A DNA stretch of 50,092 bases, from positions 1 to 50,092 of the forward strand of contig NZ_PBYA01000009.1 in NCBI RefSeq assembly GCF_002729955.1. The letters run 5' to 3'. Source of the stretch: Salinisphaera sp. (GTDB taxonomy: Bacteria; Pseudomonadota; Gammaproteobacteria; Nevskiales; Salinisphaeraceae). Position 1 is the stretch's first letter. Every line of letters starts with the position of its first letter. The notes under the pieces were generated by a model. That model had not been told where the DNA came from. It worked only from the letters and a program-made list of their open reading frames with translations, and did not search any database. The position numbers were made by a program, and so were the translations under genes. Below, piece after piece: positions 1-50,092 of this stretch.

Positions 1-108
1 AGCGCACTCATGCGTTCGATAGGTCCGTGCGTGCGCATGCGCGCGCAGCCGTTGATAGCGCTCGAACAGCCGGCACATCAGATAATCGCCACACCAGTCC
101 GTGAGCAT
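1..108 (-). CDS. Partial hypothetical protein running off the left edge
   Basis: An open frame on the minus strand runs from ATG at 106-108 to base 1 without a stop, giving at least 36 codons. It begins MLTDWCGDYLMCRLFERYQR and continues with His/Arg-rich residues. A GGAGG lies 10 nt upstream of this ATG, which is why it is preferred to an in-frame ATG at 129. The Trp, Tyr and Cys content looks protein-like, but I do not recognise a family and most of the gene lies outside the window. It reads the same way as the peroxiredoxin gene upstream, beyond a candidate terminator. Confidence 0.35.
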   Translation of the reverse strand, partial: MLTDWCGDYLMCRLFERYQRLRAHAHARTYRTHECA

Positions 109-277
109 GAGCTGGCCGCCTCCGGTCATAGCGACCCGCAATCCGGGCGTATCCCTCGGCCACGTTTTTGTTCGGAGCTTCGGTTTGCATATCGGAGCAC
201 AACCCTGCGAATAAATGGCCGGCGTTATATATCGTTGGGGCTATGCCAAACACGGATGGCGCGGGGCATGTTTTGTC

Positions 278-313
278 TAAGAACCCGGACACAGCAACAT
301 GTCTGTGCCCGGG
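278..313 (-). terminator. Candidate rho-independent terminator of the peroxiredoxin gene
   Basis: An 11-bp inverted repeat with one mismatch (CCCGGACACAG at 284-294, CTGTGCCCGGG at 303-313) lies just downstream of the peroxiredoxin stop. On the minus strand it is followed by TTCTTA, a weak U-tract, so termination may be inefficient. Confidence 0.5.
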
Positions 314-331
314 GCAGCACACTCTCAGCCG

Positions 332-967
332 TTATTTGTTCGGCTGCTTGGTCATGCGAAGATAGGGCTTGAGCTCGTTCCAGCCGGCCGGGAACAGCTT
401 CTCGGCTTCTTCATTGGACAGCGCCGGCGACACGATCACGTCGTCGCCGTCCTGCCAGTTGGCCGGGGTGGTGACCTTGTAGTTGTCCGTCAGCTGCAGT
501 GAATCGATCACCCGCAGGATCTCGTCGAAATTGCGCCCGGCACTCTTCGGATAGGTGAGCGTCATCCGGATCTTCTTGTTGGAATCGATGATGAACACGC
601 TGCGCACCGTCGATGTGTCGCCGGCGTTTGGGTGGATCATGTCGTAGAGTTCCGCGACCGTGCGGTCGGAATCGCCGATGATCGGGAAATTCACGGACTG
701 GCCTTGGGTTTCCTCGATATCGGCCGACCAGCGTTTGTGATCATCGACCGAATCCACCGAGACCACGATGGCTTTTACGGCGCGTTGGGCGAACTTCTCC
801 TTGAGTCCGCCGACCGCGCCCAACTCCGTAGTGCAGACCGGTGTGAAATCGGCCGGATGCGACATCAACATGCCCCAGCCGTCGCCGAGCCATTCGTGGA
901 AATCGATGCGGCCTTCGGTGGTGTCGGCCGTGAAATTCGGTGCGGTATCGCCTAGACGTAGGCTCAT
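332..967 (-). CDS. 1-Cys peroxiredoxin (Prx6/AhpC-TSA family)
   Basis: Reduces hydrogen peroxide or organic hydroperoxides through a peroxidatic cysteine; expected in the cytoplasm. The 211-aa protein has the thioredoxin-fold N-terminus and the diagnostic motif HPADFTPVCTTE with the peroxidatic Cys45. The C-terminal extension (about residues 160-211) is the one typical of Prx6-type enzymes, and there is no second Cys at the usual 2-Cys position. Start chosen at ATG 965-967 because AGGAG sits 7 nt upstream; a longer in-frame start adds 14 unlikely residues. It is the last gene of a minus-strand group with metal-related small proteins, 69 nt after the Met-rich gene, so it may be co-transcribed in a metal/oxidative stress response (inference). 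Confidence 0.93.
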   Translation of the reverse strand: MSLRLGDTAPNFTADTTEGRIDFHEWLGDGWGMLMSHPADFTPVCTTELGAVGGLKEKFAQRAVKAIVVSVDSVDDHKRWSADIEETQGQSVNFPIIGDSDRTVAELYDMIHPNAGDTSTVRSVFIIDSNKKIRMTLTYPKSAGRNFDEILRVIDSLQLTDNYKVTTPANWQDGDDVIVSPALSNEEAEKLFPAGWNELKPYLRMTKQPNK

Positions 968-1036
968 TTCTATACTCCTGTTCGATGAAGAAAAGGCCGA
1001 CGGCCTCAATTCCGGTGGCCGCCGGCGCGCTCGTAT

Positions 1037-1327
1037 CTAGCCCTGGTCGGTTGAACCGTCAGTGCCGTCCATATTCTCCATCTTGCTCTGCATCATCTTG
1101 TTGCAGGTTTCCATCATGTCGTTCATCTGACCCATCATTTTCATCATGGGCATGTTGCCATCGCCCATCATGCCCATGCCGTGGCCCTTGCCCTCCTGGC
1201 CTTGCATCATGTGGCCCATGTTGCCCTCGGATGCCGGCTTCGCGTCCTCGCCTTGCGTTGCGGCGAATACGGCGGGCACGCCCGCGATCAGGGCAGCGGC
1301 GATGATCGTTTTTACTGTTGTACGCAT
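1037..1327 (-). CDS. Small secreted methionine-rich protein
   Basis: A 96-aa protein with an N-terminal signal peptide (positive MRTTVK, hydrophobic core, likely cleavage after VFA near residue 21). The mature part is very rich in Met, Gly, Lys and His, with clusters such as GHGMGMMGDG and MPMMKMMG, plus one Cys (ETCNKMM). Met-rich periplasmic proteins often bind Cu(I) or Ag(I); that role is inferred from composition and from the DUF411 gene two positions upstream. The gene begins 4 nt after the stop of the membrane-protein gene, so the two are almost certainly one transcript. The ORF can be extended N-terminally, but the extension would bury the signal peptide. Confidence 0.72.
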   Translation of the reverse strand: MRTTVKTIIAAALIAGVPAVFAATQGEDAKPASEGNMGHMMQGQEGKGHGMGMMGDGNMPMMKMMGQMNDMMETCNKMMQSKMENMDGTDGSTDQG

Positions 1328-1331
1328 GTTT

Positions 1332-1658
1332 CTAGTCCTCTTTGGGTTGGTCGGAAGGTGCGCTCGATGACGCGATCTGATTTGAATAACGGGTTTGAGT
1401 ATCTGGTTCCTGCCGGGACGTTGCACCATCGGTAGCGGTCGGCCGCATACTCCACATCATCCAGCCCATCATGATCATGCAGGGCAGGGTGAACAGCAGC
1501 GGGACGGCTCCGATGGTCACGACCCAGTCCCAGTTGAATACAAGCCCGACCGCCGCGGCGGCAACGCCGCCGACTAATAAGCTGCGGGGTTCGAGCCAGC
1601 GCCGGGCTGGAGGCACGGAGTCGGGTGACGTCGATTTTCCGGAATCACAGCTTTTCAT
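1332..1658 (-). CDS. Small inner-membrane protein, metal-cluster associated
   Basis: A 108-aa protein with a hydrophilic N-terminus (about residues 1-27), two predicted membrane helices (about 28-42 and 45-70) and a polar Ser/Gln/Asp tail. The second helix contains the Met/Cys-rich stretch PCMIMMGWMMWSM, which could contact copper or another soft metal (inference). GAGG lies 9 nt before the ATG. It starts 34 nt after the DUF411 stop and ends 4 nt before the Met-rich secreted gene. I cannot assign it to a named family with certainty. Confidence 0.7.
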   Translation of the reverse strand: MKSCDSGKSTSPDSVPPARRWLEPRSLLVGGVAAAAVGLVFNWDWVVTIGAVPLLFTLPCMIMMGWMMWSMRPTATDGATSRQEPDTQTRYSNQIASSSAPSDQPKED

Positions 1659-1692
1659 CGTTTGTTACCTCGGTAATTGCCTGAATAAAGGC

Positions 1693-2133
1693 TCAATACG
1701 TCGTGTAAACGTCGCCATTCAGCGTTTTGATGACGAACGGTTCGCTCTTTTTGCCGGGCATGCCCGGCGAGCCGCTCGGCATGCCGGGTAAAGCGATACC
1801 TCGGATATCGGGTTCCTCGCGCAGCAGCTTGGCAACGACCGGCTCAGGTACATGCCCGACGACGACGTAGTCGCCGATGAGAGTGGTGTGACAAGACGAC
1901 AACGCCGGTTCGACGCCGTGCTTTTCGTTGAGAGCCGCCATATCGTCCGTGTCGAGCACGTCCACCTCATACCCCTTGGCGTTGAGGTAGTCGGCGTACT
2001 GCTCACAGCACATGCAGCCCGGGTTGTGGTAAAGGCGAGCCTGTACCGGTGCCGCGATGGCCGCGCCGGTCGAGATAAACAGAACGAGCATGAGCGTCAG
2101 GCGCGCCACGGTCGCATTACGTAGTTGGGTCAT
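1693..2133 (-). CDS. DUF411 family metal-binding periplasmic protein
   Basis: DUF411 proteins are small secreted proteins commonly encoded beside copper, silver or cadmium resistance genes and thought to bind soft metals. This 146-aa copy has an N-terminal signal sequence ending near AIAA and then the family signature YHNPGCMCCEQYADYL with a CxCC cluster. It also has the conserved SCHTT segment, the GHVPE segment and a Gly/Met/Pro-rich GMPSGSPGMPG near the C-terminus. The start is ATG 2131-2133 with GGAG 8 nt upstream; the longer frame to 2211 lacks a signal peptide at its N-terminus. It is probably the first gene of the four-gene group that ends with peroxiredoxin. No efflux ATPase or oxidase is present in the window. 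Confidence 0.9.
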   Translation of the reverse strand: MTQLRNATVARLTLMLVLFISTGAAIAAPVQARLYHNPGCMCCEQYADYLNAKGYEVDVLDTDDMAALNEKHGVEPALSSCHTTLIGDYVVVGHVPEPVVAKLLREEPDIRGIALPGMPSGSPGMPGKKSEPFVIKTLNGDVYTTY

Positions 2134-2185
2134 CGGAAGAACTCCACGTGATCTAGGGAGTTCCGGAAAGCCGTTAGGCGTGCAC

Positions 2186-2211
2186 ATGCGACGTAATGGT
2201 TGATGTCGCAT
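2186..2211. promoter_or_regulatory. 7-bp inverted repeat upstream of the DUF411 gene
   Basis: ATGCGAC (2186-2192) and GTCGCAT (2205-2211) form a perfect inverted repeat with a 12-nt spacer, about 50 nt upstream of the DUF411 start. It could be an operator or part of the 3' structure of the preceding gene. The regulator is unknown. Confidence 0.25.
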
Positions 2212-2290
2212 GACAGACCAGCACTGACCGCAGAGGCGCGGTCTGTGTAAGCTCAGCCGGAGTTTGTGACGCGCTCAGGCGTCAGTCAGA

Positions 2291-2620
2291 TCAAGCGTGG
2301 ATAGCTCGCGGGGGAAAAGGGTCGGGCCCTTCGAGTTGGCGGCCCAAATGCGTTTCGATGTGAAACGTGGGCACCGCAGGTGGCAGGGGCGTAACCCCGG
2401 CAGTGTTATGCGCAACATCAGCCATTATGCCGCAGATGGCCACTGCGCAAGTCGAAGTCGCCGCGGTTGAGTGCTGCGGCTTCGTGGTGTCGGCCTGACA
2501 TAACGAGCAATCGCTTGACGCGTTCTCGGCCGGCATGGTCCACGCCATGACCGCTGGACTGGCCAGCACGCTGGTGAATACCAGCACCAAGATCAGCGCG
2601 TGGAGCACTTTAGACTTCAT
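2291..2620 (-). CDS. Small secreted cysteine-containing protein
   Basis: A 109-aa protein with a clear signal peptide (MKSKVLHALILVLVFTSVLA, cleavage near AVMA). The mature part holds a CxxC pair (DCSLCQ), a second Cys pair about 22 residues later (TCAVAIC) and a proline-rich C-terminus. Small Cys/His proteins of this size occur beside copper-resistance loci, but no family is recognised here. An in-frame GTG at 2636-2638 would add six residues; ATG at 2618-2620 is preferred because the signal sequence starts there. It lies 157 nt upstream of the DUF411 gene on the same strand. An inverted repeat (ACAGACC / GGTCTGT) follows its stop. Confidence 0.62.
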   Translation of the reverse strand: MKSKVLHALILVLVFTSVLASPAVMAWTMPAENASSDCSLCQADTTKPQHSTAATSTCAVAICGIMADVAHNTAGVTPLPPAVPTFHIETHLGRQLEGPDPFPPRAIHA

Positions 2621-2859
2621 GTTTTCAATATAGGCCACAAATATGCCGTAAACAATACCCGGAGTGTGGTACGGGGCCGTTATTTTTTAGACGATCGGGG
2701 AATAACGCGGCATCTATTTCGGAACGGCCCGACCTTAATTCGTAGAGGGCCTTTTATTTAGTCGTTTTCGATGTGTGTACAGTCAAAACGTCGAAGCGAG
2801 AGGTGTCGGTGGTTCCGCAGCCGCGGGAGCGAATGGCTCGGGGTCTCAGACGGTGCGCT

Positions 2860-3117
2860 TTATGATCGTTGGGGTTTGGTGGTGTATTGATTCAAGCGCA
2901 GCCAGTTCGCCGTTGATTTCGTCGGCACCACGACGTAGAGAGATCTCAATATCGTGTTTGCCTTCTCGGCGCGCCTGACGTTCGCTCCGCTCTGATCGTA
3001 TTCGTCGAAGAAAACCAGCTTGCCGCATTCGTTATCTAGGCCGATTTCGATTCGCACCGTGTCCCCGGGTATATCAGCGGGGCCGTGGCGTGCCGCGGTG
3101 TAGATCCGGTTTGCCAT
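2860..3117 (-). CDS. Hypothetical 85-aa protein, possibly frameshifted
   Basis: An ORF starting at ATG 3115-3117 with GAGGG 5 nt upstream, beginning MANRIYTAARHGPADIPGDT. No family is recognised. A second minus-strand frame (2846-3028) overlaps its 3' half and reads as a charged, natural-looking C-terminus (KHDIEISLRRGADEINGE). The real gene may therefore switch frame around 2985-3000, making this a frameshifted gene. The surrounding DNA up to 4.1 kb is poor in genes. Confidence 0.33.
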   Translation of the reverse strand: MANRIYTAARHGPADIPGDTVRIEIGLDNECGKLVFFDEYDQSGANVRRAEKANTILRSLYVVVPTKSTANWLRLNQYTTKPQRS

Positions 3118-3813
3118 TGACACCCTCGCTCTAACAGATCGGTGCCTGGAATACCTGCACGGATCCGTGTGCCGCTGGGGCCGACACTCGCCCCGAGCCC
3201 ACGCAGGCCTGCATTCAATCGTATGCCAAGAGCAATCGTTCACTGAACGACGGAAACGAAAGCCATCTGATCGTCGCAAATCCTGGTCCGGATCACTGCG
3301 AAAGTAGCAACGACGATGTCTTAGTGCGCCGTTGAGCAGCGTGGGTTGAGAACGGCGGCGAAGGTTCAGGCAAGAAGTTTGGAAAGTCCGCTTTGGGTCG
3401 TTAGCAGCCGCAAAATCCGATCCAGTTCTCCAGCAACTACGCGTTCGCAGTCGGTGGTTGCTCGACTCAAATCGCTCGGACTAGCCGTTGGTCGTTGACG
3501 CTATGGGGTAAGAAGTCGTGCGGAGCGAGGCACGGGTTCTGTTGAAGGGGAGAGCCAATTGCGCTCACTCGAGGCGGTGAAATGATCTGTCCGCCTTCAT
3601 GTTGGTGGGGAGCCTTGATGTGGGTATGTAACGTATCGGCTTCGGGACTTAGCGTCGGCGTTTCGACAAAGGTGCTGGCTATATTGCCGATCGACTATAG
3701 AGCCGGTTTATAGTCGATTGCATATAGGTAGTCACCGCATGACCCTTCGTGGCTTTTGCTGGTGGACCAAGTCAGCACGATCGAAAGGGCGGCAACCATC
3801 GGCGCCAAAAATA
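3118..3813. other. 696-bp stretch without a convincing gene
   Basis: No reading frame here shows a recognisable domain, and the short ORFs have no supporting start signals. The only clear structure is the inverted repeat at 3691-3717. A HipA kinase gene would be expected here, downstream of the HipB-type repressor, but none is present. Confidence 0.5.
3691..3717. promoter_or_regulatory. 9-bp inverted repeat, operator-like
   Basis: TCGACTATA (3691-3699) and TATAGTCGA (3709-3717) are perfect inverted arms around a 9-nt spacer (GAGCCGGTT). The arms are AT-rich in a GC-rich background, as expected of a promoter/operator. No supported gene follows on either side within 90 bp, so it may be the leftover control region of a lost gene. 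Confidence 0.35.
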
Positions 3814-4164
3814 TTACTCGCGCCAGTTCCATGGCTCTTGCGAAGACGCTTCGTCCGAACGTCCCCGTGCCCGTTGCCGCTCCTTGCCTTGAAGCTTTAC
3901 CAGATCCAACGGACTGATGGGCACATGCGGCAGCACATTATCGAGGGTACGGTACTCGCCCAGTGCGCGAAGCACGCGGACCAGGTTCACCGTGGTTACC
4001 GGCGATCCATTCTCCAGATGGGAGACGGTCTTGCGGGATACGCCCGCCTCGTTCGCCAGTGCCTGTTGGGTCAGGTTGCGGTTGAGGCGGCGCCGCGCAA
4101 AGCGCGCACCCAGTGCTTCCAACGCTGCCGTATCCCCGCATTCCAGAAGATCGATAACGTCCAT
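3814..4164 (-). CDS. XRE-family (HipB-type) transcriptional repressor, orphan
   Basis: A 116-aa DNA-binding protein with a Cro/C1-type helix-turn-helix at about residues 18-72 (RRLNRNLTQQALANEAGVSR, then TVSHLENG). After it come a short dimerisation segment and a basic tail (GKERQRARGR), the layout of HipB antitoxins and their relatives. These repress their own promoter and usually pair with a HipA kinase. Start at ATG 4162-4164; a GTG four codons earlier is possible. A perfect 10-bp inverted repeat lies 10 nt upstream, so autoregulation is likely. No hipA follows it: the next 700 bp are empty. Confidence 0.82.
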   Translation of the reverse strand: MDVIDLLECGDTAALEALGARFARRRLNRNLTQQALANEAGVSRKTVSHLENGSPVTTVNLVRVLRALGEYRTLDNVLPHVPISPLDLVKLQGKERQRARGRSDEASSQEPWNWRE

Positions 4165-4173
4165 TATGAGCGC

Positions 4174-4200
4174 CACTAAAGACGGTTGAGGTCTTTAGTG
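4174..4200. promoter_or_regulatory. 10-bp palindrome at the HipB-type gene start (operator)
   Basis: CACTAAAGAC (4174-4183) and GTCTTTAGTG (4191-4200) are perfect inverted arms around a 7-nt spacer, directly upstream of the repressor start codon. This is the size and position expected for an autoregulatory XRE operator. The binding protein is inferred from position only. Confidence 0.6.
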
Positions 4201-4432
4201 TACCCTTCGGTGGGCATAAAAGATTTGCTGTGGCGTGCGATGCCGGCTGGGCAATTCCTATACTTTGCTGTTGTGAAATCCCTGTAGGTCGTTGGCGCTG
4301 ACGGTGAGCGCGCCGCCAGCGCGTTCCGTACCCCGCCAACCGGAGCCTTGGAGCGTTTTCGCCCGTATCGCGATGCGCGCGTCCGTGAACTTCCGGCATC
4401 ATGCGCCGCAGTTGTCTGACCGGGGGAGTTCA

Positions 4433-5482
4433 ATGCGTGCAGCCTGTCGATCGGGCCTGGCTATGGTTCTGATGGTGGTGCTGCTTTGGGTTAGCACGGC
4501 ACCGGCGCACGCCGCCGTGCGCATCGCCTCCTGGAACCTCAAGCATCTCGGCTGGAACCACGACAAGGATCTCGAGGCCGTTGCACAGGTCATCCAACGC
4601 TTCGATTTCGTCGCATTGCAGGAGGTCATGAAGCCTGCCGCCGCGAAGGCGCTGGCGACACGGGTGTCGCAGCGATCCGGCGAGCCCTGGGGTGTGGTGG
4701 TCTCGCATACCTTGGGAGACAACCACTACAAGGAAAGCTATGCCTTCCTCTGGCGTAAATCCGCGGTGACCAACGACGGTGGCACAACCGTCTATCTCGA
4801 TCCGGGTAACCATTTCGCGCGCGAGCCTTTGTCCAGTCAGTTCACGGTCACGGTTGATGGCAAGCCGGTTCAGCTGACCGCGGCGACCATCTATATCCTC
4901 TATGGCGACAGCAAGCGCGATCGGGCCGCCGAAATACGCCAGCTCGACGAGTACTGGCAATGGCTTGGTGAGACATTCGACGGCGAGCGCATTCTGCTCG
5001 GTGACTTCAACATGCCGCCGGAGGATCCCAGCTAGCAGGCCTTCGACGGCATGACGCAACCGGCGCTCACACAAGGCGCGAGCACACTTGGCCAAACCGG
5101 CTACGCCAACCTGTACGACAATATCTGGACCGATGGCACGTTGCCGATTTCCATGCGAGGCATCGCTCGCTTCCCGACATGGGTCGGTCTCGATCACGCC
5201 ACGGCACGTGATCGGGTCTCGGATCATGCGCCGGTGTATATAGTGCTGGGCGAGGACATCGTGCGAACCGATCAAGCCTCAAGAAGGCGAATCGAGACGA
5301 CTCCAACGTCTTGTATCGATCTGAACCAGGCTTCGCTAGATGCGCTGGATCACCTCGCCCATGTCGGGCCGAGCCGTGCCCGCGATATTGTGGCCGGACG
5401 ACCGTGGCAGCGCATCGGGGGCCTCACACGCGTTTCCGGCCTGAGTGCCGGCCGTGTGGCCGACATTGCCGGCAATGGCTAG
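4433..5482 (+). pseudogene. Endonuclease/exonuclease/phosphatase protein with C-terminal HhH, interrupted by amber stop
   Basis: Reading through one TAG at 5033-5035 gives a secreted nuclease-like protein of about 349 residues. Start at ATG 4433 behind GGGGGAG, with a signal peptide ending near AHA. EEP-family motifs appear in order: SWNLKHLG, LQEVMK and GDFNMPP, all before the stop, and SDHAPV after it. A ComEA-like helix-hairpin-helix follows (IDLNQAS to VAGRPW). The frame is unchanged across the stop and both halves belong to one domain. The truncated product would lack the catalytic Asp-His of SDHAPV and should be inactive as a nuclease. It is either a recent nonsense mutation or a sequence error. 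Downstream, a HAD gene begins about 35 nt after the end. Confidence 0.85.
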
Positions 5483-5517
5483 GTCTGCCCGATACGGTAG
5501 CGGGTCTGGAATACACA

Positions 5518-6168
5518 TTGACCTTACCTCGCATAGATTTATCGCGTATTCGCGGCATCGTGTTCGATGCGTTCGGAACGACCTGTCGCGGTGAGCCGCT
5601 CTCCAAATTTGTGCCGTGGCACGAATCCCTACCGAGTGCGGCGCGACAACGGCTTCTCGATCGGTGGATGGCCGGCGAGATCGGCCCCGCGGAACTGATC
5701 GACTGCGGCGATCGTCGCCAGGCCCCGCCACGCGATGTGTTGGGACGGGCACTCGAGGCCGGGTTAGACGAAGTCCATGCCTATCCCGATGTTCCGCCTG
5801 TGATCAAAGCATTGAGTCGAAGGGGCTATCGCCTCGTTACAGCCAGCAATCTCGTCGTGCCCTTCGGCCGCGCGTTGGAACACGAACTTGGGGCGTGGAT
5901 GGATGGATTCGCACTGTCCTACGAGGTTGGCGCCCTCAAGCCGGATCGCCGGATGTTCGAGGCGGCCACCCGTCACCTCGATATGTCAGCAGATCAGATC
6001 CTGGTCGTCGGCGATTCCGTCACCGATGACATTGAGGGGGCGCATGCGTTGGGGATGGCATCGATCCAGGTGGATCGTAGCGGCAAGGCAGCCAATGCCA
6101 TTGCCAGTCTCGAGCCGCTGTTGTCCCTTTTGTCGAAGCCCGCAGACGTCCAGCCGACTCGTTCTTGA
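5518..6168 (+). CDS. HAD-superfamily hydrolase
   Basis: A 216-aa haloacid-dehalogenase-type phosphatase or dehalogenase. All four HAD motifs are visible: FDAFGT with the nucleophilic Asp near residue 18, TASN (motif II), LKPD with the motif III Lys, and GDSVTDDIEGA (motif IV). The helical cap sits between motifs I and II (about residues 25-95). The substrate is unknown. The start is uncertain: there is no ATG near the N-terminus, and TTG at 5518 places the motif I strand at the usual distance. The frame is open far upstream, overlapping the nuclease gene, but that part reads as out-of-frame sequence. Confidence 0.82.
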   Translation: MTLPRIDLSRIRGIVFDAFGTTCRGEPLSKFVPWHESLPSAARQRLLDRWMAGEIGPAELIDCGDRRQAPPRDVLGRALEAGLDEVHAYPDVPPVIKALSRRGYRLVTASNLVVPFGRALEHELGAWMDGFALSYEVGALKPDRRMFEAATRHLDMSADQILVVGDSVTDDIEGAHALGMASIQVDRSGKAANAIASLEPLLSLLSKPADVQPTRS

Positions 6169-6336
6169 ATGTCCTGCTCGGTGGGTCGATCGAACGCTGT
6201 TCGTTGCGATCGAAGACGTTGAATGCCGACGGGATGTTTCCGCTATTTTAAGCTGAGAATAAGCGGTTCCGAGCGGTTACGCTGCTTAGGCCACCCAGGC
6301 GTGGCGCTAATATTAGACGACGAAAGGCGCGCCACC

Positions 6337-7089
6337 ATGCGTATTCGAATCCTGTCCGACCTGCACCTCGAAGTCGGGCCGGCCGCGATCCGTGACGACG
6401 TGGACTGCGATGTTGTCGTGCTGGCCGGTGATATCGACAGCGGCACGAACGGGCTGTATTGGGCGCGAGAAGAATTCGATCGACCGGTCATCTATGTGCC
6501 GGGCAACCATGAGTACTATCACCACGATATCGTTGAACTAGCGCCGTTGATGCGTGAGACCGCTAACCGGCTCGGCATCCACCTGCTCGATAACGAGGAA
6601 GTAACGATCCAAGGTCAGCGCTTTCTCGGCACGCCGTTGTGGCCCGGGCTGCCCCGTGAACCGGTTCAGCGGGCAGACACCGCGAAACTCTGGAACGCAC
6701 GGCTCAACGACTTCCGCTGTATTCGAGCAGCCGACGCGTCAATCACGCCCGAACACATAAGCCGCTGGCACGCTGGCTCGATCCGCTTCCTCAAGGACGC
6801 GATTAACGACCAAGCACCAGCCGTCGTGGTCAGTCATTTTGCGCCAACCGTTTCGATGCAGAACCCGAGCTTCGCGGGTGATGCGCTGACGTCGTATTTC
6901 CAGAACGACCTGGACGAACTGATCGGTCCCGGCGTGGCGCTGTGGGTGTATGGCCATAACCACCACAGCTGCGATCGTGTGGTTTCCGGAACGCGCGTGG
7001 TCTCTAACCAGCGCGGCTGCCCCGGCGAAAGTACCGGATTCGATCCGGGCAAGACGGTCGATATCTCTACGCCCTCAGCACCGCGATGA
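6337..7089 (+). CDS. Calcineurin-like metallophosphoesterase
   Basis: A 250-aa cytoplasmic metallophosphoesterase. Every metal-binding block is present: SDLHLE (D8, H10), LAGDID (D32), PGNHEYYH (N57, H58), VVSHFAP and YGHNHH near the C-terminus. Such small enzymes hydrolyse phosphodiesters or phosphomonoesters; the natural substrate cannot be told from sequence. Start at ATG 6337 with AAGG 10 nt upstream; the frame is open to 6223 but the extra residues are not conserved-looking. It is the last ordinary gene before the accessory region. Confidence 0.92.
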   Translation: MRIRILSDLHLEVGPAAIRDDVDCDVVVLAGDIDSGTNGLYWAREEFDRPVIYVPGNHEYYHHDIVELAPLMRETANRLGIHLLDNEEVTIQGQRFLGTPLWPGLPREPVQRADTAKLWNARLNDFRCIRAADASITPEHISRWHAGSIRFLKDAINDQAPAVVVSHFAPTVSMQNPSFAGDALTSYFQNDLDELIGPGVALWVYGHNHHSCDRVVSGTRVVSNQRGCPGESTGFDPGKTVDISTPSAPR

Positions 7090-7215
7090 ATTATTGGTGC
7101 TCAGCAGCTTGGGCTATACATGCGCTCGGAGCTTGTCGCGGATTACTTCGAGCCCTCCATCGGAGTCGATCTCCTGCCTAGTGTGATGTGCCTTGAGTAG
7201 CGTGGGGAACGCTCT

Positions 7216-7593
7216 TTACTCATCACTGGCACGGGTCATCAGCGCTTCGTGTTCCGCGTCGTAGATGGCATGTTCGTATGCGCTGAGCTCGTCAGGGTTG
7301 ATTAGCCGCGCAGCGCAGCGACTTCGTTAGTGCCGACACTCCGTATCTATTCGATCGCGCCACCAACCCGCATCCAGTGCTCGAGCTGTTCTTCTAACGA
7401 GCGCTGGGCGCTTGGCTTCCTGACGCGCGGAGCGCACGACTGCACGGGGGATCTTTACGTTTTCGATCGTTACGATGCCATCGCGTCTGATGCAAGCCTG
7501 CTGGGGACGAATTTTAGTACTCAAGATATCAAAGAGAATGTCGATACCTTCGACGGTCGTTCTTAAGCGTCTCTTGGGGAGCTGGACGTGCAA
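7216..7593 (-). pseudogene. Decayed hypothetical ORFs (relic region 7090-7688)
   Basis: One minus-strand frame runs from a TTG at 7593 to a TAA at 7327-7329, then continues in the same frame as a further protein-like stretch (NPDELSAYEHAIYDAEHEAL) to a second TAA at 7216-7218. The second stop overlaps an ATG that opens another short frame. An ATGA-type overlap followed by short, broken frames is what a decayed two-gene cassette, for example toxin-antitoxin, would leave. No domain is recognised, so this is inference. Nothing else supportable lies in 7090-7688. Confidence 0.3.
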
Positions 7594-7688
7594 TGCCGAC
7601 CCGCCTGCTCGCGATATAAGAATATAAGTGGGCGTTCAAGAACCCTTGCTTCTCTAAATTTCACCGTACACGAGAGGGCTTTTCGGCA

Positions 7689-8736
7689 ATGGAACTAAAT
7701 GACGAAGTACAAAACATTCGCGAGAAGCTGAACAAGCAAAGAGCATCGACCGTTTCAATCGCGCTTTTCGGACAGCCGGGGGCCGGAAAATCGTCGCTGA
7801 TCAATAAGATCGTTGGAAGACAGGTCGCGGAGGTCGGCGTGGAAACTGATAAAACAACCGATGCGGCACGATATCACCACAACGGCATCGATCTAATCGA
7901 CCTGCCCGGATATGGCACCAGACAGTTTCCCCAAGAGCGGCTACGCAGAACGCTTCTCGATCATGAGCATGGATTTATTCCTGTGCGTCGTCTCCGGAAA
8001 GCTACACGAAGCGGACTCCGAGTTTTTCCGGGATCTCCAATCAAAAGGCAAGGTATGTATATTCGTATCGAATATGCGTGACCAGATGTGGGAAGAGGGC
8101 ATCCCGATTGAAGAACTGGAACAGCGTAGGACGCAGGATATTCGAAATCATGCGCAATCAGACGCGCATGTAGTGTTCACCAGCTGCCGGGATGGCGCGG
8201 GGCTGGACACTTTGGTTACGGAAATTCATAAACACTTGGATGGGGCGAAGAGAGAGCGTTGGGAGCGTGGCGCCAAGGCATACAGCGAAGAGTTTCTGAG
8301 TCGGAAAAAAGCCGCGTGTGAGAAGTATGTGGCTTACGCTGCCGTAGCGGCCGCGGCGAACGGTCTGAATCCAGTACCGGGAGCGAACGTCGCCGTTGAT
8401 TTAGCTGTCCTGACGAAACTATTTCGTGAGATCAGGAGCTGTTACGGGTTAGATAACGACCATTTGCTCGCGATGAAAGATTCGGCAATCCCTGCTATTG
8501 GCCAGGTTGCAAATAATGTCTTGAGCTACGCGACGAAAGAAGGTTCACTCCTATTACTGAAGCGATATGCGGGTCGTGAGGTGGCGCGCAACGTCACACG
8601 CTATGTTCCGTTTGTCGGCCAACTTATCGCTAGCGGCATCGGTTACGCGATCACTTCGAGCGCTGGCTTCAGTTATCTGAACGATTGCCATCAGCTCGCC
8701 GAGAGCGCATTAGAATCGCAACTGACCCCGTGCTGA
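7689..8736 (+). pseudogene. Membrane-associated P-loop GTPase (IRG/DUF697-like), +1 frameshift
   Basis: Two overlapping frames (7689-8081 and 7912-8736) encode one GTPase of about 348 residues if one C of CCCC (7929-7932) is skipped. The N-terminal frame has G1 GQPGAGKSS and G3 DLPGYGT. The second frame continues with DLFLCVVSGKLHEAD, G4-like NMRD, G5-like TSCRDGAG and a C-terminal region with LNPVPGANVAVDLAVL, the signature of DUF697/IRG-like proteins, plus hydrophobic helices suited to membrane association. The joined sequence reads naturally across the CCC-C site. Either the gene is mutated, or the run of Cs is a sequencing error or a programmed +1 site. It is followed 11 nt later by a second GTPase. 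Codons are less GC-rich than in flanking genes, suggesting transfer. Confidence 0.8.
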
Positions 8737-8747
8737 AGGTTTAGTAC

Positions 8748-9401
8748 ATGTGGTGGCTTGAACCGACAGTATCGCGGCGTGTTGGGAAATTGTTTTTCGG
8801 ATCGCTGCTGCCCTCGGCCGCGACGCCGACTACATCGAAGCCCTCGTTACTGGAAGACAATCTTGTTCGGCTCGCCCGGGAACTAGCGGTGGATCGGCGT
8901 CGCCACACGTTAGTGATAGGTCAGCCCGGTTCCGGAAAATCTTCTTTACTGAAAAATATTACAGAGGATCAGATTAGACCAAGACCGGTCATTGGAATTG
9001 AAACAGACGCTACGAACTGGTCTTTGGATCGCAACTGTAATCTGTTGAGCATCTTTGACAATGAAGTATTCGTCGACGCACCAGGGTTCGATACGCTTTC
9101 GCATCCGGTAAAGAGCTATCTGGACAAGTTCCCTTGGCGGTCGTTCTCCAGGTATGTGTTCGTGCTAAGCGGCAAAATTCGTGATGCTGACGAGGCCGTT
9201 TTCACTGTATTGAAGAGCCGGGGCGATGCGGCTCAAATTACTGTGGTGCGGTCCAAATCGGACGCTTTGACTAAGGCCGCCCGTGACGACGTTGCTGCGG
9301 ATATTGCGACGACGCTTGGTATACGAAAGCGCGAACTGGTTCTGTTGAGTAGTAGAACAGGCGATGGAATCGAAAAGCTGCGCGCGCGGCTTTTCGATTA
9401 A
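8748..9401 (+). CDS. Second P-loop GTPase of the pair
   Basis: A 217-aa GTPase with G1 GQPGSGKSSL at about residues 58-67, G3 DAPGFDT, G4 RSKSDAL (SKxD form) and G5-like SSRTGDG near the C-terminus. A hydrophobic N-terminal stretch (KLFFGSLLPSAA) may act as a membrane anchor. It lacks the DUF697-like C-terminal region of its partner, so the two proteins are not simple duplicates, though both share VLSGK/VVSGK and the GxPGxGKSS form. GAAGG lies 8 nt before the ATG and overlaps the region just after the partner's stop, so the genes are probably translated from one mRNA. Paired GTPases of this sort often assemble hetero-oligomers on membranes; a stress or anti-phage role is speculation. Confidence 0.82.
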   Translation: MWWLEPTVSRRVGKLFFGSLLPSAATPTTSKPSLLEDNLVRLARELAVDRRRHTLVIGQPGSGKSSLLKNITEDQIRPRPVIGIETDATNWSLDRNCNLLSIFDNEVFVDAPGFDTLSHPVKSYLDKFPWRSFSRYVFVLSGKIRDADEAVFTVLKSRGDAAQITVVRSKSDALTKAARDDVAADIATTLGIRKRELVLLSSRTGDGIEKLRARLFD

Positions 9402-9578
9402 TATAAGGAGGGGCGGTAACCCGCTAATGTAAACAGGGCCGCCTTGAGTTCAGATGGCGAACGGTTCTTCGAGATGGTCGTTGCGCGATCAGAGGATGCC
9501 GACGACGCCTGAGGTCGGTATCACCCCTGCGGCTTGGATGAACAATCTACTGAGAAGTCATGTCTGATGTGCTGACAG

Positions 9579-10040
9579 TCAGCCATCTAGTTCCCAGTGT
9601 GGCACCGGGGTGAACTTCTCGATCAGGAAATCGACAAACGCGCGTACCTTGCGCGACAAATGCCGCCGATGCGGATAGAGCACGTAGAAGGCAGAGTAGT
9701 CATGCGGGTATTGCGGTAACACGGCGACTAGCCTGCCTACAGCTAGATCCGGCGCCACCAGCCAGTTTGAAAGCCGCGCCAGCCCCACGCCTGAGCGTAC
9801 GGCCTCATGCAGACCATCGGCCGTATTACTACGAAAGCTTCCATGTACGCGGAGTACGCGCCGCCCTGAATCGCTATCTTCGAACGCCCGGTCATTGAAC
9901 TGGTCGAGCGTGGATAGCATCAGGCAATTGTGGCCCGTGAGATTTTCCGGCATGTTCGGCGTGCCGCGCCGTGCCGTGCCGTGCCAGATAAGAGGGCGCG
10001 GCGCGGATGATGCGGCGATTGACGATACGATGGGTGTCGC
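9579..10040 (-). pseudogene. Truncated LysR-family regulator (substrate-binding domain remnant)
   Basis: The 3' 375 nt (9579-9953) encode the C-terminal half of a LysR effector-binding domain: GHNCLML, HGSFRSNTADGLHEAV, GVGLARLSNWLVAPDL and HRRHLSRKVRAFVDFL. Just upstream, in a different frame, the matching APSYLARHGT segment is still legible. The frame break falls in a run of 5-nt repeats (GGCAC-type units, about 9965-9985). The DNA-binding half is absent and the relic abuts the accessory module beginning near 10083, so the gene was probably cut by insertion or deletion there. Confidence 0.75.
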
Positions 10041-10082
10041 GCGAAGGCGGGGGCGGAATTCGAATAGTCGAGTCTGAGCTCG

Positions 10083-10787
10083 CTATGGTTCGACTGCGAG
10101 CGGATCTTCGAGATGGTGTTGCGCTGCCGCTACTGCAATCGACAGCGTATCTAGAAATTCTTCCGTTTCCTGCAAATTCAATCGTTTGCGAGATGAATTC
10201 TTGCCTGGGACCGGTGCAAATCTAAACCGTTTTAGATGACGCGCAAGGATTTCTGCGAGTTGGTCATCCAGGGAAACCCAGACATTGTCGATTGATAGTC
10301 GCCCTCGCGAAACATCGATCAGGCTAGTGAGCCCGGTCGGTTCAGTTACCCGAATTGTTTTGTCTCGAATATCGGGATGATCTGGCGTCAACGCTGTTTG
10401 AGGTCCCGCGCTCTCCCCTGGATCGCTATTTGCGAATTCCTCGATTTTGCGCATTCGGTCCTCGCGGGTCGGCTCGCGATTGACGAGATCCTGGAGTGAT
10501 CGTGTGAGCAGTGCTGCCACCAGCTCTTCGGGCGGTAGGAGCGGGTGGTTCGTTACATTTGGATTCGAGGTTGACTCGAAGGGATGGCCTACAACGCGAA
10601 CGCCGATAATATGATCGACCAACTCGCCTGACCCGTAGACAGGGCATATCTGCGAGACGCGGAAGTTAAACTCTATCGCGCGACGCACGAATGCGCCTTT
10701 AATATCGTCCAGAATCTGGGCGAAATGACGATAAGGACGGGGTTTAAAGCTATAGTCGACGCTGTACTCACCTGTTGGATCATTCAT
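10083..10787 (-). CDS. Hypothetical protein, partner of the giant recombinase gene
   Basis: A 234-aa soluble protein with no recognised domain. It starts MNDPTGEYSVDYSFKPRPYR. The N-terminal half (about 1-90) looks like a compact alpha/beta region (FNFRVSQICPVYGSGELVDH) and the middle is acidic and proline-containing. The C-terminal third (about 160-230) has helices with LSIDNVWVSLDDQLAEILAR and a basic RKRLNLQ segment. It follows the 1762-aa gene on the same strand across a 164-bp AT-rich gap that has its own palindrome, so it may be separately promoted. Its location suggests an accessory or regulatory role for the element (inference). Confidence 0.6.
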   Translation of the reverse strand: MNDPTGEYSVDYSFKPRPYRHFAQILDDIKGAFVRRAIEFNFRVSQICPVYGSGELVDHIIGVRVVGHPFESTSNPNVTNHPLLPPEELVAALLTRSLQDLVNREPTREDRMRKIEEFANSDPGESAGPQTALTPDHPDIRDKTIRVTEPTGLTSLIDVSRGRLSIDNVWVSLDDQLAEILARHLKRFRFAPVPGKNSSRKRLNLQETEEFLDTLSIAVAAAQHHLEDPLAVEP

Positions 10788-10951
10788 GTTTTAACTCGCG
10801 GTCTGTAAACGGGTCATTAATAATTAATAACCGAAAACGCGAGCCTGGTCGACCGTTTAAAATGAGCTAGATAGTAAGAAAACGTTTTGTTGTTTATTAT
10901 ATAAACGAAAAACCATATTAATTATATAATATCGATGTCCGGGCGCCTGTA
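10788..10951 (-). promoter_or_regulatory. AT-rich intergenic control region with palindrome
   Basis: This gap is strikingly AT-rich for the window. It contains a perfect palindrome, GTTTAT-TAT-ATAAAC (10892-10906), and TTAATAATTAATAA nearby. It precedes the 234-aa gene and probably holds its promoter and an operator. A recombinase-binding role is also possible. Confidence 0.4.
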
Positions 10952-13900
10952 TTACGCACTCGTGCGCATGCAAATTACGGCCAGCGCGAGCAGAAGGTGG
11001 CGGCGGTCAGCTTTCTCTAGAACGAGGTCCATACCGTATCCCGTTCTTCTCTGCATTCGCTTATGCCGGCTGAGGAGATTGAAAAGTTCCTCGGATTCTC
11101 TATCGAATAGAAGGTCGTTATCTGTAGGTTGCGAGAGCTGCTTCAGCAACCAACGTCTGAGGTCGTCGCGTTTAATACGGCACTCTGTAAGAGCCACGTC
11201 GATTTCTCTTAGTGCTGGCCCCTGATCGTGCGCCCGAGGAATACGTAAACGCGAGCGAGCTCTACGACGGCGGCCTGTCAGATAGTTCAATCGGAGCCCG
11301 CGATCATGCTCACCGAGCAAGTCTACGACCACACGGTATCGCTCGAGTGATACGCCGCAGTGGTAAGCGCCGGTCAGAGTAGCTATGCCCTCTCTAACGT
11401 ACAGAGCGACTCGACCGGCCAGTTCTGCAGTCAATGCTATGTTCGACGTTGGTATAGTAGCTGCTGGCGTTTCGTGCTTTGGCGGTTGCCGTTTATGCAG
11501 GGCGGCAGGCAACCACGCCGAATTCCATCGGCTAAGGTGCGGCGTCGTATCTGTAGCACCGCGATGCGTACGCCAGCGATCAATGTGTGTCGCAGGGTAG
11601 CCCAATAGCGCAGCTTCAGTGCCCCGCGGCAAACCGGCCCATGGTGGAACCTGAGAATGGAGCAAGGTAATGCTATGCGCATACCAGATCAGCGTGGTGC
11701 GCGGCGTCGCGTGACCCATTTGCCGGGATAGATACCGTAGCTGTAGGCAGCGTGGCACATGTCGAACGGGGTGGAGCCTCGCTGGGGCCGCGTTAAGTCC
11801 GGCTACTGGCTTTAGTGTCTGGAGCGGAGAGATCGTATGCGTCGGATGCGTTGCTAGGATCGCGGCGGTCGCATGGTTGTGGCGCGCGACATGGCTGCGA
11901 GCGTGCCGGTCCATAATACGCATGGAGGCGTGTCGCCTAAACGCGGTCGAAATCGCCCGAGCAACTGCGGGAATGCCCATGCCGGGTGCCGCCAGCAGGA
12001 GATCGCTATCGAGGTTCGAAGATCGGGCCAAACGTGGTAGCAGCGCCTGTATGCGGCTCGTGTTCTCGACGTCGATCGGTACCGACACCAGGCGGCGACT
12101 GCTCAGCGTTTTGAGGCCGCGCCGTCTGGTCGGGTGTACATGTACGGTCAGCGCTGATTGAAGATGGAGGTCGCGTCGCATGAGCCCGGCCGTTTCGCGA
12201 AGACGCAATCCGGCCGACATCTGTATTCGAATAGCTGCCTCGGCAAGTGCGGCGGTGTCGGCCGACGTATCGAGGGCCAGAGTGTCGAGTGCGGTATCCG
12301 TTGCAACAGCGAGATCGCCGACGATGGCATCGATTTCCCATTGCACGGCCACGTAACCGGGTTGGCGTGGCGTTTGCACGTCGAGACCGTCGAATACGCG
12401 TGCCAGATCGAGGTCGAACCCGACTCGTGCTAGTACCCGGGCGAAATGCGCAATCGCGGGGGCGACAACACCGATGCCGCGGCGCGTCCCGCCGGAACGT
12501 TCCTCGATAGCGATCTGGCGAAGTGCCGCTTCGAAATCGTCGCTTTCGATATCGAATATGTTCCCGGCGCCCACGTGCGTAATCAGCCGCCTGCCGATCG
12601 CCACCAGATAATCGTACGCCGTACTGTCTGCGAGTTGACGTTCGTCGCGTAGGTAGACGACAAGGGCGGCTAGCAGTGCAATCAGGCTGGTTGCGCCGAA
12701 ACGATCAGTGAGCTGCTGATGCCTATGGGCAAGCTGCGTGACGGCAACTCGCCGCTTGCTGGCGTCATTCAGATCGTGAACCAATCGGCGAAGACTACGG
12801 TATTCGTTAAGACCGGACGCACGCGCCGGGAATTGGTTGTTCTGGTTCGAATAGACGTGCGCGGGCGTGAACTCTGCCGGCGCCTGAGCACCAAACAGTG
12901 GGCATGCGCGCTCCAAGGCGAGGCCTACTGTTTGTAGCGCGCCGCGCTCCCAGGCGCTACGCGTACCCGGTAGGAATGCCTGGCGAGCAAGACCGACTAG
13001 AAGGAGGGCATCGGCCAGGACGGAACCTTTGGCCGTCGACAAAAACGGCCGGAGTTCAGGCTGTGCCCGCAGTGCCGTATCGAGTTGCGGAATAGTAGGC
13101 GGTCGAGTCCGGCAGCGCCTTTGGAACGCGATGAGGGGGACCACGTCGCCGGTGAGCAGCTGACATTCTGGAACGTCGTCAGAGCCTGGCTGTGAACTAA
13201 GCGGAACCTCCGCAATTACGCCACGTTCGAAGCCGTCGAACGTATGGAGCGGGATCGTCGGGTCCAGCAATCGTAATATTCGATCCTGGGTGGTGCCGGC
13301 GCCGTAGAGCGCTAACAACAGAACGGTCGCGGCCAACGTCGCATCCACGTCGTTTTTACCGAGCCCGCGATCGAGAGACGTCAGACAAATCTTTTCCAAT
13401 TCAAGCGACCATCTCGTCGCGTCGAGGTTTACGAGCGCTAGGGCGCTATGTGCGCGATCCGGGATATGCAGTGGTGGAACGTATGGACGCCGGAGTTGCC
13501 GGGCGCCGCCATGTCCAACTGCTGCCTTCGCGATATGGGTATTCAAGGCCTCTCGTGTGGCCTGCTGTATCGGAAGGGGCTCCTCATTTATTTCTTCAAG
13601 CAGTGTCTGGATTGCCTCGGGCGGCACTAGCCAGTCCTTATCCTTGGTCGCTTGCTCGACGCAGGCGCGTGCGAGTTCGATGCCACGTAATCGTTCTGCC
13701 TCGTCGGGCCGGATACGCGATTGCGCGCTCCGGTCGCGTCTGGCTTTCGCTAACCGCCGGTAGGCTGAAATGATCGAGTCGGCCGGTGGAGCGGCTAGGT
13801 CCGCTGGCGGATCGTAACGGGTGACGGTGCCGATGAGCTCGCACCCGAGCGCATGAAGATAAAGCTGTAGACCATCCGCAAGACGCTCAGCAAACTCGAA

Positions 13901-16240
13901 AGGCGAGTCGGGATCACATTCGTTGAATGGCGTGCCGCCGATGCTATGGCCCATCTGTAAGGCTATGTCCGATCCGGCCAGATTAAATTTAACTGCGTTG
14001 CTGGCGAAAAGGTGTCGTAGAAGAGGTAGCGGGACAGCCCATTCTGGCCACGCGGATGCGATCGCGTGCGGCGTAAGTGGTTGAGTCGCGTAGCTGCATT
14101 CCTCCCCCGTTACGGCAAACCAGAATGCCCCGTCGCCACTCAGCGCGCCTCGTACCGATGCTAGTAGTGCAACGTTTTCATGTTCGTTTTTTTCGAGCTG
14201 GCGTTGCAGGCGTTCCAGCTGGCGGACATAGCCTTCGAGCTGACGCGTGAAGAGTTCAGGGAGAACGCAGATGCGTGCGTCGAGTTCCGGTTCGGTCGTC
14301 TTGTCCGCGACCATTGCCCACGTCCATCGTGGGCCACTTTTCCTTGGCGATAGGAAATGTCGTCGAGTCATCTGCGCTATCGGCGCCGTGAAGCGGTTCG
14401 CCGTGGTCGCGCCGAACAGTATGGCCAGATAAAGACCGAGCGCTGCAACACCGTCGACCATTACCGGCAGAGGCGCTTTGCTCAATCGAACGCGCCCAGA
14501 CGTGCTTGAGACCATCGCAGAGAAAGCGATTTGAGCGCGCTCAAATCGAACTGCTGCCCGGGGCGCGCCAACCAGGATATGTGCTGAACCCACGTCCCCG
14601 CTGAGTTCGATCCCGAACGAAGTCAGGGCGTCGGAATAGATCGTGCGAAGGCGCGTTGCCGGCGTTGCGTAGTAGTGACTCGAAGCGAGCGAATGCTCGA
14701 GGGACGAACCGGCTAGCCATTGTGGTTCGCGTAGATGACCGGTCACCAGGAAAACCGCAACCGGCAGCGTGTGCATGAGACGCGTCTCGGTGAAGCGGGG
14801 TACCTCGCTACGTAGCTTGTCGCGGACTTCCGTCCAGGTATGTGCCCAGGATTCGGTTGCGCCGATCTGATCGAGTATTGCCAGGCTTTTCATGCCGGCC
14901 AGCCTGCTTAAGGCTCCGGCAAGGGGTTTGGCAAAGGGGAGGTCGAGTTCGCGAACTGGCCTGTCGAACCAGCTTTCAGGCAAGCCGCGTAATTCAGGCA
15001 ACTGTGGAATGGTCCCAGTCCAGCCAGTGTCAGTGACTCGAAGGCTTCCCTCAACGGTGGCCATGCTGTCGCCTAGATAATTCCGAATAGCGTAAATGCA
15101 TTCGTCGCGACGCCGGCCAGTCACGAGCATGAGCGCCAAGCAGATATGAGCAGCCATTTCCATCGGTGGGCACGATGAGCTCGACGAAAATCGGGCCAAG
15201 AGCCATCCCCAGACCCGTGCGCTCTCACCGCTACTGAGTACGCGGTCCGAGTCCGGCAATAGAGCTCCCTCAAGATGGTGACGAGTCAGTTGGTCGAACT
15301 CGAATATTGCTAGTTTCACCTCGCGTTTGGTCGGCAGTTCGAGAGGCTCGTCCTCCTCCTGAAAAATATCTAGCGCGAAGGCGAGCTGAAAACCTTCCAG
15401 GTCTTCAGCGGGAATTTCATTCGTTGGCGGCGCCTCGAGCTCCGGAGAGGGTGGAACGAAGGTCGGAATGCTCGTGAGACCCCCGGGAGTTACTCGTGGT
15501 AATGGCCTCCCCGGGCTTGGGGGAGATCGAGGCTTACCGGGATCGTCGGTGCTCGGCGGCTCTGGCGATGCGGACGGCGGATCTGTAGAGCTATATTTTG
15601 TAGCAAGCGCTTGGAGGGCAAATGCGGTTGCGAGCTTCGCGTCGTCCTCAAAATACGGCCTTAGCAGAGCCGTGAGGGCGGCGGATTCGATGGCCAGATG
15701 CCACCGCTCGGTGAGGATTGAAGACACCGTGCCGTCGAACGCATACGTGGGTTGGACGGTCAGAACGTCGCGTATTGTCTTGGCCGCTTCGGTTTCGTCT
15801 TGGCTCAGCGTGCGACGCGTGATTACGCGTAACAGCAACGACCGAAGAATGCCTAGCGCCTTGGGTTCGCCGCGGCGCGGTATGAATGCACCGTAGTAAT
15901 AGGATCGGCCGAGGACACCGGCCAACGGGTGGAATGAACCTTTCGCGGAACTCGGGTCACGTTGGAAGTCGACGCTGAAGGCGTGCGCGACTTGTGCTAA
16001 CTGTTCAACACGTTTGCGCTCGTGTGCGCTGTAGAAAGGGCGTAGCTCGTTCAAGCATTCACTAATCGCTTTGGAAGCGACTGCGCCTAGCGGTATGCCG
16101 CCAGAGTCCAGAACTCCGAGCGAGGGACGCGAAAGGCGGCTAATCCGAACGGCGGTCGCGCTCGAAACGATGTCGATCCGCGCTTCGAGAGCGAAAGCGG
16201 CTATACGGTCATGGAAGGCTGGTTTGGCTGAGCCCATCAT
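10952..16240 (-). CDS. Giant protein with two tyrosine-recombinase-like domains
   Basis: A single uninterrupted 1762-codon frame. The C-terminal module (about residues 1170-1525) carries the tyrosine recombinase catalytic set: Arg in GLRLRE (1344-1349), Lys in RGLKTLSSRR (1367), HVARH (1450-1454, the HxxRH box), GH in RQMGHATPRTT (1509-1510) and the candidate nucleophile Tyr1520 in LIWYAH. An earlier module (about 590-780) has matching blocks: TANRFTAP, VADKTTE, LRHLFAS and LQMGHSIGG. Its box lacks the first His, and no Tyr stands where the nucleophile should be, so it looks catalytically dead. A proline-rich linker covers about residues 218-275. Phage-type integrases are 300-450 aa; this is four times larger. 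The start lies next to a tRNA-derived site, fitting an integrase role. Confidence 0.75.
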   Translation of the reverse strand: MMGSAKPAFHDRIAAFALEARIDIVSSATAVRISRLSRPSLGVLDSGGIPLGAVASKAISECLNELRPFYSAHERKRVEQLAQVAHAFSVDFQRDPSSAKGSFHPLAGVLGRSYYYGAFIPRRGEPKALGILRSLLLRVITRRTLSQDETEAAKTIRDVLTVQPTYAFDGTVSSILTERWHLAIESAALTALLRPYFEDDAKLATAFALQALATKYSSTDPPSASPEPPSTDDPGKPRSPPSPGRPLPRVTPGGLTSIPTFVPPSPELEAPPTNEIPAEDLEGFQLAFALDIFQEEDEPLELPTKREVKLAIFEFDQLTRHHLEGALLPDSDRVLSSGESARVWGWLLARFSSSSSCPPMEMAAHICLALMLVTGRRRDECIYAIRNYLGDSMATVEGSLRVTDTGWTGTIPQLPELRGLPESWFDRPVRELDLPFAKPLAGALSRLAGMKSLAILDQIGATESWAHTWTEVRDKLRSEVPRFTETRLMHTLPVAVFLVTGHLREPQWLAGSSLEHSLASSHYYATPATRLRTIYSDALTSFGIELSGDVGSAHILVGAPRAAVRFERAQIAFSAMVSSTSGRVRLSKAPLPVMVDGVAALGLYLAILFGATTANRFTAPIAQMTRRHFLSPRKSGPRWTWAMVADKTTEPELDARICVLPELFTRQLEGYVRQLERLQRQLEKNEHENVALLASVRGALSGDGAFWFAVTGEECSYATQPLTPHAIASAWPEWAVPLPLLRHLFASNAVKFNLAGSDIALQMGHSIGGTPFNECDPDSPFEFAERLADGLQLYLHALGCELIGTVTRYDPPADLAAPPADSIISAYRRLAKARRDRSAQSRIRPDEAERLRGIELARACVEQATKDKDWLVPPEAIQTLLEEINEEPLPIQQATREALNTHIAKAAVGHGGARQLRRPYVPPLHIPDRAHSALALVNLDATRWSLELEKICLTSLDRGLGKNDVDATLAATVLLLALYGAGTTQDRILRLLDPTIPLHTFDGFERGVIAEVPLSSQPGSDDVPECQLLTGDVVPLIAFQRRCRTRPPTIPQLDTALRAQPELRPFLSTAKGSVLADALLLVGLARQAFLPGTRSAWERGALQTVGLALERACPLFGAQAPAEFTPAHVYSNQNNQFPARASGLNEYRSLRRLVHDLNDASKRRVAVTQLAHRHQQLTDRFGATSLIALLAALVVYLRDERQLADSTAYDYLVAIGRRLITHVGAGNIFDIESDDFEAALRQIAIEERSGGTRRGIGVVAPAIAHFARVLARVGFDLDLARVFDGLDVQTPRQPGYVAVQWEIDAIVGDLAVATDTALDTLALDTSADTAALAEAAIRIQMSAGLRLRETAGLMRRDLHLQSALTVHVHPTRRRGLKTLSSRRLVSVPIDVENTSRIQALLPRLARSSNLDSDLLLAAPGMGIPAVARAISTAFRRHASMRIMDRHARSHVARHNHATAAILATHPTHTISPLQTLKPVAGLNAAPARLHPVRHVPRCLQLRYLSRQMGHATPRTTLIWYAHSITLLHSQVPPWAGLPRGTEAALLGYPATHIDRWRTHRGATDTTPHLSRWNSAWLPAALHKRQPPKHETPAATIPTSNIALTAELAGRVALYVREGIATLTGAYHCGVSLERYRVVVDLLGEHDRGLRLNYLTGRRRRARSRLRIPRAHDQGPALREIDVALTECRIKRDDLRRWLLKQLSQPTDNDLLFDRESEELFNLLSRHKRMQRRTGYGMDLVLEKADRRHLLLALAVICMRTSA

Positions 16241-16255
16241 GGAGCCATTTGCGTA

Positions 16256-16280
16256 GTTGAACCTTCAACCGCAAGCGGTT
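16256..16280. promoter_or_regulatory. Two adjacent palindromes upstream of the giant recombinase gene
   Basis: GTTGAA-CC-TTCAAC (16256-16269) overlaps AACCGC-AA-GCGGTT (16267-16280). Both are perfect and sit 16-40 nt upstream of the start codon on the minus strand. This position suits an autoregulatory operator or an arm-type binding site of the recombinase; either is inference. Confidence 0.4.
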
Positions 16281-16408
16281 CTAATTGACGGCCTGTGAAC
16301 GCCGCTACGCAAAAGTATCGGCCGAAAGAGCTGTAACTATAGGCAATTAACGCCACGTGGGCGCGATAGAGGAAAAGTAACGGCAATGGAAAGCATGCCG
16401 TTAAATAT

Positions 16409-16455
16409 GGCTACGAACCGCAAGGTCGGGAGTTCGAATCTTCCCGGGCCCGCCA
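16409..16455 (+). other. Displaced 3' half of tRNA-Arg(ACG): candidate attachment site
   Basis: From the anticodon loop on, the sequence matches a tRNA-Arg(ACG): loop CTACGAA, 3' anticodon strand CCGCA, T-arm GGGAG-TTCGAAT-CTTCC, then acceptor strand CGGGCCC, discriminator G and encoded CCA (16453-16455). The 5' half is missing: the preceding bases show no acceptor strand or D-arm, and the anticodon stem pairs poorly. This is the usual trace of integration into the 3' part of a tRNA gene. The recombinase gene begins 170 bp away. The intact tRNA is not in the window. Confidence 0.8.
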
Positions 16456-16463
16456 TGCAAAGA

Positions 16464-16492
16464 AGGCTTCCCAGAAATGGGGAGCCTTTTTT
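16464..16492 (+). terminator. Rho-independent terminator after the tRNA 3' half
   Basis: AGGCTTCCC (16464-16472) pairs with GGGGAGCCT (16479-16487) around the loop AGAAAT, followed by six Ts. It is probably the original terminator of the tRNA gene. Confidence 0.85.
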
Positions 16493-16500
16493 ATTTGCAA

Positions 16501-16610
16501 CGACTCATTCGAACTCCCGACAAATAACAAGTCGTTCGACGGCTGCGCAGCAGCCGAATCGTGCAGCGTTAGCTGCACGAGCCCGAAGGGCGAGCGGCGC
16601 AGCCGCGAGT
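16501..16610. repeat. Repeat unit 1: anti-T-arm plus four micro-hairpins
   Basis: The unit starts with CGACTC and then ATTCGAACTCCCGAC (16507-16521), an exact inverted copy of the tRNA T-arm at 16425-16439. Four hairpins follow: CGGCTGC-GCA-GCAGCCG (16540-16556); TCGTGCAGC-GTTA-GCTGCACGA (16559-16580); GCCC-GAA-GGGC (16581-16591); GCGGC-GCA-GCCGC (16594-16606). The spacing between hairpins is 2 nt or less. Unit 2 has the same order of loops with different stems. Confidence 0.8.
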
Positions 16611-16629
16611 AATCTTCCCGGGCCCGCCA
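16611..16629 (+). repeat. Second copy of the tRNA 3' end
   Basis: The acceptor-side segment from AATCTTCC through CCCGGGCCCGCCA is repeated exactly, 174 bp after the first copy, and the identity runs on through TGCAA to 16634. It lacks the 5' side of the T-arm, so it is a shorter att-like copy. Confidence 0.85.
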
Positions 16630-16637
16630 TGCAAGAG

Positions 16638-16667
16638 AGGCTCTCCAGAGATGGAGAGCCTTTTTTT
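16638..16667 (+). terminator. Second terminator with compensatory stem changes
   Basis: AGGCTCTCC (16638-16646) pairs with GGAGAGCCT (16653-16661) around AGAGAT, followed by seven Ts. It sits at the same distance from the tRNA end as the first terminator; the stem bases differ from that copy, but pairing is kept. Confidence 0.85.
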
Positions 16668-16674
16668 GTGCTCA

Positions 16675-16792
16675 CGACTCATTCGAACTCCCGACAGACA
16701 ATAATAGAGGTCGACAACCGCGCGCAGCGCGGTTGAACGGGGCGGCGTCAGCCGCACCGGCCCCGAAGGGGTGAGCCGCGCAGCGGCGAATC
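16675..16792. repeat. Repeat unit 2: anti-T-arm plus four micro-hairpins
   Basis: The same layout as unit 1. The anti-T-arm copy ATTCGAACTCCCGAC is at 16681-16695. The hairpins are AACCGCGC-GCA-GCGCGGTT (16716-16734), GCGGC-GTCA-GCCGC (16742-16755), CCCC-GAA-GGGG (16761-16771) and GCCGC-GCA-GCGGC (16775-16787). The loop order is GCA, GTCA, GAA, GCA, against GCA, GTTA, GAA, GCA in unit 1. The stems have largely different sequences but still pair. Confidence 0.8.
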
Positions 16793-16813
16793 ATCTTCCC
16801 GGGCCCGCCATGC
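16793..16813 (+). repeat. Third copy of the tRNA 3' end
   Basis: ATCTTCC through CCCGGGCCCGCCATGC occurs a third time, 181 bp after the second copy. No terminator follows it. This marks the probable right edge of the accessory region; ordinary chromosome begins by 17027. Confidence 0.8.
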
Positions 16814-16828
16814 CCAAAACGCGCCGTC

Positions 16829-16873
16829 CTGCGAGTGTGTCGTAGTCATAACCGACACGGCGGTAACTCGCAG
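16829..16873. repeat. Long imperfect hairpin right of the repeat array
   Basis: CTGCGAGT (16829-16836) pairs with ACTCGCAG (16866-16873), and GTGTCG (16837-16842) with CGACAC (16853-16858), leaving a 7-nt bulge on one side. There is no U-tract. It could be an RNA structure in the leader of the hydrolase gene or a protein-binding site. A small GCCGC-AA-GCGGC hairpin follows near 16890. Confidence 0.4.
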
Positions 16874-17026
16874 CGGGACTCAGGTAGCCGCAAGCGGCCT
16901 GCCACAGGCCTCTCATTGTCTTAAAGTCGTAATGTCGGTGTTTATACCCATTACTTGCCGGTGACAAAGGGATAACGTCTAGCGCAGATCGAGGACATTG
17001 GCCTGCCGCGGCGGGGAGGGGGCGTA

Positions 17027-18880
17027 ATGGGTAAGAAGGCATTCATGGCCGGGTGGGCGCTTGTTCTGTGTTTCGCCATGGCCGGATGCGGCGATGGCAG
17101 TGACGGTTCTGTCGACGTAGCGAGCTCTGGCGAGGCCGTCGACGACGGCGGTGGTGAGCCCGCCACACCCGCCGCGCTGTTCTGCGACGAGAACGCCCCA
17201 GCGCTTGAGGCCGGGCGCGTCGATGCGGTCACGCAATCGACCGATATCGATGGCACGACGATCGATGTCGCTATGACGTTGTACACGCCGGCGCTCGACA
17301 AAGGCGAGTGCGCGCCGCTGATTGTTCACAGCCACGGTTTTGGCGGCAGCCGTATTACCGATCTCGACGACGTGGCGGACGACGCCAACGCCTCTGACCT
17401 GGCCACTCGCCAGGCGTGGGAATCGGGCTATTTCGTGGTGAGTTTCGACCAGCGTGGATTCGGCGAAACGGGCGGCCGCGTGATGGTCGAAAATCCCGAC
17501 TTCGAAGGCCGCGACACGACTGCGGTTATCGACTATGCGATCGAACGAATCGGTGGCCATTTGGCCTATCGTCGCGGTGACCCCGTGCTGGGCGCGCTCG
17601 GCCTGTCCTATGGCGGTGGTTATCAGCTGGTGGGTGCCGGTGTGGACCCGCGCATCGACGCCATCGTGCCGGCGGCCACCTGGCATGATCTGACCTACAG
17701 TCTGGCGCCGAACGACGCGCCCAAGACCGTCTGGCTCGATCTACTGGTCCTGCTCGGCGTGACCGGGGCCGAAGGCGCGCTCGATCCGTTTCTCTACGAG
17801 GGATTTCTGCAAGCACAGTTCGGCGAGATTTCCGACGATATTCTTGCCGAGGTCGAAGGGAACGGGCTGAATGCCTTCTGCGACGGGCTACGCCCAAGCG
17901 AAGGCGTACCGCGTGTTGATGCGTTCTTTGTACAGGGCGTGAACGATACGCTGTTCAACATGAACGAGGCCGTGCGCAACGCCCAGTGCCTGCGCGCAGC
18001 CGGCAACGACGTACGCCTGCTCATCCAGCGTACCGGCCATATCCTGCCGCTTTTCCAGGCCGTGCAGGGCGCCTTCGGCTTCGATTTGGACCCGCGTGTC
18101 GTCTGCGGCAATGCCACCTATGCCACCTCGGAACGCATGCTCAGCTTCCTGAATGAGAAGCTGCGCGGTATCGAAGCGAAGCCGCCGATCGACGCCAACT
18201 GTTTCGTTCAGGACGACACGCACGGCGTCGTGACCGACGATATCCCGATCGGCGGGCAGCGCTACACCATCCCATCGACCACGCTATCCACCGGCCCGGT
18301 GGTGGAAACCGTGGTCAATGTACTCCAGGGGCTGCAGATCAACGGCAGCCCGCTGCTGCCGACCGTGCTCGAATCGCTGGGCATGACGGTGACCAACCTG
18401 CTGGATACGCTCGAAGCATTGGTGACCAACCCGAGCGAACTCGACAGCGTGCTGACCAACGAGGTGCTGCAGCTGCTACCGCCGGAACTGCTCAACGAGC
18501 TCACCGCGCCGTCGCGGGAACTGTTTCTGTTCACCGCGGAACGGCCTATGACGCTGGCGGGTATCCCCATGGCCGACTTGACGGTCGAGAGTGCGGCGGA
18601 TGCTCCCATCGTGTTCGTCGGGCTGGGGCTCAAACGTCAGGGCGAAACGCGGATTGATCTGATCAATACACAGATCACCCCGTTGAGCGGGCACGCCGAC
18701 GGGGTTTATCAGCAGCCCCTCGTCGGCGTATCGACGCGGCTCGATCCCGGCGACGAGGTGTATCTGATGGTCTACGGCTTTCATAACCAGTACTACCTCA
18801 GCTTCAACCGGCTGCCGCGCGTGGTGACGCTTTCGGGCAGCGTGGACCTGCCGTTGCTGCCAGACTCGATACGCCCGTAA
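17027..18880 (+). CDS. Secreted lipoprotein alpha/beta hydrolase (S15/CocE-like)
   Basis: A 617-aa lipoprotein with the lipobox FAMAGC at about residues 17-22 and a Gly/Asp-rich tether after it. The catalytic domain shows SHGFGGSR (oxyanion region), FDQRGFGETGG and the nucleophile elbow GLSYGGG. An acid region (FVQGVNDTLFN) and a His (RTGHILPL) follow, as in X-Pro dipeptidyl-peptidase and CocE/NonD-type hydrolases. The C-terminal part (about 420-617) is predicted beta-rich and may be a substrate-binding jelly roll. A peptide or ester substrate is likely; which is unknown. GGGGAGGG lies a few nt before the ATG. It is the first ordinary chromosomal gene right of the tRNA-derived repeats, read away from them. 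Confidence 0.85.
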   Translation: MGKKAFMAGWALVLCFAMAGCGDGSDGSVDVASSGEAVDDGGGEPATPAALFCDENAPALEAGRVDAVTQSTDIDGTTIDVAMTLYTPALDKGECAPLIVHSHGFGGSRITDLDDVADDANASDLATRQAWESGYFVVSFDQRGFGETGGRVMVENPDFEGRDTTAVIDYAIERIGGHLAYRRGDPVLGALGLSYGGGYQLVGAGVDPRIDAIVPAATWHDLTYSLAPNDAPKTVWLDLLVLLGVTGAEGALDPFLYEGFLQAQFGEISDDILAEVEGNGLNAFCDGLRPSEGVPRVDAFFVQGVNDTLFNMNEAVRNAQCLRAAGNDVRLLIQRTGHILPLFQAVQGAFGFDLDPRVVCGNATYATSERMLSFLNEKLRGIEAKPPIDANCFVQDDTHGVVTDDIPIGGQRYTIPSTTLSTGPVVETVVNVLQGLQINGSPLLPTVLESLGMTVTNLLDTLEALVTNPSELDSVLTNEVLQLLPPELLNELTAPSRELFLFTAERPMTLAGIPMADLTVESAADAPIVFVGLGLKRQGETRIDLINTQITPLSGHADGVYQQPLVGVSTRLDPGDEVYLMVYGFHNQYYLSFNRLPRVVTLSGSVDLPLLPDSIRP

Positions 18881-18923
18881 GGACGGGTCGGTGCGTGCCT
18901 GACGCTGCGTGCCGTTCGACGCA

Positions 18924-19706
18924 TCAGCTATGGTTGGGCGCCTGATTAGTCTTTCGGTTTGGCCCGGCATGACGGGCGGTGCCACAGGGTTTGAACAAGG
19001 CGGCAAAGAAGGCAATCGCCATGGCGATTGCGGCCAGATCGCCGCCGTAGTACATCAGCTCTGCCGCTAGCCGCCGTTGCTCGAGCGTGCTCGCCGAGTC
19101 GAGCGGATAGCCGTGCAGGTAGATGTACTTCGACAGGGCGCCGTGCAGCGCCATCGCCAGGAAGAACACGAGCAAGCGCAGCCGGGGTCCGGGCCGGTGC
19201 GGGGCCGGGTCCGGCCCTGCGATCGACCATACGAACAGACAGCCGGCGAGCAGAAAGTGCAGGTGCAGCAGCGTGCCCGCCCACGGCGTGTCGTGCATGA
19301 AGCCGTAGAGCGGGGTGAGATAGAGCACGAACATGGCGCCGATATCCAGCAGCGCGGCGCTGACCGGATGGGCAAGCGTGCGCACCGGTAAGCTGGCGAG
19401 CAGACGCACCAGGGTACGGCCGGCGCGCTGCGGCAGCACGCGTAGCGCCAGGGTGACGGGCGCGGCCAGCACCAGCCCAACCGGGGCATACATGCCGAGC
19501 ATGAGGTGCTGGATCATATGGCCTTCGATACGGGCATGGCCAAAATGCATCATGGCCGGGCTGAGTGCGATCAGGGCCAGCGCGGCGCCTGCCAGCCAGC
19601 TCAGCCCCCGTCGCAGGGGCCATTCGTTTCGACAGGCGTACCAGGCCCGACCATAGGCCAGAGTCGCCGCGCAGACGGCCACGACGAGCAACGCATGCCC
19701 GATCAC
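18924..19706 (-). CDS. CtaG-type cytochrome c oxidase assembly membrane protein
   Basis: A 260-aa polytopic membrane protein of the Caa3/CtaG family, with about seven helices. Family-like features include HFGHARIEGHMIQHLMLGMYAP, HPVSAALLDIGAMFVLYLTP and the His-containing helix TLLHLHFLLAGCLFVW, which may handle copper or support oxidase assembly. The start is taken as GTG 19704-19706: it overlaps the upstream stop (GTGA), and the N-terminal extension in the longer frame is Arg-rich out-of-frame sequence. It is therefore translationally coupled to the DUF2243 gene. No oxidase subunits are in the window. Confidence 0.85.
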   Translation of the reverse strand: MIGHALLVVAVCAATLAYGRAWYACRNEWPLRRGLSWLAGAALALIALSPAMMHFGHARIEGHMIQHLMLGMYAPVGLVLAAPVTLALRVLPQRAGRTLVRLLASLPVRTLAHPVSAALLDIGAMFVLYLTPLYGFMHDTPWAGTLLHLHFLLAGCLFVWSIAGPDPAPHRPGPRLRLLVFFLAMALHGALSKYIYLHGYPLDSASTLEQRRLAAELMYYGGDLAAIAMAIAFFAALFKPCGTARHAGPNRKTNQAPNHS

Positions 19707-20167
19707 TGGTCGGCGCTGTGTCGCCGCGCGTTGCGCAGGGCGAGCATGCCCGCCACGAGTATGAGCAGGCCGGCGCCGATCCATGCCACGTCGTAGGGCC
19801 ACACGGGGTCGACATAGCGCACCTGATGCAGGCCGAGGATCTTGTGGTCGACCACCCCGTCGAAGATCTGGAACCCACCCGCACCGAGCAAAAGGGCGGC
19901 TTTGAAATGCCGGGGTGCGAACTGCTGCGCCTGCAACAGCGAGCGGGCGATAAACGCCCCGGCCACCAGGAACAGCAGCTCGCCGGCATGCAGCAGACCG
20001 TCGGAGAACAGCGCGAAGGCCCCCGAGCGCGCGTCGACGAAGTGGTGCCAGGCCAGCAGCTGGTGGAACACGATCTCGTCGATCGCTGCCATCAGCCCGA
20101 TGCCGATCAGCAGGCCGGATTGGAGCGTGGCACGGGTATTGACGCGGGGCTGTTCAAAAGCGGACAT
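19703..20167 (-). CDS. DUF2243 membrane protein
   Basis: A 154-aa inner-membrane protein with four hydrophobic segments: LQSGLLIGIGLMAAIDEIVF, GLLHAGELLFLVAGAFIA, AALLLGAGGFQIFDGVV and the C-terminal VAWIGAGLLILVAGML. Conserved polar residues in the helices (DEIVFHQLLAWHH, FDGVVDHKILGLHQ) are typical of DUF2243 proteins, often encoded next to CtaG-like proteins, as here. The start is ATG 20165-20167, since the longer frame adds unlikely residues. Its stop overlaps the CtaG start by 4 nt. Function unknown; the His-rich helices suggest metal or heme handling linked to respiration (inference). Confidence 0.87.
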   Translation of the reverse strand: MSAFEQPRVNTRATLQSGLLIGIGLMAAIDEIVFHQLLAWHHFVDARSGAFALFSDGLLHAGELLFLVAGAFIARSLLQAQQFAPRHFKAALLLGAGGFQIFDGVVDHKILGLHQVRYVDPVWPYDVAWIGAGLLILVAGMLALRNARRHSADQ

Positions 20168-20267
20168 CGCGCGGCCTTGAACGAAAAATGACGGCCCGAG
20201 GCTAGGCCGGCACGCCGCCACGAACAATCCGCAATTTCCGCATCCGGTTGCGGCGTGCTGCGTTGGC

Positions 20268-20287
20268 CATCGATACCGTAATCGATG
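20268..20287. promoter_or_regulatory. 7-bp palindrome upstream of ectA
   Basis: CATCGAT (20268-20274) and ATCGATG (20281-20287) flank a 6-nt spacer, about 100 nt before the ectA start. It is a possible operator; the binding protein is unknown. Confidence 0.3.
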
Positions 20288-20326
20288 CCCGACGCCTCCG
20301 GTGGCTACGGTTACGTACTTCTACTC

Positions 20327-20385
20327 AAGGAGGAAACGCAGTCTGGGTTTTAGCATGGCGCCAGATTCCAAACGGCGATAACGCA
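20327..20385 (+). promoter_or_regulatory. Strong Shine-Dalgarno displaced from the ectA start
   Basis: AAGGAGG (20327-20333) is the best ribosome-binding sequence in the region but lies 52 nt before the ectA ATG. The bases after it (AAACGCA) recur as AACGCA directly before the ATG (20380-20385). Removing the 45-nt segment 20341-20385 would put the ATG at ideal spacing. This looks like a small insertion or duplication between SD and start. The segment is a multiple of three and has no stop in the ectA frame. Confidence 0.55.
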
Positions 20386-20913
20386 ATGAGCGACGAAACG
20401 CTGGTTCTTCGCGAACCCGATGTAAACGACGGCGCGCGGCTGCACGGTTTCGTGCGGGCGCTGCATCCGCTGGCCGAGAACTCGGTCTACTGCAATATCC
20501 TGCAGTGCACCCATTTCTCGGAAACCACCGTGGTCGCCGAACGCGGCGGGCAGATCATCGGCTTCGTGAGCGGGTATCTGCATCCGAAGAAGGCGAACAC
20601 CTATTTTTTATGGCAGGTGGGCGTGCATGCCGCGGGGCGGGGTGTAGGCCTGCCGCTGCGCATGATTCAGGCCGTGCTGGCGCGACCGGCCTGTGCCCAT
20701 GTCACGACCCTCGAAGCCACGGTGACGGCGAGCAACAGCGCCTCGCAGGGGCTGTTCCGACGTCTGGCCCAGGCCGAGGGCGCGCAGTGCCACGTGACCC
20801 CGGATTACCTGGAAGCTACCCACTTCGGCCCTGACAACGTCTATCCGGAAGAACTGTTCACGGTCACGCCGCTATCGACCCCGGGCCGCGGCCAGGCAAG
20901 CGACGGCGCTTAG
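20386..20913 (+). CDS. ectA: L-2,4-diaminobutyrate N-acetyltransferase EctA, orphan
   Basis: A GNAT acetyltransferase (175 aa) that acetylates L-2,4-diaminobutyrate in ectoine synthesis; cytoplasmic. EctA hallmarks are visible in order: LREPDVNDGARLHGFVR, NSVYCNILQCTHFSET, GQIIGFVSGYLHPKKANTYF, then LWQVGVHAAGRGVGL (acetyl-CoA loop) and ATVTASNSASQGLFRRLA. The length suits the family. ATG 20386 is the first ATG in frame, but no good SD is adjacent; upstream codons are open, so an N-terminal extension from a non-ATG start is possible. No ectB or ectC lies nearby: the next gene is convergent and overlaps the end by 4 nt. It may act with ectBC elsewhere or on another diamine (inference). Confidence 0.88.
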   Translation: MSDETLVLREPDVNDGARLHGFVRALHPLAENSVYCNILQCTHFSETTVVAERGGQIIGFVSGYLHPKKANTYFLWQVGVHAAGRGVGLPLRMIQAVLARPACAHVTTLEATVTASNSASQGLFRRLAQAEGAQCHVTPDYLEATHFGPDNVYPEELFTVTPLSTPGRGQASDGA

Positions 20914-22325
20914 CCCAGACGTGGTGCCCGGTCGGTGAGCGGATGGGTCTGCTGTAGTACGCGCCCGGCGCGCATCACGAGATGATCGGCATGGCGGGCG
21001 CCGACGAACTGGGCGCCGATCGGGCGCTCGCCATCACCGAAGCCGCAGGGCACGGTGATTGCCGGCTGGCCGCTCATGTTCCAGGGCCAGGCGAACACTG
21101 CCCAGCTGGTCCAGCGCTCGTGTGGCCAATCGGCCGGTACCTCGCGTCCGGCCTCGAAGGGCAGTATGGGCGCGGTCGGACAGAGCACGAGATCGTAGTC
21201 GCGATGAAAATCGCTCATGCGCTGCATGAGTGCGACCCGTTCGCTGTCGGCGGCCAGATAATCGGCCGCGCTGGCCTGTAGATAGCGTTCGACCATCGGC
21301 TGCAGAGGCGCATCCAGCGTTTCGATCTGGGCGGCGCTCCAGTTCCGGGCCATGACCGCCGTCTCGGTGAAGAACAGCTGGTGGTAGCTGTCGCGCAGCG
21401 AGCCCGTATCCGGATGGATGGGCGGATCGGTCCGCACCACGCGCGCACCGTGGCTGGCCAGCAGGTCCGCGCAATGCTCGAGCGCGGCCGCGATCTGCGG
21501 GTCCACGTCGACATCGAAACCCAGCGCCGGGCTGTAGGCGATACGCAGACCGCGGATGTCGCCGGCCATGGCACGGTCGGAGCGGCTTTCGTCGCCGCCG
21601 TGCTGGGGCGTGCTCGGATCACTTTCGGTAATGACGTCGATCAGCGTAGCGGCGTCCTGAACCGTACGGGTGATCGGCCCGCGTTCGGTGAGCTTGTCGT
21701 GGTGGCTGCCGGGCAGGGTGGGCGCATGGCCATGTGATGGCTTGAAGCCCACTGCGCCACAAAAGCTGGCCGGGATACGTATCGAGCCGCCGGTATCCGC
21801 GCCGAGCGCGACCGGGGTGACGCCTGCGGCTACCGCCGCGGCACTGCCGCCGCTGGAACCACCGCAGGTCATGTCCGTGTTCCAGGGGTTGCGGGTGACG
21901 CCGGTCAGCGGCGAATCGGTCACCGCCTTCCAGCCGAACTCCGGCGTGGTGGTCTTGCCGGCGGGCACGAAGCCGTGGCGTCGACAGGCCGCGACCGTGG
22001 GTGCATCGAAGGTCTTGGCCTGGCTGTCGGTGAGTTTGGAGCCGTCGCGGGTCGGCCAGCCGATCATGTCGAAGGCGTCTTTCACAGCCACGGGCAGACC
22101 GTCGATTCGGCCCATGGGCTGGCCGCTGCGGTAGCGCTCGTCGGCGGCTGCCGCGGCATCGCGGGTGGCGCGTTCATCGATATGACAGAAGGCGTTGAGC
22201 CGGTCATCGACCTGTTCGATACGCCGCAGCGCGCAGTCGGCCAGCGTTGTCGCACTGACCTCGCGACGGGCCAGGCGCGCCAGCATATCGGTCGCAGTCA
22301 GGCGGATGTAGTCATTGATTTGCAT
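20910..22325 (-). CDS. Amidase signature-family hydrolase
   Basis: A 471-aa amidase with the Ser-cisSer-Lys triad: Lys82 in PVAVKDAFD, the cis-Ser in CGGSSGGSAAA (about residue 157) and the nucleophile Ser181 in GADTGGSIRIP. It hydrolyses a linear amide to acid and ammonia; the substrate is unknown. Start at ATG 22323-22325; an in-frame TTG seven codons upstream is an alternative. It is the last gene of a three-gene minus-strand operon (ATP-grasp ligase, CocE-type hydrolase, amidase), 43 nt behind the hydrolase. That grouping suggests peptide-like or amide metabolites. The stop overlaps the end of convergent ectA. Confidence 0.92.
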   Translation of the reverse strand: MQINDYIRLTATDMLARLARREVSATTLADCALRRIEQVDDRLNAFCHIDERATRDAAAAADERYRSGQPMGRIDGLPVAVKDAFDMIGWPTRDGSKLTDSQAKTFDAPTVAACRRHGFVPAGKTTTPEFGWKAVTDSPLTGVTRNPWNTDMTCGGSSGGSAAAVAAGVTPVALGADTGGSIRIPASFCGAVGFKPSHGHAPTLPGSHHDKLTERGPITRTVQDAATLIDVITESDPSTPQHGGDESRSDRAMAGDIRGLRIAYSPALGFDVDVDPQIAAALEHCADLLASHGARVVRTDPPIHPDTGSLRDSYHQLFFTETAVMARNWSAAQIETLDAPLQPMVERYLQASAADYLAADSERVALMQRMSDFHRDYDLVLCPTAPILPFEAGREVPADWPHERWTSWAVFAWPWNMSGQPAITVPCGFGDGERPIGAQFVGARHADHLVMRAGRVLQQTHPLTDRAPRLG

Positions 22326-22368
22326 AGCTGTTTTTGGGTCGTCCAAATCTGCGTAGCGCGTGCTCGCA

Positions 22369-24384
22369 TCAAACGCCGTTGCGCGCGATCGTTCGATTCC
22401 AGTTGTTCGAGTAGACGCGACGCCCGTCTTCGTAGGCGTCGAGCTCGGCGTGCACGTGAAAGTCCTTGCTGTCCGCGGTGAGCACGGTGCGGGTACGCGT
22501 GTAGATCGACCAGCCTTCGCGTTCGAGCGTGCGATGCGCCATGACTTCCGCGCTGGGCGAGCCGAAATCGCCGGTACGAAAGCTGTAGTACTCGCGCGTA
22601 TCGTCGGCGACGGTCAGATCGGCGTCGGCAATGTGATAGCGCCCGCCGTCCTTGATGACCTCCAGCGTCGACTCGTTGCTGTCGAGATCGCGATGCACCA
22701 GCCAGCGCTGCTGACCCTGGGTGAGTTGTTCGACGTCCAGCTTGGGTACGTCGCGCGGCGCGTCGAAGGCGATATCGGCGTCGCTCGCCTGGCGCTCGCG
22801 TTCGGGCAGGCGCAGCCGCGAGTTCTCGGTATGAATCGTCAGCCGGGTGGACTGCGCCGGCGGCCAGGCCAGCGGGTAGTAGGAGCAGGACACGCTCAGG
22901 CGCAGGCAGTGGCCGGCCGCGATGATCTGGCCCAGCTCGTTGCATTGCACCGATACGCGATAGCGCTTGCCCGGCTCGAGTTCCTCGACCCGGTCATGGC
23001 CGTTGCGATGGGTGAGGTTGAGCAGCCCGTAGGTACAACGCGTGGCGCTGCCGTCCGGGGCAACGTCGGACAGACGCACCGCGACCATGCCGGTCGGCTG
23101 GTTGCAGGACAGCTCCAGTTCCACCACCGGCGCGCCAAGCATTTCGAAATCCTGCTCGAACAGCTCGGTATCGAACACCAGGGCGCCGCCGTCTTCCTCG
23201 CGCTGATCGTGGGGCAGGTCGGGGCCGGCGGCATAGGAGCACCATTTGCCGGCGAACAGGCCCACGCTCAGCGGCGACTCGACATCGTGGTGGCCGACTT
23301 CGGGATTGTCGAAGTTCTCGGTCAGCAGATCGGGTTCGAGCTGGTATACGCGTTCATCGCGCTGCGGCGGCCACTGGCTTTCGCCAGCCCAATAGCCGGG
23401 GCGGAAGCTGTAGCTCCCCGAGGGCGGAATGCTCTCCTGCATCCAGGCCCGCAGGGCCGGCTGGTTTTCCACGCCGTTGTCGATATGCTTTATCCAGCGA
23501 TCGCACCAGCGCAGCACTTCGCCCTGAAAATCGATGGCCGGCCCGGGCACGCCCTGGTGCGGATACTTGTGACTCCAGGGGCCGACCAGCCCCTGGGTGG
23601 GTACATCCAGATTGTCGAGCAGGCGGAATACGGAATTGGTGTAGCCGTCCGCCCAGCCGCTTACCGCCAGCACCGGGCACTGGACCGAGGAAAAATCCTC
23701 GCAGATCGAGCCGTGGCGCCAATAGTCGTCACGCGTCTGGTGGGCCAGCCACTTCTCCAGCCACAGGCCACTGCCTTCCAGGCGCTTGAACCACAGGTCG
23801 CGCCACTGCTCGCCGACCAGCTGCGGGTCCGGCGGCAGAGAGTTGAAAGCGAACATCACCGACGCCCAGGACAGGTTGTCGCCGAGCAGACAGCCGCCCA
23901 TGTAATGGACGTCGTCGGCATAGCGATCGTCGGTCGAGCACACGCTGATGACGGCCTTCAACGCCTCGGGCTGGCGGGCCGCGACCTGCAGCCCGTTGAA
24001 GCCGCCCCAGGAGATCCCGATCATCGCGACGCTGCCGTCACACCACGGCTGTTTGGCCAGCCATTCGATGACCTCCACGCCGTCCTGGAGTTCGAGCTCG
24101 AGATATTCGTCTTCGAGCACGCCTTCCGAGTCGCCGCTGCCGCGCAGGTCCACGCGCACGCCGGCATAGCCGTTGTCGGCAAATACCGGGTGCATGGTTT
24201 CATCGCGCGAACGGGTGAAGTCACGCTTGCGATACGGGATGTACTCGAGGATCGCCGGCACCGGTTGGCTTTCGGCGTCGTCGGGCAGCCAGATACGGGC
24301 TGCCAGATGGGTGCCGTCGCTCATCGGAATAGTGGTGTGCTCGATGACGCGGTGATGGGCCTCGTGTGCCGCTAGATCGCTCAT
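22369..24384 (-). CDS. CocE/NonD-family hydrolase (X-Pro dipeptidyl-peptidase-like)
   Basis: A 671-aa S15-type alpha/beta hydrolase. The N-terminal domain shows PYRKRD, GYAGVRVDLRGSGDSEG and the nucleophile Ser125 in GISWGGFN. An Asp (LAVSGWADGYTNS) and a His (PWSHKYPHQG) complete the likely triad. The C-terminal jelly-roll domain (about 400-671) has the usual LFEQDFEMLG and FHVHAELDAYEDG segments. Relatives cleave X-Pro dipeptides, cocaine-type esters or glutaryl-amides. There is no signal peptide, so it acts in the cytoplasm. It starts 28 nt after the ATP-grasp gene and ends 43 nt before the amidase gene. A complementary-strand frame of equal length is a shadow. Confidence 0.92.
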   Translation of the reverse strand: MSDLAAHEAHHRVIEHTTIPMSDGTHLAARIWLPDDAESQPVPAILEYIPYRKRDFTRSRDETMHPVFADNGYAGVRVDLRGSGDSEGVLEDEYLELELQDGVEVIEWLAKQPWCDGSVAMIGISWGGFNGLQVAARQPEALKAVISVCSTDDRYADDVHYMGGCLLGDNLSWASVMFAFNSLPPDPQLVGEQWRDLWFKRLEGSGLWLEKWLAHQTRDDYWRHGSICEDFSSVQCPVLAVSGWADGYTNSVFRLLDNLDVPTQGLVGPWSHKYPHQGVPGPAIDFQGEVLRWCDRWIKHIDNGVENQPALRAWMQESIPPSGSYSFRPGYWAGESQWPPQRDERVYQLEPDLLTENFDNPEVGHHDVESPLSVGLFAGKWCSYAAGPDLPHDQREEDGGALVFDTELFEQDFEMLGAPVVELELSCNQPTGMVAVRLSDVAPDGSATRCTYGLLNLTHRNGHDRVEELEPGKRYRVSVQCNELGQIIAAGHCLRLSVSCSYYPLAWPPAQSTRLTIHTENSRLRLPERERQASDADIAFDAPRDVPKLDVEQLTQGQQRWLVHRDLDSNESTLEVIKDGGRYHIADADLTVADDTREYYSFRTGDFGSPSAEVMAHRTLEREGWSIYTRTRTVLTADSKDFHVHAELDAYEDGRRVYSNNWNRTIARNGV

Positions 24385-24412
24385 GTAGTTCGCTTGTTCG
24401 ACGTCGTGAATG

Positions 24413-25717
24413 TCAGTCGTAGTTGGTCTCGACCTTACGCGAGAACCGATATCCGAGGATATGCATGGCCTCGTGGAAATACGTGTTCAAGTCGTCGTAC
24501 TTGTCCGCGCCCAGGAACAGGTCGCCCAACTCGAAGCTGTAACTGTCCTGGTTGGGCAGATCCTCGAGCTGCATGCCTTCGCTGACATGGCTTTTGAACA
24601 TCGCATGCGGAAAGCGCTCGCGCAGACGCTCGATATCCTTCTGGCTGGGGACACGGGTAACACGTGCGCTGTCGTAGACACGCGGCATGAACTTGGCCGA
24701 ATAGTTGTACGGGCCGCCGCCGTTCGGGAAGTTGGGCTGCTTGCCCATGGCCACGTCGATAGCCACTTCGTGGTGCGATGCGCCCTCGACCAGATAGAAC
24801 AGCGGCGAGTGCGACTTCGAGATCCGTGCGTTGACCTCGAGCAGCTTGAGATCGTCGCGCTCTTCGTCCCACAGGAACTCGATATTGAACGGCGTATTGT
24901 CCAGGCCGATATGGGCGGCCAGCTCGCAGGACTTCTGGCGCATGTGATCGAGCACGTCATCCGGCAGGTTCGACGGATACACATAGCCCGTGAAGCTCGA
25001 ACCGCCCGGGGCACGCAACGAATCGATCACGCCGTAGACATGGGCCTCGCCGTTCTGCACATAGCCTTCGACGGTGCAGCCACGCCCGGCGATGATGCCT
25101 TCGGCTACGCAATAGCGCCCGCGCAACAGTGCACGCTGATCGCCCAGTGTGGCGCGCTGGCTGAAGGCCTCGAAGGGCTCGGCGAACTTGCCGATGCCCT
25201 GGCGGATTTCGCGCAGCGCGTGGCGCAGATCTTCGCGGCTATCGATACGAAAGCCCAGCGTGCTCGAAAACGCGACCACCGGCTTGAGCCAGAACGGATA
25301 CGGCAGTGGCGGATCGTCGAGCAGCGCATCGTCCTCGGGATCGACCAGGGCGAAGGGCGGCGTGAGCTCGGGCGCGACTTCCGATGTGGCCAGGCGCGTG
25401 CCGTATTTGTTCTCGCACATCAGCGCCGCCTTGAGCGAGGGCGTGGCATGCCCGGCGCGGTCGCGCAGGATCGGCAGCAGGCTGGTGGTGGGGAAATCCC
25501 AGTGGCCGACGATGGCCTGCAAGCCGCCAGGAACCTCGTCCATGCCGTTCTGCGCGTCATGAATGAAATCCTCGACCGGATATTTTTCCGGATTCACGAT
25601 CTGGTCGTAGTCGATCAGGCCGGAAAAGTTGTAGCGCTCGGCGTCGCGCACCGTGCGCAGCATGTCGAGGTTGAAGTCATCCAGACCGATGACTGCGATG
25701 TTTTGTTCGTCGTCCAT
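24413..25717 (-). CDS. ATP-grasp ligase-like protein
   Basis: A 434-aa protein with ATP-grasp architecture: an N-terminal Rossmann-like domain (IAVIGLDDFNLDML), then MCENKYGTR and FWLKPVVAFSSTLG (ATP-binding lysines). The catalytic region reads NIEFLWDEERDDLKLLEVNARISKSHSP in two blocks, with the E-x-N metal-binding motif EVNAR. ATP-grasp enzymes join a carboxylate to an amine or thiol through an acyl-phosphate, giving peptides or amides. With the downstream hydrolase and amidase, it could belong to synthesis and turnover of a small peptide-like compound (inference). Start at ATG 25715-25717 with GGAG 12 nt upstream. It is the first gene of the operon, divergent from pncC. Confidence 0.85.
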   Translation of the reverse strand: MDDEQNIAVIGLDDFNLDMLRTVRDAERYNFSGLIDYDQIVNPEKYPVEDFIHDAQNGMDEVPGGLQAIVGHWDFPTTSLLPILRDRAGHATPSLKAALMCENKYGTRLATSEVAPELTPPFALVDPEDDALLDDPPLPYPFWLKPVVAFSSTLGFRIDSREDLRHALREIRQGIGKFAEPFEAFSQRATLGDQRALLRGRYCVAEGIIAGRGCTVEGYVQNGEAHVYGVIDSLRAPGGSSFTGYVYPSNLPDDVLDHMRQKSCELAAHIGLDNTPFNIEFLWDEERDDLKLLEVNARISKSHSPLFYLVEGASHHEVAIDVAMGKQPNFPNGGGPYNYSAKFMPRVYDSARVTRVPSQKDIERLRERFPHAMFKSHVSEGMQLEDLPNQDSYSFELGDLFLGADKYDDLNTYFHEAMHILGYRFSRKVETNYD

Positions 25718-26066
25718 GGTTCGGCAGGTCTCCGAGTAGTCGAATCTGAGGACAGCGCGGTGCTCGAGCGCACGATTTCGAGGGCGCGCCAACGATCACC
25801 GTCGCTGTGAAAACTGGACAAGGAGCGCGACCCTAGGAGTCATAACCGGGGTAGAACTATCCGTAATTTCACCCGTAACAGCCCTTAACAGACCTGGGCC
25901 CGAGCCAAGATCGCGTGGTCGGGTCCTCGGTCGGGCGGTGCGTCATCAGGCCAGGGCTCATCGTCATGGACTCCGTATCTAGTCAAAAGCACGGACGGAC
26001 GACAGGCCCGGCCGGCGTATAGCGTGTATCGCTCTATTTGAAAGCGGCCCGACTCGGAGTCTCGCC
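25718..26066. promoter_or_regulatory. 349-bp divergent intergenic region
   Basis: This gap must hold the promoters of the ATP-grasp operon (leftward) and pncC-nadE (rightward). I see no ORF, terminator or clear operator; TATAGCGTGTATCGCTC near 26018 is a weak candidate promoter element for pncC. Confidence 0.35.
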
Positions 26067-26579
26067 ATGGACCGTATCGAGGACATTGCCAACTTTTTGC
26101 TGCGCAACGAGATCAAGCTCGCGAGCGCCGAATCCTGTACCGCCGGGCTGATCGTGTCGGAACTCGCCCGCGTGCCCGGCAGCGGCCAGGCGATCGACTG
26201 TGGCCTGGCGGTCTATTCGCCGCAGGCCAAAAATCGGTATCTGGACGTCGATTATGAATTGATCGACGAACACGGACTCACCAGCGAAGCGGTGGCCGAT
26301 GCCATGGTCGCGGGCGCGATCGATAACAATGACGCGAATGCGGCCGTCGCCAATACGGGTATTGCCGGGCCGGCCCCCGGGCCGAACGGGCTGCCGCCGG
26401 GCACTGTCTGCATGGCCTGGGCGATTCGTCGCGGCGATACCATTCACCGCTTTACCGAGACCCGCTATTTCGAAGGCGAACGCAACGATGTACGGCGCGG
26501 CGCAGCGCACTACGGGTTGCAGCGGCTGGTGTTTTATTTCGACGAAGTCTTTTCCGGACACAACCCCTCGGCGGCATAG
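26067..26579 (+). CDS. pncC: Nicotinamide-nucleotide amidase (CinA C-terminal family)
   Basis: PncC deamidates nicotinamide mononucleotide to nicotinate mononucleotide plus ammonia in the pyridine nucleotide cycle; cytoplasmic. The 170-aa protein matches the stand-alone CinA C-terminal domain: KLASAESCTAGL at about residues 18-28 with the catalytic Ser, GLAVYSPQAKNRYL, HGLTSEAVADAM and the glycine-rich ANTGIAGPAPGPNGLPPGTV. GGAG lies just upstream of the ATG. The NAD synthetase gene starts 22 nt downstream, and the pair makes biological sense: NMN recycling feeds NaAD, which NadE amidates. Confidence 0.92.
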   Translation: MDRIEDIANFLLRNEIKLASAESCTAGLIVSELARVPGSGQAIDCGLAVYSPQAKNRYLDVDYELIDEHGLTSEAVADAMVAGAIDNNDANAAVANTGIAGPAPGPNGLPPGTVCMAWAIRRGDTIHRFTETRYFEGERNDVRRGAAHYGLQRLVFYFDEVFSGHNPSAA

Positions 26580-26601
26580 CCGGACAACCAAGGAGTAGCC
26601 C

Positions 26602-27429
26602 ATGGATACGCACACGCGAACGACCCAACGCGACATCATCGAGGCGCTGGATGTCTCCCCTCGCATCGACGGCGAACAGGAAGTCGAACGCCGTATCGAT
26701 TTTCTTGCCAGCTATCTGCGCGATAACGGGTTGAAGGCCCTCGTGCTTGGCATCAGTGGCGGGGTCGATTCCACCATCGGTGGGCGTCTGAGCCAGTTGG
26801 CCGTCGAACGCGCCCGGGCAGCGGGTGCCGATGCGCGTTTTTATGCAGTGCGCCTGCCGCACGGTGAGCAGGACGATGCCGACGACGCGCAGACGGCGAT
26901 CGATTTCATCCGGCCCGACGAAGTGCTCGACGTCAATATCGAAGCGCCCACGCGCGGTATGCGCCAAGCGCTCGAAAATAGCGAACTGAACTTCGACGAC
27001 GCGCATCAGGAGGACTTCGTGCTGGGTAACGTCAAGGCACGTCAGCGCATGGTCGTTCAGTACGCGATCGCCAGCCGACATCAGGGCCTGGTGGTGGGCA
27101 CCGATCAGGCCGCCGAAGCTGTGATGGGCTTTTTCACCAAATTCGGCGACGGCGCGGCCGATGTCACGCCGTTGTTTGGTCTGAATAAGCGCCAGGTGCG
27201 CGCATTGGGCGAAATCCTGGATGCGCCCAATGCGTTGGTACACAAACAGCCGACCGCGGACCTCGAGTCGCTCCAGCCACAGCGCCCGGATGAAGAGGTC
27301 TTTGGCGTGAGTTACGATGAGATCGACACCTTTCTCGAGGGCGGCGACGTCAGCGAGCAGGCGTTTCGTACCATCGTCGAAGCCTACGAGGCCACGGCGC
27401 ACAAACGCGCGCTGCCCGCTGCCCCCTGA
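26602..27429 (+). CDS. nadE: NH3-dependent NAD+ synthetase
   Basis: NadE uses ATP and ammonia to convert nicotinate adenine dinucleotide to NAD+. The 275-aa protein has the PP-loop GISGGVDST (residues 50-58) and NVKARQRMVVQYAIA. VVGTDQAAEAVMGFFTKFGDG and LFGLNKRQVRALG follow, both typical of bacterial ammonia-dependent enzymes, and no glutaminase domain is attached. AAGGAG lies 7 nt before the ATG. It is co-transcribed with pncC, and the ammonia released by PncC is the substrate used here. Confidence 0.97.
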   Translation: MDTHTRTTQRDIIEALDVSPRIDGEQEVERRIDFLASYLRDNGLKALVLGISGGVDSTIGGRLSQLAVERARAAGADARFYAVRLPHGEQDDADDAQTAIDFIRPDEVLDVNIEAPTRGMRQALENSELNFDDAHQEDFVLGNVKARQRMVVQYAIASRHQGLVVGTDQAAEAVMGFFTKFGDGAADVTPLFGLNKRQVRALGEILDAPNALVHKQPTADLESLQPQRPDEEVFGVSYDEIDTFLEGGDVSEQAFRTIVEAYEATAHKRALPAAP

Positions 27430-27563
27430 TGGCGTAGCGCGTTTCGATGATCTCCGGCCAAAGGCCCCGCAGCCGGCGATCGCCGGTTCGGGCCTCGGCA
27501 CGCGTCGCCGCGGCGCGCCTGACGCGCTAGACTCCGCGTCCCGAATCCCTGTACGAAAACACG

Positions 27564-28568
27564 ATGTCCGATACGGTCGAACTGGGCCTTGACGAGGTCG
27601 ACACCCTGGCCCGGCAGGTGCTCGAGGGCAATGGCTTTGCGCCCGCGCATGTCGCGGCGATAGCCGATCTGCTTGTACGTGCCCAGTACGACGAATGTCA
27701 GTCGCACGGCTTGTATCGGCTGCTGGGCATGGTCGCGGCGCGCGAACAGGGCGTGGTGGCCGGCGATACCCTGCCCACGGTTCACGATCAGGCGCCGGCG
27801 ATCGTCAAGGTGGATGCCCACGGCGGTTTTTCGCCATTGGCCTTCGAACGGGGGCTGCCGAGCCTGGTTGCGAAAGCGCGCCAGAACGGCCTGGCCGCGA
27901 TGGCGATCAATCACTGCTTTCACTTCACTGCGCTCTGGCCGGAGGTCGAACGTATCGCCGAACAGGGGCTGGTCGGTCTGGCGATGACGCCCAGCCACAG
28001 CTGGGTGGCGCCGCATGGCGGCATTCGTGGCCTGCTGGGCACCAACCCGCTGGCGTTTGCCTGGCCGCGTGCCAATGCACCGGCCTATGTCTTCGATTTC
28101 GCCACCAGTGCCGTCGCGCGCGGCGAAATCGAACTGCGTCATCGCAGCCACGAGCCGCTGGAGCCGGGCTGGGCGCTGGACGGCCAAGGCCAGCCGACGC
28201 GCGATGCCGAGGCCGCGCTCGCCGGCGCGATGCAGACCTTCGGCGGCCACAAGGGCTCGGCGCTGGCGACGATGATCGAACTGTTGGCCGGGCCGTTGAT
28301 CGGTGATCTCACCAGCGCCCAGTCGCAGGCCTGGGACGCGGGCCGCGGCGCGCCGCCGTATCACGGCGAACTCGTGCTCGCCCTGGATGCCCGGGTGTTT
28401 GGCGGCGCCATCGATGCCGAGGGTGCCGAGCGCCTGTTCGCAGGGTTTATCGAACAGGGCGCGCGGCTACCGTCACAGCGTCGTCGCGCGGCACGCGAAC
28501 GCAGCTACGCCAACGGCTATGTCACCCTGAACGCGGCGTTGGTGCAGGAATTGCGGGCGCTGGCCTGA
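27564..28568 (+). CDS. Ldh family NAD(P)-dependent oxidoreductase (malate/lactate dehydrogenase type 2)
   Basis: A 334-aa cytoplasmic enzyme of the malate/L-lactate dehydrogenase family with the non-Rossmann NAD(P)-binding fold. Family segments: YDECQSHGLYRL near residue 50, INHCFHFTALWPEVERIAEQG, GGIRGLLGTNPLAFAWPR, VFDFATSAVARGEIEL and FGGHKGSALATMIELL. Members reduce 2-oxoacids, ureidoglycolate, or delta1-piperideine/pyrroline-2-carboxylate; the last is common in gammaproteobacteria, but the substrate cannot be fixed here. It lies 134 nt after nadE, is probably separately promoted, and converges on pcaQ. Confidence 0.9.
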   Translation: MSDTVELGLDEVDTLARQVLEGNGFAPAHVAAIADLLVRAQYDECQSHGLYRLLGMVAAREQGVVAGDTLPTVHDQAPAIVKVDAHGGFSPLAFERGLPSLVAKARQNGLAAMAINHCFHFTALWPEVERIAEQGLVGLAMTPSHSWVAPHGGIRGLLGTNPLAFAWPRANAPAYVFDFATSAVARGEIELRHRSHEPLEPGWALDGQGQPTRDAEAALAGAMQTFGGHKGSALATMIELLAGPLIGDLTSAQSQAWDAGRGAPPYHGELVLALDARVFGGAIDAEGAERLFAGFIEQGARLPSQRRRAARERSYANGYVTLNAALVQELRALA

Positions 28569-28624
28569 CGGTCGGTCATCTGGCGTGACGGTGACGCTCA
28601 CGACCCGCAACAAGTCGTCGCCTG

Positions 28625-29560
28625 TTACGTCGGAGCGGGGATACCGTAGCCGGCGGCGATCTCGCGCAGACAGGCCCGAAAACACTGGATTGCGCGCGGC
28701 ATGGGCTGGCTGGTGTTCACCGCATAGCCAACCGAGCCGCCGCGTGCTTCGATCGCCTCGGCAAGCCGCACCATGGTGCCGGCGGCAAGCGGTTCGCGCA
28801 CGGTATCCAGTGGCGTGATCCAGACGGCGTCCGAGCGCAGTACATAGCGGCTGCACAAGGCCAGGGACAGGGTTTCGATGACCAGACGGGCCGGGGTGGC
28901 CGCGCGCTCGACCCAGTAACGTTCGAGCTGTTCGCGCAGGGTCGTGCCACGCGGCGGGACCACCCAGGGATAGTCCATGATGGCGTTGCCGGCGCGCGGC
29001 GGGTCGGCGCTCGACTGGAGCAAGGGATGATCGCGACGCACCACCGCGATCATCGGTTCGTGATAGAGGTGCTCGAACGCCAGGTCGCGAATTTCTTCGG
29101 CTTCGCTGAGCCGGCCCAGCACCAGATCCAGCTCGCCCAGCCGCAGTCGCGCCAGCAGTCCGGCACCGGTGCCGGTATCCACTTGCACGCACAGATGCGG
29201 GTGGCGCTGGTGCAGTGCCTGCAGGACCTCGGGGAGCAGGCCGCCTTCGACATTGGACAGCGCGCCCAGGCGTATCACGCTCTCGGCATTGTCCTCGCGG
29301 ATGGCATCGATGCCTTCTTCCAGCGAGCGCAGCGCGGGTGCGGCATGGCGCAGCAGGGTACGACCGGCCGGGGTCAGGCGAACGCCGCGTGGCAGTCGTT
29401 CGAACAGCTTGACGCCCAGGCTGTCTTCGAGCTCGCGTATCGTTTTCGAGATGCCGGGTTGGGTGATCGACAGGGCTTCGGCTGCGGCCTTGATTCGTCC
29501 AAGCCGTGCGACCTGCTGAAACGTTACCAGGTGACGCAGCTTGATCGGTGAATGAATCAT
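28625..29560 (-). CDS. pcaQ: LysR-family regulator, PcaQ-like
   Basis: PcaQ activates beta-ketoadipate pathway genes in response to pathway intermediates. The 311-aa protein has an N-terminal winged helix-turn-helix (LRHLVTFQQVARLGRIKAAA, then LSITQPGISKTIRELEDSLG) and a full effector domain (about 90-300) with GAGLLARLRLGELDLVLGRL. The TIRELEDSLGVKLFERLPRGVRLT stretch, read in two pieces, is standard for LysR. The PcaQ assignment rests on the neighbours: it follows pcaD by 42 nt on the same strand, unlike the divergent layout usual for LysR genes. It may thus be co-transcribed with pcaF-pcaD. Confidence 0.82.
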   Translation of the reverse strand: MIHSPIKLRHLVTFQQVARLGRIKAAAEALSITQPGISKTIRELEDSLGVKLFERLPRGVRLTPAGRTLLRHAAPALRSLEEGIDAIREDNAESVIRLGALSNVEGGLLPEVLQALHQRHPHLCVQVDTGTGAGLLARLRLGELDLVLGRLSEAEEIRDLAFEHLYHEPMIAVVRRDHPLLQSSADPPRAGNAIMDYPWVVPPRGTTLREQLERYWVERAATPARLVIETLSLALCSRYVLRSDAVWITPLDTVREPLAAGTMVRLAEAIEARGGSVGYAVNTSQPMPRAIQCFRACLREIAAGYGIPAPT

Positions 29561-29602
29561 GATGGCTTGCCCTCGATCGGCGGTTATCGATACACGATAC
29601 GC

Positions 29603-30454
29603 TTAGCGCGGGTCGGCCACGCCCGAGCCGGTTTCGCGGGCCCGCTTGGATCGCGGCGGCGTAGGGAATGCCTCGCCCTGACAGGCGCTGTACAGAGCCT
29701 CGGTAAACGCCGCGCCATCTTCGATCGACGGCACATGGGCGACGTGATCGAGTGTGATCAGGGGCGCGCCGTCCAGTTCTTCGGCCAGTGCCCGCAGGGT
29801 GGTAACCGGGGTGGCGGGGTCTTCGGCGCCGGCGATGAGTTGTACCGGGGCCTCGACGCCCGCGAGTTGGCCGCGAAAATCGGTTTCCGCGAGTAGTTCG
29901 CATAGCCGTGCATAGCTTTCATTGTCGGTACGTGCGAGCTGGATGGTCCAGCCCGCCAGACCGGCGGGTCGGGCCTGCTTGTAGGTGTCGGCGAACCAGC
30001 GCTGCGAGAGTTCGGGCGCGATCTGTGCGAGCCCTTCGTCGCGAACGCGCGCAGCGCGTGTATGCCAGGCCTCGGGCTGGCCGATGATCGCACCGGTGTT
30101 GGTAAGCACCATGCAAGACAATAGCGTCGGGGCATCGAGCAGCAGGGCTTGGCCGATCACCCCGCCAATCGAAGTGCCCACGAAGGTACAGCGCTCGATG
30201 TGCAGATGCGCCAGCACGGCCTGTGCATCGGCGGCCAGATCATGCGCGCTGAGCGCGTGGGCAACGGGCGCGCTATTGCCGTGACCGGGCAGATCCCAGG
30301 CGATACAGCGCCAGCGACCGCGTAGCCGTGTCGTCACCTCGGTCCAGACCTGACGCGACATGCCCAGCGGGTGGGCAAACAGCATCGCCGGCAGGTCGGC
30401 TTCGCCGCTATCGTCGTAGCCGATGGTGCGGCCGTTGCATTCGACAAATGCCAT
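29603..30454 (-). CDS. pcaD: 3-oxoadipate enol-lactonase
   Basis: Hydrolyses beta-ketoadipate enol-lactone to beta-ketoadipate in protocatechuate/catechol degradation. The 283-aa alpha/beta hydrolase shows FAHPLGMSRQVW (oxyanion loop), AWDLPGHGNS, the nucleophile Ser95 in GTSIGGVIGQ, the acid AGAEDPATPV and the catalytic His in LDHVAHVPSIED. The C-terminus is about 20 residues longer than usual and basic; no extra carboxymuconolactone decarboxylase (PcaC) domain is fused. Start at ATG 30452-30454, 17 nt after pcaF. With pcaF it forms the last steps of the pathway; pcaIJ, pcaB and pcaC are not in the window. Confidence 0.88.
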   Translation of the reverse strand: MAFVECNGRTIGYDDSGEADLPAMLFAHPLGMSRQVWTEVTTRLRGRWRCIAWDLPGHGNSAPVAHALSAHDLAADAQAVLAHLHIERCTFVGTSIGGVIGQALLLDAPTLLSCMVLTNTGAIIGQPEAWHTRAARVRDEGLAQIAPELSQRWFADTYKQARPAGLAGWTIQLARTDNESYARLCELLAETDFRGQLAGVEAPVQLIAGAEDPATPVTTLRALAEELDGAPLITLDHVAHVPSIEDGAAFTEALYSACQGEAFPTPPRSKRARETGSGVADPR

Positions 30455-30471
30455 GTCGGGCCTCGCTATGG

Positions 30472-31680
30472 TTATACCCGTTCGATGACGGTGGCGATGC
30501 CCTGACCGACACCGATACACATCGTGCACAACGCATAGCGGGCATCGGTACGCGCCATTTCATGCAGCGCGGCACTGACGATACGTACGCCGGACATGCC
30601 CAGCGGATGGCCGATGGCGATCGCGCCGCCGTTGGGGTTCACATGCGGGGCATCGTCGGGTACGCCCAGTTCGCGCAGGCAGGCCAGCGATTGGCTGGCA
30701 AAGGCTTCGTTGAGCTCGATGATGTCCATTTGGTCGATCGACAGACCGAGACGATCGAGAAGCTTGCGCGAGGCATGGACGGGGCCCATGCCCATGATGC
30801 GTGGCTCAACCCCGGCCGTGGCCATGCCCAGAATACGGGCCTTGGGCTGCAGGTCGAACTGCTTGATCGCATCCTCGCCGGCCACCAGCAGTGCGCCGGC
30901 GCCGTCGTTCACGCCCGAAGCGTTGCCTGCGGTTACGGTGCCGTTGTTACGAAACGGGGTCGGCAGCTTGGCCAGTTTTTCCAGGGTGGTGCTGGCACGC
31001 GGGTGTTCGTCGGTATCGAACACGATCGGGTCGGCCTTGCGCTGCGGGATCTCGATCGGCGTGATTTCCTCGGCCAGACGCCCCGCCTGGCGCGCGGCTT
31101 CGGCTTTTTGCTGTGAACGCAGGGCAAAGGCGTCCTGATCCTCGCGGGAGACCTTGTACTGCTCGGAGACGTTCTCGCCGGTTTCGGGCATCGAGTCGAT
31201 GCCGTACCACTGCTTCATGAGCGGATTGACGAAGCGCCAGCCGATGGTGGTGTCTTCGAGAATCTGCTGACGGCTGTAGGCGGATTCGGCCTTGGCCAGC
31301 ACGTACGGCGCGCGCGACATGGATTCCACGCCGCCGGCGAGCATCAGTTTCGTTTCGCCGGCACGGATGGCGCGGGCCGCGGTGCCGATCGCATCCATGC
31401 TCGAGCCACACAGACGATTGATGGTCGAACCGGGCACGCTGGTGGGTAGCCCGGCCAGCAGGCTGCTCATGCGCGCGACATTGCGGTTGTCTTCGCCGGC
31501 CTGGTTGGCGCAGCCGATGAGAACATCGTCGATCGCGGCCGGGTCGAGACTCGGCGTCTGGGCGATCACGGCCTTGATGATATGCGCGAGCATATCGTCC
31601 GGACGTACGCTGGCCAGGGTGCCGCCAAAGCGGCCGACGGCGGTACGCGCGGGATGACAGAGATAGACGGCGTTGGACAT
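30472..31680 (-). CDS. pcaF: 3-oxoadipyl-CoA thiolase (acetyl-CoA acyltransferase)
   Basis: Cleaves beta-ketoadipyl-CoA with CoA to succinyl-CoA and acetyl-CoA. The 402-aa thiolase has the acyl-accepting Cys91 in NRLCGSSMDA, the His in GGAIAIGHPLGMSGVR and the C-terminal Cys in ALCTMCIGVGQG. GGVESMSRAPYV and VNDGAGALL are standard thiolase blocks. The specificity is inferred from pcaD directly downstream and from the PcaR-like operators upstream; on sequence alone a fatty-acid thiolase would also fit. Start at ATG 31678-31680; the longer open frame reaches into the control region. Confidence 0.9.
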   Translation of the reverse strand: MSNAVYLCHPARTAVGRFGGTLASVRPDDMLAHIIKAVIAQTPSLDPAAIDDVLIGCANQAGEDNRNVARMSSLLAGLPTSVPGSTINRLCGSSMDAIGTAARAIRAGETKLMLAGGVESMSRAPYVLAKAESAYSRQQILEDTTIGWRFVNPLMKQWYGIDSMPETGENVSEQYKVSREDQDAFALRSQQKAEAARQAGRLAEEITPIEIPQRKADPIVFDTDEHPRASTTLEKLAKLPTPFRNNGTVTAGNASGVNDGAGALLVAGEDAIKQFDLQPKARILGMATAGVEPRIMGMGPVHASRKLLDRLGLSIDQMDIIELNEAFASQSLACLRELGVPDDAPHVNPNGGAIAIGHPLGMSGVRIVSAALHEMARTDARYALCTMCIGVGQGIATVIERV

Positions 31681-32200
31681 GTTCGATTCTCGTTGTGATC
31701 TATTCGAATAAAGACGTACGCGCGCAAGCACCGCGCGGGCAGTGGTACGCCGGCCCGCGCCGCATCCAGGCGCAACGGCAGGCTGTCGACGTGCCACGCG
31801 CACGAGGGCGCTCGCGCGACCGCAGGCTCAATCAGACCTGTGGTTCGCTTTGCGAACGTGCGTTTGCATTGCGAATAACCTAATCGTTGTGCTGTGCCGG
31901 CGTCAACGCGGGAGAGCTTCGCCGCCCGTTCAGGCGGCACGCGCCCTATGTTCACATCGCGTCCGGCTGAGGGGCGTAAGTGTTCGCCCCGAGCATGCTT
32001 GGCTGTGACGCGCCTTGTCGGCGGCAAGCGCGGGCGTGCCAACATGGATGTCTGATAAGGCGCGGCGGTCGTTGGCGCGCCTGGGTGAGGAAAGGGACAG
32101 CCCGCTTGCCGGTGTCAGCGGCAGTGCCGCGCCCGATCGAACCTATCGCGAGCGCCGCGGCTTCGAACGCCGCGGCGCTGATTGCGCCGTTTTCGGTGGG
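31681..32200. promoter_or_regulatory. 520-bp pcaF upstream region
   Basis: There is no supported gene here; the short frames present lack start signals or domains. It contains the paired operator-like sites at 31843-31876 and extends to the stop of the IclR gene. Confidence 0.5.
31843..31876. promoter_or_regulatory. Tandem IclR/PcaR-type operator upstream of pcaF
   Basis: GTTCGCTTTGCGAAC (31843-31857) is a perfect 6-bp palindrome with a 3-nt centre. It is followed 19 bp later, start to start, by the related GTTTGCATTGCGAAT (31862-31876). The same palindrome occurs before the IclR gene. PcaR/PcaU/PobR proteins bind such repeated half-sites, so this is the likely pca operator. Confidence 0.65.
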
Positions 32201-33001
32201 CTAGCTGACCTGGCGGGCGATTTGCTCGCAGGTGTGCTGGAGTAACGGCAGAAAGCGTTCCTCGAGCGTCTTGCGTTCCACGCGCGCTGCATTGGTGCTG
32301 ATATTGATCGCGCCCAGTAACAGGCCGTGCATGTTGTAGACCGGCACGGCCAGCGAACGCAGCCCGGATTCGAGCTCTTGATCGACGATACAGAACCCCT
32401 GTTCCCGTGCCGTGTCGACTTCGACGCGTAGCGCGTCGATATCGGTGATCGTACACGGCGTATAGGCGGTGAGTTCGAGATCGGCGAGCACGGCCTCCAG
32501 TTGCGGGCGATCGAGTGTCGCCAGCAGCATGCGCCCCATGGAGGTTGCGGCGGCCGGGAGCTGGGTGCCTACCGCAAGGGCGATCGTCATCAACCGATGC
32601 GGGGCCGCCGAACGGGCAACATAGATCACGTTCGCGCCCTGGAGCACGCCCATCGACGAGGATTCGCCCGTTTCTTGCGTGACGTGTTCCAGGTGCTGGC
32701 GGATCACGTGCTGGTAATTATTGGCCGAAAGAAACGCATAGCCGAGTTCGAGCGTTTTCGGCGCCAGCTCGAAATAACGCGCCTGGCGTCGGACATAGCC
32801 AAGCCCATGCAAGGTGAGCAGAAAGCGGCGTGCTTTGGCGCGGTTCATGCCGGTGCGCGTGGCGACTTCGCTGAGCGTCATGCGCGGGTGATCGGTATCG
32901 AATGCGCGAATCACCTCCAGGCCGGTGGCCAGCGCGGTTACGAAGTCGCGGTGGTCGGGGGCGAGCCCGGTCGGGTTGTCGTCACTGGAATCGGCTGGCA
33001 C
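32201..33001 (-). CDS. IclR-family regulator (PcaR/PobR-like)
   Basis: A 266-aa regulator with an N-terminal winged helix (about residues 18-85: TLSEVATRTGMNRAKARRFL) and a C-terminal IclR ligand domain. The ligand domain contains TSMGRMLLATLDRPQLEAVL, QGFCIVDQELESGLRSLAVP and AINISTNAARV. The long effector domain and its place upstream of pcaF-pcaD fit the PcaR/PcaU/PobR group, which senses beta-ketoadipate or aromatic acids. The start is GTG at 32999-33001; no ATG is available near the N-terminus. An operator-like palindrome 56 nt upstream suggests autoregulation. Confidence 0.88.
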   Translation of the reverse strand: MPADSSDDNPTGLAPDHRDFVTALATGLEVIRAFDTDHPRMTLSEVATRTGMNRAKARRFLLTLHGLGYVRRQARYFELAPKTLELGYAFLSANNYQHVIRQHLEHVTQETGESSSMGVLQGANVIYVARSAAPHRLMTIALAVGTQLPAAATSMGRMLLATLDRPQLEAVLADLELTAYTPCTITDIDALRVEVDTAREQGFCIVDQELESGLRSLAVPVYNMHGLLLGAINISTNAARVERKTLEERFLPLLQHTCEQIARQVS

Positions 33002-33056
33002 GTGTCAGGTCGGTCGCTCGGGAATAGATGATCCGAGTGTAGCAACGAAAACACCT

Positions 33057-33071
33057 GTTCGCATCGCGAAC
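33057..33071. promoter_or_regulatory. IclR-type operator upstream of its own gene
   Basis: GTTCGCATCGCGAAC is a perfect 6-bp palindrome with a 3-nt centre, identical in its arms to the first site before pcaF. It lies 56 nt upstream of the IclR start codon. Confidence 0.65.
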
Positions 33072-33115
33072 ATGGCCTATTGTGTCAATTATTTGGCGCA
33101 GGTACGGGTCGGGGC

Positions 33116-34324
33116 TTATCCGCTCCAGGCCGAGGCGTAGTCGTCGATATCCACACCGTACGCGCCATTGGCCAGCGTGCGCACGATACGGAAATTGGGG
33201 AAGCGATTGAGATCGCGCACGCGCTGTGGGAAATAACGGCGCTTTCGGTGGTCGAGCACCACCAGCATCAGCGGCCGTTTCTGGCCGGGATCGCCGGGCA
33301 CGACAAAGCCGACTTCGCCGGTGTTGAGTTCGATCAGGCTGCCGACCGGATAGGCGCCGAGCGTGTGTACGAATCGGTCCAGCAGCGCCGGGTTGAAGTC
33401 ACCCTGGCTGCGGCTCATGAGCTTCATCACTTCGCCGGGCGAACGGCTTTGCTGATAGACACGGTCGCTGGTCATGGCGTCGTACACATCGGCGATCGCC
33501 ACGATCTGGGCGTAGTACGAAATCTCGTCGCCTTTCAGACCGCCGGGATAGCCACGACCGTTCATGCGCTCGTGGTGCTCGAGTACGATGCGCAGGCTAT
33601 CGCGCGACAGCTGTGAGCCCTGTTCGAGCAGTTGCACACCATATTGCGGGTGCTGCTTGATCACCTCGAATTCCGCGGTCGACAGACGCGCGGGCTTATG
33701 GAGGATGTCCATCGGCACCTTCATCTTGCCGATATCGTGCAAGAGAGCGCCCACGCCCATTTCCTCGACCTCGGTTTCGGGCTCGCCCATGGTCGTGGCC
33801 AGCGCAACCGAGAGCATGCACACGTTCATGCTGTGCAGCGCCGTGTACTCGTCGCGATTCTTGAGATTGGTGAACCACACCAATGCATCCGGATTGCGCG
33901 ATACGCTGGCCATCATCTGCACCACGAGTTCGCGTGCATCGCCTTCGTCCACGGCATGACCGGCGCGGGCATCGGCCTGGATCGAGCGCACGAAATCCCG
34001 GGCCTGTTCGCGAATGAGTCGTGCCTGGGCGAGCTCGGCGCTGAAACTCTGGGGCGACCGGCTGTAGACCGCGGCCGGCGCGAGCCCGCGCCGGGAGAAG
34101 CCGGCCGGCTCAGGGCGTGCCGGCAGCGGGATGCGATTGGGCTTCGGTGGCGCCGAGATATAGACATATTCGACCTGACGGCTCAGGCGTTCGATATCGG
34201 CGCGCGATTTGATATGCACACCTTCGAGCGGATAGTCCGTTTCCAGCCAGGGACGATCCAGTGCCTCCACGTACATGCCGGGTTCCAGCTCCGTGACCGG
34301 TATCTTTTTGGCATAACGCAGCAT
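33116..34324 (-). CDS. HD-GYP domain protein (probable c-di-GMP phosphodiesterase) with DUF3391
   Basis: Expected to hydrolyse cyclic di-GMP. The 402-aa protein has an N-terminal DUF3391 region (about 1-120, with VEALDRPWLETDYPLEGV) followed by an HD-GYP domain. In that domain, HSMNV, HDIGK (196-200), HHERMNGRGYPGG (250-262, containing the GYP signature) and IADVYDAMTSDR all match. All metal ligands seem present, so it is likely active. There is no membrane segment, so it is soluble. Start at ATG 34322-34324; the longer frame adds a basic N-terminus without support. It converges on no gene and follows the IclR promoter region. Confidence 0.93.
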   Translation of the reverse strand: MLRYAKKIPVTELEPGMYVEALDRPWLETDYPLEGVHIKSRADIERLSRQVEYVYISAPPKPNRIPLPARPEPAGFSRRGLAPAAVYSRSPQSFSAELAQARLIREQARDFVRSIQADARAGHAVDEGDARELVVQMMASVSRNPDALVWFTNLKNRDEYTALHSMNVCMLSVALATTMGEPETEVEEMGVGALLHDIGKMKVPMDILHKPARLSTAEFEVIKQHPQYGVQLLEQGSQLSRDSLRIVLEHHERMNGRGYPGGLKGDEISYYAQIVAIADVYDAMTSDRVYQQSRSPGEVMKLMSRSQGDFNPALLDRFVHTLGAYPVGSLIELNTGEVGFVVPGDPGQKRPLMLVVLDHRKRRYFPQRVRDLNRFPNFRIVRTLANGAYGVDIDDYASAWSG

Positions 34325-34757
34325 GCAGGGACGAAACCTCGATCGGCGATCACGCCATTCTAGGCGCTCGCAAGCCTTCTTGCGACGCTGTATCGGCCTA
34401 TCTTGCCGTGGTGAAAGCACTTTGCGCCGGTGACCCGGCAGCTTGGCCGGGTATCCGGCTGGTCTGCGCAGGTTTGGCTCGCGACAGGGCGAGGCTGAAT
34501 CGTCAATTGGTCTTATGTGCCGAACGATTGTGCGGTCTGCGTGTTGCGGCCGAACACGCCAAAAGCCCAGCCGGAAAGCGGCCCGGCGGGCATGACGATC
34601 CCAAGCCGCTCGCGGGGCGGGCTATGCGATGGCGGTGCTCGGCGATAATGAATTGTCGTTTCACGAACAACATGATTAGCTTGGCAGCTGTCTCGCGCCG
34701 GGGGTGAACAGTCGGCCGGCGCGTGCATCTCGTATTACTTTTGCAGGGGATAGGTGC
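34325..34757. other. 433-bp intergenic region between the HD-GYP and lactate permease genes
   Basis: It contains the leftward HD-GYP promoter and the rightward permease promoter. Short frames on both strands lack domains or start signals. I see no clear operator or RNA structure. Confidence 0.4.
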
Positions 34758-36452
34758 ATGGTTTCTTTGACGATGTCGCTGCTCGCGTTCGTCCCGCTGG
34801 TGCTGGCCGGCGTGTTGTTGATTGGTTTCAGGTTTCAGGCGCGCACCGCGATGCCGGTGGTGTTCATCGTGACCGTGCTCATCGCCTTGCTGGCCTGGGA
34901 TATGAGTGTCACCCGGGTGGTGGCCTCCAGCCTGCAGGGGCTGATGCTCACGATCTCAATTCTGTGGATCATCTTCGGCGCGATCCTGCTGCTCAATACG
35001 CTCAAGCATTCCGGCGGTATCGCGGCGATTCGTAATGGCTTTTCCGGCATCAGTCCGGATCGGCGTATTCAGGCGATCATCGTCGCCTGGCTGTTCGGCT
35101 GCTTTATCGAAGGCGCTTCGGGTTTTGGTACCCCGGCCGCGGTCGCCGCGCCGCTGATGGTGGCGTTGGGTTTCCCGGCGCTGGCGGCGGTGGTTGTGGG
35201 CATGATGATTCAGTCCACGCCGGTCTCCTTTGGCGCGGTGGGCACGCCGATCATCGTCGGCGTGGCTGGCGGGCTGCACAAGGATCAGATTTCCGAGCAG
35301 CTGACGGCCAACGGCTCGGACTGGGCCAGCTATTTCCAGCTGATTACCTCCGAAGTGTCCATCACCCATGCGATCTGCGGCATTCTCATGCCGTTGATCA
35401 TGGTGACGGTCATGGCCCGTTTCTTCGGTGAGCGCAAGTCCTGGAGCGACGGTCTGGAAGTCGCGCCGTTCGCGCTATTCGCCGGGGTGAGCTTCGTCGT
35501 GCCCTATGCGCTGGCCGGCATCTTTCTGGGACCTGAGTTTCCGTCCATGATCGGTGCCATGGTGGGCCTGGCGATCGTGGTACCGGCGGCCCGCCGCGGT
35601 TTTCTGATTCCGTCCCAGCCCTGGGATTTTCCGAATGAGAGCCAGTGGCCGGCCGAATGGGTCGGCAACATGGAGATCAAGGCCGATCACGTGGCCGGGC
35701 GCACGCCGCTCACGCCCACGATGGGCTGGGCGCCGTATGTATTGCTGGCGATTCTGCTGGTGATTTCGCGCACCGTGGAGCCGATCACCAACGCGCTCAA
35801 GGCCGTGGCGATCAGCTGGAGCGATATCCTCGGTCAGGCGGGTATTTCGGGTTCGATTCAGCCGTTGTATCTGCCCGGTGGCATCATCTGTATGGCCGTG
35901 CTGATCACATTCTTCCTGCACCGCATGCGTGGTGGCGCCATGGGCGCGGCGTTCAAGGAATCCACCAACACGATTCTCGGCGCTGGTTTCGTGCTCATCT
36001 TCACGATTCCGATGGTGCGTATTCTCATCAACTCGGGCGTGAACGGTTCGGATCTGGTGTCGATGCCGGTGGCCATGGCCCAACTGGTGGCCGACGGCGT
36101 GGGTCATATCTATCCGTTGTTCGCGCCGGCCGTGGGTGCCCTGGGTGCCTTCATCGCCGGTTCGAATACGGTGTCGAACCTCATGCTTAGCGACTTCCAG
36201 TTCAACGTGGCCGCCACGCTGGGACTGTCGACCGCGATGATGGTGGCGCTGCAGGCCGTCGGTGCGGCTGCCGGCAACATGATCGCGATCCACAACGTGG
36301 TCGCGGCTTCGGCTACGGTCGGGCTGCTCGGGCGTGAAGGCACGACCCTGCGCAAGACGCTGTTGCCCACGCTCTACTACTGCCTGCTCAGTGGCGTGAT
36401 CGGTCTGATCGCGTTCTATGGCATCGGCGTGGTCGACGGCTTGATGAACTAG
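34758..36452 (+). CDS. lctP: L-lactate permease (LctP family)
   Basis: An inner-membrane transporter that imports lactate, and often glycolate, with protons. The 564-aa protein has about 12-14 hydrophobic helices and LctP blocks: [56 protein letters not shown] and the C-terminal [20 protein letters not shown]. The length is normal for the family. AGGGG lies 10 nt before the ATG; the frame is open upstream to 34704 without a better start. A strong terminator follows. A GlcG-type gene is next on the same strand, as is common near lactate and glycolate loci. Confidence 0.95.
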
Positions 36453-36473
36453 ATCGTCGACCGGCGAGAGAGA

Positions 36474-36500
36474 ACGGCCCGCTCCGGCGGGCCGTTTTCG
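36474..36500 (+). terminator. Rho-independent terminator after lctP
   Basis: ACGGCCCGC (36474-36482) pairs perfectly with GCGGGCCGT (36487-36495), followed by TTTCG and TTTG. It lies 22 nt after the lctP stop. Confidence 0.88.
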
Positions 36501-36585
36501 TTTGTCACGCCGTTCGCCGAGCGCTTGAATACAGCGTTTATAGTAGTGGCCGTAACAACATCCATTTAATTATCGGGATATGCCC

Positions 36586-36993
36586 ATGAAACAGAAATCC
36601 GTTATCACCCTCGACGATGCCCACGCCATTCTCGATGCGGCTCAGAAGGAAGCCGAGAGCCAGGGCTGGAACGTGGCGATCGCGGTCGTCGACGACGGCG
36701 GCCATCTTGTGGCACTGCGCCGCCTTGATGGCTGTGCGCCGATGGGCAGCTATGTGGCGACCGAAAAAGCGCGCAGCGCGGCACTGGGTGGCAAGGAAAC
36801 CCAGGCATTCGAAGACATGATCAACGGCGGCCGTGCGGCGTTTCTATCGGTGCCGGAACTCAAGGCGACGATGACGGGCGGCGTGCCGGTCATGGTCGAC
36901 GGCCAGCTTGCTGGCGCGGTCGGCGTATCCGGCGTCAAGCCCGATCAGGACGCACAGACCGCCAAGGCGGGTGTGGCCTCGGTCACCGGCTGA
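36586..36993 (+). CDS. GlcG/HbpS-family heme-binding-like protein
   Basis: A 135-aa single-domain protein of the GlcG/HbpS fold (formerly DUF336). It has the characteristic ITLDDAHAILDAAQKEAESQ, NVAIAVVDDGGHLVALRRLD and GVPVMVDGQLAGAVGVSGVK segments. Members are found next to glycolate, lactate and diol genes, and some bind heme or cobalamin; the biochemical role is unsettled. Start at ATG 36586 because GGGA is well spaced from it; an in-frame ATG two codons earlier is too close to the SD. It has its own upstream region after the lctP terminator and is followed by a second terminator. Confidence 0.9.
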   Translation: MKQKSVITLDDAHAILDAAQKEAESQGWNVAIAVVDDGGHLVALRRLDGCAPMGSYVATEKARSAALGGKETQAFEDMINGGRAAFLSVPELKATMTGGVPVMVDGQLAGAVGVSGVKPDQDAQTAKAGVASVTG

Positions 36994-37016
36994 TCACGCG
37001 GGACGCGCTACGATAC

Positions 37017-37046
37017 AAGGCGTGGGCTGCGGCCCGCGCCTTTTTT
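37017..37046 (+). terminator. Rho-independent terminator after the GlcG-type gene
   Basis: AAGGCGTGGGC (37017-37027) pairs with GCCCGCGCCTT (37032-37042) with one G-T pair, loop TGCG, followed by a run of six Ts. It also lies just before the convergent sulfotransferase stop. Confidence 0.85.
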
Positions 37047-37072
37047 ATGCCCGCGGTTGGTGCCCGCGCGGG

Positions 37073-38233
37073 TCAGCGATAGCCATACCGTGCCGCCACC
37101 GGCCCGGTTATATCGTGGATCAGGCGTAATTCGGCATCGCTGAAGGCCGGTTTGTAATAGCCCGGCAGGCGCAGGCGCTCGGCCGCGCGTTCGAGGGCGT
37201 GGGCGTCGATATTCAGCCCGCAATGCGCATAGAAGCGTTCGAGCACGGCGCGCGAATCGCCACATAAATCTTCATAGCGAATGATCAGCGCCGCGTCTGC
37301 GAGTTGTGGATCGCGGGCAAGGCGTGCATCGACATCGGCATAGATCATCGCCCAGTAGCGCGCCCAGCCCTCGACTTCCTCACCGTCGGCCCAGAGCTGA
37401 CGGATATGGTCGATCGTGTCGTCGTCGCCGGTATGGATCGGGCGTCGGTCGAGGCCGAACTCGAAATGGCCGACACGGCGCATATGTTCCAGCGCACGCG
37501 GATGCGCGGTCTCGCCGGCTTCGAACAGGGTCTGCTGTTTCATCAGCGAGGCGATATGCCAGACCGGATCGCGTACCGGCAGCACAAACCGTGCATCGGC
37601 AAAAATCGATTGCAGATATTGCAGCCGCATCAGGTTGTAATTGCCCTTGGCGGCATAACGCGCACGCCCGCGAATCGCCAGCAGCTTGCGAATATGGTCG
37701 CGATAGAACTGTTCGAACTCGGGATTGCGGGTATCGGCATCGAGCACGCTGCTATGCGCGCTATCGTGGATATGCTCGAAAAACGCCATCCAAAGCACTT
37801 CCTCGAAGGCTTCCGGGCTTTGTGAGGTCACCGCGATGCCGTCGCCATGCGCGCGTTCGGTGGCGGTTTCGGCGTTCTGCGGTACCCGCGCCAGCCAGCG
37901 ATCCCACAGCCAGGGCGTGAAAACCGGCGGAAAATCCCGATAGCGGTGGGTCGCCACCTGCGGGTGCTCGGCCAGCAGTTCGAGCAGGATGGTCGTACCC
38001 GAACGCGCGAGCCCGGCGACATAGATCGGGGCCACGATCGAGATGTCCTCGATCGCCTCGGCGGCCATGCGGGTATCGAAATTGCCCAGCTTGATGGCAG
38101 CACGCGGATGCCGATGCTGCCAGCCGCCCACGCGGTGCATCCAGGTGGGCACGGCAAAGCCGGCAATGGCGGCTTCGCTGGGCTGCGAGCGCGCGGTGCG
38201 CGCCGTGTCGTTTGTCTGTGGGATCGTGCTCAT
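37073..38233 (-). CDS. PAPS-type sulfotransferase family protein
   Basis: A 386-aa sulfotransferase. The 5'-phosphosulfate-binding loop is GLARSGTTILLELLAEHP at residues 74-91, and the 3'-phosphate-binding block is LPVRDPVWHIASL at 218-230 with the conserved Arg and Ser. LIIRYEDLCGD near residue 330 is the usual third block. It transfers sulfate from PAPS to a hydroxyl or amine of an unknown acceptor; there is no signal or membrane segment. The start at 38231-38233 overlaps the stop of the upstream membrane-protein gene (ATGA), so the two are coupled. It is the last gene of a four-gene minus-strand group that begins with an arylsulfotransferase-like gene. Confidence 0.9.
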   Translation of the reverse strand: MSTIPQTNDTARTARSQPSEAAIAGFAVPTWMHRVGGWQHRHPRAAIKLGNFDTRMAAEAIEDISIVAPIYVAGLARSGTTILLELLAEHPQVATHRYRDFPPVFTPWLWDRWLARVPQNAETATERAHGDGIAVTSQSPEAFEEVLWMAFFEHIHDSAHSSVLDADTRNPEFEQFYRDHIRKLLAIRGRARYAAKGNYNLMRLQYLQSIFADARFVLPVRDPVWHIASLMKQQTLFEAGETAHPRALEHMRRVGHFEFGLDRRPIHTGDDDTIDHIRQLWADGEEVEGWARYWAMIYADVDARLARDPQLADAALIIRYEDLCGDSRAVLERFYAHCGLNIDAHALERAAERLRLPGYYKPAFSDAELRLIHDITGPVAARYGYR

Positions 38234-38946
38234 TCGATTTTCGCCCATTTGTAGATCGCGAGTGAGACGATGAACATCACCGGAATGAATACGAACAGCC
38301 AGGAATGCATCCAGGCCGGGCCGAAGGGGATGACCTCCAATACGGGCAGATCGATACGAATCTGTTCGACCGGCGCGTCCTCGGGCAGATAGCCAAGCGG
38401 GTTCTCGGCCAGCCAGTGCCACCAGGGCTGTTTGGTGACGATGCCCACCGGCGCGGTCATATCGAATTGCGCGATCGGCGCGCCCGCGTCGCCGACGCTG
38501 ATTTTTGCCGGCTGGGTCCGATCGTCCCAGTGCGTGGCCACGCCTTCGGGAACGGTCGTGATCGCCGGTGCCTGGCCAGGCGCGGGCAGCGTATGGCCGT
38601 AATGGGTTTCGGCCCAGAGCAACAGGGCCAGTAACGGCAGAATCGCCAGTAGCGTGCCCGGCACGACGAGCCCGACATGGCGGAACGCGGTCGTGAACTG
38701 CTTCTTGATCAACGGCCCGGCATCGGCGAAATCACCATCGAATGCGTTCAGGCGCTGGCGTGCGGCCTTGGCATCGCGCTTGGCCTGGCCGATACGTGCC
38801 TGCGGCGAACACAGCTTGTATAAAAACATGGTCAGCACCGAGCCCAGAACGGCCCAGACCGCCAGACGCAGGGCGGCGGGCATAAAGCTCGCCATGGCGG
38901 CATCCAGGCCGTTGAACAACGGTGCCGGTAGATCGAATAGCCCCAT
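38230..38946 (-). CDS. Unknown membrane protein of the sulfotransferase cluster
   Basis: A 238-aa protein with an N-terminal membrane helix (ALRLAVWAVLGSVLTMFLYK), then a basic, helical cytoplasmic-type segment (about 45-75). A second hydrophobic hairpin follows (VVPGTLLAILPLLALLLWAE), then a periplasmic-type domain with two conserved-looking Trp clusters (KQPWWHWLAENPLG) and a C-terminal helix (SWLFVFIPVMFIVSLAIYKW). The order of helix, charged coil, helix pair recalls YidC/DUF106-like insertases, but the resemblance is weak. It is translationally coupled to the sulfotransferase and lies 60 nt after the small membrane-protein gene. Function unknown. Confidence 0.75.
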   Translation of the reverse strand: MGLFDLPAPLFNGLDAAMASFMPAALRLAVWAVLGSVLTMFLYKLCSPQARIGQAKRDAKAARQRLNAFDGDFADAGPLIKKQFTTAFRHVGLVVPGTLLAILPLLALLLWAETHYGHTLPAPGQAPAITTVPEGVATHWDDRTQPAKISVGDAGAPIAQFDMTAPVGIVTKQPWWHWLAENPLGYLPEDAPVEQIRIDLPVLEVIPFGPAWMHSWLFVFIPVMFIVSLAIYKWAKIE

Positions 38947-39006
38947 CCTGTGCTGTCCTTTTCGTCGTGGCCCGACCGCCTTCGCGCGGCCGGGCCATCG
39001 CGATGG

Positions 39007-39306
39007 CTAAGAGCGGCTCGGGCCGTTGCCGGCTTCGTTGCCGTGCGTCGACGCGGTGGGTTGTTCGCTGCGGGCCGCGGCCTCGGCTTTCTTGCGACGG
39101 CGCATGCGCCGTATTGGCCACAACACGACGAACAGCAACGCCGCACCGATGGCGGCCACCACGCCCCAGAGCGCGCCCAGTAGACTCAGGCCCGCGCCGG
39201 GCCCGACATAGGCCTGGGCGGCGGCGAACGGGGCGAGCATGAGCGCGATCGCCAGGCTCGAGCGCAGCAGCGGTGCGGTTGGGGTACGGGTTTCGTGCTT
39301 ATCCAT
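39007..39306 (-). CDS. Small membrane protein with YVGPGAG motif
   Basis: A 99-aa protein with an N-terminal signal-like helix (SSLAIALMLAPFAAAQA), the motif AYVGPGAGLSLLG, a second helix (LWGVVAAIGAALLFVVLW) and a strongly basic RRMRRRKK followed by a polar tail. Small proteins with a YVGPGAG start after the signal peptide occur near arylsulfotransferase and phosphotransferase genes. It starts 10 nt after the arylsulfotransferase-like gene and precedes the unknown membrane protein. Function unknown; a membrane partner of the sulfation group is plausible. Confidence 0.78.
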   Translation of the reverse strand: MDKHETRTPTAPLLRSSLAIALMLAPFAAAQAYVGPGAGLSLLGALWGVVAAIGAALLFVVLWPIRRMRRRKKAEAAARSEQPTASTHGNEAGNGPSRS

Positions 39307-39316
39307 GACAGACCTC

Positions 39317-40648
39317 CTAGGGCGTTTGGATGCTTTCGCGAAAAGCCGGCTCCAGATCTTCGGCGCGCAGCCGCTGACCGGAGGAGACGACCGGGATGTA
39401 CTGGTTCTGGTCGCCCCCGCGTACCGGATTGATGAACTCCCACACGATGTCGCCGTTGGGCGCGACTTCGAACAGTCGGCCGCCGTCGGACTCGGTGATC
39501 AGACGATTGCCGTTGGGCAGGGTCGTCATCGCGCCGCGCAGGCGGCTGGCGAAGGGATGCTCCGCGCTGCCCTCGTAGCGCCATACGATCTGTTCGTTTT
39601 CCGGATCGACTTCGAGCGCGCGGGTCATGTTGTCGGCCTGGAAATGACCGTAGTTGTCGAACAGGGTGAAGTGGCCGTTGGGCAGTGCGCGGGCGAAATG
39701 CTGACCCAGCCAGGAGCCGGCCATCGCCCAGGTCATCTGGCCGGTATTCAGGTCGATGAGCGCCGGCGTGCCGGGGTGTCGAAACGACACCAGCACTTGA
39801 TTGCCACGGCCCTTGGCCGGGGCGAAGTTCTTCGCCAGTTCGTCATCGATGAACTGCACGCTATTGGTATGCAGCGGGTCTTCGAGGGCGAAATGGGCGA
39901 TATTGGTCAGCAGCGGCTGATAGCGCGACTCGTAAAAGGCCTCGAACAGCGGGATCTTGGCCTGTTCTTCGCCCGTATTGCCGTCGAGCACCACCACGTA
40001 ATCGTCGAGAAACGGTTTCGCCAGCGCCGGGAAATTCTCGAAGCGCTTTTCGCTGAAGGCGTGGGTGAGCACGAGCACACGCCCGTCCGGGGCGATATCG
40101 ATATCGTGATGGGTGGCGCCGTGGTATTTCCACAGGACATTGGAATCGGCATCGAGCTTGACCAGGCCATAGCCCCAGGGCGTATCGCCGGCAGCGATAT
40201 AGATCGCCAGCAGATCGCCATTGGGGTACATGATGGCCTTGCGCCAGTACATGAGCGCGTCGTCGCGCGCGCCGCGCCCGTCCGGCGCGGTGTCCCAGAG
40301 CTTGCTGTAGTCCAGCTGCCAGCGATGGACTTCGTTGCCGTCCATATCCACCAGCGACGCATAGGGCGCGCCGCCCGAGGTATACAGCGTATAACCGTTA
40401 TAGGCACGCGCGGGGTCGTTGATGGTGACGCCGCGCTTGTCGGTGCGTGCGCTACGCCACTGGTCGGTCTGTGTGTACCGGTCGTGGATCGAGTCCTGAA
40501 CGATGAGCGCATGACCGGCCTTGTAGGCGTCATTGAGCCATTCGTATGGAAACACCTTGGCGAGCACGACCAGCGTACCGCCGAGAAAGGCGAGAAAGAG
40601 ACAGGCCACGAAAAACGCCGCAAAACCGACGCGATCCGCTTTATCCAT
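39317..40648 (-). CDS. Arylsulfotransferase (ASST)-family protein
   Basis: A 443-aa protein with one N-terminal membrane anchor (about residues 8-33: FAAFFVACLFLAFLGGTLVV) and a beta-propeller domain built from repeats such as LVDMDGNEVHRW, LVKLDADSNVLWKY and FEVAPNGDIVWEF. It contains the conserved His-rich segment GATHHDIDIAPDGRVLVL, as in ASST-family enzymes that transfer sulfate between phenolic compounds using an active-site His in the periplasm. It is first in the minus-strand group with two membrane proteins and a PAPS-type sulfotransferase. Whether it is a true transferase or a propeller sensor is not certain. A complementary-strand frame of similar length is a shadow. Confidence 0.85.
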   Translation of the reverse strand: MDKADRVGFAAFFVACLFLAFLGGTLVVLAKVFPYEWLNDAYKAGHALIVQDSIHDRYTQTDQWRSARTDKRGVTINDPARAYNGYTLYTSGGAPYASLVDMDGNEVHRWQLDYSKLWDTAPDGRGARDDALMYWRKAIMYPNGDLLAIYIAAGDTPWGYGLVKLDADSNVLWKYHGATHHDIDIAPDGRVLVLTHAFSEKRFENFPALAKPFLDDYVVVLDGNTGEEQAKIPLFEAFYESRYQPLLTNIAHFALEDPLHTNSVQFIDDELAKNFAPAKGRGNQVLVSFRHPGTPALIDLNTGQMTWAMAGSWLGQHFARALPNGHFTLFDNYGHFQADNMTRALEVDPENEQIVWRYEGSAEHPFASRLRGAMTTLPNGNRLITESDGGRLFEVAPNGDIVWEFINPVRGGDQNQYIPVVSSGQRLRAEDLEPAFRESIQTP

Positions 40649-40823
40649 TGTTGAACCCTAGCTAAGGGTCCCATACGAACGCTTCGACCCTCGAAGCATC
40701 CGCCCTCGGCCTGACTAAGACCGTAGCACTTTCCTGAAGTTTCCGTCAGGACGGTATTAAATTATTTTCATTTTCGCAGGCGGGGCACTAAGTCTCTGAA
40801 CGCGCAGGCCCTGACCGGTTCGA

Positions 40824-41267
40824 TTAATTGCGATCCACGCGTACGAATACGGCGTCGGTGCCGGTCGCCGAGTCGGTATTCACGGCGACGCGCTTCCACT
40901 CGCCCGCGCGCATGAGCAGTCGTGTCTGGGCATGAAGCTGGCCCTGGGCGATGGCATAGGTGAAGTCGACCGACAGGGCCATATCACCCGAATCGCCGGT
41001 CGCGTCGAACCAGTATTCGAGTACGGCGTCGCGGGTTTCGATATGCTCGCTATCGAGTTCGGCCACGGTGGTCTCGATACGTCGTGGCTTCGCTCCAGCC
41101 GCGGCGGTGGCGGCCGGATCGGCGTTATTGCCGTAGCGGACCTTCAGCGTGAACGGTTTGTGCGTGTTCACGATCGCCGACTGGGCATGGGCGGCGACGG
41201 CAACACCAGCCAGCAATAGTGCCCCCGCAAACATATACAGCCAGAGCGCCAAGTTGCGATTGACCAT
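40824..41267 (-). CDS. Secreted hypothetical protein
   Basis: A 147-aa protein with a signal peptide (LALWLYMFAGALLLAGVAVA, cleavage near AHA) and a small beta-rich mature domain (KPFTLKVRYGNNADP, VLEYWFDATGDSGDMALSVD, HAQTRLLMRAGEWKRVAVNT). AGGGAG lies 7 nt before the ATG. No family recognised. It sits upstream of the ASST-like gene on the same strand but is separated by 175 bp including an AT-rich patch, so it may be a separate unit. Confidence 0.72.
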   Translation of the reverse strand: MVNRNLALWLYMFAGALLLAGVAVAAHAQSAIVNTHKPFTLKVRYGNNADPAATAAAGAKPRRIETTVAELDSEHIETRDAVLEYWFDATGDSGDMALSVDFTYAIAQGQLHAQTRLLMRAGEWKRVAVNTDSATGTDAVFVRVDRN

Positions 41268-41370
41268 GGCGTATCTCCCTCGCTAAATCGTGTTGTTGTG
41301 TGCCCGCTGCCGGGCTTATTGGCATCAGCTCGAGTTATAGCACGCCGCGTGCCGGGCACGCAGCGCGGCA

Positions 41371-42072
41371 TTACCGGCTATAACCGGGTCTGTCAGCGCG
41401 AGAATCGATACGCCCCGGCGTGGCGTCGGCCGTTGCCGTGAGCAGATAACGTGACAGCACGGCCAGTAATGCGCCGTAGAGCGGCAGAAACAGACACAGG
41501 CTGATCAGCAGCTTGAACGCATAATCCACACAGGCGATCTCCAGCCAGTGCTCGGCCATGAACGCATTCGACGAACCAGCAAAGGCAATCGAAAAAAACA
41601 GCAGCGTATCCAGCGCGTTGCCGAATACGGTCGAGGCCGCGGGTGCGACCCACCACTGGCGTAGCGCCCGCAGGCGCTGAAACACGCCGATATCCAGCAA
41701 CTGGCCGAACAGATAGGCACAAAAGCTCGCCAGTGCGATGCGCGCGACCAGCGTATTGAATTCGCCGAGCGCATCGACACCGGCAAATCGCCCGTCGACA
41801 TAGAGCACGGACAACAGATACGACACGACCAGTGCCGGGCCCATGGCCGCGGCCACCACGCGCCGCGCGGTGGCCGCGCCGAGCAAACGTACGGTCAGAT
41901 CGCTGGCCAGGAAGATGAACGGAAAGCTGAACGCGCCCCAGGTCGTATGCCAGCCCAGCAGGGTGAACGGCAACTGCACCAGATAGTTGCTCGCGGCGAT
42001 GACCAGCACATGCAGCCCCGCGAGTACGATCACGATCCGGCGCCGCTGCGCCGCTGATAACGATAACGACAT
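41371..42072 (-). CDS. yhhQ: 7-cyano-7-deazaguanine/queuosine precursor transporter (VUT family)
   Basis: An inner-membrane transporter for queuosine precursors (preQ0/preQ1). The 233-aa protein has about six helices and the strong family signature WGAFSFPFIFLASDLTVRLLG with the conserved Asp and Arg. FCAYLFGQLLDIGVFQRLR and FGNALDTLLFFSIAF follow, all well matched to YhhQ. The length is normal. It lies 65 nt after the stop of the ABC1-type kinase gene on the same strand, but no functional link is evident. Confidence 0.93.
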   Translation of the reverse strand: MSLSLSAAQRRRIVIVLAGLHVLVIAASNYLVQLPFTLLGWHTTWGAFSFPFIFLASDLTVRLLGAATARRVVAAAMGPALVVSYLLSVLYVDGRFAGVDALGEFNTLVARIALASFCAYLFGQLLDIGVFQRLRALRQWWVAPAASTVFGNALDTLLFFSIAFAGSSNAFMAEHWLEIACVDYAFKLLISLCLFLPLYGALLAVLSRYLLTATADATPGRIDSRADRPGYSR

Positions 42073-42137
42073 GCCTGCTTTTCCTTTTTCGTGACGGGGT
42101 GAGGGAACCCGTGGCGTGATCGAACCGCCTGAATCGC

Positions 42138-43427
42138 TCAGGCCGGCGGCTCGTTGACAGGCGGCGGATCGTAGTCGCCCGCCGCGATCTTTTGCAACTC
42201 GGCATGCAGATCGGCTTCTGCGCCGATATTACGCAATATCCAGTACAGCCCGCTGAGCGTGCGCATCAAGAACACCAGCTGCGGGGCGGCATTGAACAGC
42301 TTCCAGTGGCGCAGCGATGCGCGCACTTCGCCGCGTATGGATTCGATCAGCCCGTCGTCGGTAAACACATAGGGCGATTGATGGCGAATGGGTTCCAGCG
42401 AAGCCGTGGCGTGGCTGGCATAGATCTGGGCATAGGTTTCGCCGTGCTGTGCCCAGCTGTCGGGCGGCACCACGCCCAGGCGTTCCAGCGCGTGATGCAG
42501 ATCCTGCCAGCGGCCGTCGAGGGCGGCGGCCACCACATCCCGCAACCCGTGACGGGTTTCGATATCGAGCGTTTTTGTACAGCCAAAATCGAACAGGGCA
42601 ATCGAGCCGTCCTCGGTCACCCCGAAATTACCGGGGTGCGGATCGGCATGCAGAATGCCGTGGGTGAATACCTGCAGGTTGATCGCCTGAACGATGGCAT
42701 GACCGCGTTCGGGCGCGGCCTCGTCGACGGGCCGCGATTCCACATAGGTCGTCACCAGGACTGCATCGGTACACAACTCGGGCACCGGCTCGGGCAGTAC
42801 GAAGCCGGGCAGCTCGATTGCCCGTAACGTCTGCAGGTGGGCCAGCTCCTGTACGTAGTTGGTTTCCTCGATGAAGCGCTCACGCAGTTCATCGAGCACC
42901 GCATCGATATCGCTGCCGCGGATCGGCAGAAAACGCGACAGCTTGAGCAGGCGGCCAAGGTTGTCGATATCCGCGTCCACCGCATCCGCCACGCCGGGGT
43001 AGCGAATCTTGACCACCACGTCGCGCCCGTCCACCAGTCGTGCACGATGCACCTGGCCGATGGAGGCCGCGGCCATGGCTTGTTCATCGATCTCGGCGAT
43101 CAGCGCGCGTTGTTCGTCGTTCCAGGCTTCATCGAGCACGGGTTCGAGCCGTTCGAATGCCCAGGGTTCGGCGTTGCGTTGCAGGCGCGAGAGCTGTTCG
43201 ACCAGCGGTTCCGGCAGAAAATCGCGATACTGGGACGCGATCTGGCCCAGCTTCATGGCCGCGCCCTTGAGCCCGCCGAGGGTGTCGAACCAGTCCTGGC
43301 CGGTTTTCTGCCAGCTCTTGGCGCGATCGTAGCCGGGCATGGTCTGGAGCACGCCGCGACCGAGGCTGCGCATGCCGGCGCCGAGAATGCGCCGACGCCG
43401 GGTACGTTGTTCGCGCTTATCCGACAC
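42138..43427 (-). CDS. ABC1/AarF/UbiB-family atypical kinase
   Basis: A 429-aa protein of the UbiB/ADCK family, atypical kinases or ATPases linked to isoprenoid lipid and ubiquinone metabolism. The N-terminal KxGQ motif (KLGQIASQYRD, residues 59-69), the Ala-rich nucleotide loop AAASIGQVHRARL (119-131), VVVKIRYPGV, LHADPHPGNFGV and FDFGCTK (metal-binding DFG-type) are all present. The start is GTG at 43425-43427 with GAGG 6 nt upstream; it overlaps the last 11 nt of the SRPBCC-SDR gene, so the two are coupled. UbiB proper is longer with C-terminal membrane helices; this one lacks them and resembles the soluble AarF-like group. Confidence 0.9.
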   Translation of the reverse strand: MSDKREQRTRRRRILGAGMRSLGRGVLQTMPGYDRAKSWQKTGQDWFDTLGGLKGAAMKLGQIASQYRDFLPEPLVEQLSRLQRNAEPWAFERLEPVLDEAWNDEQRALIAEIDEQAMAAASIGQVHRARLVDGRDVVVKIRYPGVADAVDADIDNLGRLLKLSRFLPIRGSDIDAVLDELRERFIEETNYVQELAHLQTLRAIELPGFVLPEPVPELCTDAVLVTTYVESRPVDEAAPERGHAIVQAINLQVFTHGILHADPHPGNFGVTEDGSIALFDFGCTKTLDIETRHGLRDVVAAALDGRWQDLHHALERLGVVPPDSWAQHGETYAQIYASHATASLEPIRHQSPYVFTDDGLIESIRGEVRASLRHWKLFNAAPQLVFLMRTLSGLYWILRNIGAEADLHAELQKIAAGDYDPPPVNEPPA

Positions 43428-44832
43428 CGTGAACCTCGATGCCCGTTTCGTTGCGCAGCCAGCCATAAAGCGTTTGCGCTTCGCTCGGGCGTACCGCCGT
43501 ATTCGGCAATACGGCGGTGGGATGGGGGGTTCGATCGAGAAAGAACTGGCCCTGGCAATTACGCGCCGCGCGGGCCGAACCCAGCCACACGGCGGTATCG
43601 GCGCCCATGCGCGCATCGCGCAGCACGCGCCCCATGACCTTGTCGAAGCCCGGCAGCGATTCGGTCACCCCGGGCGTAGCCACCCAGCCCGGGTGCATCG
43701 CATTGAAGTGCAAGCCTGCATCGCCGTAGCGGCGTGCCCAGTGGCGGGTCAAGGCGACGAGGCCGCGTTTGGCACGGGCATAGGCCTTGTTGCCGCTGAA
43801 GGTTTCGTTCTCGAAATTCAGGTCGTCGAGCACGAGCGGCTGCAGATACATGCCACCGCTGGACATATTGATCACCCGCGCCTTGGCCGCAGCGAGCGCT
43901 GGCAACAGCGTTTCGGTGAGCACGAACGGCGCGACCAGATTGATCGCCAGGCTGCGCTCGAAGCCGTCGCCGGTCAGTGCATGTTCGTGGAATAGGGCGC
44001 CGGCGTTATTGACCAGCACATCGATTTTCGGAAAACGCGCGGTCAGCCGCTCGCCGAGCGCGCGCGTGGCCGCGACATCGAGCAGGTCGGCCTGTTCGGT
44101 ATGAATACGTTCTATCGCCTGGCCGGCGAAGTCGTGTACATGCTTGCGCGATGCCGCGAGCTTGCCGGTATCCCGGCCCACCAGCACCACGGTCGCGCCC
44201 AGGCGCGCATATTCGGCAGCGATCGCTTCGCCAATGCCGCTGGTCGCACCGGTGACCACGGCCACGCGTTCGTCCATGAATTCGCTATGGGCCTTGTCGT
44301 CGAGCGCGAGATAGCCGCGTTCGGTAAACGCCGGAGCGGCCAGCAACAGGCTGCGATCGGCCGCATAGCTCACCCAACCCTGGCGCGGGGCTTCGGTATC
44401 AATCGTCAGCGCACTGGCAAGCCCGGCCACTGCCTTGCGCCCCATGCGCTTGAATACGGGCTTGAGCGCGAGTTCGCTGGCCCGCAGGACGCCCGAGAGC
44501 GAAAAATCCGCGCGATAGTCGATCGTCGTATCGCCGGCGGGGCTCTCTTCGAAACGAATGGTTTCGACCGATGTAAGACCCGGGCCCCGCATTTCCAGCG
44601 CGATATGTTGGTCGGGGGCGAGTCCGGTGATTCGATAGGTCAGCGTGGTACGCCGGCCAAACATCTGCACGGTCACGTCGAATTCGCTACCCACGGCGGG
44701 TGCCCCCGGGGTGCGCTTGCGGGCGCGATAGACACCCGGGTCCCATTGCTCGCAGGTGGAGAAATCAGCCAGATAGCGATAGCAGTCGGCGGGGCTGCGC
44801 GCGACACGGACGGTTTCGTGGAGTCGGATCAT
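43417..44832 (-). CDS. SRPBCC-SDR fusion oxidoreductase
   Basis: A 471-aa two-domain protein. The N-terminus (1-145) is a START/SRPBCC-type ligand-binding domain (ETVRVARSPADCYRYLADF, EQWDPGVYRA, ETIRFEESPAGDTTIDYRAD). The C-terminus (about 188-450) is a short-chain dehydrogenase with TGATSGIG (194-201), VLVNNAGALFHEH, NMSSGGMY (Ser) and the YxxxK pair in AYARAKRGL. SDRs reduce or oxidise alcohols and ketones with NAD(P)H; the hydrophobic-cavity SRPBCC domain may present a lipid substrate. AAGGATTCC precedes the ATG. It is co-transcribed with the ABC1-type kinase by overlap, suggesting a lipid or quinone-related role (inference). It is divergent from the 5'-nucleotidase gene. Confidence 0.9.
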   Translation of the reverse strand: MIRLHETVRVARSPADCYRYLADFSTCEQWDPGVYRARKRTPGAPAVGSEFDVTVQMFGRRTTLTYRITGLAPDQHIALEMRGPGLTSVETIRFEESPAGDTTIDYRADFSLSGVLRASELALKPVFKRMGRKAVAGLASALTIDTEAPRQGWVSYAADRSLLLAAPAFTERGYLALDDKAHSEFMDERVAVVTGATSGIGEAIAAEYARLGATVVLVGRDTGKLAASRKHVHDFAGQAIERIHTEQADLLDVAATRALGERLTARFPKIDVLVNNAGALFHEHALTGDGFERSLAINLVAPFVLTETLLPALAAAKARVINMSSGGMYLQPLVLDDLNFENETFSGNKAYARAKRGLVALTRHWARRYGDAGLHFNAMHPGWVATPGVTESLPGFDKVMGRVLRDARMGADTAVWLGSARAARNCQGQFFLDRTPHPTAVLPNTAVRPSEAQTLYGWLRNETGIEVHGVG

Positions 44833-44900
44833 GGAATCCTTAAGCTGCGACCAAAGTCGAGTTATACGCCAGTCTGGCCGTGGCGGTTGAGGCGTTGCAA

Positions 44901-44929
44901 CCGTCACGGGTCTGTCAGTGAATTGTCAT
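44901..44929 (+). promoter_or_regulatory. Pho box (three PhoB half-sites)
   Basis: Three 7-bp direct repeats with 4-bp spacers: CCGTCAC (44901-44907), CTGTCAG (44912-44918), TTGTCAT (44923-44929). The last two form a classic Pho box, CTGTCAG-N4-TTGTCAT. A candidate -10 element (TTATGC) starts 9 bp further on, as expected for PhoB activation of the 5'-nucleotidase gene at 44993. Confidence 0.75.
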
Positions 44930-44992
44930 CGTGCCGCCTTATGCCCCCGCTAGCCTGCGCGTCGACTTTAACCGACACTTCCCGGGGGACCC

Positions 44993-47158
44993 ATGAACAA
45001 GACGCGATCCGTCTGGCGACGACTGCTGCTGACACTCTGTCTGACCGCGGCGATTGCCGGCTGTTCCGACAGCGATTCCAACGACAACGACGACAACAAT
45101 AACGGCGATGGGCAGCAAACGGCCGCCTATCGTCTTCAGCTACTGCATTTCGCGGATATGGACGGCTCCACCGCGGCGCTGGATTACGTCTCCAACTTTT
45201 CCAGCCTGGTCAACGCGTTCGCCAGCGTCGATACGCTGTCGAACAATACGCTCGTGCTCTCCTCGGGCGACAATTTCATTCCCGGACCGCGGTTTTTCGC
45301 CGCCGGCGCGCTGGCCGACGACGATGTGCCCGAAGCGCTCGGCGCCGCCGGCAACGGCCGCGCGGATATCGTGTTCGTGAATCGTTTCGGCACGTCCGCC
45401 TCGGCACTGGGCAATCATGATCTGGACGCCGGCACGTCGGCCTTTGCCGGTTTGATCGCGGGTGACGGCGACAGCGATGGCTATGCCGGCGCCGCCTTCC
45501 CGTATCTGTCCTTCAATGCCGATTTTTCGGGCGACAGCAATCTGTCAGCCCTGGTCGCCGAGAATGGCCAGCCCTCGGCGCAGGTGGCCGGGCGTGTGGC
45601 AGGCTCGACCACGGTGAAGGTCGGCGGCGAAACCATCGGCGTGGTCGGTGCGACCACGCCGCTTCTGGCGAGCATCACCTCGACCGGCGGAATCGATATG
45701 TCGCCGGACGGGTTTGCCATGGACGATGCCGGCTACGACGCGCTCGCGGCAGCCATCCAGCCCGGCGTGGACGCGCTCGTCGCCCAGGGCATCAACAAGA
45801 TCGTGGTCGTTGCACACATGCAGCAGATCGCCATCGAAAAAGCCCTGGCCACGCGTTTGAACGATGTCGATATCATCATCGCCGGCGGCTCGAACACGCT
45901 GCTGGCCGACAGCAACGACGTCTTGCGCGACGGCGACAGCGCGGCCGACACCTATCCGCTGGCCTTCGAGGGCCCGGATGAGACGCCCACGCTGGTGGTC
46001 AACGTCGACGGCGATTACAAATATCTCGGCCGTCTCGTGGTCGATTTCGATGCCAATGGCGTGCTGTTGACCGATTCGCTGGACCCGGTCTCCAACGGCG
46101 CCTGGGCCAGCACCGATGCCATCGTCGAGCAACTGGCCACCCGGGGCCTGAATACCGAGGCCGACTCGGATGTACTGGCCGTACAGTCCGCGCTGCAGAA
46201 CGTACTCGCCGAGCAGGACGGCAATGTCCAGGGCATTACCGATGTCTATCTCGACGGGCGCCGCACCCAGGTGCGTACCGAGGAGACGAACCTTGGCGAC
46301 CTCACCGCCGATGCCAATTTGTACTACGCGCGCCTCGTCGAGCCGGGCGTGCAGGTGTCGCTCAAGAATGGCGGCGGTATCCGCGACGCCATCGGCCAGT
46401 CGGTTGTCCCGCCGGGCGGTACCGGTGAGGCCGAACTGCGCCCGCCGCAGGCCAATGAATCCATCGGCAAGCCGGAAGGGGGCGTGTCGCAGTTCGATAT
46501 CGCCGGCGCGCTGCGTTTCAACAACAGCCTGACGATCATCAGCGTGACCGCGGCCGAGCTGCGCGACATCATGGAACATGCCGTGGCCGCCACCACCGAT
46601 GGGGCCACGCCCGGCCAGTTCCCGCAGATTGGCGGCATGCGTATCGCCTTCGACGTGGACGAAACCGCGCGTACCGGCGGGCAGATGAATCTGGGTACGG
46701 CCACCACCGGTAACCGTATCCGCAGCCTCGAGCTCATCGATGCCAACGGCGATACCACCGATACGCTGGTGACCAACGGCGTCCTCCAGGGTGACGCCAG
46801 TCGCGAGATTCGTATGGTACTGCTCGCCTTCACCGCCGCCTGTGTGCCGGGCGACAACTACGATGCCGGCAACAATGATTGCGGCGATGCCTATCCGTTG
46901 AAGAATCTGGCCGATCCGCAGCGTGTCGATATCGACCCGACCACCGACGGCGTGATCGATGCTTCGCAGATCGGCACCGACTACGATCCGGGCCTGGCGA
47001 TGTTCGCAGCCACCGGCACCGAGCAGGATGCCTTTGCCGAATATCTGCAATCGCGCTACAACCCCGATAACGGGGGCACGGCATTCGATATCGCCGAAAC
47101 ACCGGCCGCGCAGGACACGCGTATCGTCAATCTCGAGGCACGCCGCGCCGCGCGTTGA
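44993..47158 (+). CDS. 5'-nucleotidase/UshA-like lipoprotein
   Basis: A 721-aa surface or periplasmic lipoprotein of the bifunctional metallophosphatase/5'-nucleotidase family. The lipobox is TAAIAGC at about residues 18-24, then an Asn/Asp-rich tether (DSNDNDDNNNGD). The metallophosphoesterase domain shows LLHFADMDG, LSSGDNF, SALGNHDLDAG and VVVAHMQ. The C-terminal nucleotidase domain shows ETNLGDLTADA, LKNGGGIRD and IAGALRFNNSL. In relatives LLH is followed by TxDxHG; here the motif is FADMDG, a family variation. It probably releases phosphate from external nucleotides; the Pho box upstream supports phosphate control. A strong terminator follows. Confidence 0.93.
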   Translation: MNKTRSVWRRLLLTLCLTAAIAGCSDSDSNDNDDNNNGDGQQTAAYRLQLLHFADMDGSTAALDYVSNFSSLVNAFASVDTLSNNTLVLSSGDNFIPGPRFFAAGALADDDVPEALGAAGNGRADIVFVNRFGTSASALGNHDLDAGTSAFAGLIAGDGDSDGYAGAAFPYLSFNADFSGDSNLSALVAENGQPSAQVAGRVAGSTTVKVGGETIGVVGATTPLLASITSTGGIDMSPDGFAMDDAGYDALAAAIQPGVDALVAQGINKIVVVAHMQQIAIEKALATRLNDVDIIIAGGSNTLLADSNDVLRDGDSAADTYPLAFEGPDETPTLVVNVDGDYKYLGRLVVDFDANGVLLTDSLDPVSNGAWASTDAIVEQLATRGLNTEADSDVLAVQSALQNVLAEQDGNVQGITDVYLDGRRTQVRTEETNLGDLTADANLYYARLVEPGVQVSLKNGGGIRDAIGQSVVPPGGTGEAELRPPQANESIGKPEGGVSQFDIAGALRFNNSLTIISVTAAELRDIMEHAVAATTDGATPGQFPQIGGMRIAFDVDETARTGGQMNLGTATTGNRIRSLELIDANGDTTDTLVTNGVLQGDASREIRMVLLAFTAACVPGDNYDAGNNDCGDAYPLKNLADPQRVDIDPTTDGVIDASQIGTDYDPGLAMFAATGTEQDAFAEYLQSRYNPDNGGTAFDIAETPAAQDTRIVNLEARRAAR

Positions 47159-47186
47159 TTCACTGATCGCAACATGCAGGAAAGGG

Positions 47187-47216
47187 GGCCGCGCTGGGGT
47201 TCAGCGCGGCCTTTTT
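47187..47216 (+). terminator. Rho-independent terminator after the 5'-nucleotidase gene
   Basis: GGCCGCGCTG (47187-47196) pairs perfectly with CAGCGCGGCC (47202-47211) around GGGTT, followed by TTTTTCG. The 383-bp gap to the next gene (47159-47541) holds only this and the Pho-box-like site. Confidence 0.92.
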
Positions 47217-47462
47217 CGTGGGCGGGTTTGAAACGAGGCGCCAGGGGATATCTGCATAACCTGTCGCGGCTCGCGTTCGAGTCCTCACAGACGGTGCGGC
47301 AAGGCGTCCAAGCGCAGCGCCTGCCTTTTTGGCAGGTCAAGCCCGGCAACGGGGCCGCGGCGTCTGTGATGCCGAACCGCTTGGCGCCCGGGGCTTTGCG
47401 CGCGCTTGATCGGCGTCAGTATTCGCGACCGTGCAACTTGTTATTGGCTTGGGCAGGCTACG

Positions 47463-47480
47463 CTGTCACTTGTCTGTGAA
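47463..47480 (+). promoter_or_regulatory. Pho-box-like repeat upstream of the WYL regulator
   Basis: CTGTCAC (47463-47469) and CTGTGAA (47474-47480) are 7-bp direct repeats with a 4-bp spacer, 61 nt upstream of the WYL regulator start. The match to the PhoB consensus is weaker than at 44912. Confidence 0.35.
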
Positions 47481-47541
47481 TCGCGCGCAAAGGACCCGGC
47501 GCGACCGTGACAGGTTGTGCGGAGCTTCCTAAACTCGTCGC

Positions 47542-48528
47542 ATGAACGTCTTCGACCGTATCTACGCCCTGCACAAGCAGCTGGCTGGCGCGCGCCGGCC
47601 CACGCCCAAGGCCACGCTGGAAGCACGATTGGAATGCTCGCCCGCGACGGTCAAGCGCATCATTCGCGATATGCGGCTCTATCTCGATGCGCCCATCGAA
47701 TACGACCGCGAATACAACGGCTACTACTACGCCAGCGCCGATGGCAGCACGCCCGACGCCCAGTTCGAATTGCCCGGACTCTGGTTCAACGCCTCGGAGC
47801 TGATCTCGCTGCTGGCCATGGACCAGCTACTGGAAACAGTCCAGCCCGGTCTGCTGGCGGTAGACCTCGCGCCGGTACGCAAGCGTCTGGAACGCATTCT
47901 CGAAAGCCGGGCCATGGGCACCGGCGAGCTTGCCCGGCGCACCCGGATTTTGCGCGCCAGCGCGCGTAGGCCGGGGCCGGCCTTTGCCGAGGTCGCCGGC
48001 GCCATGGCCATGCGTCGACGGCTGCGGATTCGCTATCACGGGCGTGCACGCGATACCGAAAGCCAGCGCACCATCTCCCCGCAGCGGTTGGTCTATTACC
48101 GCGACAACTGGTATCTGGACGGCTGGTGTCATGATGCCGACGGCCTGCGCAGTTTTTCGCTCGACCGGATCCGCGCGGCCGAAACGCTCGATGACGAAGC
48201 CATCGATATGGACAGCGACGCCCTCGAGGCCGAGCTGGGTGGCGGCTACGGCATCTTTTCGGGCACGCCCGAGAACACGGCGGTCATCCGCTTTTCGCCC
48301 CAGGCCGCACGCTGGGTGGCCGACGAGCAATGGCACCCCGACCAGCAGGGCCGGGCGCTCGACGACGGCGGCTACGAACTGCGGGTGCCGTATTCGGCCA
48401 GCGCCGAACTGCTGGCCGACGTGCTCGCCTACGGACCGGAGGCCGAAATCATCGCCCCGGAATCTCTGCGCCGGGCCGCTGCCGAGCGCCTGCGTGCGGC
48501 GGCAGCGCACTACGCCGAATATATTTAA
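47542..48528 (+). CDS. WYL-domain transcriptional regulator (YafY-like)
   Basis: A 328-aa regulator. The N-terminus (1-65) is a winged helix (RIYALHKQLAGARRPTPKAT, ECSPATVKRIIRDMRLYLDA). The centre (about 150-215) is a WYL domain with RYHGRARDTESQRTISPQRL and NWYLDGWCHDADGLRSFSLD, here with the WYL-type YRDNWYLDGW. The C-terminal WCX extension covers about 240-328. WYL proteins sense nucleic-acid or nucleotide-like ligands and control diverse genes including DNA-damage and defence functions. It is followed 95 nt later by a degenerate J-domain-like gene and a SprT-like gene on the same strand. Confidence 0.92.
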   Translation: MNVFDRIYALHKQLAGARRPTPKATLEARLECSPATVKRIIRDMRLYLDAPIEYDREYNGYYYASADGSTPDAQFELPGLWFNASELISLLAMDQLLETVQPGLLAVDLAPVRKRLERILESRAMGTGELARRTRILRASARRPGPAFAEVAGAMAMRRRLRIRYHGRARDTESQRTISPQRLVYYRDNWYLDGWCHDADGLRSFSLDRIRAAETLDDEAIDMDSDALEAELGGGYGIFSGTPENTAVIRFSPQAARWVADEQWHPDQQGRALDDGGYELRVPYSASAELLADVLAYGPEAEIIAPESLRRAAAERLRAAAAHYAEYI

Positions 48529-48623
48529 TGTAAATTCATACAGCCCAGGGTCGCTGTTTGACCCACCGCCACCGGCAAGCTCTCCCACGTTGACGACATC
48601 ACGTGGACAAGCGGGAGCGACCC

Positions 48624-49301
48624 ATGAGCGAAACAATGGCCCAACGACTGATTCATCCGGCCCATGCCCAGCTGGTGCAGGCTGCACGCGCCGAGCGCCG
48701 TGCGCTCGTACGGGCACTGGCCATCGAAGCCGACTGGCGTTTCCACGACGGCCCCGAATGGGCGGCGCGCTACTGGGCGGCCTTCGGCGATCTGCGTCGC
48801 GACGTGGACAGCGCGCCGGAACTGCGCCTGGGCGCCGCGCTGGCGCCTCGCAGTGGCTGGTCGCCGCTGGCGCCGGTGGAATCCGACCAGGCCCGGGCCA
48901 TTTTTCGGGCCCTGCTGGCCGCCTTGCATCCCCAGGTTGCCCCGCGGGCCGCCGCGGCCGATACCGCCGGGCTGTGGTCGCTCGCGGTTATGGCTTATCG
49001 CGCCGGTGATGCCGCGCGGCTGCGTGAATTGCTTGCCCGTGCCCAGCCCGCCGCGGCCACGGCCCGCTTGCCGCAGGACCTCGTCGAACTGCGCCAGGAG
49101 CACGATCGTCTGGCAAACGCGCGGGCGGCAGCGGATCGGCGCCTGGCCGAACTCAGCCAGAGTTTTCCCTTCAATCTGCGCGACCGGCTGGACGATGCCG
49201 ACTGGGTGCGACGCCAGCGTCTGAGCCTGCGGCAGGTGCTGGCGTTCGTGGCGCCCCCGCGCCGCCAGCCTGCGCACAGCGATCGCCAACAGGTATCCTG
49301 A
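48624..49301 (+). CDS. Degenerate J-domain-like protein
   Basis: A 225-aa soluble protein. The middle (about 88-145) looks like a J-domain: ARAIFRALLAALHPQVAPRA, then LWSLAVMAYRAGDAARLREL. The canonical HPD that stimulates DnaK reads HPQ (102-104) here, so chaperone activation is doubtful. The C-terminal part (about 145-210) is an amphipathic coiled coil (LVELRQEHDRLANARAAADR). GGGAG lies just before ATG 48624; a GTG at 48603 would add seven residues. It sits 36 nt before the SprT-like gene, on the same strand. No closer family identified. Confidence 0.68.
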   Translation: MSETMAQRLIHPAHAQLVQAARAERRALVRALAIEADWRFHDGPEWAARYWAAFGDLRRDVDSAPELRLGAALAPRSGWSPLAPVESDQARAIFRALLAALHPQVAPRAAAADTAGLWSLAVMAYRAGDAARLRELLARAQPAAATARLPQDLVELRQEHDRLANARAAADRRLAELSQSFPFNLRDRLDDADWVRRQRLSLRQVLAFVAPPRRQPAHSDRQQVS

Positions 49302-49336
49302 GCCGCTTGCTGGAATCACTCACCACTGGTTGCGCC

Positions 49337-49894
49337 ATGGCCCAGGCCCAACAGCATCGCCTCGACTTCGACGGCGAAGACCTGCAAACACGCGTCGTAC
49401 AGGACACGGTGTACTGGATCGAACGCGCCCGCGAAATCACCGGCGCCAGTGCGCGCCGCCTGCCGGTGCCGGCGGTCGCCTTCGATCTGCGCGGCCGGGC
49501 CGCCGGCCAGGCGATCTTCGCGCGTCGCAGTCGCGACTGCCGGATTCGCATCAACGCGGCACTGCTGGCCTCGCATCCGCAGGAAATGATCGCCGAAACC
49601 GTGCCCCACGAAGTCGCCCACGTGGTGATCTACCGGCTCTACGGCCGCCGTGCCCGCCCGCACGGCAAGGAATGGAAAGCACTGATGCGCGCCTTCGGTG
49701 TCGACCCGGCGCCCTGTCATACGCTGCCCGCCGAACCCGTACGCCAGCTCAAACGCTTTCGCTATGCATGCGGCTGCGAGGAGCCGGCTTTTCTTACCAG
49801 CATCCGTCACAAGCGCGCCCAGAAGGGCACCGATTACGTCTGTCGTGTTTGTGGTGAGAAATTGCGGTTTGCCGACGAGGGGGCCGGTTCGTAG
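49337..49894 (+). CDS. SprT-like zinc metalloprotease domain protein
   Basis: A 185-aa protein matching SprT. It has the zincin motif HEVAH (residues 91-95) with a third His region in ARPHGKEWKALMRAFG. A C-terminal zinc ribbon has Cys145 and Cys147 (RYACGCEEP) and Cys169 and Cys172 (YVCRVCGEKL). Eukaryotic relatives (Spartan) cut DNA-protein crosslinks; bacterial SprT is poorly characterised. No good SD precedes ATG 49337, and an in-frame TTG at 49307 is an alternative start. The preceding gene ends 36 nt upstream. Confidence 0.92.
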   Translation: MAQAQQHRLDFDGEDLQTRVVQDTVYWIERAREITGASARRLPVPAVAFDLRGRAAGQAIFARRSRDCRIRINAALLASHPQEMIAETVPHEVAHVVIYRLYGRRARPHGKEWKALMRAFGVDPAPCHTLPAEPVRQLKRFRYACGCEEPAFLTSIRHKRAQKGTDYVCRVCGEKLRFADEGAGS

Positions 49895-50092
49895 CGGTTG
49901 GCGGATGGCAGATGGCGCGTAGGCTTTAACTCGAACCTTTCGTTTTCTAAATCAACGACGCGGGTACTTGCGGCTTGGGGTTTCGCACTGATGTGCGAGT
50001 CACTTTCATTTGCTTGTCCAAATGAAAGTAACCAAAGCAAAGGACACCCTGTCTTGCGCCGATGCTGCGCATCGGTTCCCTGCGCGGCTCCG
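49895..50092. repeat. Terminal intergenic region with dispersed-repeat features
   Basis: TTTCATTTG (50004-50012) and CAAATGAAAG (50019-50028) form an inverted repeat around CTTGTC. The tail has a second short palindrome, CCGATGCTGCGCATCGG, near 50059-50075. Sequences of this kind are often repeated many times per genome; that cannot be tested in one window. The minus-strand ORF across 49834-50040 has no domain and is not called. Confidence 0.4.

Follow-up and report, generated by a model that had tools for sequence, protein, structure and literature searches.

Tandem hairpin units at a tRNA-Arg end in Salinisphaera: probable divergent members of the RtT family and a possible role as folded DNA

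What are the two tandem units that follow a tRNA-Arg end in a Salinisphaera genome, and does selection act on their hairpins as RNA or as DNA? The window, by which we mean the whole stretch of 50,092 nucleotides analysed here (contig NZ_PBYA01000009.1, forward strand), holds the two units within positions 16409-16813, with start-to-start spacings of 174 and 181 (Table 1). Each contains a terminator-like hairpin, an inverted T-arm, four hairpins (H1 to H4) and a copy of the tRNA 3' end, and in both units the loops follow the order GCA, GTYA, GAA, GCA. Sequence and repeat analysis thus agree with the earlier note on this DNA, which had described three tRNA-Arg 3' ends and two units built on one plan. 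The same note had held that the stems differ between the units and that all of them pair. The stems do differ, with both arms changing together, but pairing is not complete, H2 of unit 2 containing a G.A mismatch. Unit 2 also has GGTCGAC where most units have GGTTCGAC.

Table 1. Features of the tRNA-Arg locus and of the adjoining island gene (window coordinates)
Feature	Position	Strand	Basis
Apparently displaced tRNA-Arg(ACG) 3' part, anticodon loop to CCA (47 nt); probable island attachment-site copy	16409-16455	+	identity to intact gene; sister locus L091
Unit 1 terminator-like hairpin with T run	16463-16492	+	sequence
Unit 1 inverted tRNA-Arg T-arm copy (5' strand and loop)	16507-16521	+	15/15 complementary; family-wide test
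Unit 1 hairpin cassette	16532-16614	+	model R1, E 4.1e-17 (unit 1 itself in model)
Unit 1 H1, loop GCA	16540-16556	+	sequence
Unit 1 H2, loop GTTA	16560-16579	+	sequence
Unit 1 H3, loop GAA	16581-16591	+	sequence
Unit 1 H4, loop GCA	16594-16606	+	sequence
Unit 1 closing tRNA-Arg 3' end copy	16612-16629	+	sequence repeats
Unit 2 terminator-like hairpin with T run	16634-16666	+	sequence repeats
Unit 2 inverted T-arm copy	16681-16695	+	15 nt, fully complementary
Unit 2 hairpin cassette	16707-16795	+	model R1, E 1.5e-17 (unit 2 itself in model)
Unit 2 H1, loop GCA	16715-16735	+	sequence
Unit 2 H2, loop GTCA, single G.A mismatch	16738-16759	+	sequence
Unit 2 H3, loop GAA, terminal G.T pair	16760-16772	+	sequence
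Unit 2 H4, loop GCA	16775-16787	+	sequence
Unit 2 closing tRNA-Arg 3' end copy	16793-16810	+	sequence repeats
1762-aa ORF, island gene beside the attachment site, outside the units	10952-16240	-	weak phage-integrase match

The first tRNA-Arg end and the neighbouring island

The possibility that the first tRNA-Arg end is itself part of a unit was rejected on two grounds. Positions 16409-16456 match the intact tRNA-Arg(acg) gene at C32:90297 of the same genome without a difference over 48 bp, and in the sister genome G004 (locus L091) a tRNA-Ser/tRNA-Arg(acg) pair, two units and a hydrolase gene are all contiguous. The second L091 unit is a weak match (21.4 bits) to the covariance model introduced below. 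The hydrolase is the counterpart of window positions 17027-18880 (83% identity over 181 aa). On C32, the sequence that precedes the tRNAs matches L091 at 90% over 959 bp. No unit is found in the approximately 150 nt read 3' of the intact tRNA-Arg(ACG) on C32. Given the 48-bp repeat and the contiguity in L091, it is most likely that a genomic island entered tRNA-Arg and parted the tRNA from its units, and the first end in the window appears to be the displaced 3' half of tRNA-Arg(ACG) that this island left behind. Because C32 and C9 are separate contigs, we infer the extent of the island and its other end.

The tRNA 3' half in the window resembles the attachment copy of a tRNA-integrated island or prophage, whereas the units themselves differ from such elements in being gene-free and lying outside the island. 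The 1762-aa ORF matches PF00589 at residues 1329-1470 (E 3.2e-05; 24.2 bits, under the curated cut-off of 27.1) and has no NCBIfam or PADLOC match at E 0.01; its length is unusual for an integrase. ORFs at 7912-9401, inside the island, weakly match GTPases of the Era/YsxC/EngA type, all under curated cut-offs, and their matches in PADLOC are likewise only weak.

A family at tRNA and tmRNA ends and its relation to RtT

Covariance model R1, built from seven units of the source genome, has 13 matches there (E 2e-19 to 5e-6; three further matches at E 0.05-0.9 were left out of the count). Genome searches, which scored a limited number of candidates per genome, gave matches in 27 of 41 genomes, the source genome included (E up to 0.01), in 38 of 143 genomes of the class (E up to 1e-4) and, for a draw from the phylum, in 18 of 120 genomes, 13 of the 18 belonging to one family outside the class. 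The earlier note had suggested such a search of the source genome and its relatives, naming an absence of copies or unpaired stems as evidence against a paired family at tRNA 3' ends; further copies were found, their stems pair, and the proposed family stands.

A pattern scan of contigs, which required GTTCGAC, CCCGAAGGG and TAATCC, returned at least 119 stretches, with Thioalkalivibrio, Marinobacter, Idiomarina, Alteromonas and Enterobacteriaceae among the matches listed; motif counts on this sample are biased since the scan required those motifs. When 98 of the 119 listed stretches (L133-L230) were searched with the model, 87 matched, with 119 matches in total; the non-gammaproteobacterial records L155, L157, L163 and L187 are among the 11 of 98 that did not. 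L167, a MAG named Auribacterota, matches at 38.4 bits and may be mis-binned. After removal of the matches in L161, L169 and L190 (contigs matching genomes G005, G006 and G010) and of identical units, 260 units were left. A same-strand tRNA lies upstream within 1200 nt of 215 of these and within 130 nt of 149. The 20 validation loci are high-scoring matches from the class and phylum searches, chosen by rank and not at random. The sequences are related, and counts from them are therefore not independent.

Placement was counted for same-strand tRNAs only. In a set of 86 loci, a tRNA ends 31-91 nt before the first cassette in 70; the remainder comprise one locus with a tRNA at a distance of 356 nt and 15 without any, of which six lie about 135 bp or less from a contig end. 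In a wider set of 87 loci drawn from the listed scan matches, 66 lie no more than 130 nt from a tRNA (Tyr, Ser, Arg, Gln, Lys, Glu, Val or Met) and 21 have no near tRNA. Eighteen of the 20 loci fetched later are within 88 nt of a tRNA or tmRNA 3' end, L253 is at 157 nt, and L259 lies inside a split tRNA copy; at L268 and L270 it is tmRNA that stands directly 5' of RtT-type units. For the window locus, placement behind a tRNA is shown through sister locus L091. Within the genus, units accompany tRNAs for Arg (five anticodons), Gln (two) and Tyr. Overall, the earlier note's question of copies at other tRNA 3' ends is answered by units at Arg, Gln, Tyr, Ser, Lys, Thr, Glu, others and tmRNA. Units are single or tandem, in 1 to 5 copies, and their carriage at shared loci throughout the genus looks like vertical inheritance. 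At the orthologous Arg(acg) site of G001 (L281), no unit is present in the 330 nt read behind the tRNA, which could be a loss; by eye, a terminator-like hairpin stands there at the same place as the first one in the window.

A viral scan yielded 3 stretches with the strict pattern and 55 with a looser one, and within the 55, five contigs hold 9 model matches. Of four viral-scan loci read by eye, L286, L333 and L310 have a partial tRNA end before the units and L284 a whole tRNA-Thr. At L286:9800-10850, a phage-like region ends at a partial tRNA-Ser; behind this stand four units, arranged A, B, A, C, of which the first and third are alike by eye. A plasmid search gave mixed matches, some of them in chromosome-sized records, and was left out of the evidence.

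RtT was first found behind an E. coli tRNA gene, and its repeats in E. coli are about 175-180 bp long. The layout of the window units is that of RtT (Rfam RF00391), so that the earlier note's statement that no element with this layout had been described does not hold. The repeats at E. coli tyrT and the window units share this length with an included tRNA 3' end, the order of hairpins and the core motifs. They differ in that the window units score under the cut-off, stand at tRNA-Arg and have a terminator-like hairpin and an inverted Arg T-arm, and in that the family seen here spans many tRNAs and tmRNA. The RtT model gives 57-129 bits on enterobacterial units. In a search of 431 bases, it gives 23.5 bits on unit 1 (16504-16629, E 0.024) and 15.9 bits on unit 2 (16677-16810, E 1.9), both aligning across model positions 1-130, with the order of elements conserved as read in the alignment of unit 1. 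No RtT match in the window reaches the gathering cut-off (45 bits), and unit 2 has none at E up to 1 in the genome-wide search. The model nevertheless matches 10 of 14 genomes (the source genome and 13 relatives; E up to 1), other units pass the cut-off in 5 of the 14, with up to 65.9 bits, and the Tyr unit of the source genome scores 44.6 bits. Judged by sequence, the window units are distant, divergent members of RtT, an assignment made because of this chain of related units and not because of their own scores.

Another Rfam family, the Aggregatibacter sRNA AaHKsRNA22 (RF02902), has a like order of hairpins and scores 23.8 bits on unit 2, above RtT there, but under its own cut-off of 39.8. 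The top Rfam match, ctRNA_p42d on the terminator-like hairpin (28.1 bits versus a cut-off of 50), was taken as chance. Of 5426 E. coli genomes, 5252 have a match to a 220-base enterobacterial stretch, and in 92 the match spans at least 80% of it.

RtT was reported in 1991, as cited in later papers, and two Salmonella genomes are reported to differ by a 175 bp rtT repeat (PMC2658671). RtT is also reported to be expressed in other genera: in A. pleuropneumoniae it adjoins Asn and Lys tRNAs and is visible on Northern blots (PMC4986893), and in Thioalkalivibrio it is induced by cold (PMC8092127). These reports favour RtT RNA as the functional product, as do a tandem G.A motif reported for RtT (PMC7657543), the RtT sRNA annotation carried by the 8 E. 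coli matches listed, and the location of the counted units on the tRNA strand. Such an RNA would be co-transcribed with the tRNA, freed by tRNA-processing enzymes at its tRNA-like 3' end and active as a small RNA in processes such as the stringent or cold response. We regard this reading as a serious possibility, although not the one that we prefer.

Junctions, tRNA ends and covarying stems

The cassette has a median length of 86 nt (260 units), and a copy of the tRNA 3' end comes after it. Both tRNA-derived parts correspond to the tRNA of their own locus: tails match it at 17 or more of 20 positions in 144 of 215 units versus 39 of 1075 draws of other tRNAs, and the spacer contains an inverted copy of its 3' half (score at least 14) in 139 of 215 units versus 76 of 2150 draws. 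At the Arg loci, the inverted T-arm is mostly kept complementary across Salinisphaera species while the flanks diverge. The idea that the inverted and direct tRNA ends always close into a stem was rejected, because the stem that would join them scores 8.27 of 12, little better than the control (7.86).

The junction is clearest at L259:1240-1960, where three whole tRNA-Gln copies in tandem each carry the cassette within the T-loop, with GGTTCGA before it and ATCC after it. The split copies are 213 bp apart and alike by eye, and an intact tRNA-Gln comes next. Other units have the same junction motifs as L259, GTTCGA marking the left boundary in 228 of 260 cassettes in a sample selected in part by that motif. 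At L008:1784-1873, an odd second tRNA-Gln(ttg)-like gene of 90 nt adjoins a normal one and is perhaps a pseudogene with an insertion. The portions of the literature retrieved in our search describe neither the T-loop split nor the locus-matched inverted ends nor the DNA-type loops. What may be new here is the family-wide anatomy, the family itself being already known as RtT.

Integron attC sites, the ends of IS200/IS605 and REP elements act via folded single-stranded DNA or palindromes, and the units may be compared with them by analogy. In a REP-like reading, the unit would be a DNA element that follows heavily transcribed genes and either takes up supercoils or serves as a binding site for topoisomerase or a nucleoid protein. 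GC-rich palindromes 3' of highly expressed genes fit this idea, and some BIME-related attenuators are reported to resemble rtT (PMC2965389). However, such an element would not need the fixed orientation and the fixed T-loop join of the loci read, and we consider it improbable.

The tRNA ends could also have been duplicated passively in tandem around old palindromes, which template switching would then keep palindromic, without any function. A copy number ranging from 1 to 5 and the decay of some tails are compatible with this, and so is L086 (genome G003, tRNA-Arg tct), in which the tRNA's own T-arm replaces H4 of a unit, a sign of recombination between unit and tRNA. Yet the loops are strand-specific and the core motifs constant over many families, which speaks against it. 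Passive duplication is the least probable of the explanations considered.

Covariation of the stems is extensive. An alignment of 143 distinct sequences contains 659 cells in which both sides differ yet pairing is kept; shuffles give 196 on average, and slid partners no more than 91. In 117 wider sequences, the count is 612 versus 186. Both alignments were fitted to the model. The earlier note's observation that both strands of the stems have changed together is hence upheld far beyond the two units on which it was made. A count made without these alignments considered only hairpins that have a GNA or GNNA loop and at least 4 Watson-Crick pairs out of 6; of their 1029 internal pairs, 971 are Watson-Crick. 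The internal mismatches of the arrays are G.T in 11 cases, A.C in 9 and others in 38, whereas those of tRNA stems are G.T in 47, A.C in 4 and others in 3 (G.T:A.C in arrays versus tRNAs, Fisher p 0.0008). Unit stems thus covary but, unlike tRNA stems, tolerate G.T no better than A.C. In the model-fitted alignments, G.T makes up 1.8-2.0% of pairs versus 2.9% in tRNAs, with 10-14% in H3. Between units of one locus (39 comparisons), there are 13 double Watson-Crick changes, 5 other double changes, 16 single changes with G.T and 61 single broken changes, the last number being inflated by the pooling of two predicted folds. The idea that paired changes arise at once by copying of one arm was rejected, as single changes also occur within loci.

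Selection on RNA or on DNA

The d(cGNNAg) form is a stable DNA tetraloop, and RNA hairpin loops prefer GNRA and UNCG. In the arrays, 346 of 603 triloops are c(GNA)g, versus 53 of 1896 other hairpins and none of 23 terminator triloops at the same loci; only 3 of the 603 are of the complementary type, a strand bias for which template switching alone gives no reason. GNA loops are reported to form very stable DNA mini-hairpins (Yoshizawa 1997, via PMC6479982). Among 257 tetraloops, 88 are c(GNNA)g, with a pyrimidine at the third base in 53 and a purine in 35 (p 0.07). UNCG occurs once, and array tetraloops display no preference for GNRA or UNCG, which, together with the lack of any sign of wobble tolerance in the internal pairs, speaks against RtT RNA as the functional product. 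The terminator control did not show the expected RNA loop types either (55 tetraloops; cGNRAg 1, UNCG 2) and therefore gives no proof that RNA hairpins here would look different, so that the loop evidence for selection at the DNA level is suggestive.

Between tRNA and cassette, the terminator finder reports a terminator in 64 of 149 arrays, among them all 13 at Ser(gga) and all 14 at Gln(ctg). The finder also responds on the opposite strand (45 of 149 in this control), and many of these terminators must therefore be two-way palindromes or false. In the other 85 arrays, among them 25 of 25 at Tyr and 16 of 16 at Gln(ttg), no terminator was detected, which suits an RNA co-transcribed with the tRNA. 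On the other hand, motif hairpins are equally many with a terminator in front (2.25 per array, n=64) and without one (2.27, n=85; p 0.77), which does not. Considering the loop types, the absent wobble tolerance and the equal numbers of motif hairpins with and without terminators, we lean towards selection on DNA.

Our tentative preference, over a purely RNA function, is for a folded-DNA cassette that is copied between tRNA ends. The species that matters would be the tRNA-sense strand in single-stranded form, as exposed at replication forks or in R-loops; its c(GNA)g and c(GNNA)g mini-hairpins may form a compact substrate. A putative recombination activity would copy the cassette between tRNA and tmRNA ends via their shared T-loop sequence, tandem copies may result from recombination between the repeated tRNA ends, and RtT RNA would be a by-product where the unit is co-transcribed with the tRNA. 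Orthologous sites with units (L091) and without one (L281) fit the proposal. Against it stand the reported expression of RtT RNA, the apparently vertical carriage within the genus, the possibility that L281 is a loss, the single changes within loci and the relatedness of the sequences. No enzyme for it was found: no candidate for a Y1 transposase appears in genomes G027 and G037, which have 9 and 8 model matches. All 14 genomes of the genus carry a Y1 transposase; outside the genus, it occurs in 8 of 13 genomes that have arrays and in 5 of 14 that have none. Owing to this inconsistent presence, and to the lack of a candidate in G027 and G037, a requirement for Y1 transposase, as for an element of the IS200/IS605 type, was rejected.

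In its most extended form, the proposal would be that RtT is not primarily an RNA gene. It would be a DNA cassette, devoid of genes, whose single strand folds with extra-stable c(GNA)g mini-hairpins. By splitting the T-loops of copied tRNA and tmRNA genes, it would have spread in Gammaproteobacteria and in at least one family beyond them, the locus-matched inverted and direct tRNA ends being made during insertion. Taken as a whole, this is possible but rather unlikely. The available parts of the literature give no settled function for RtT. Should selection act on its structure as DNA, the sRNA annotations of RtT would name the wrong molecule, and a widespread cassette of tRNA ends, together with the enzyme that processes it, would remain to be found. 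Family-wide alignments make the question of RNA or DNA directly testable.
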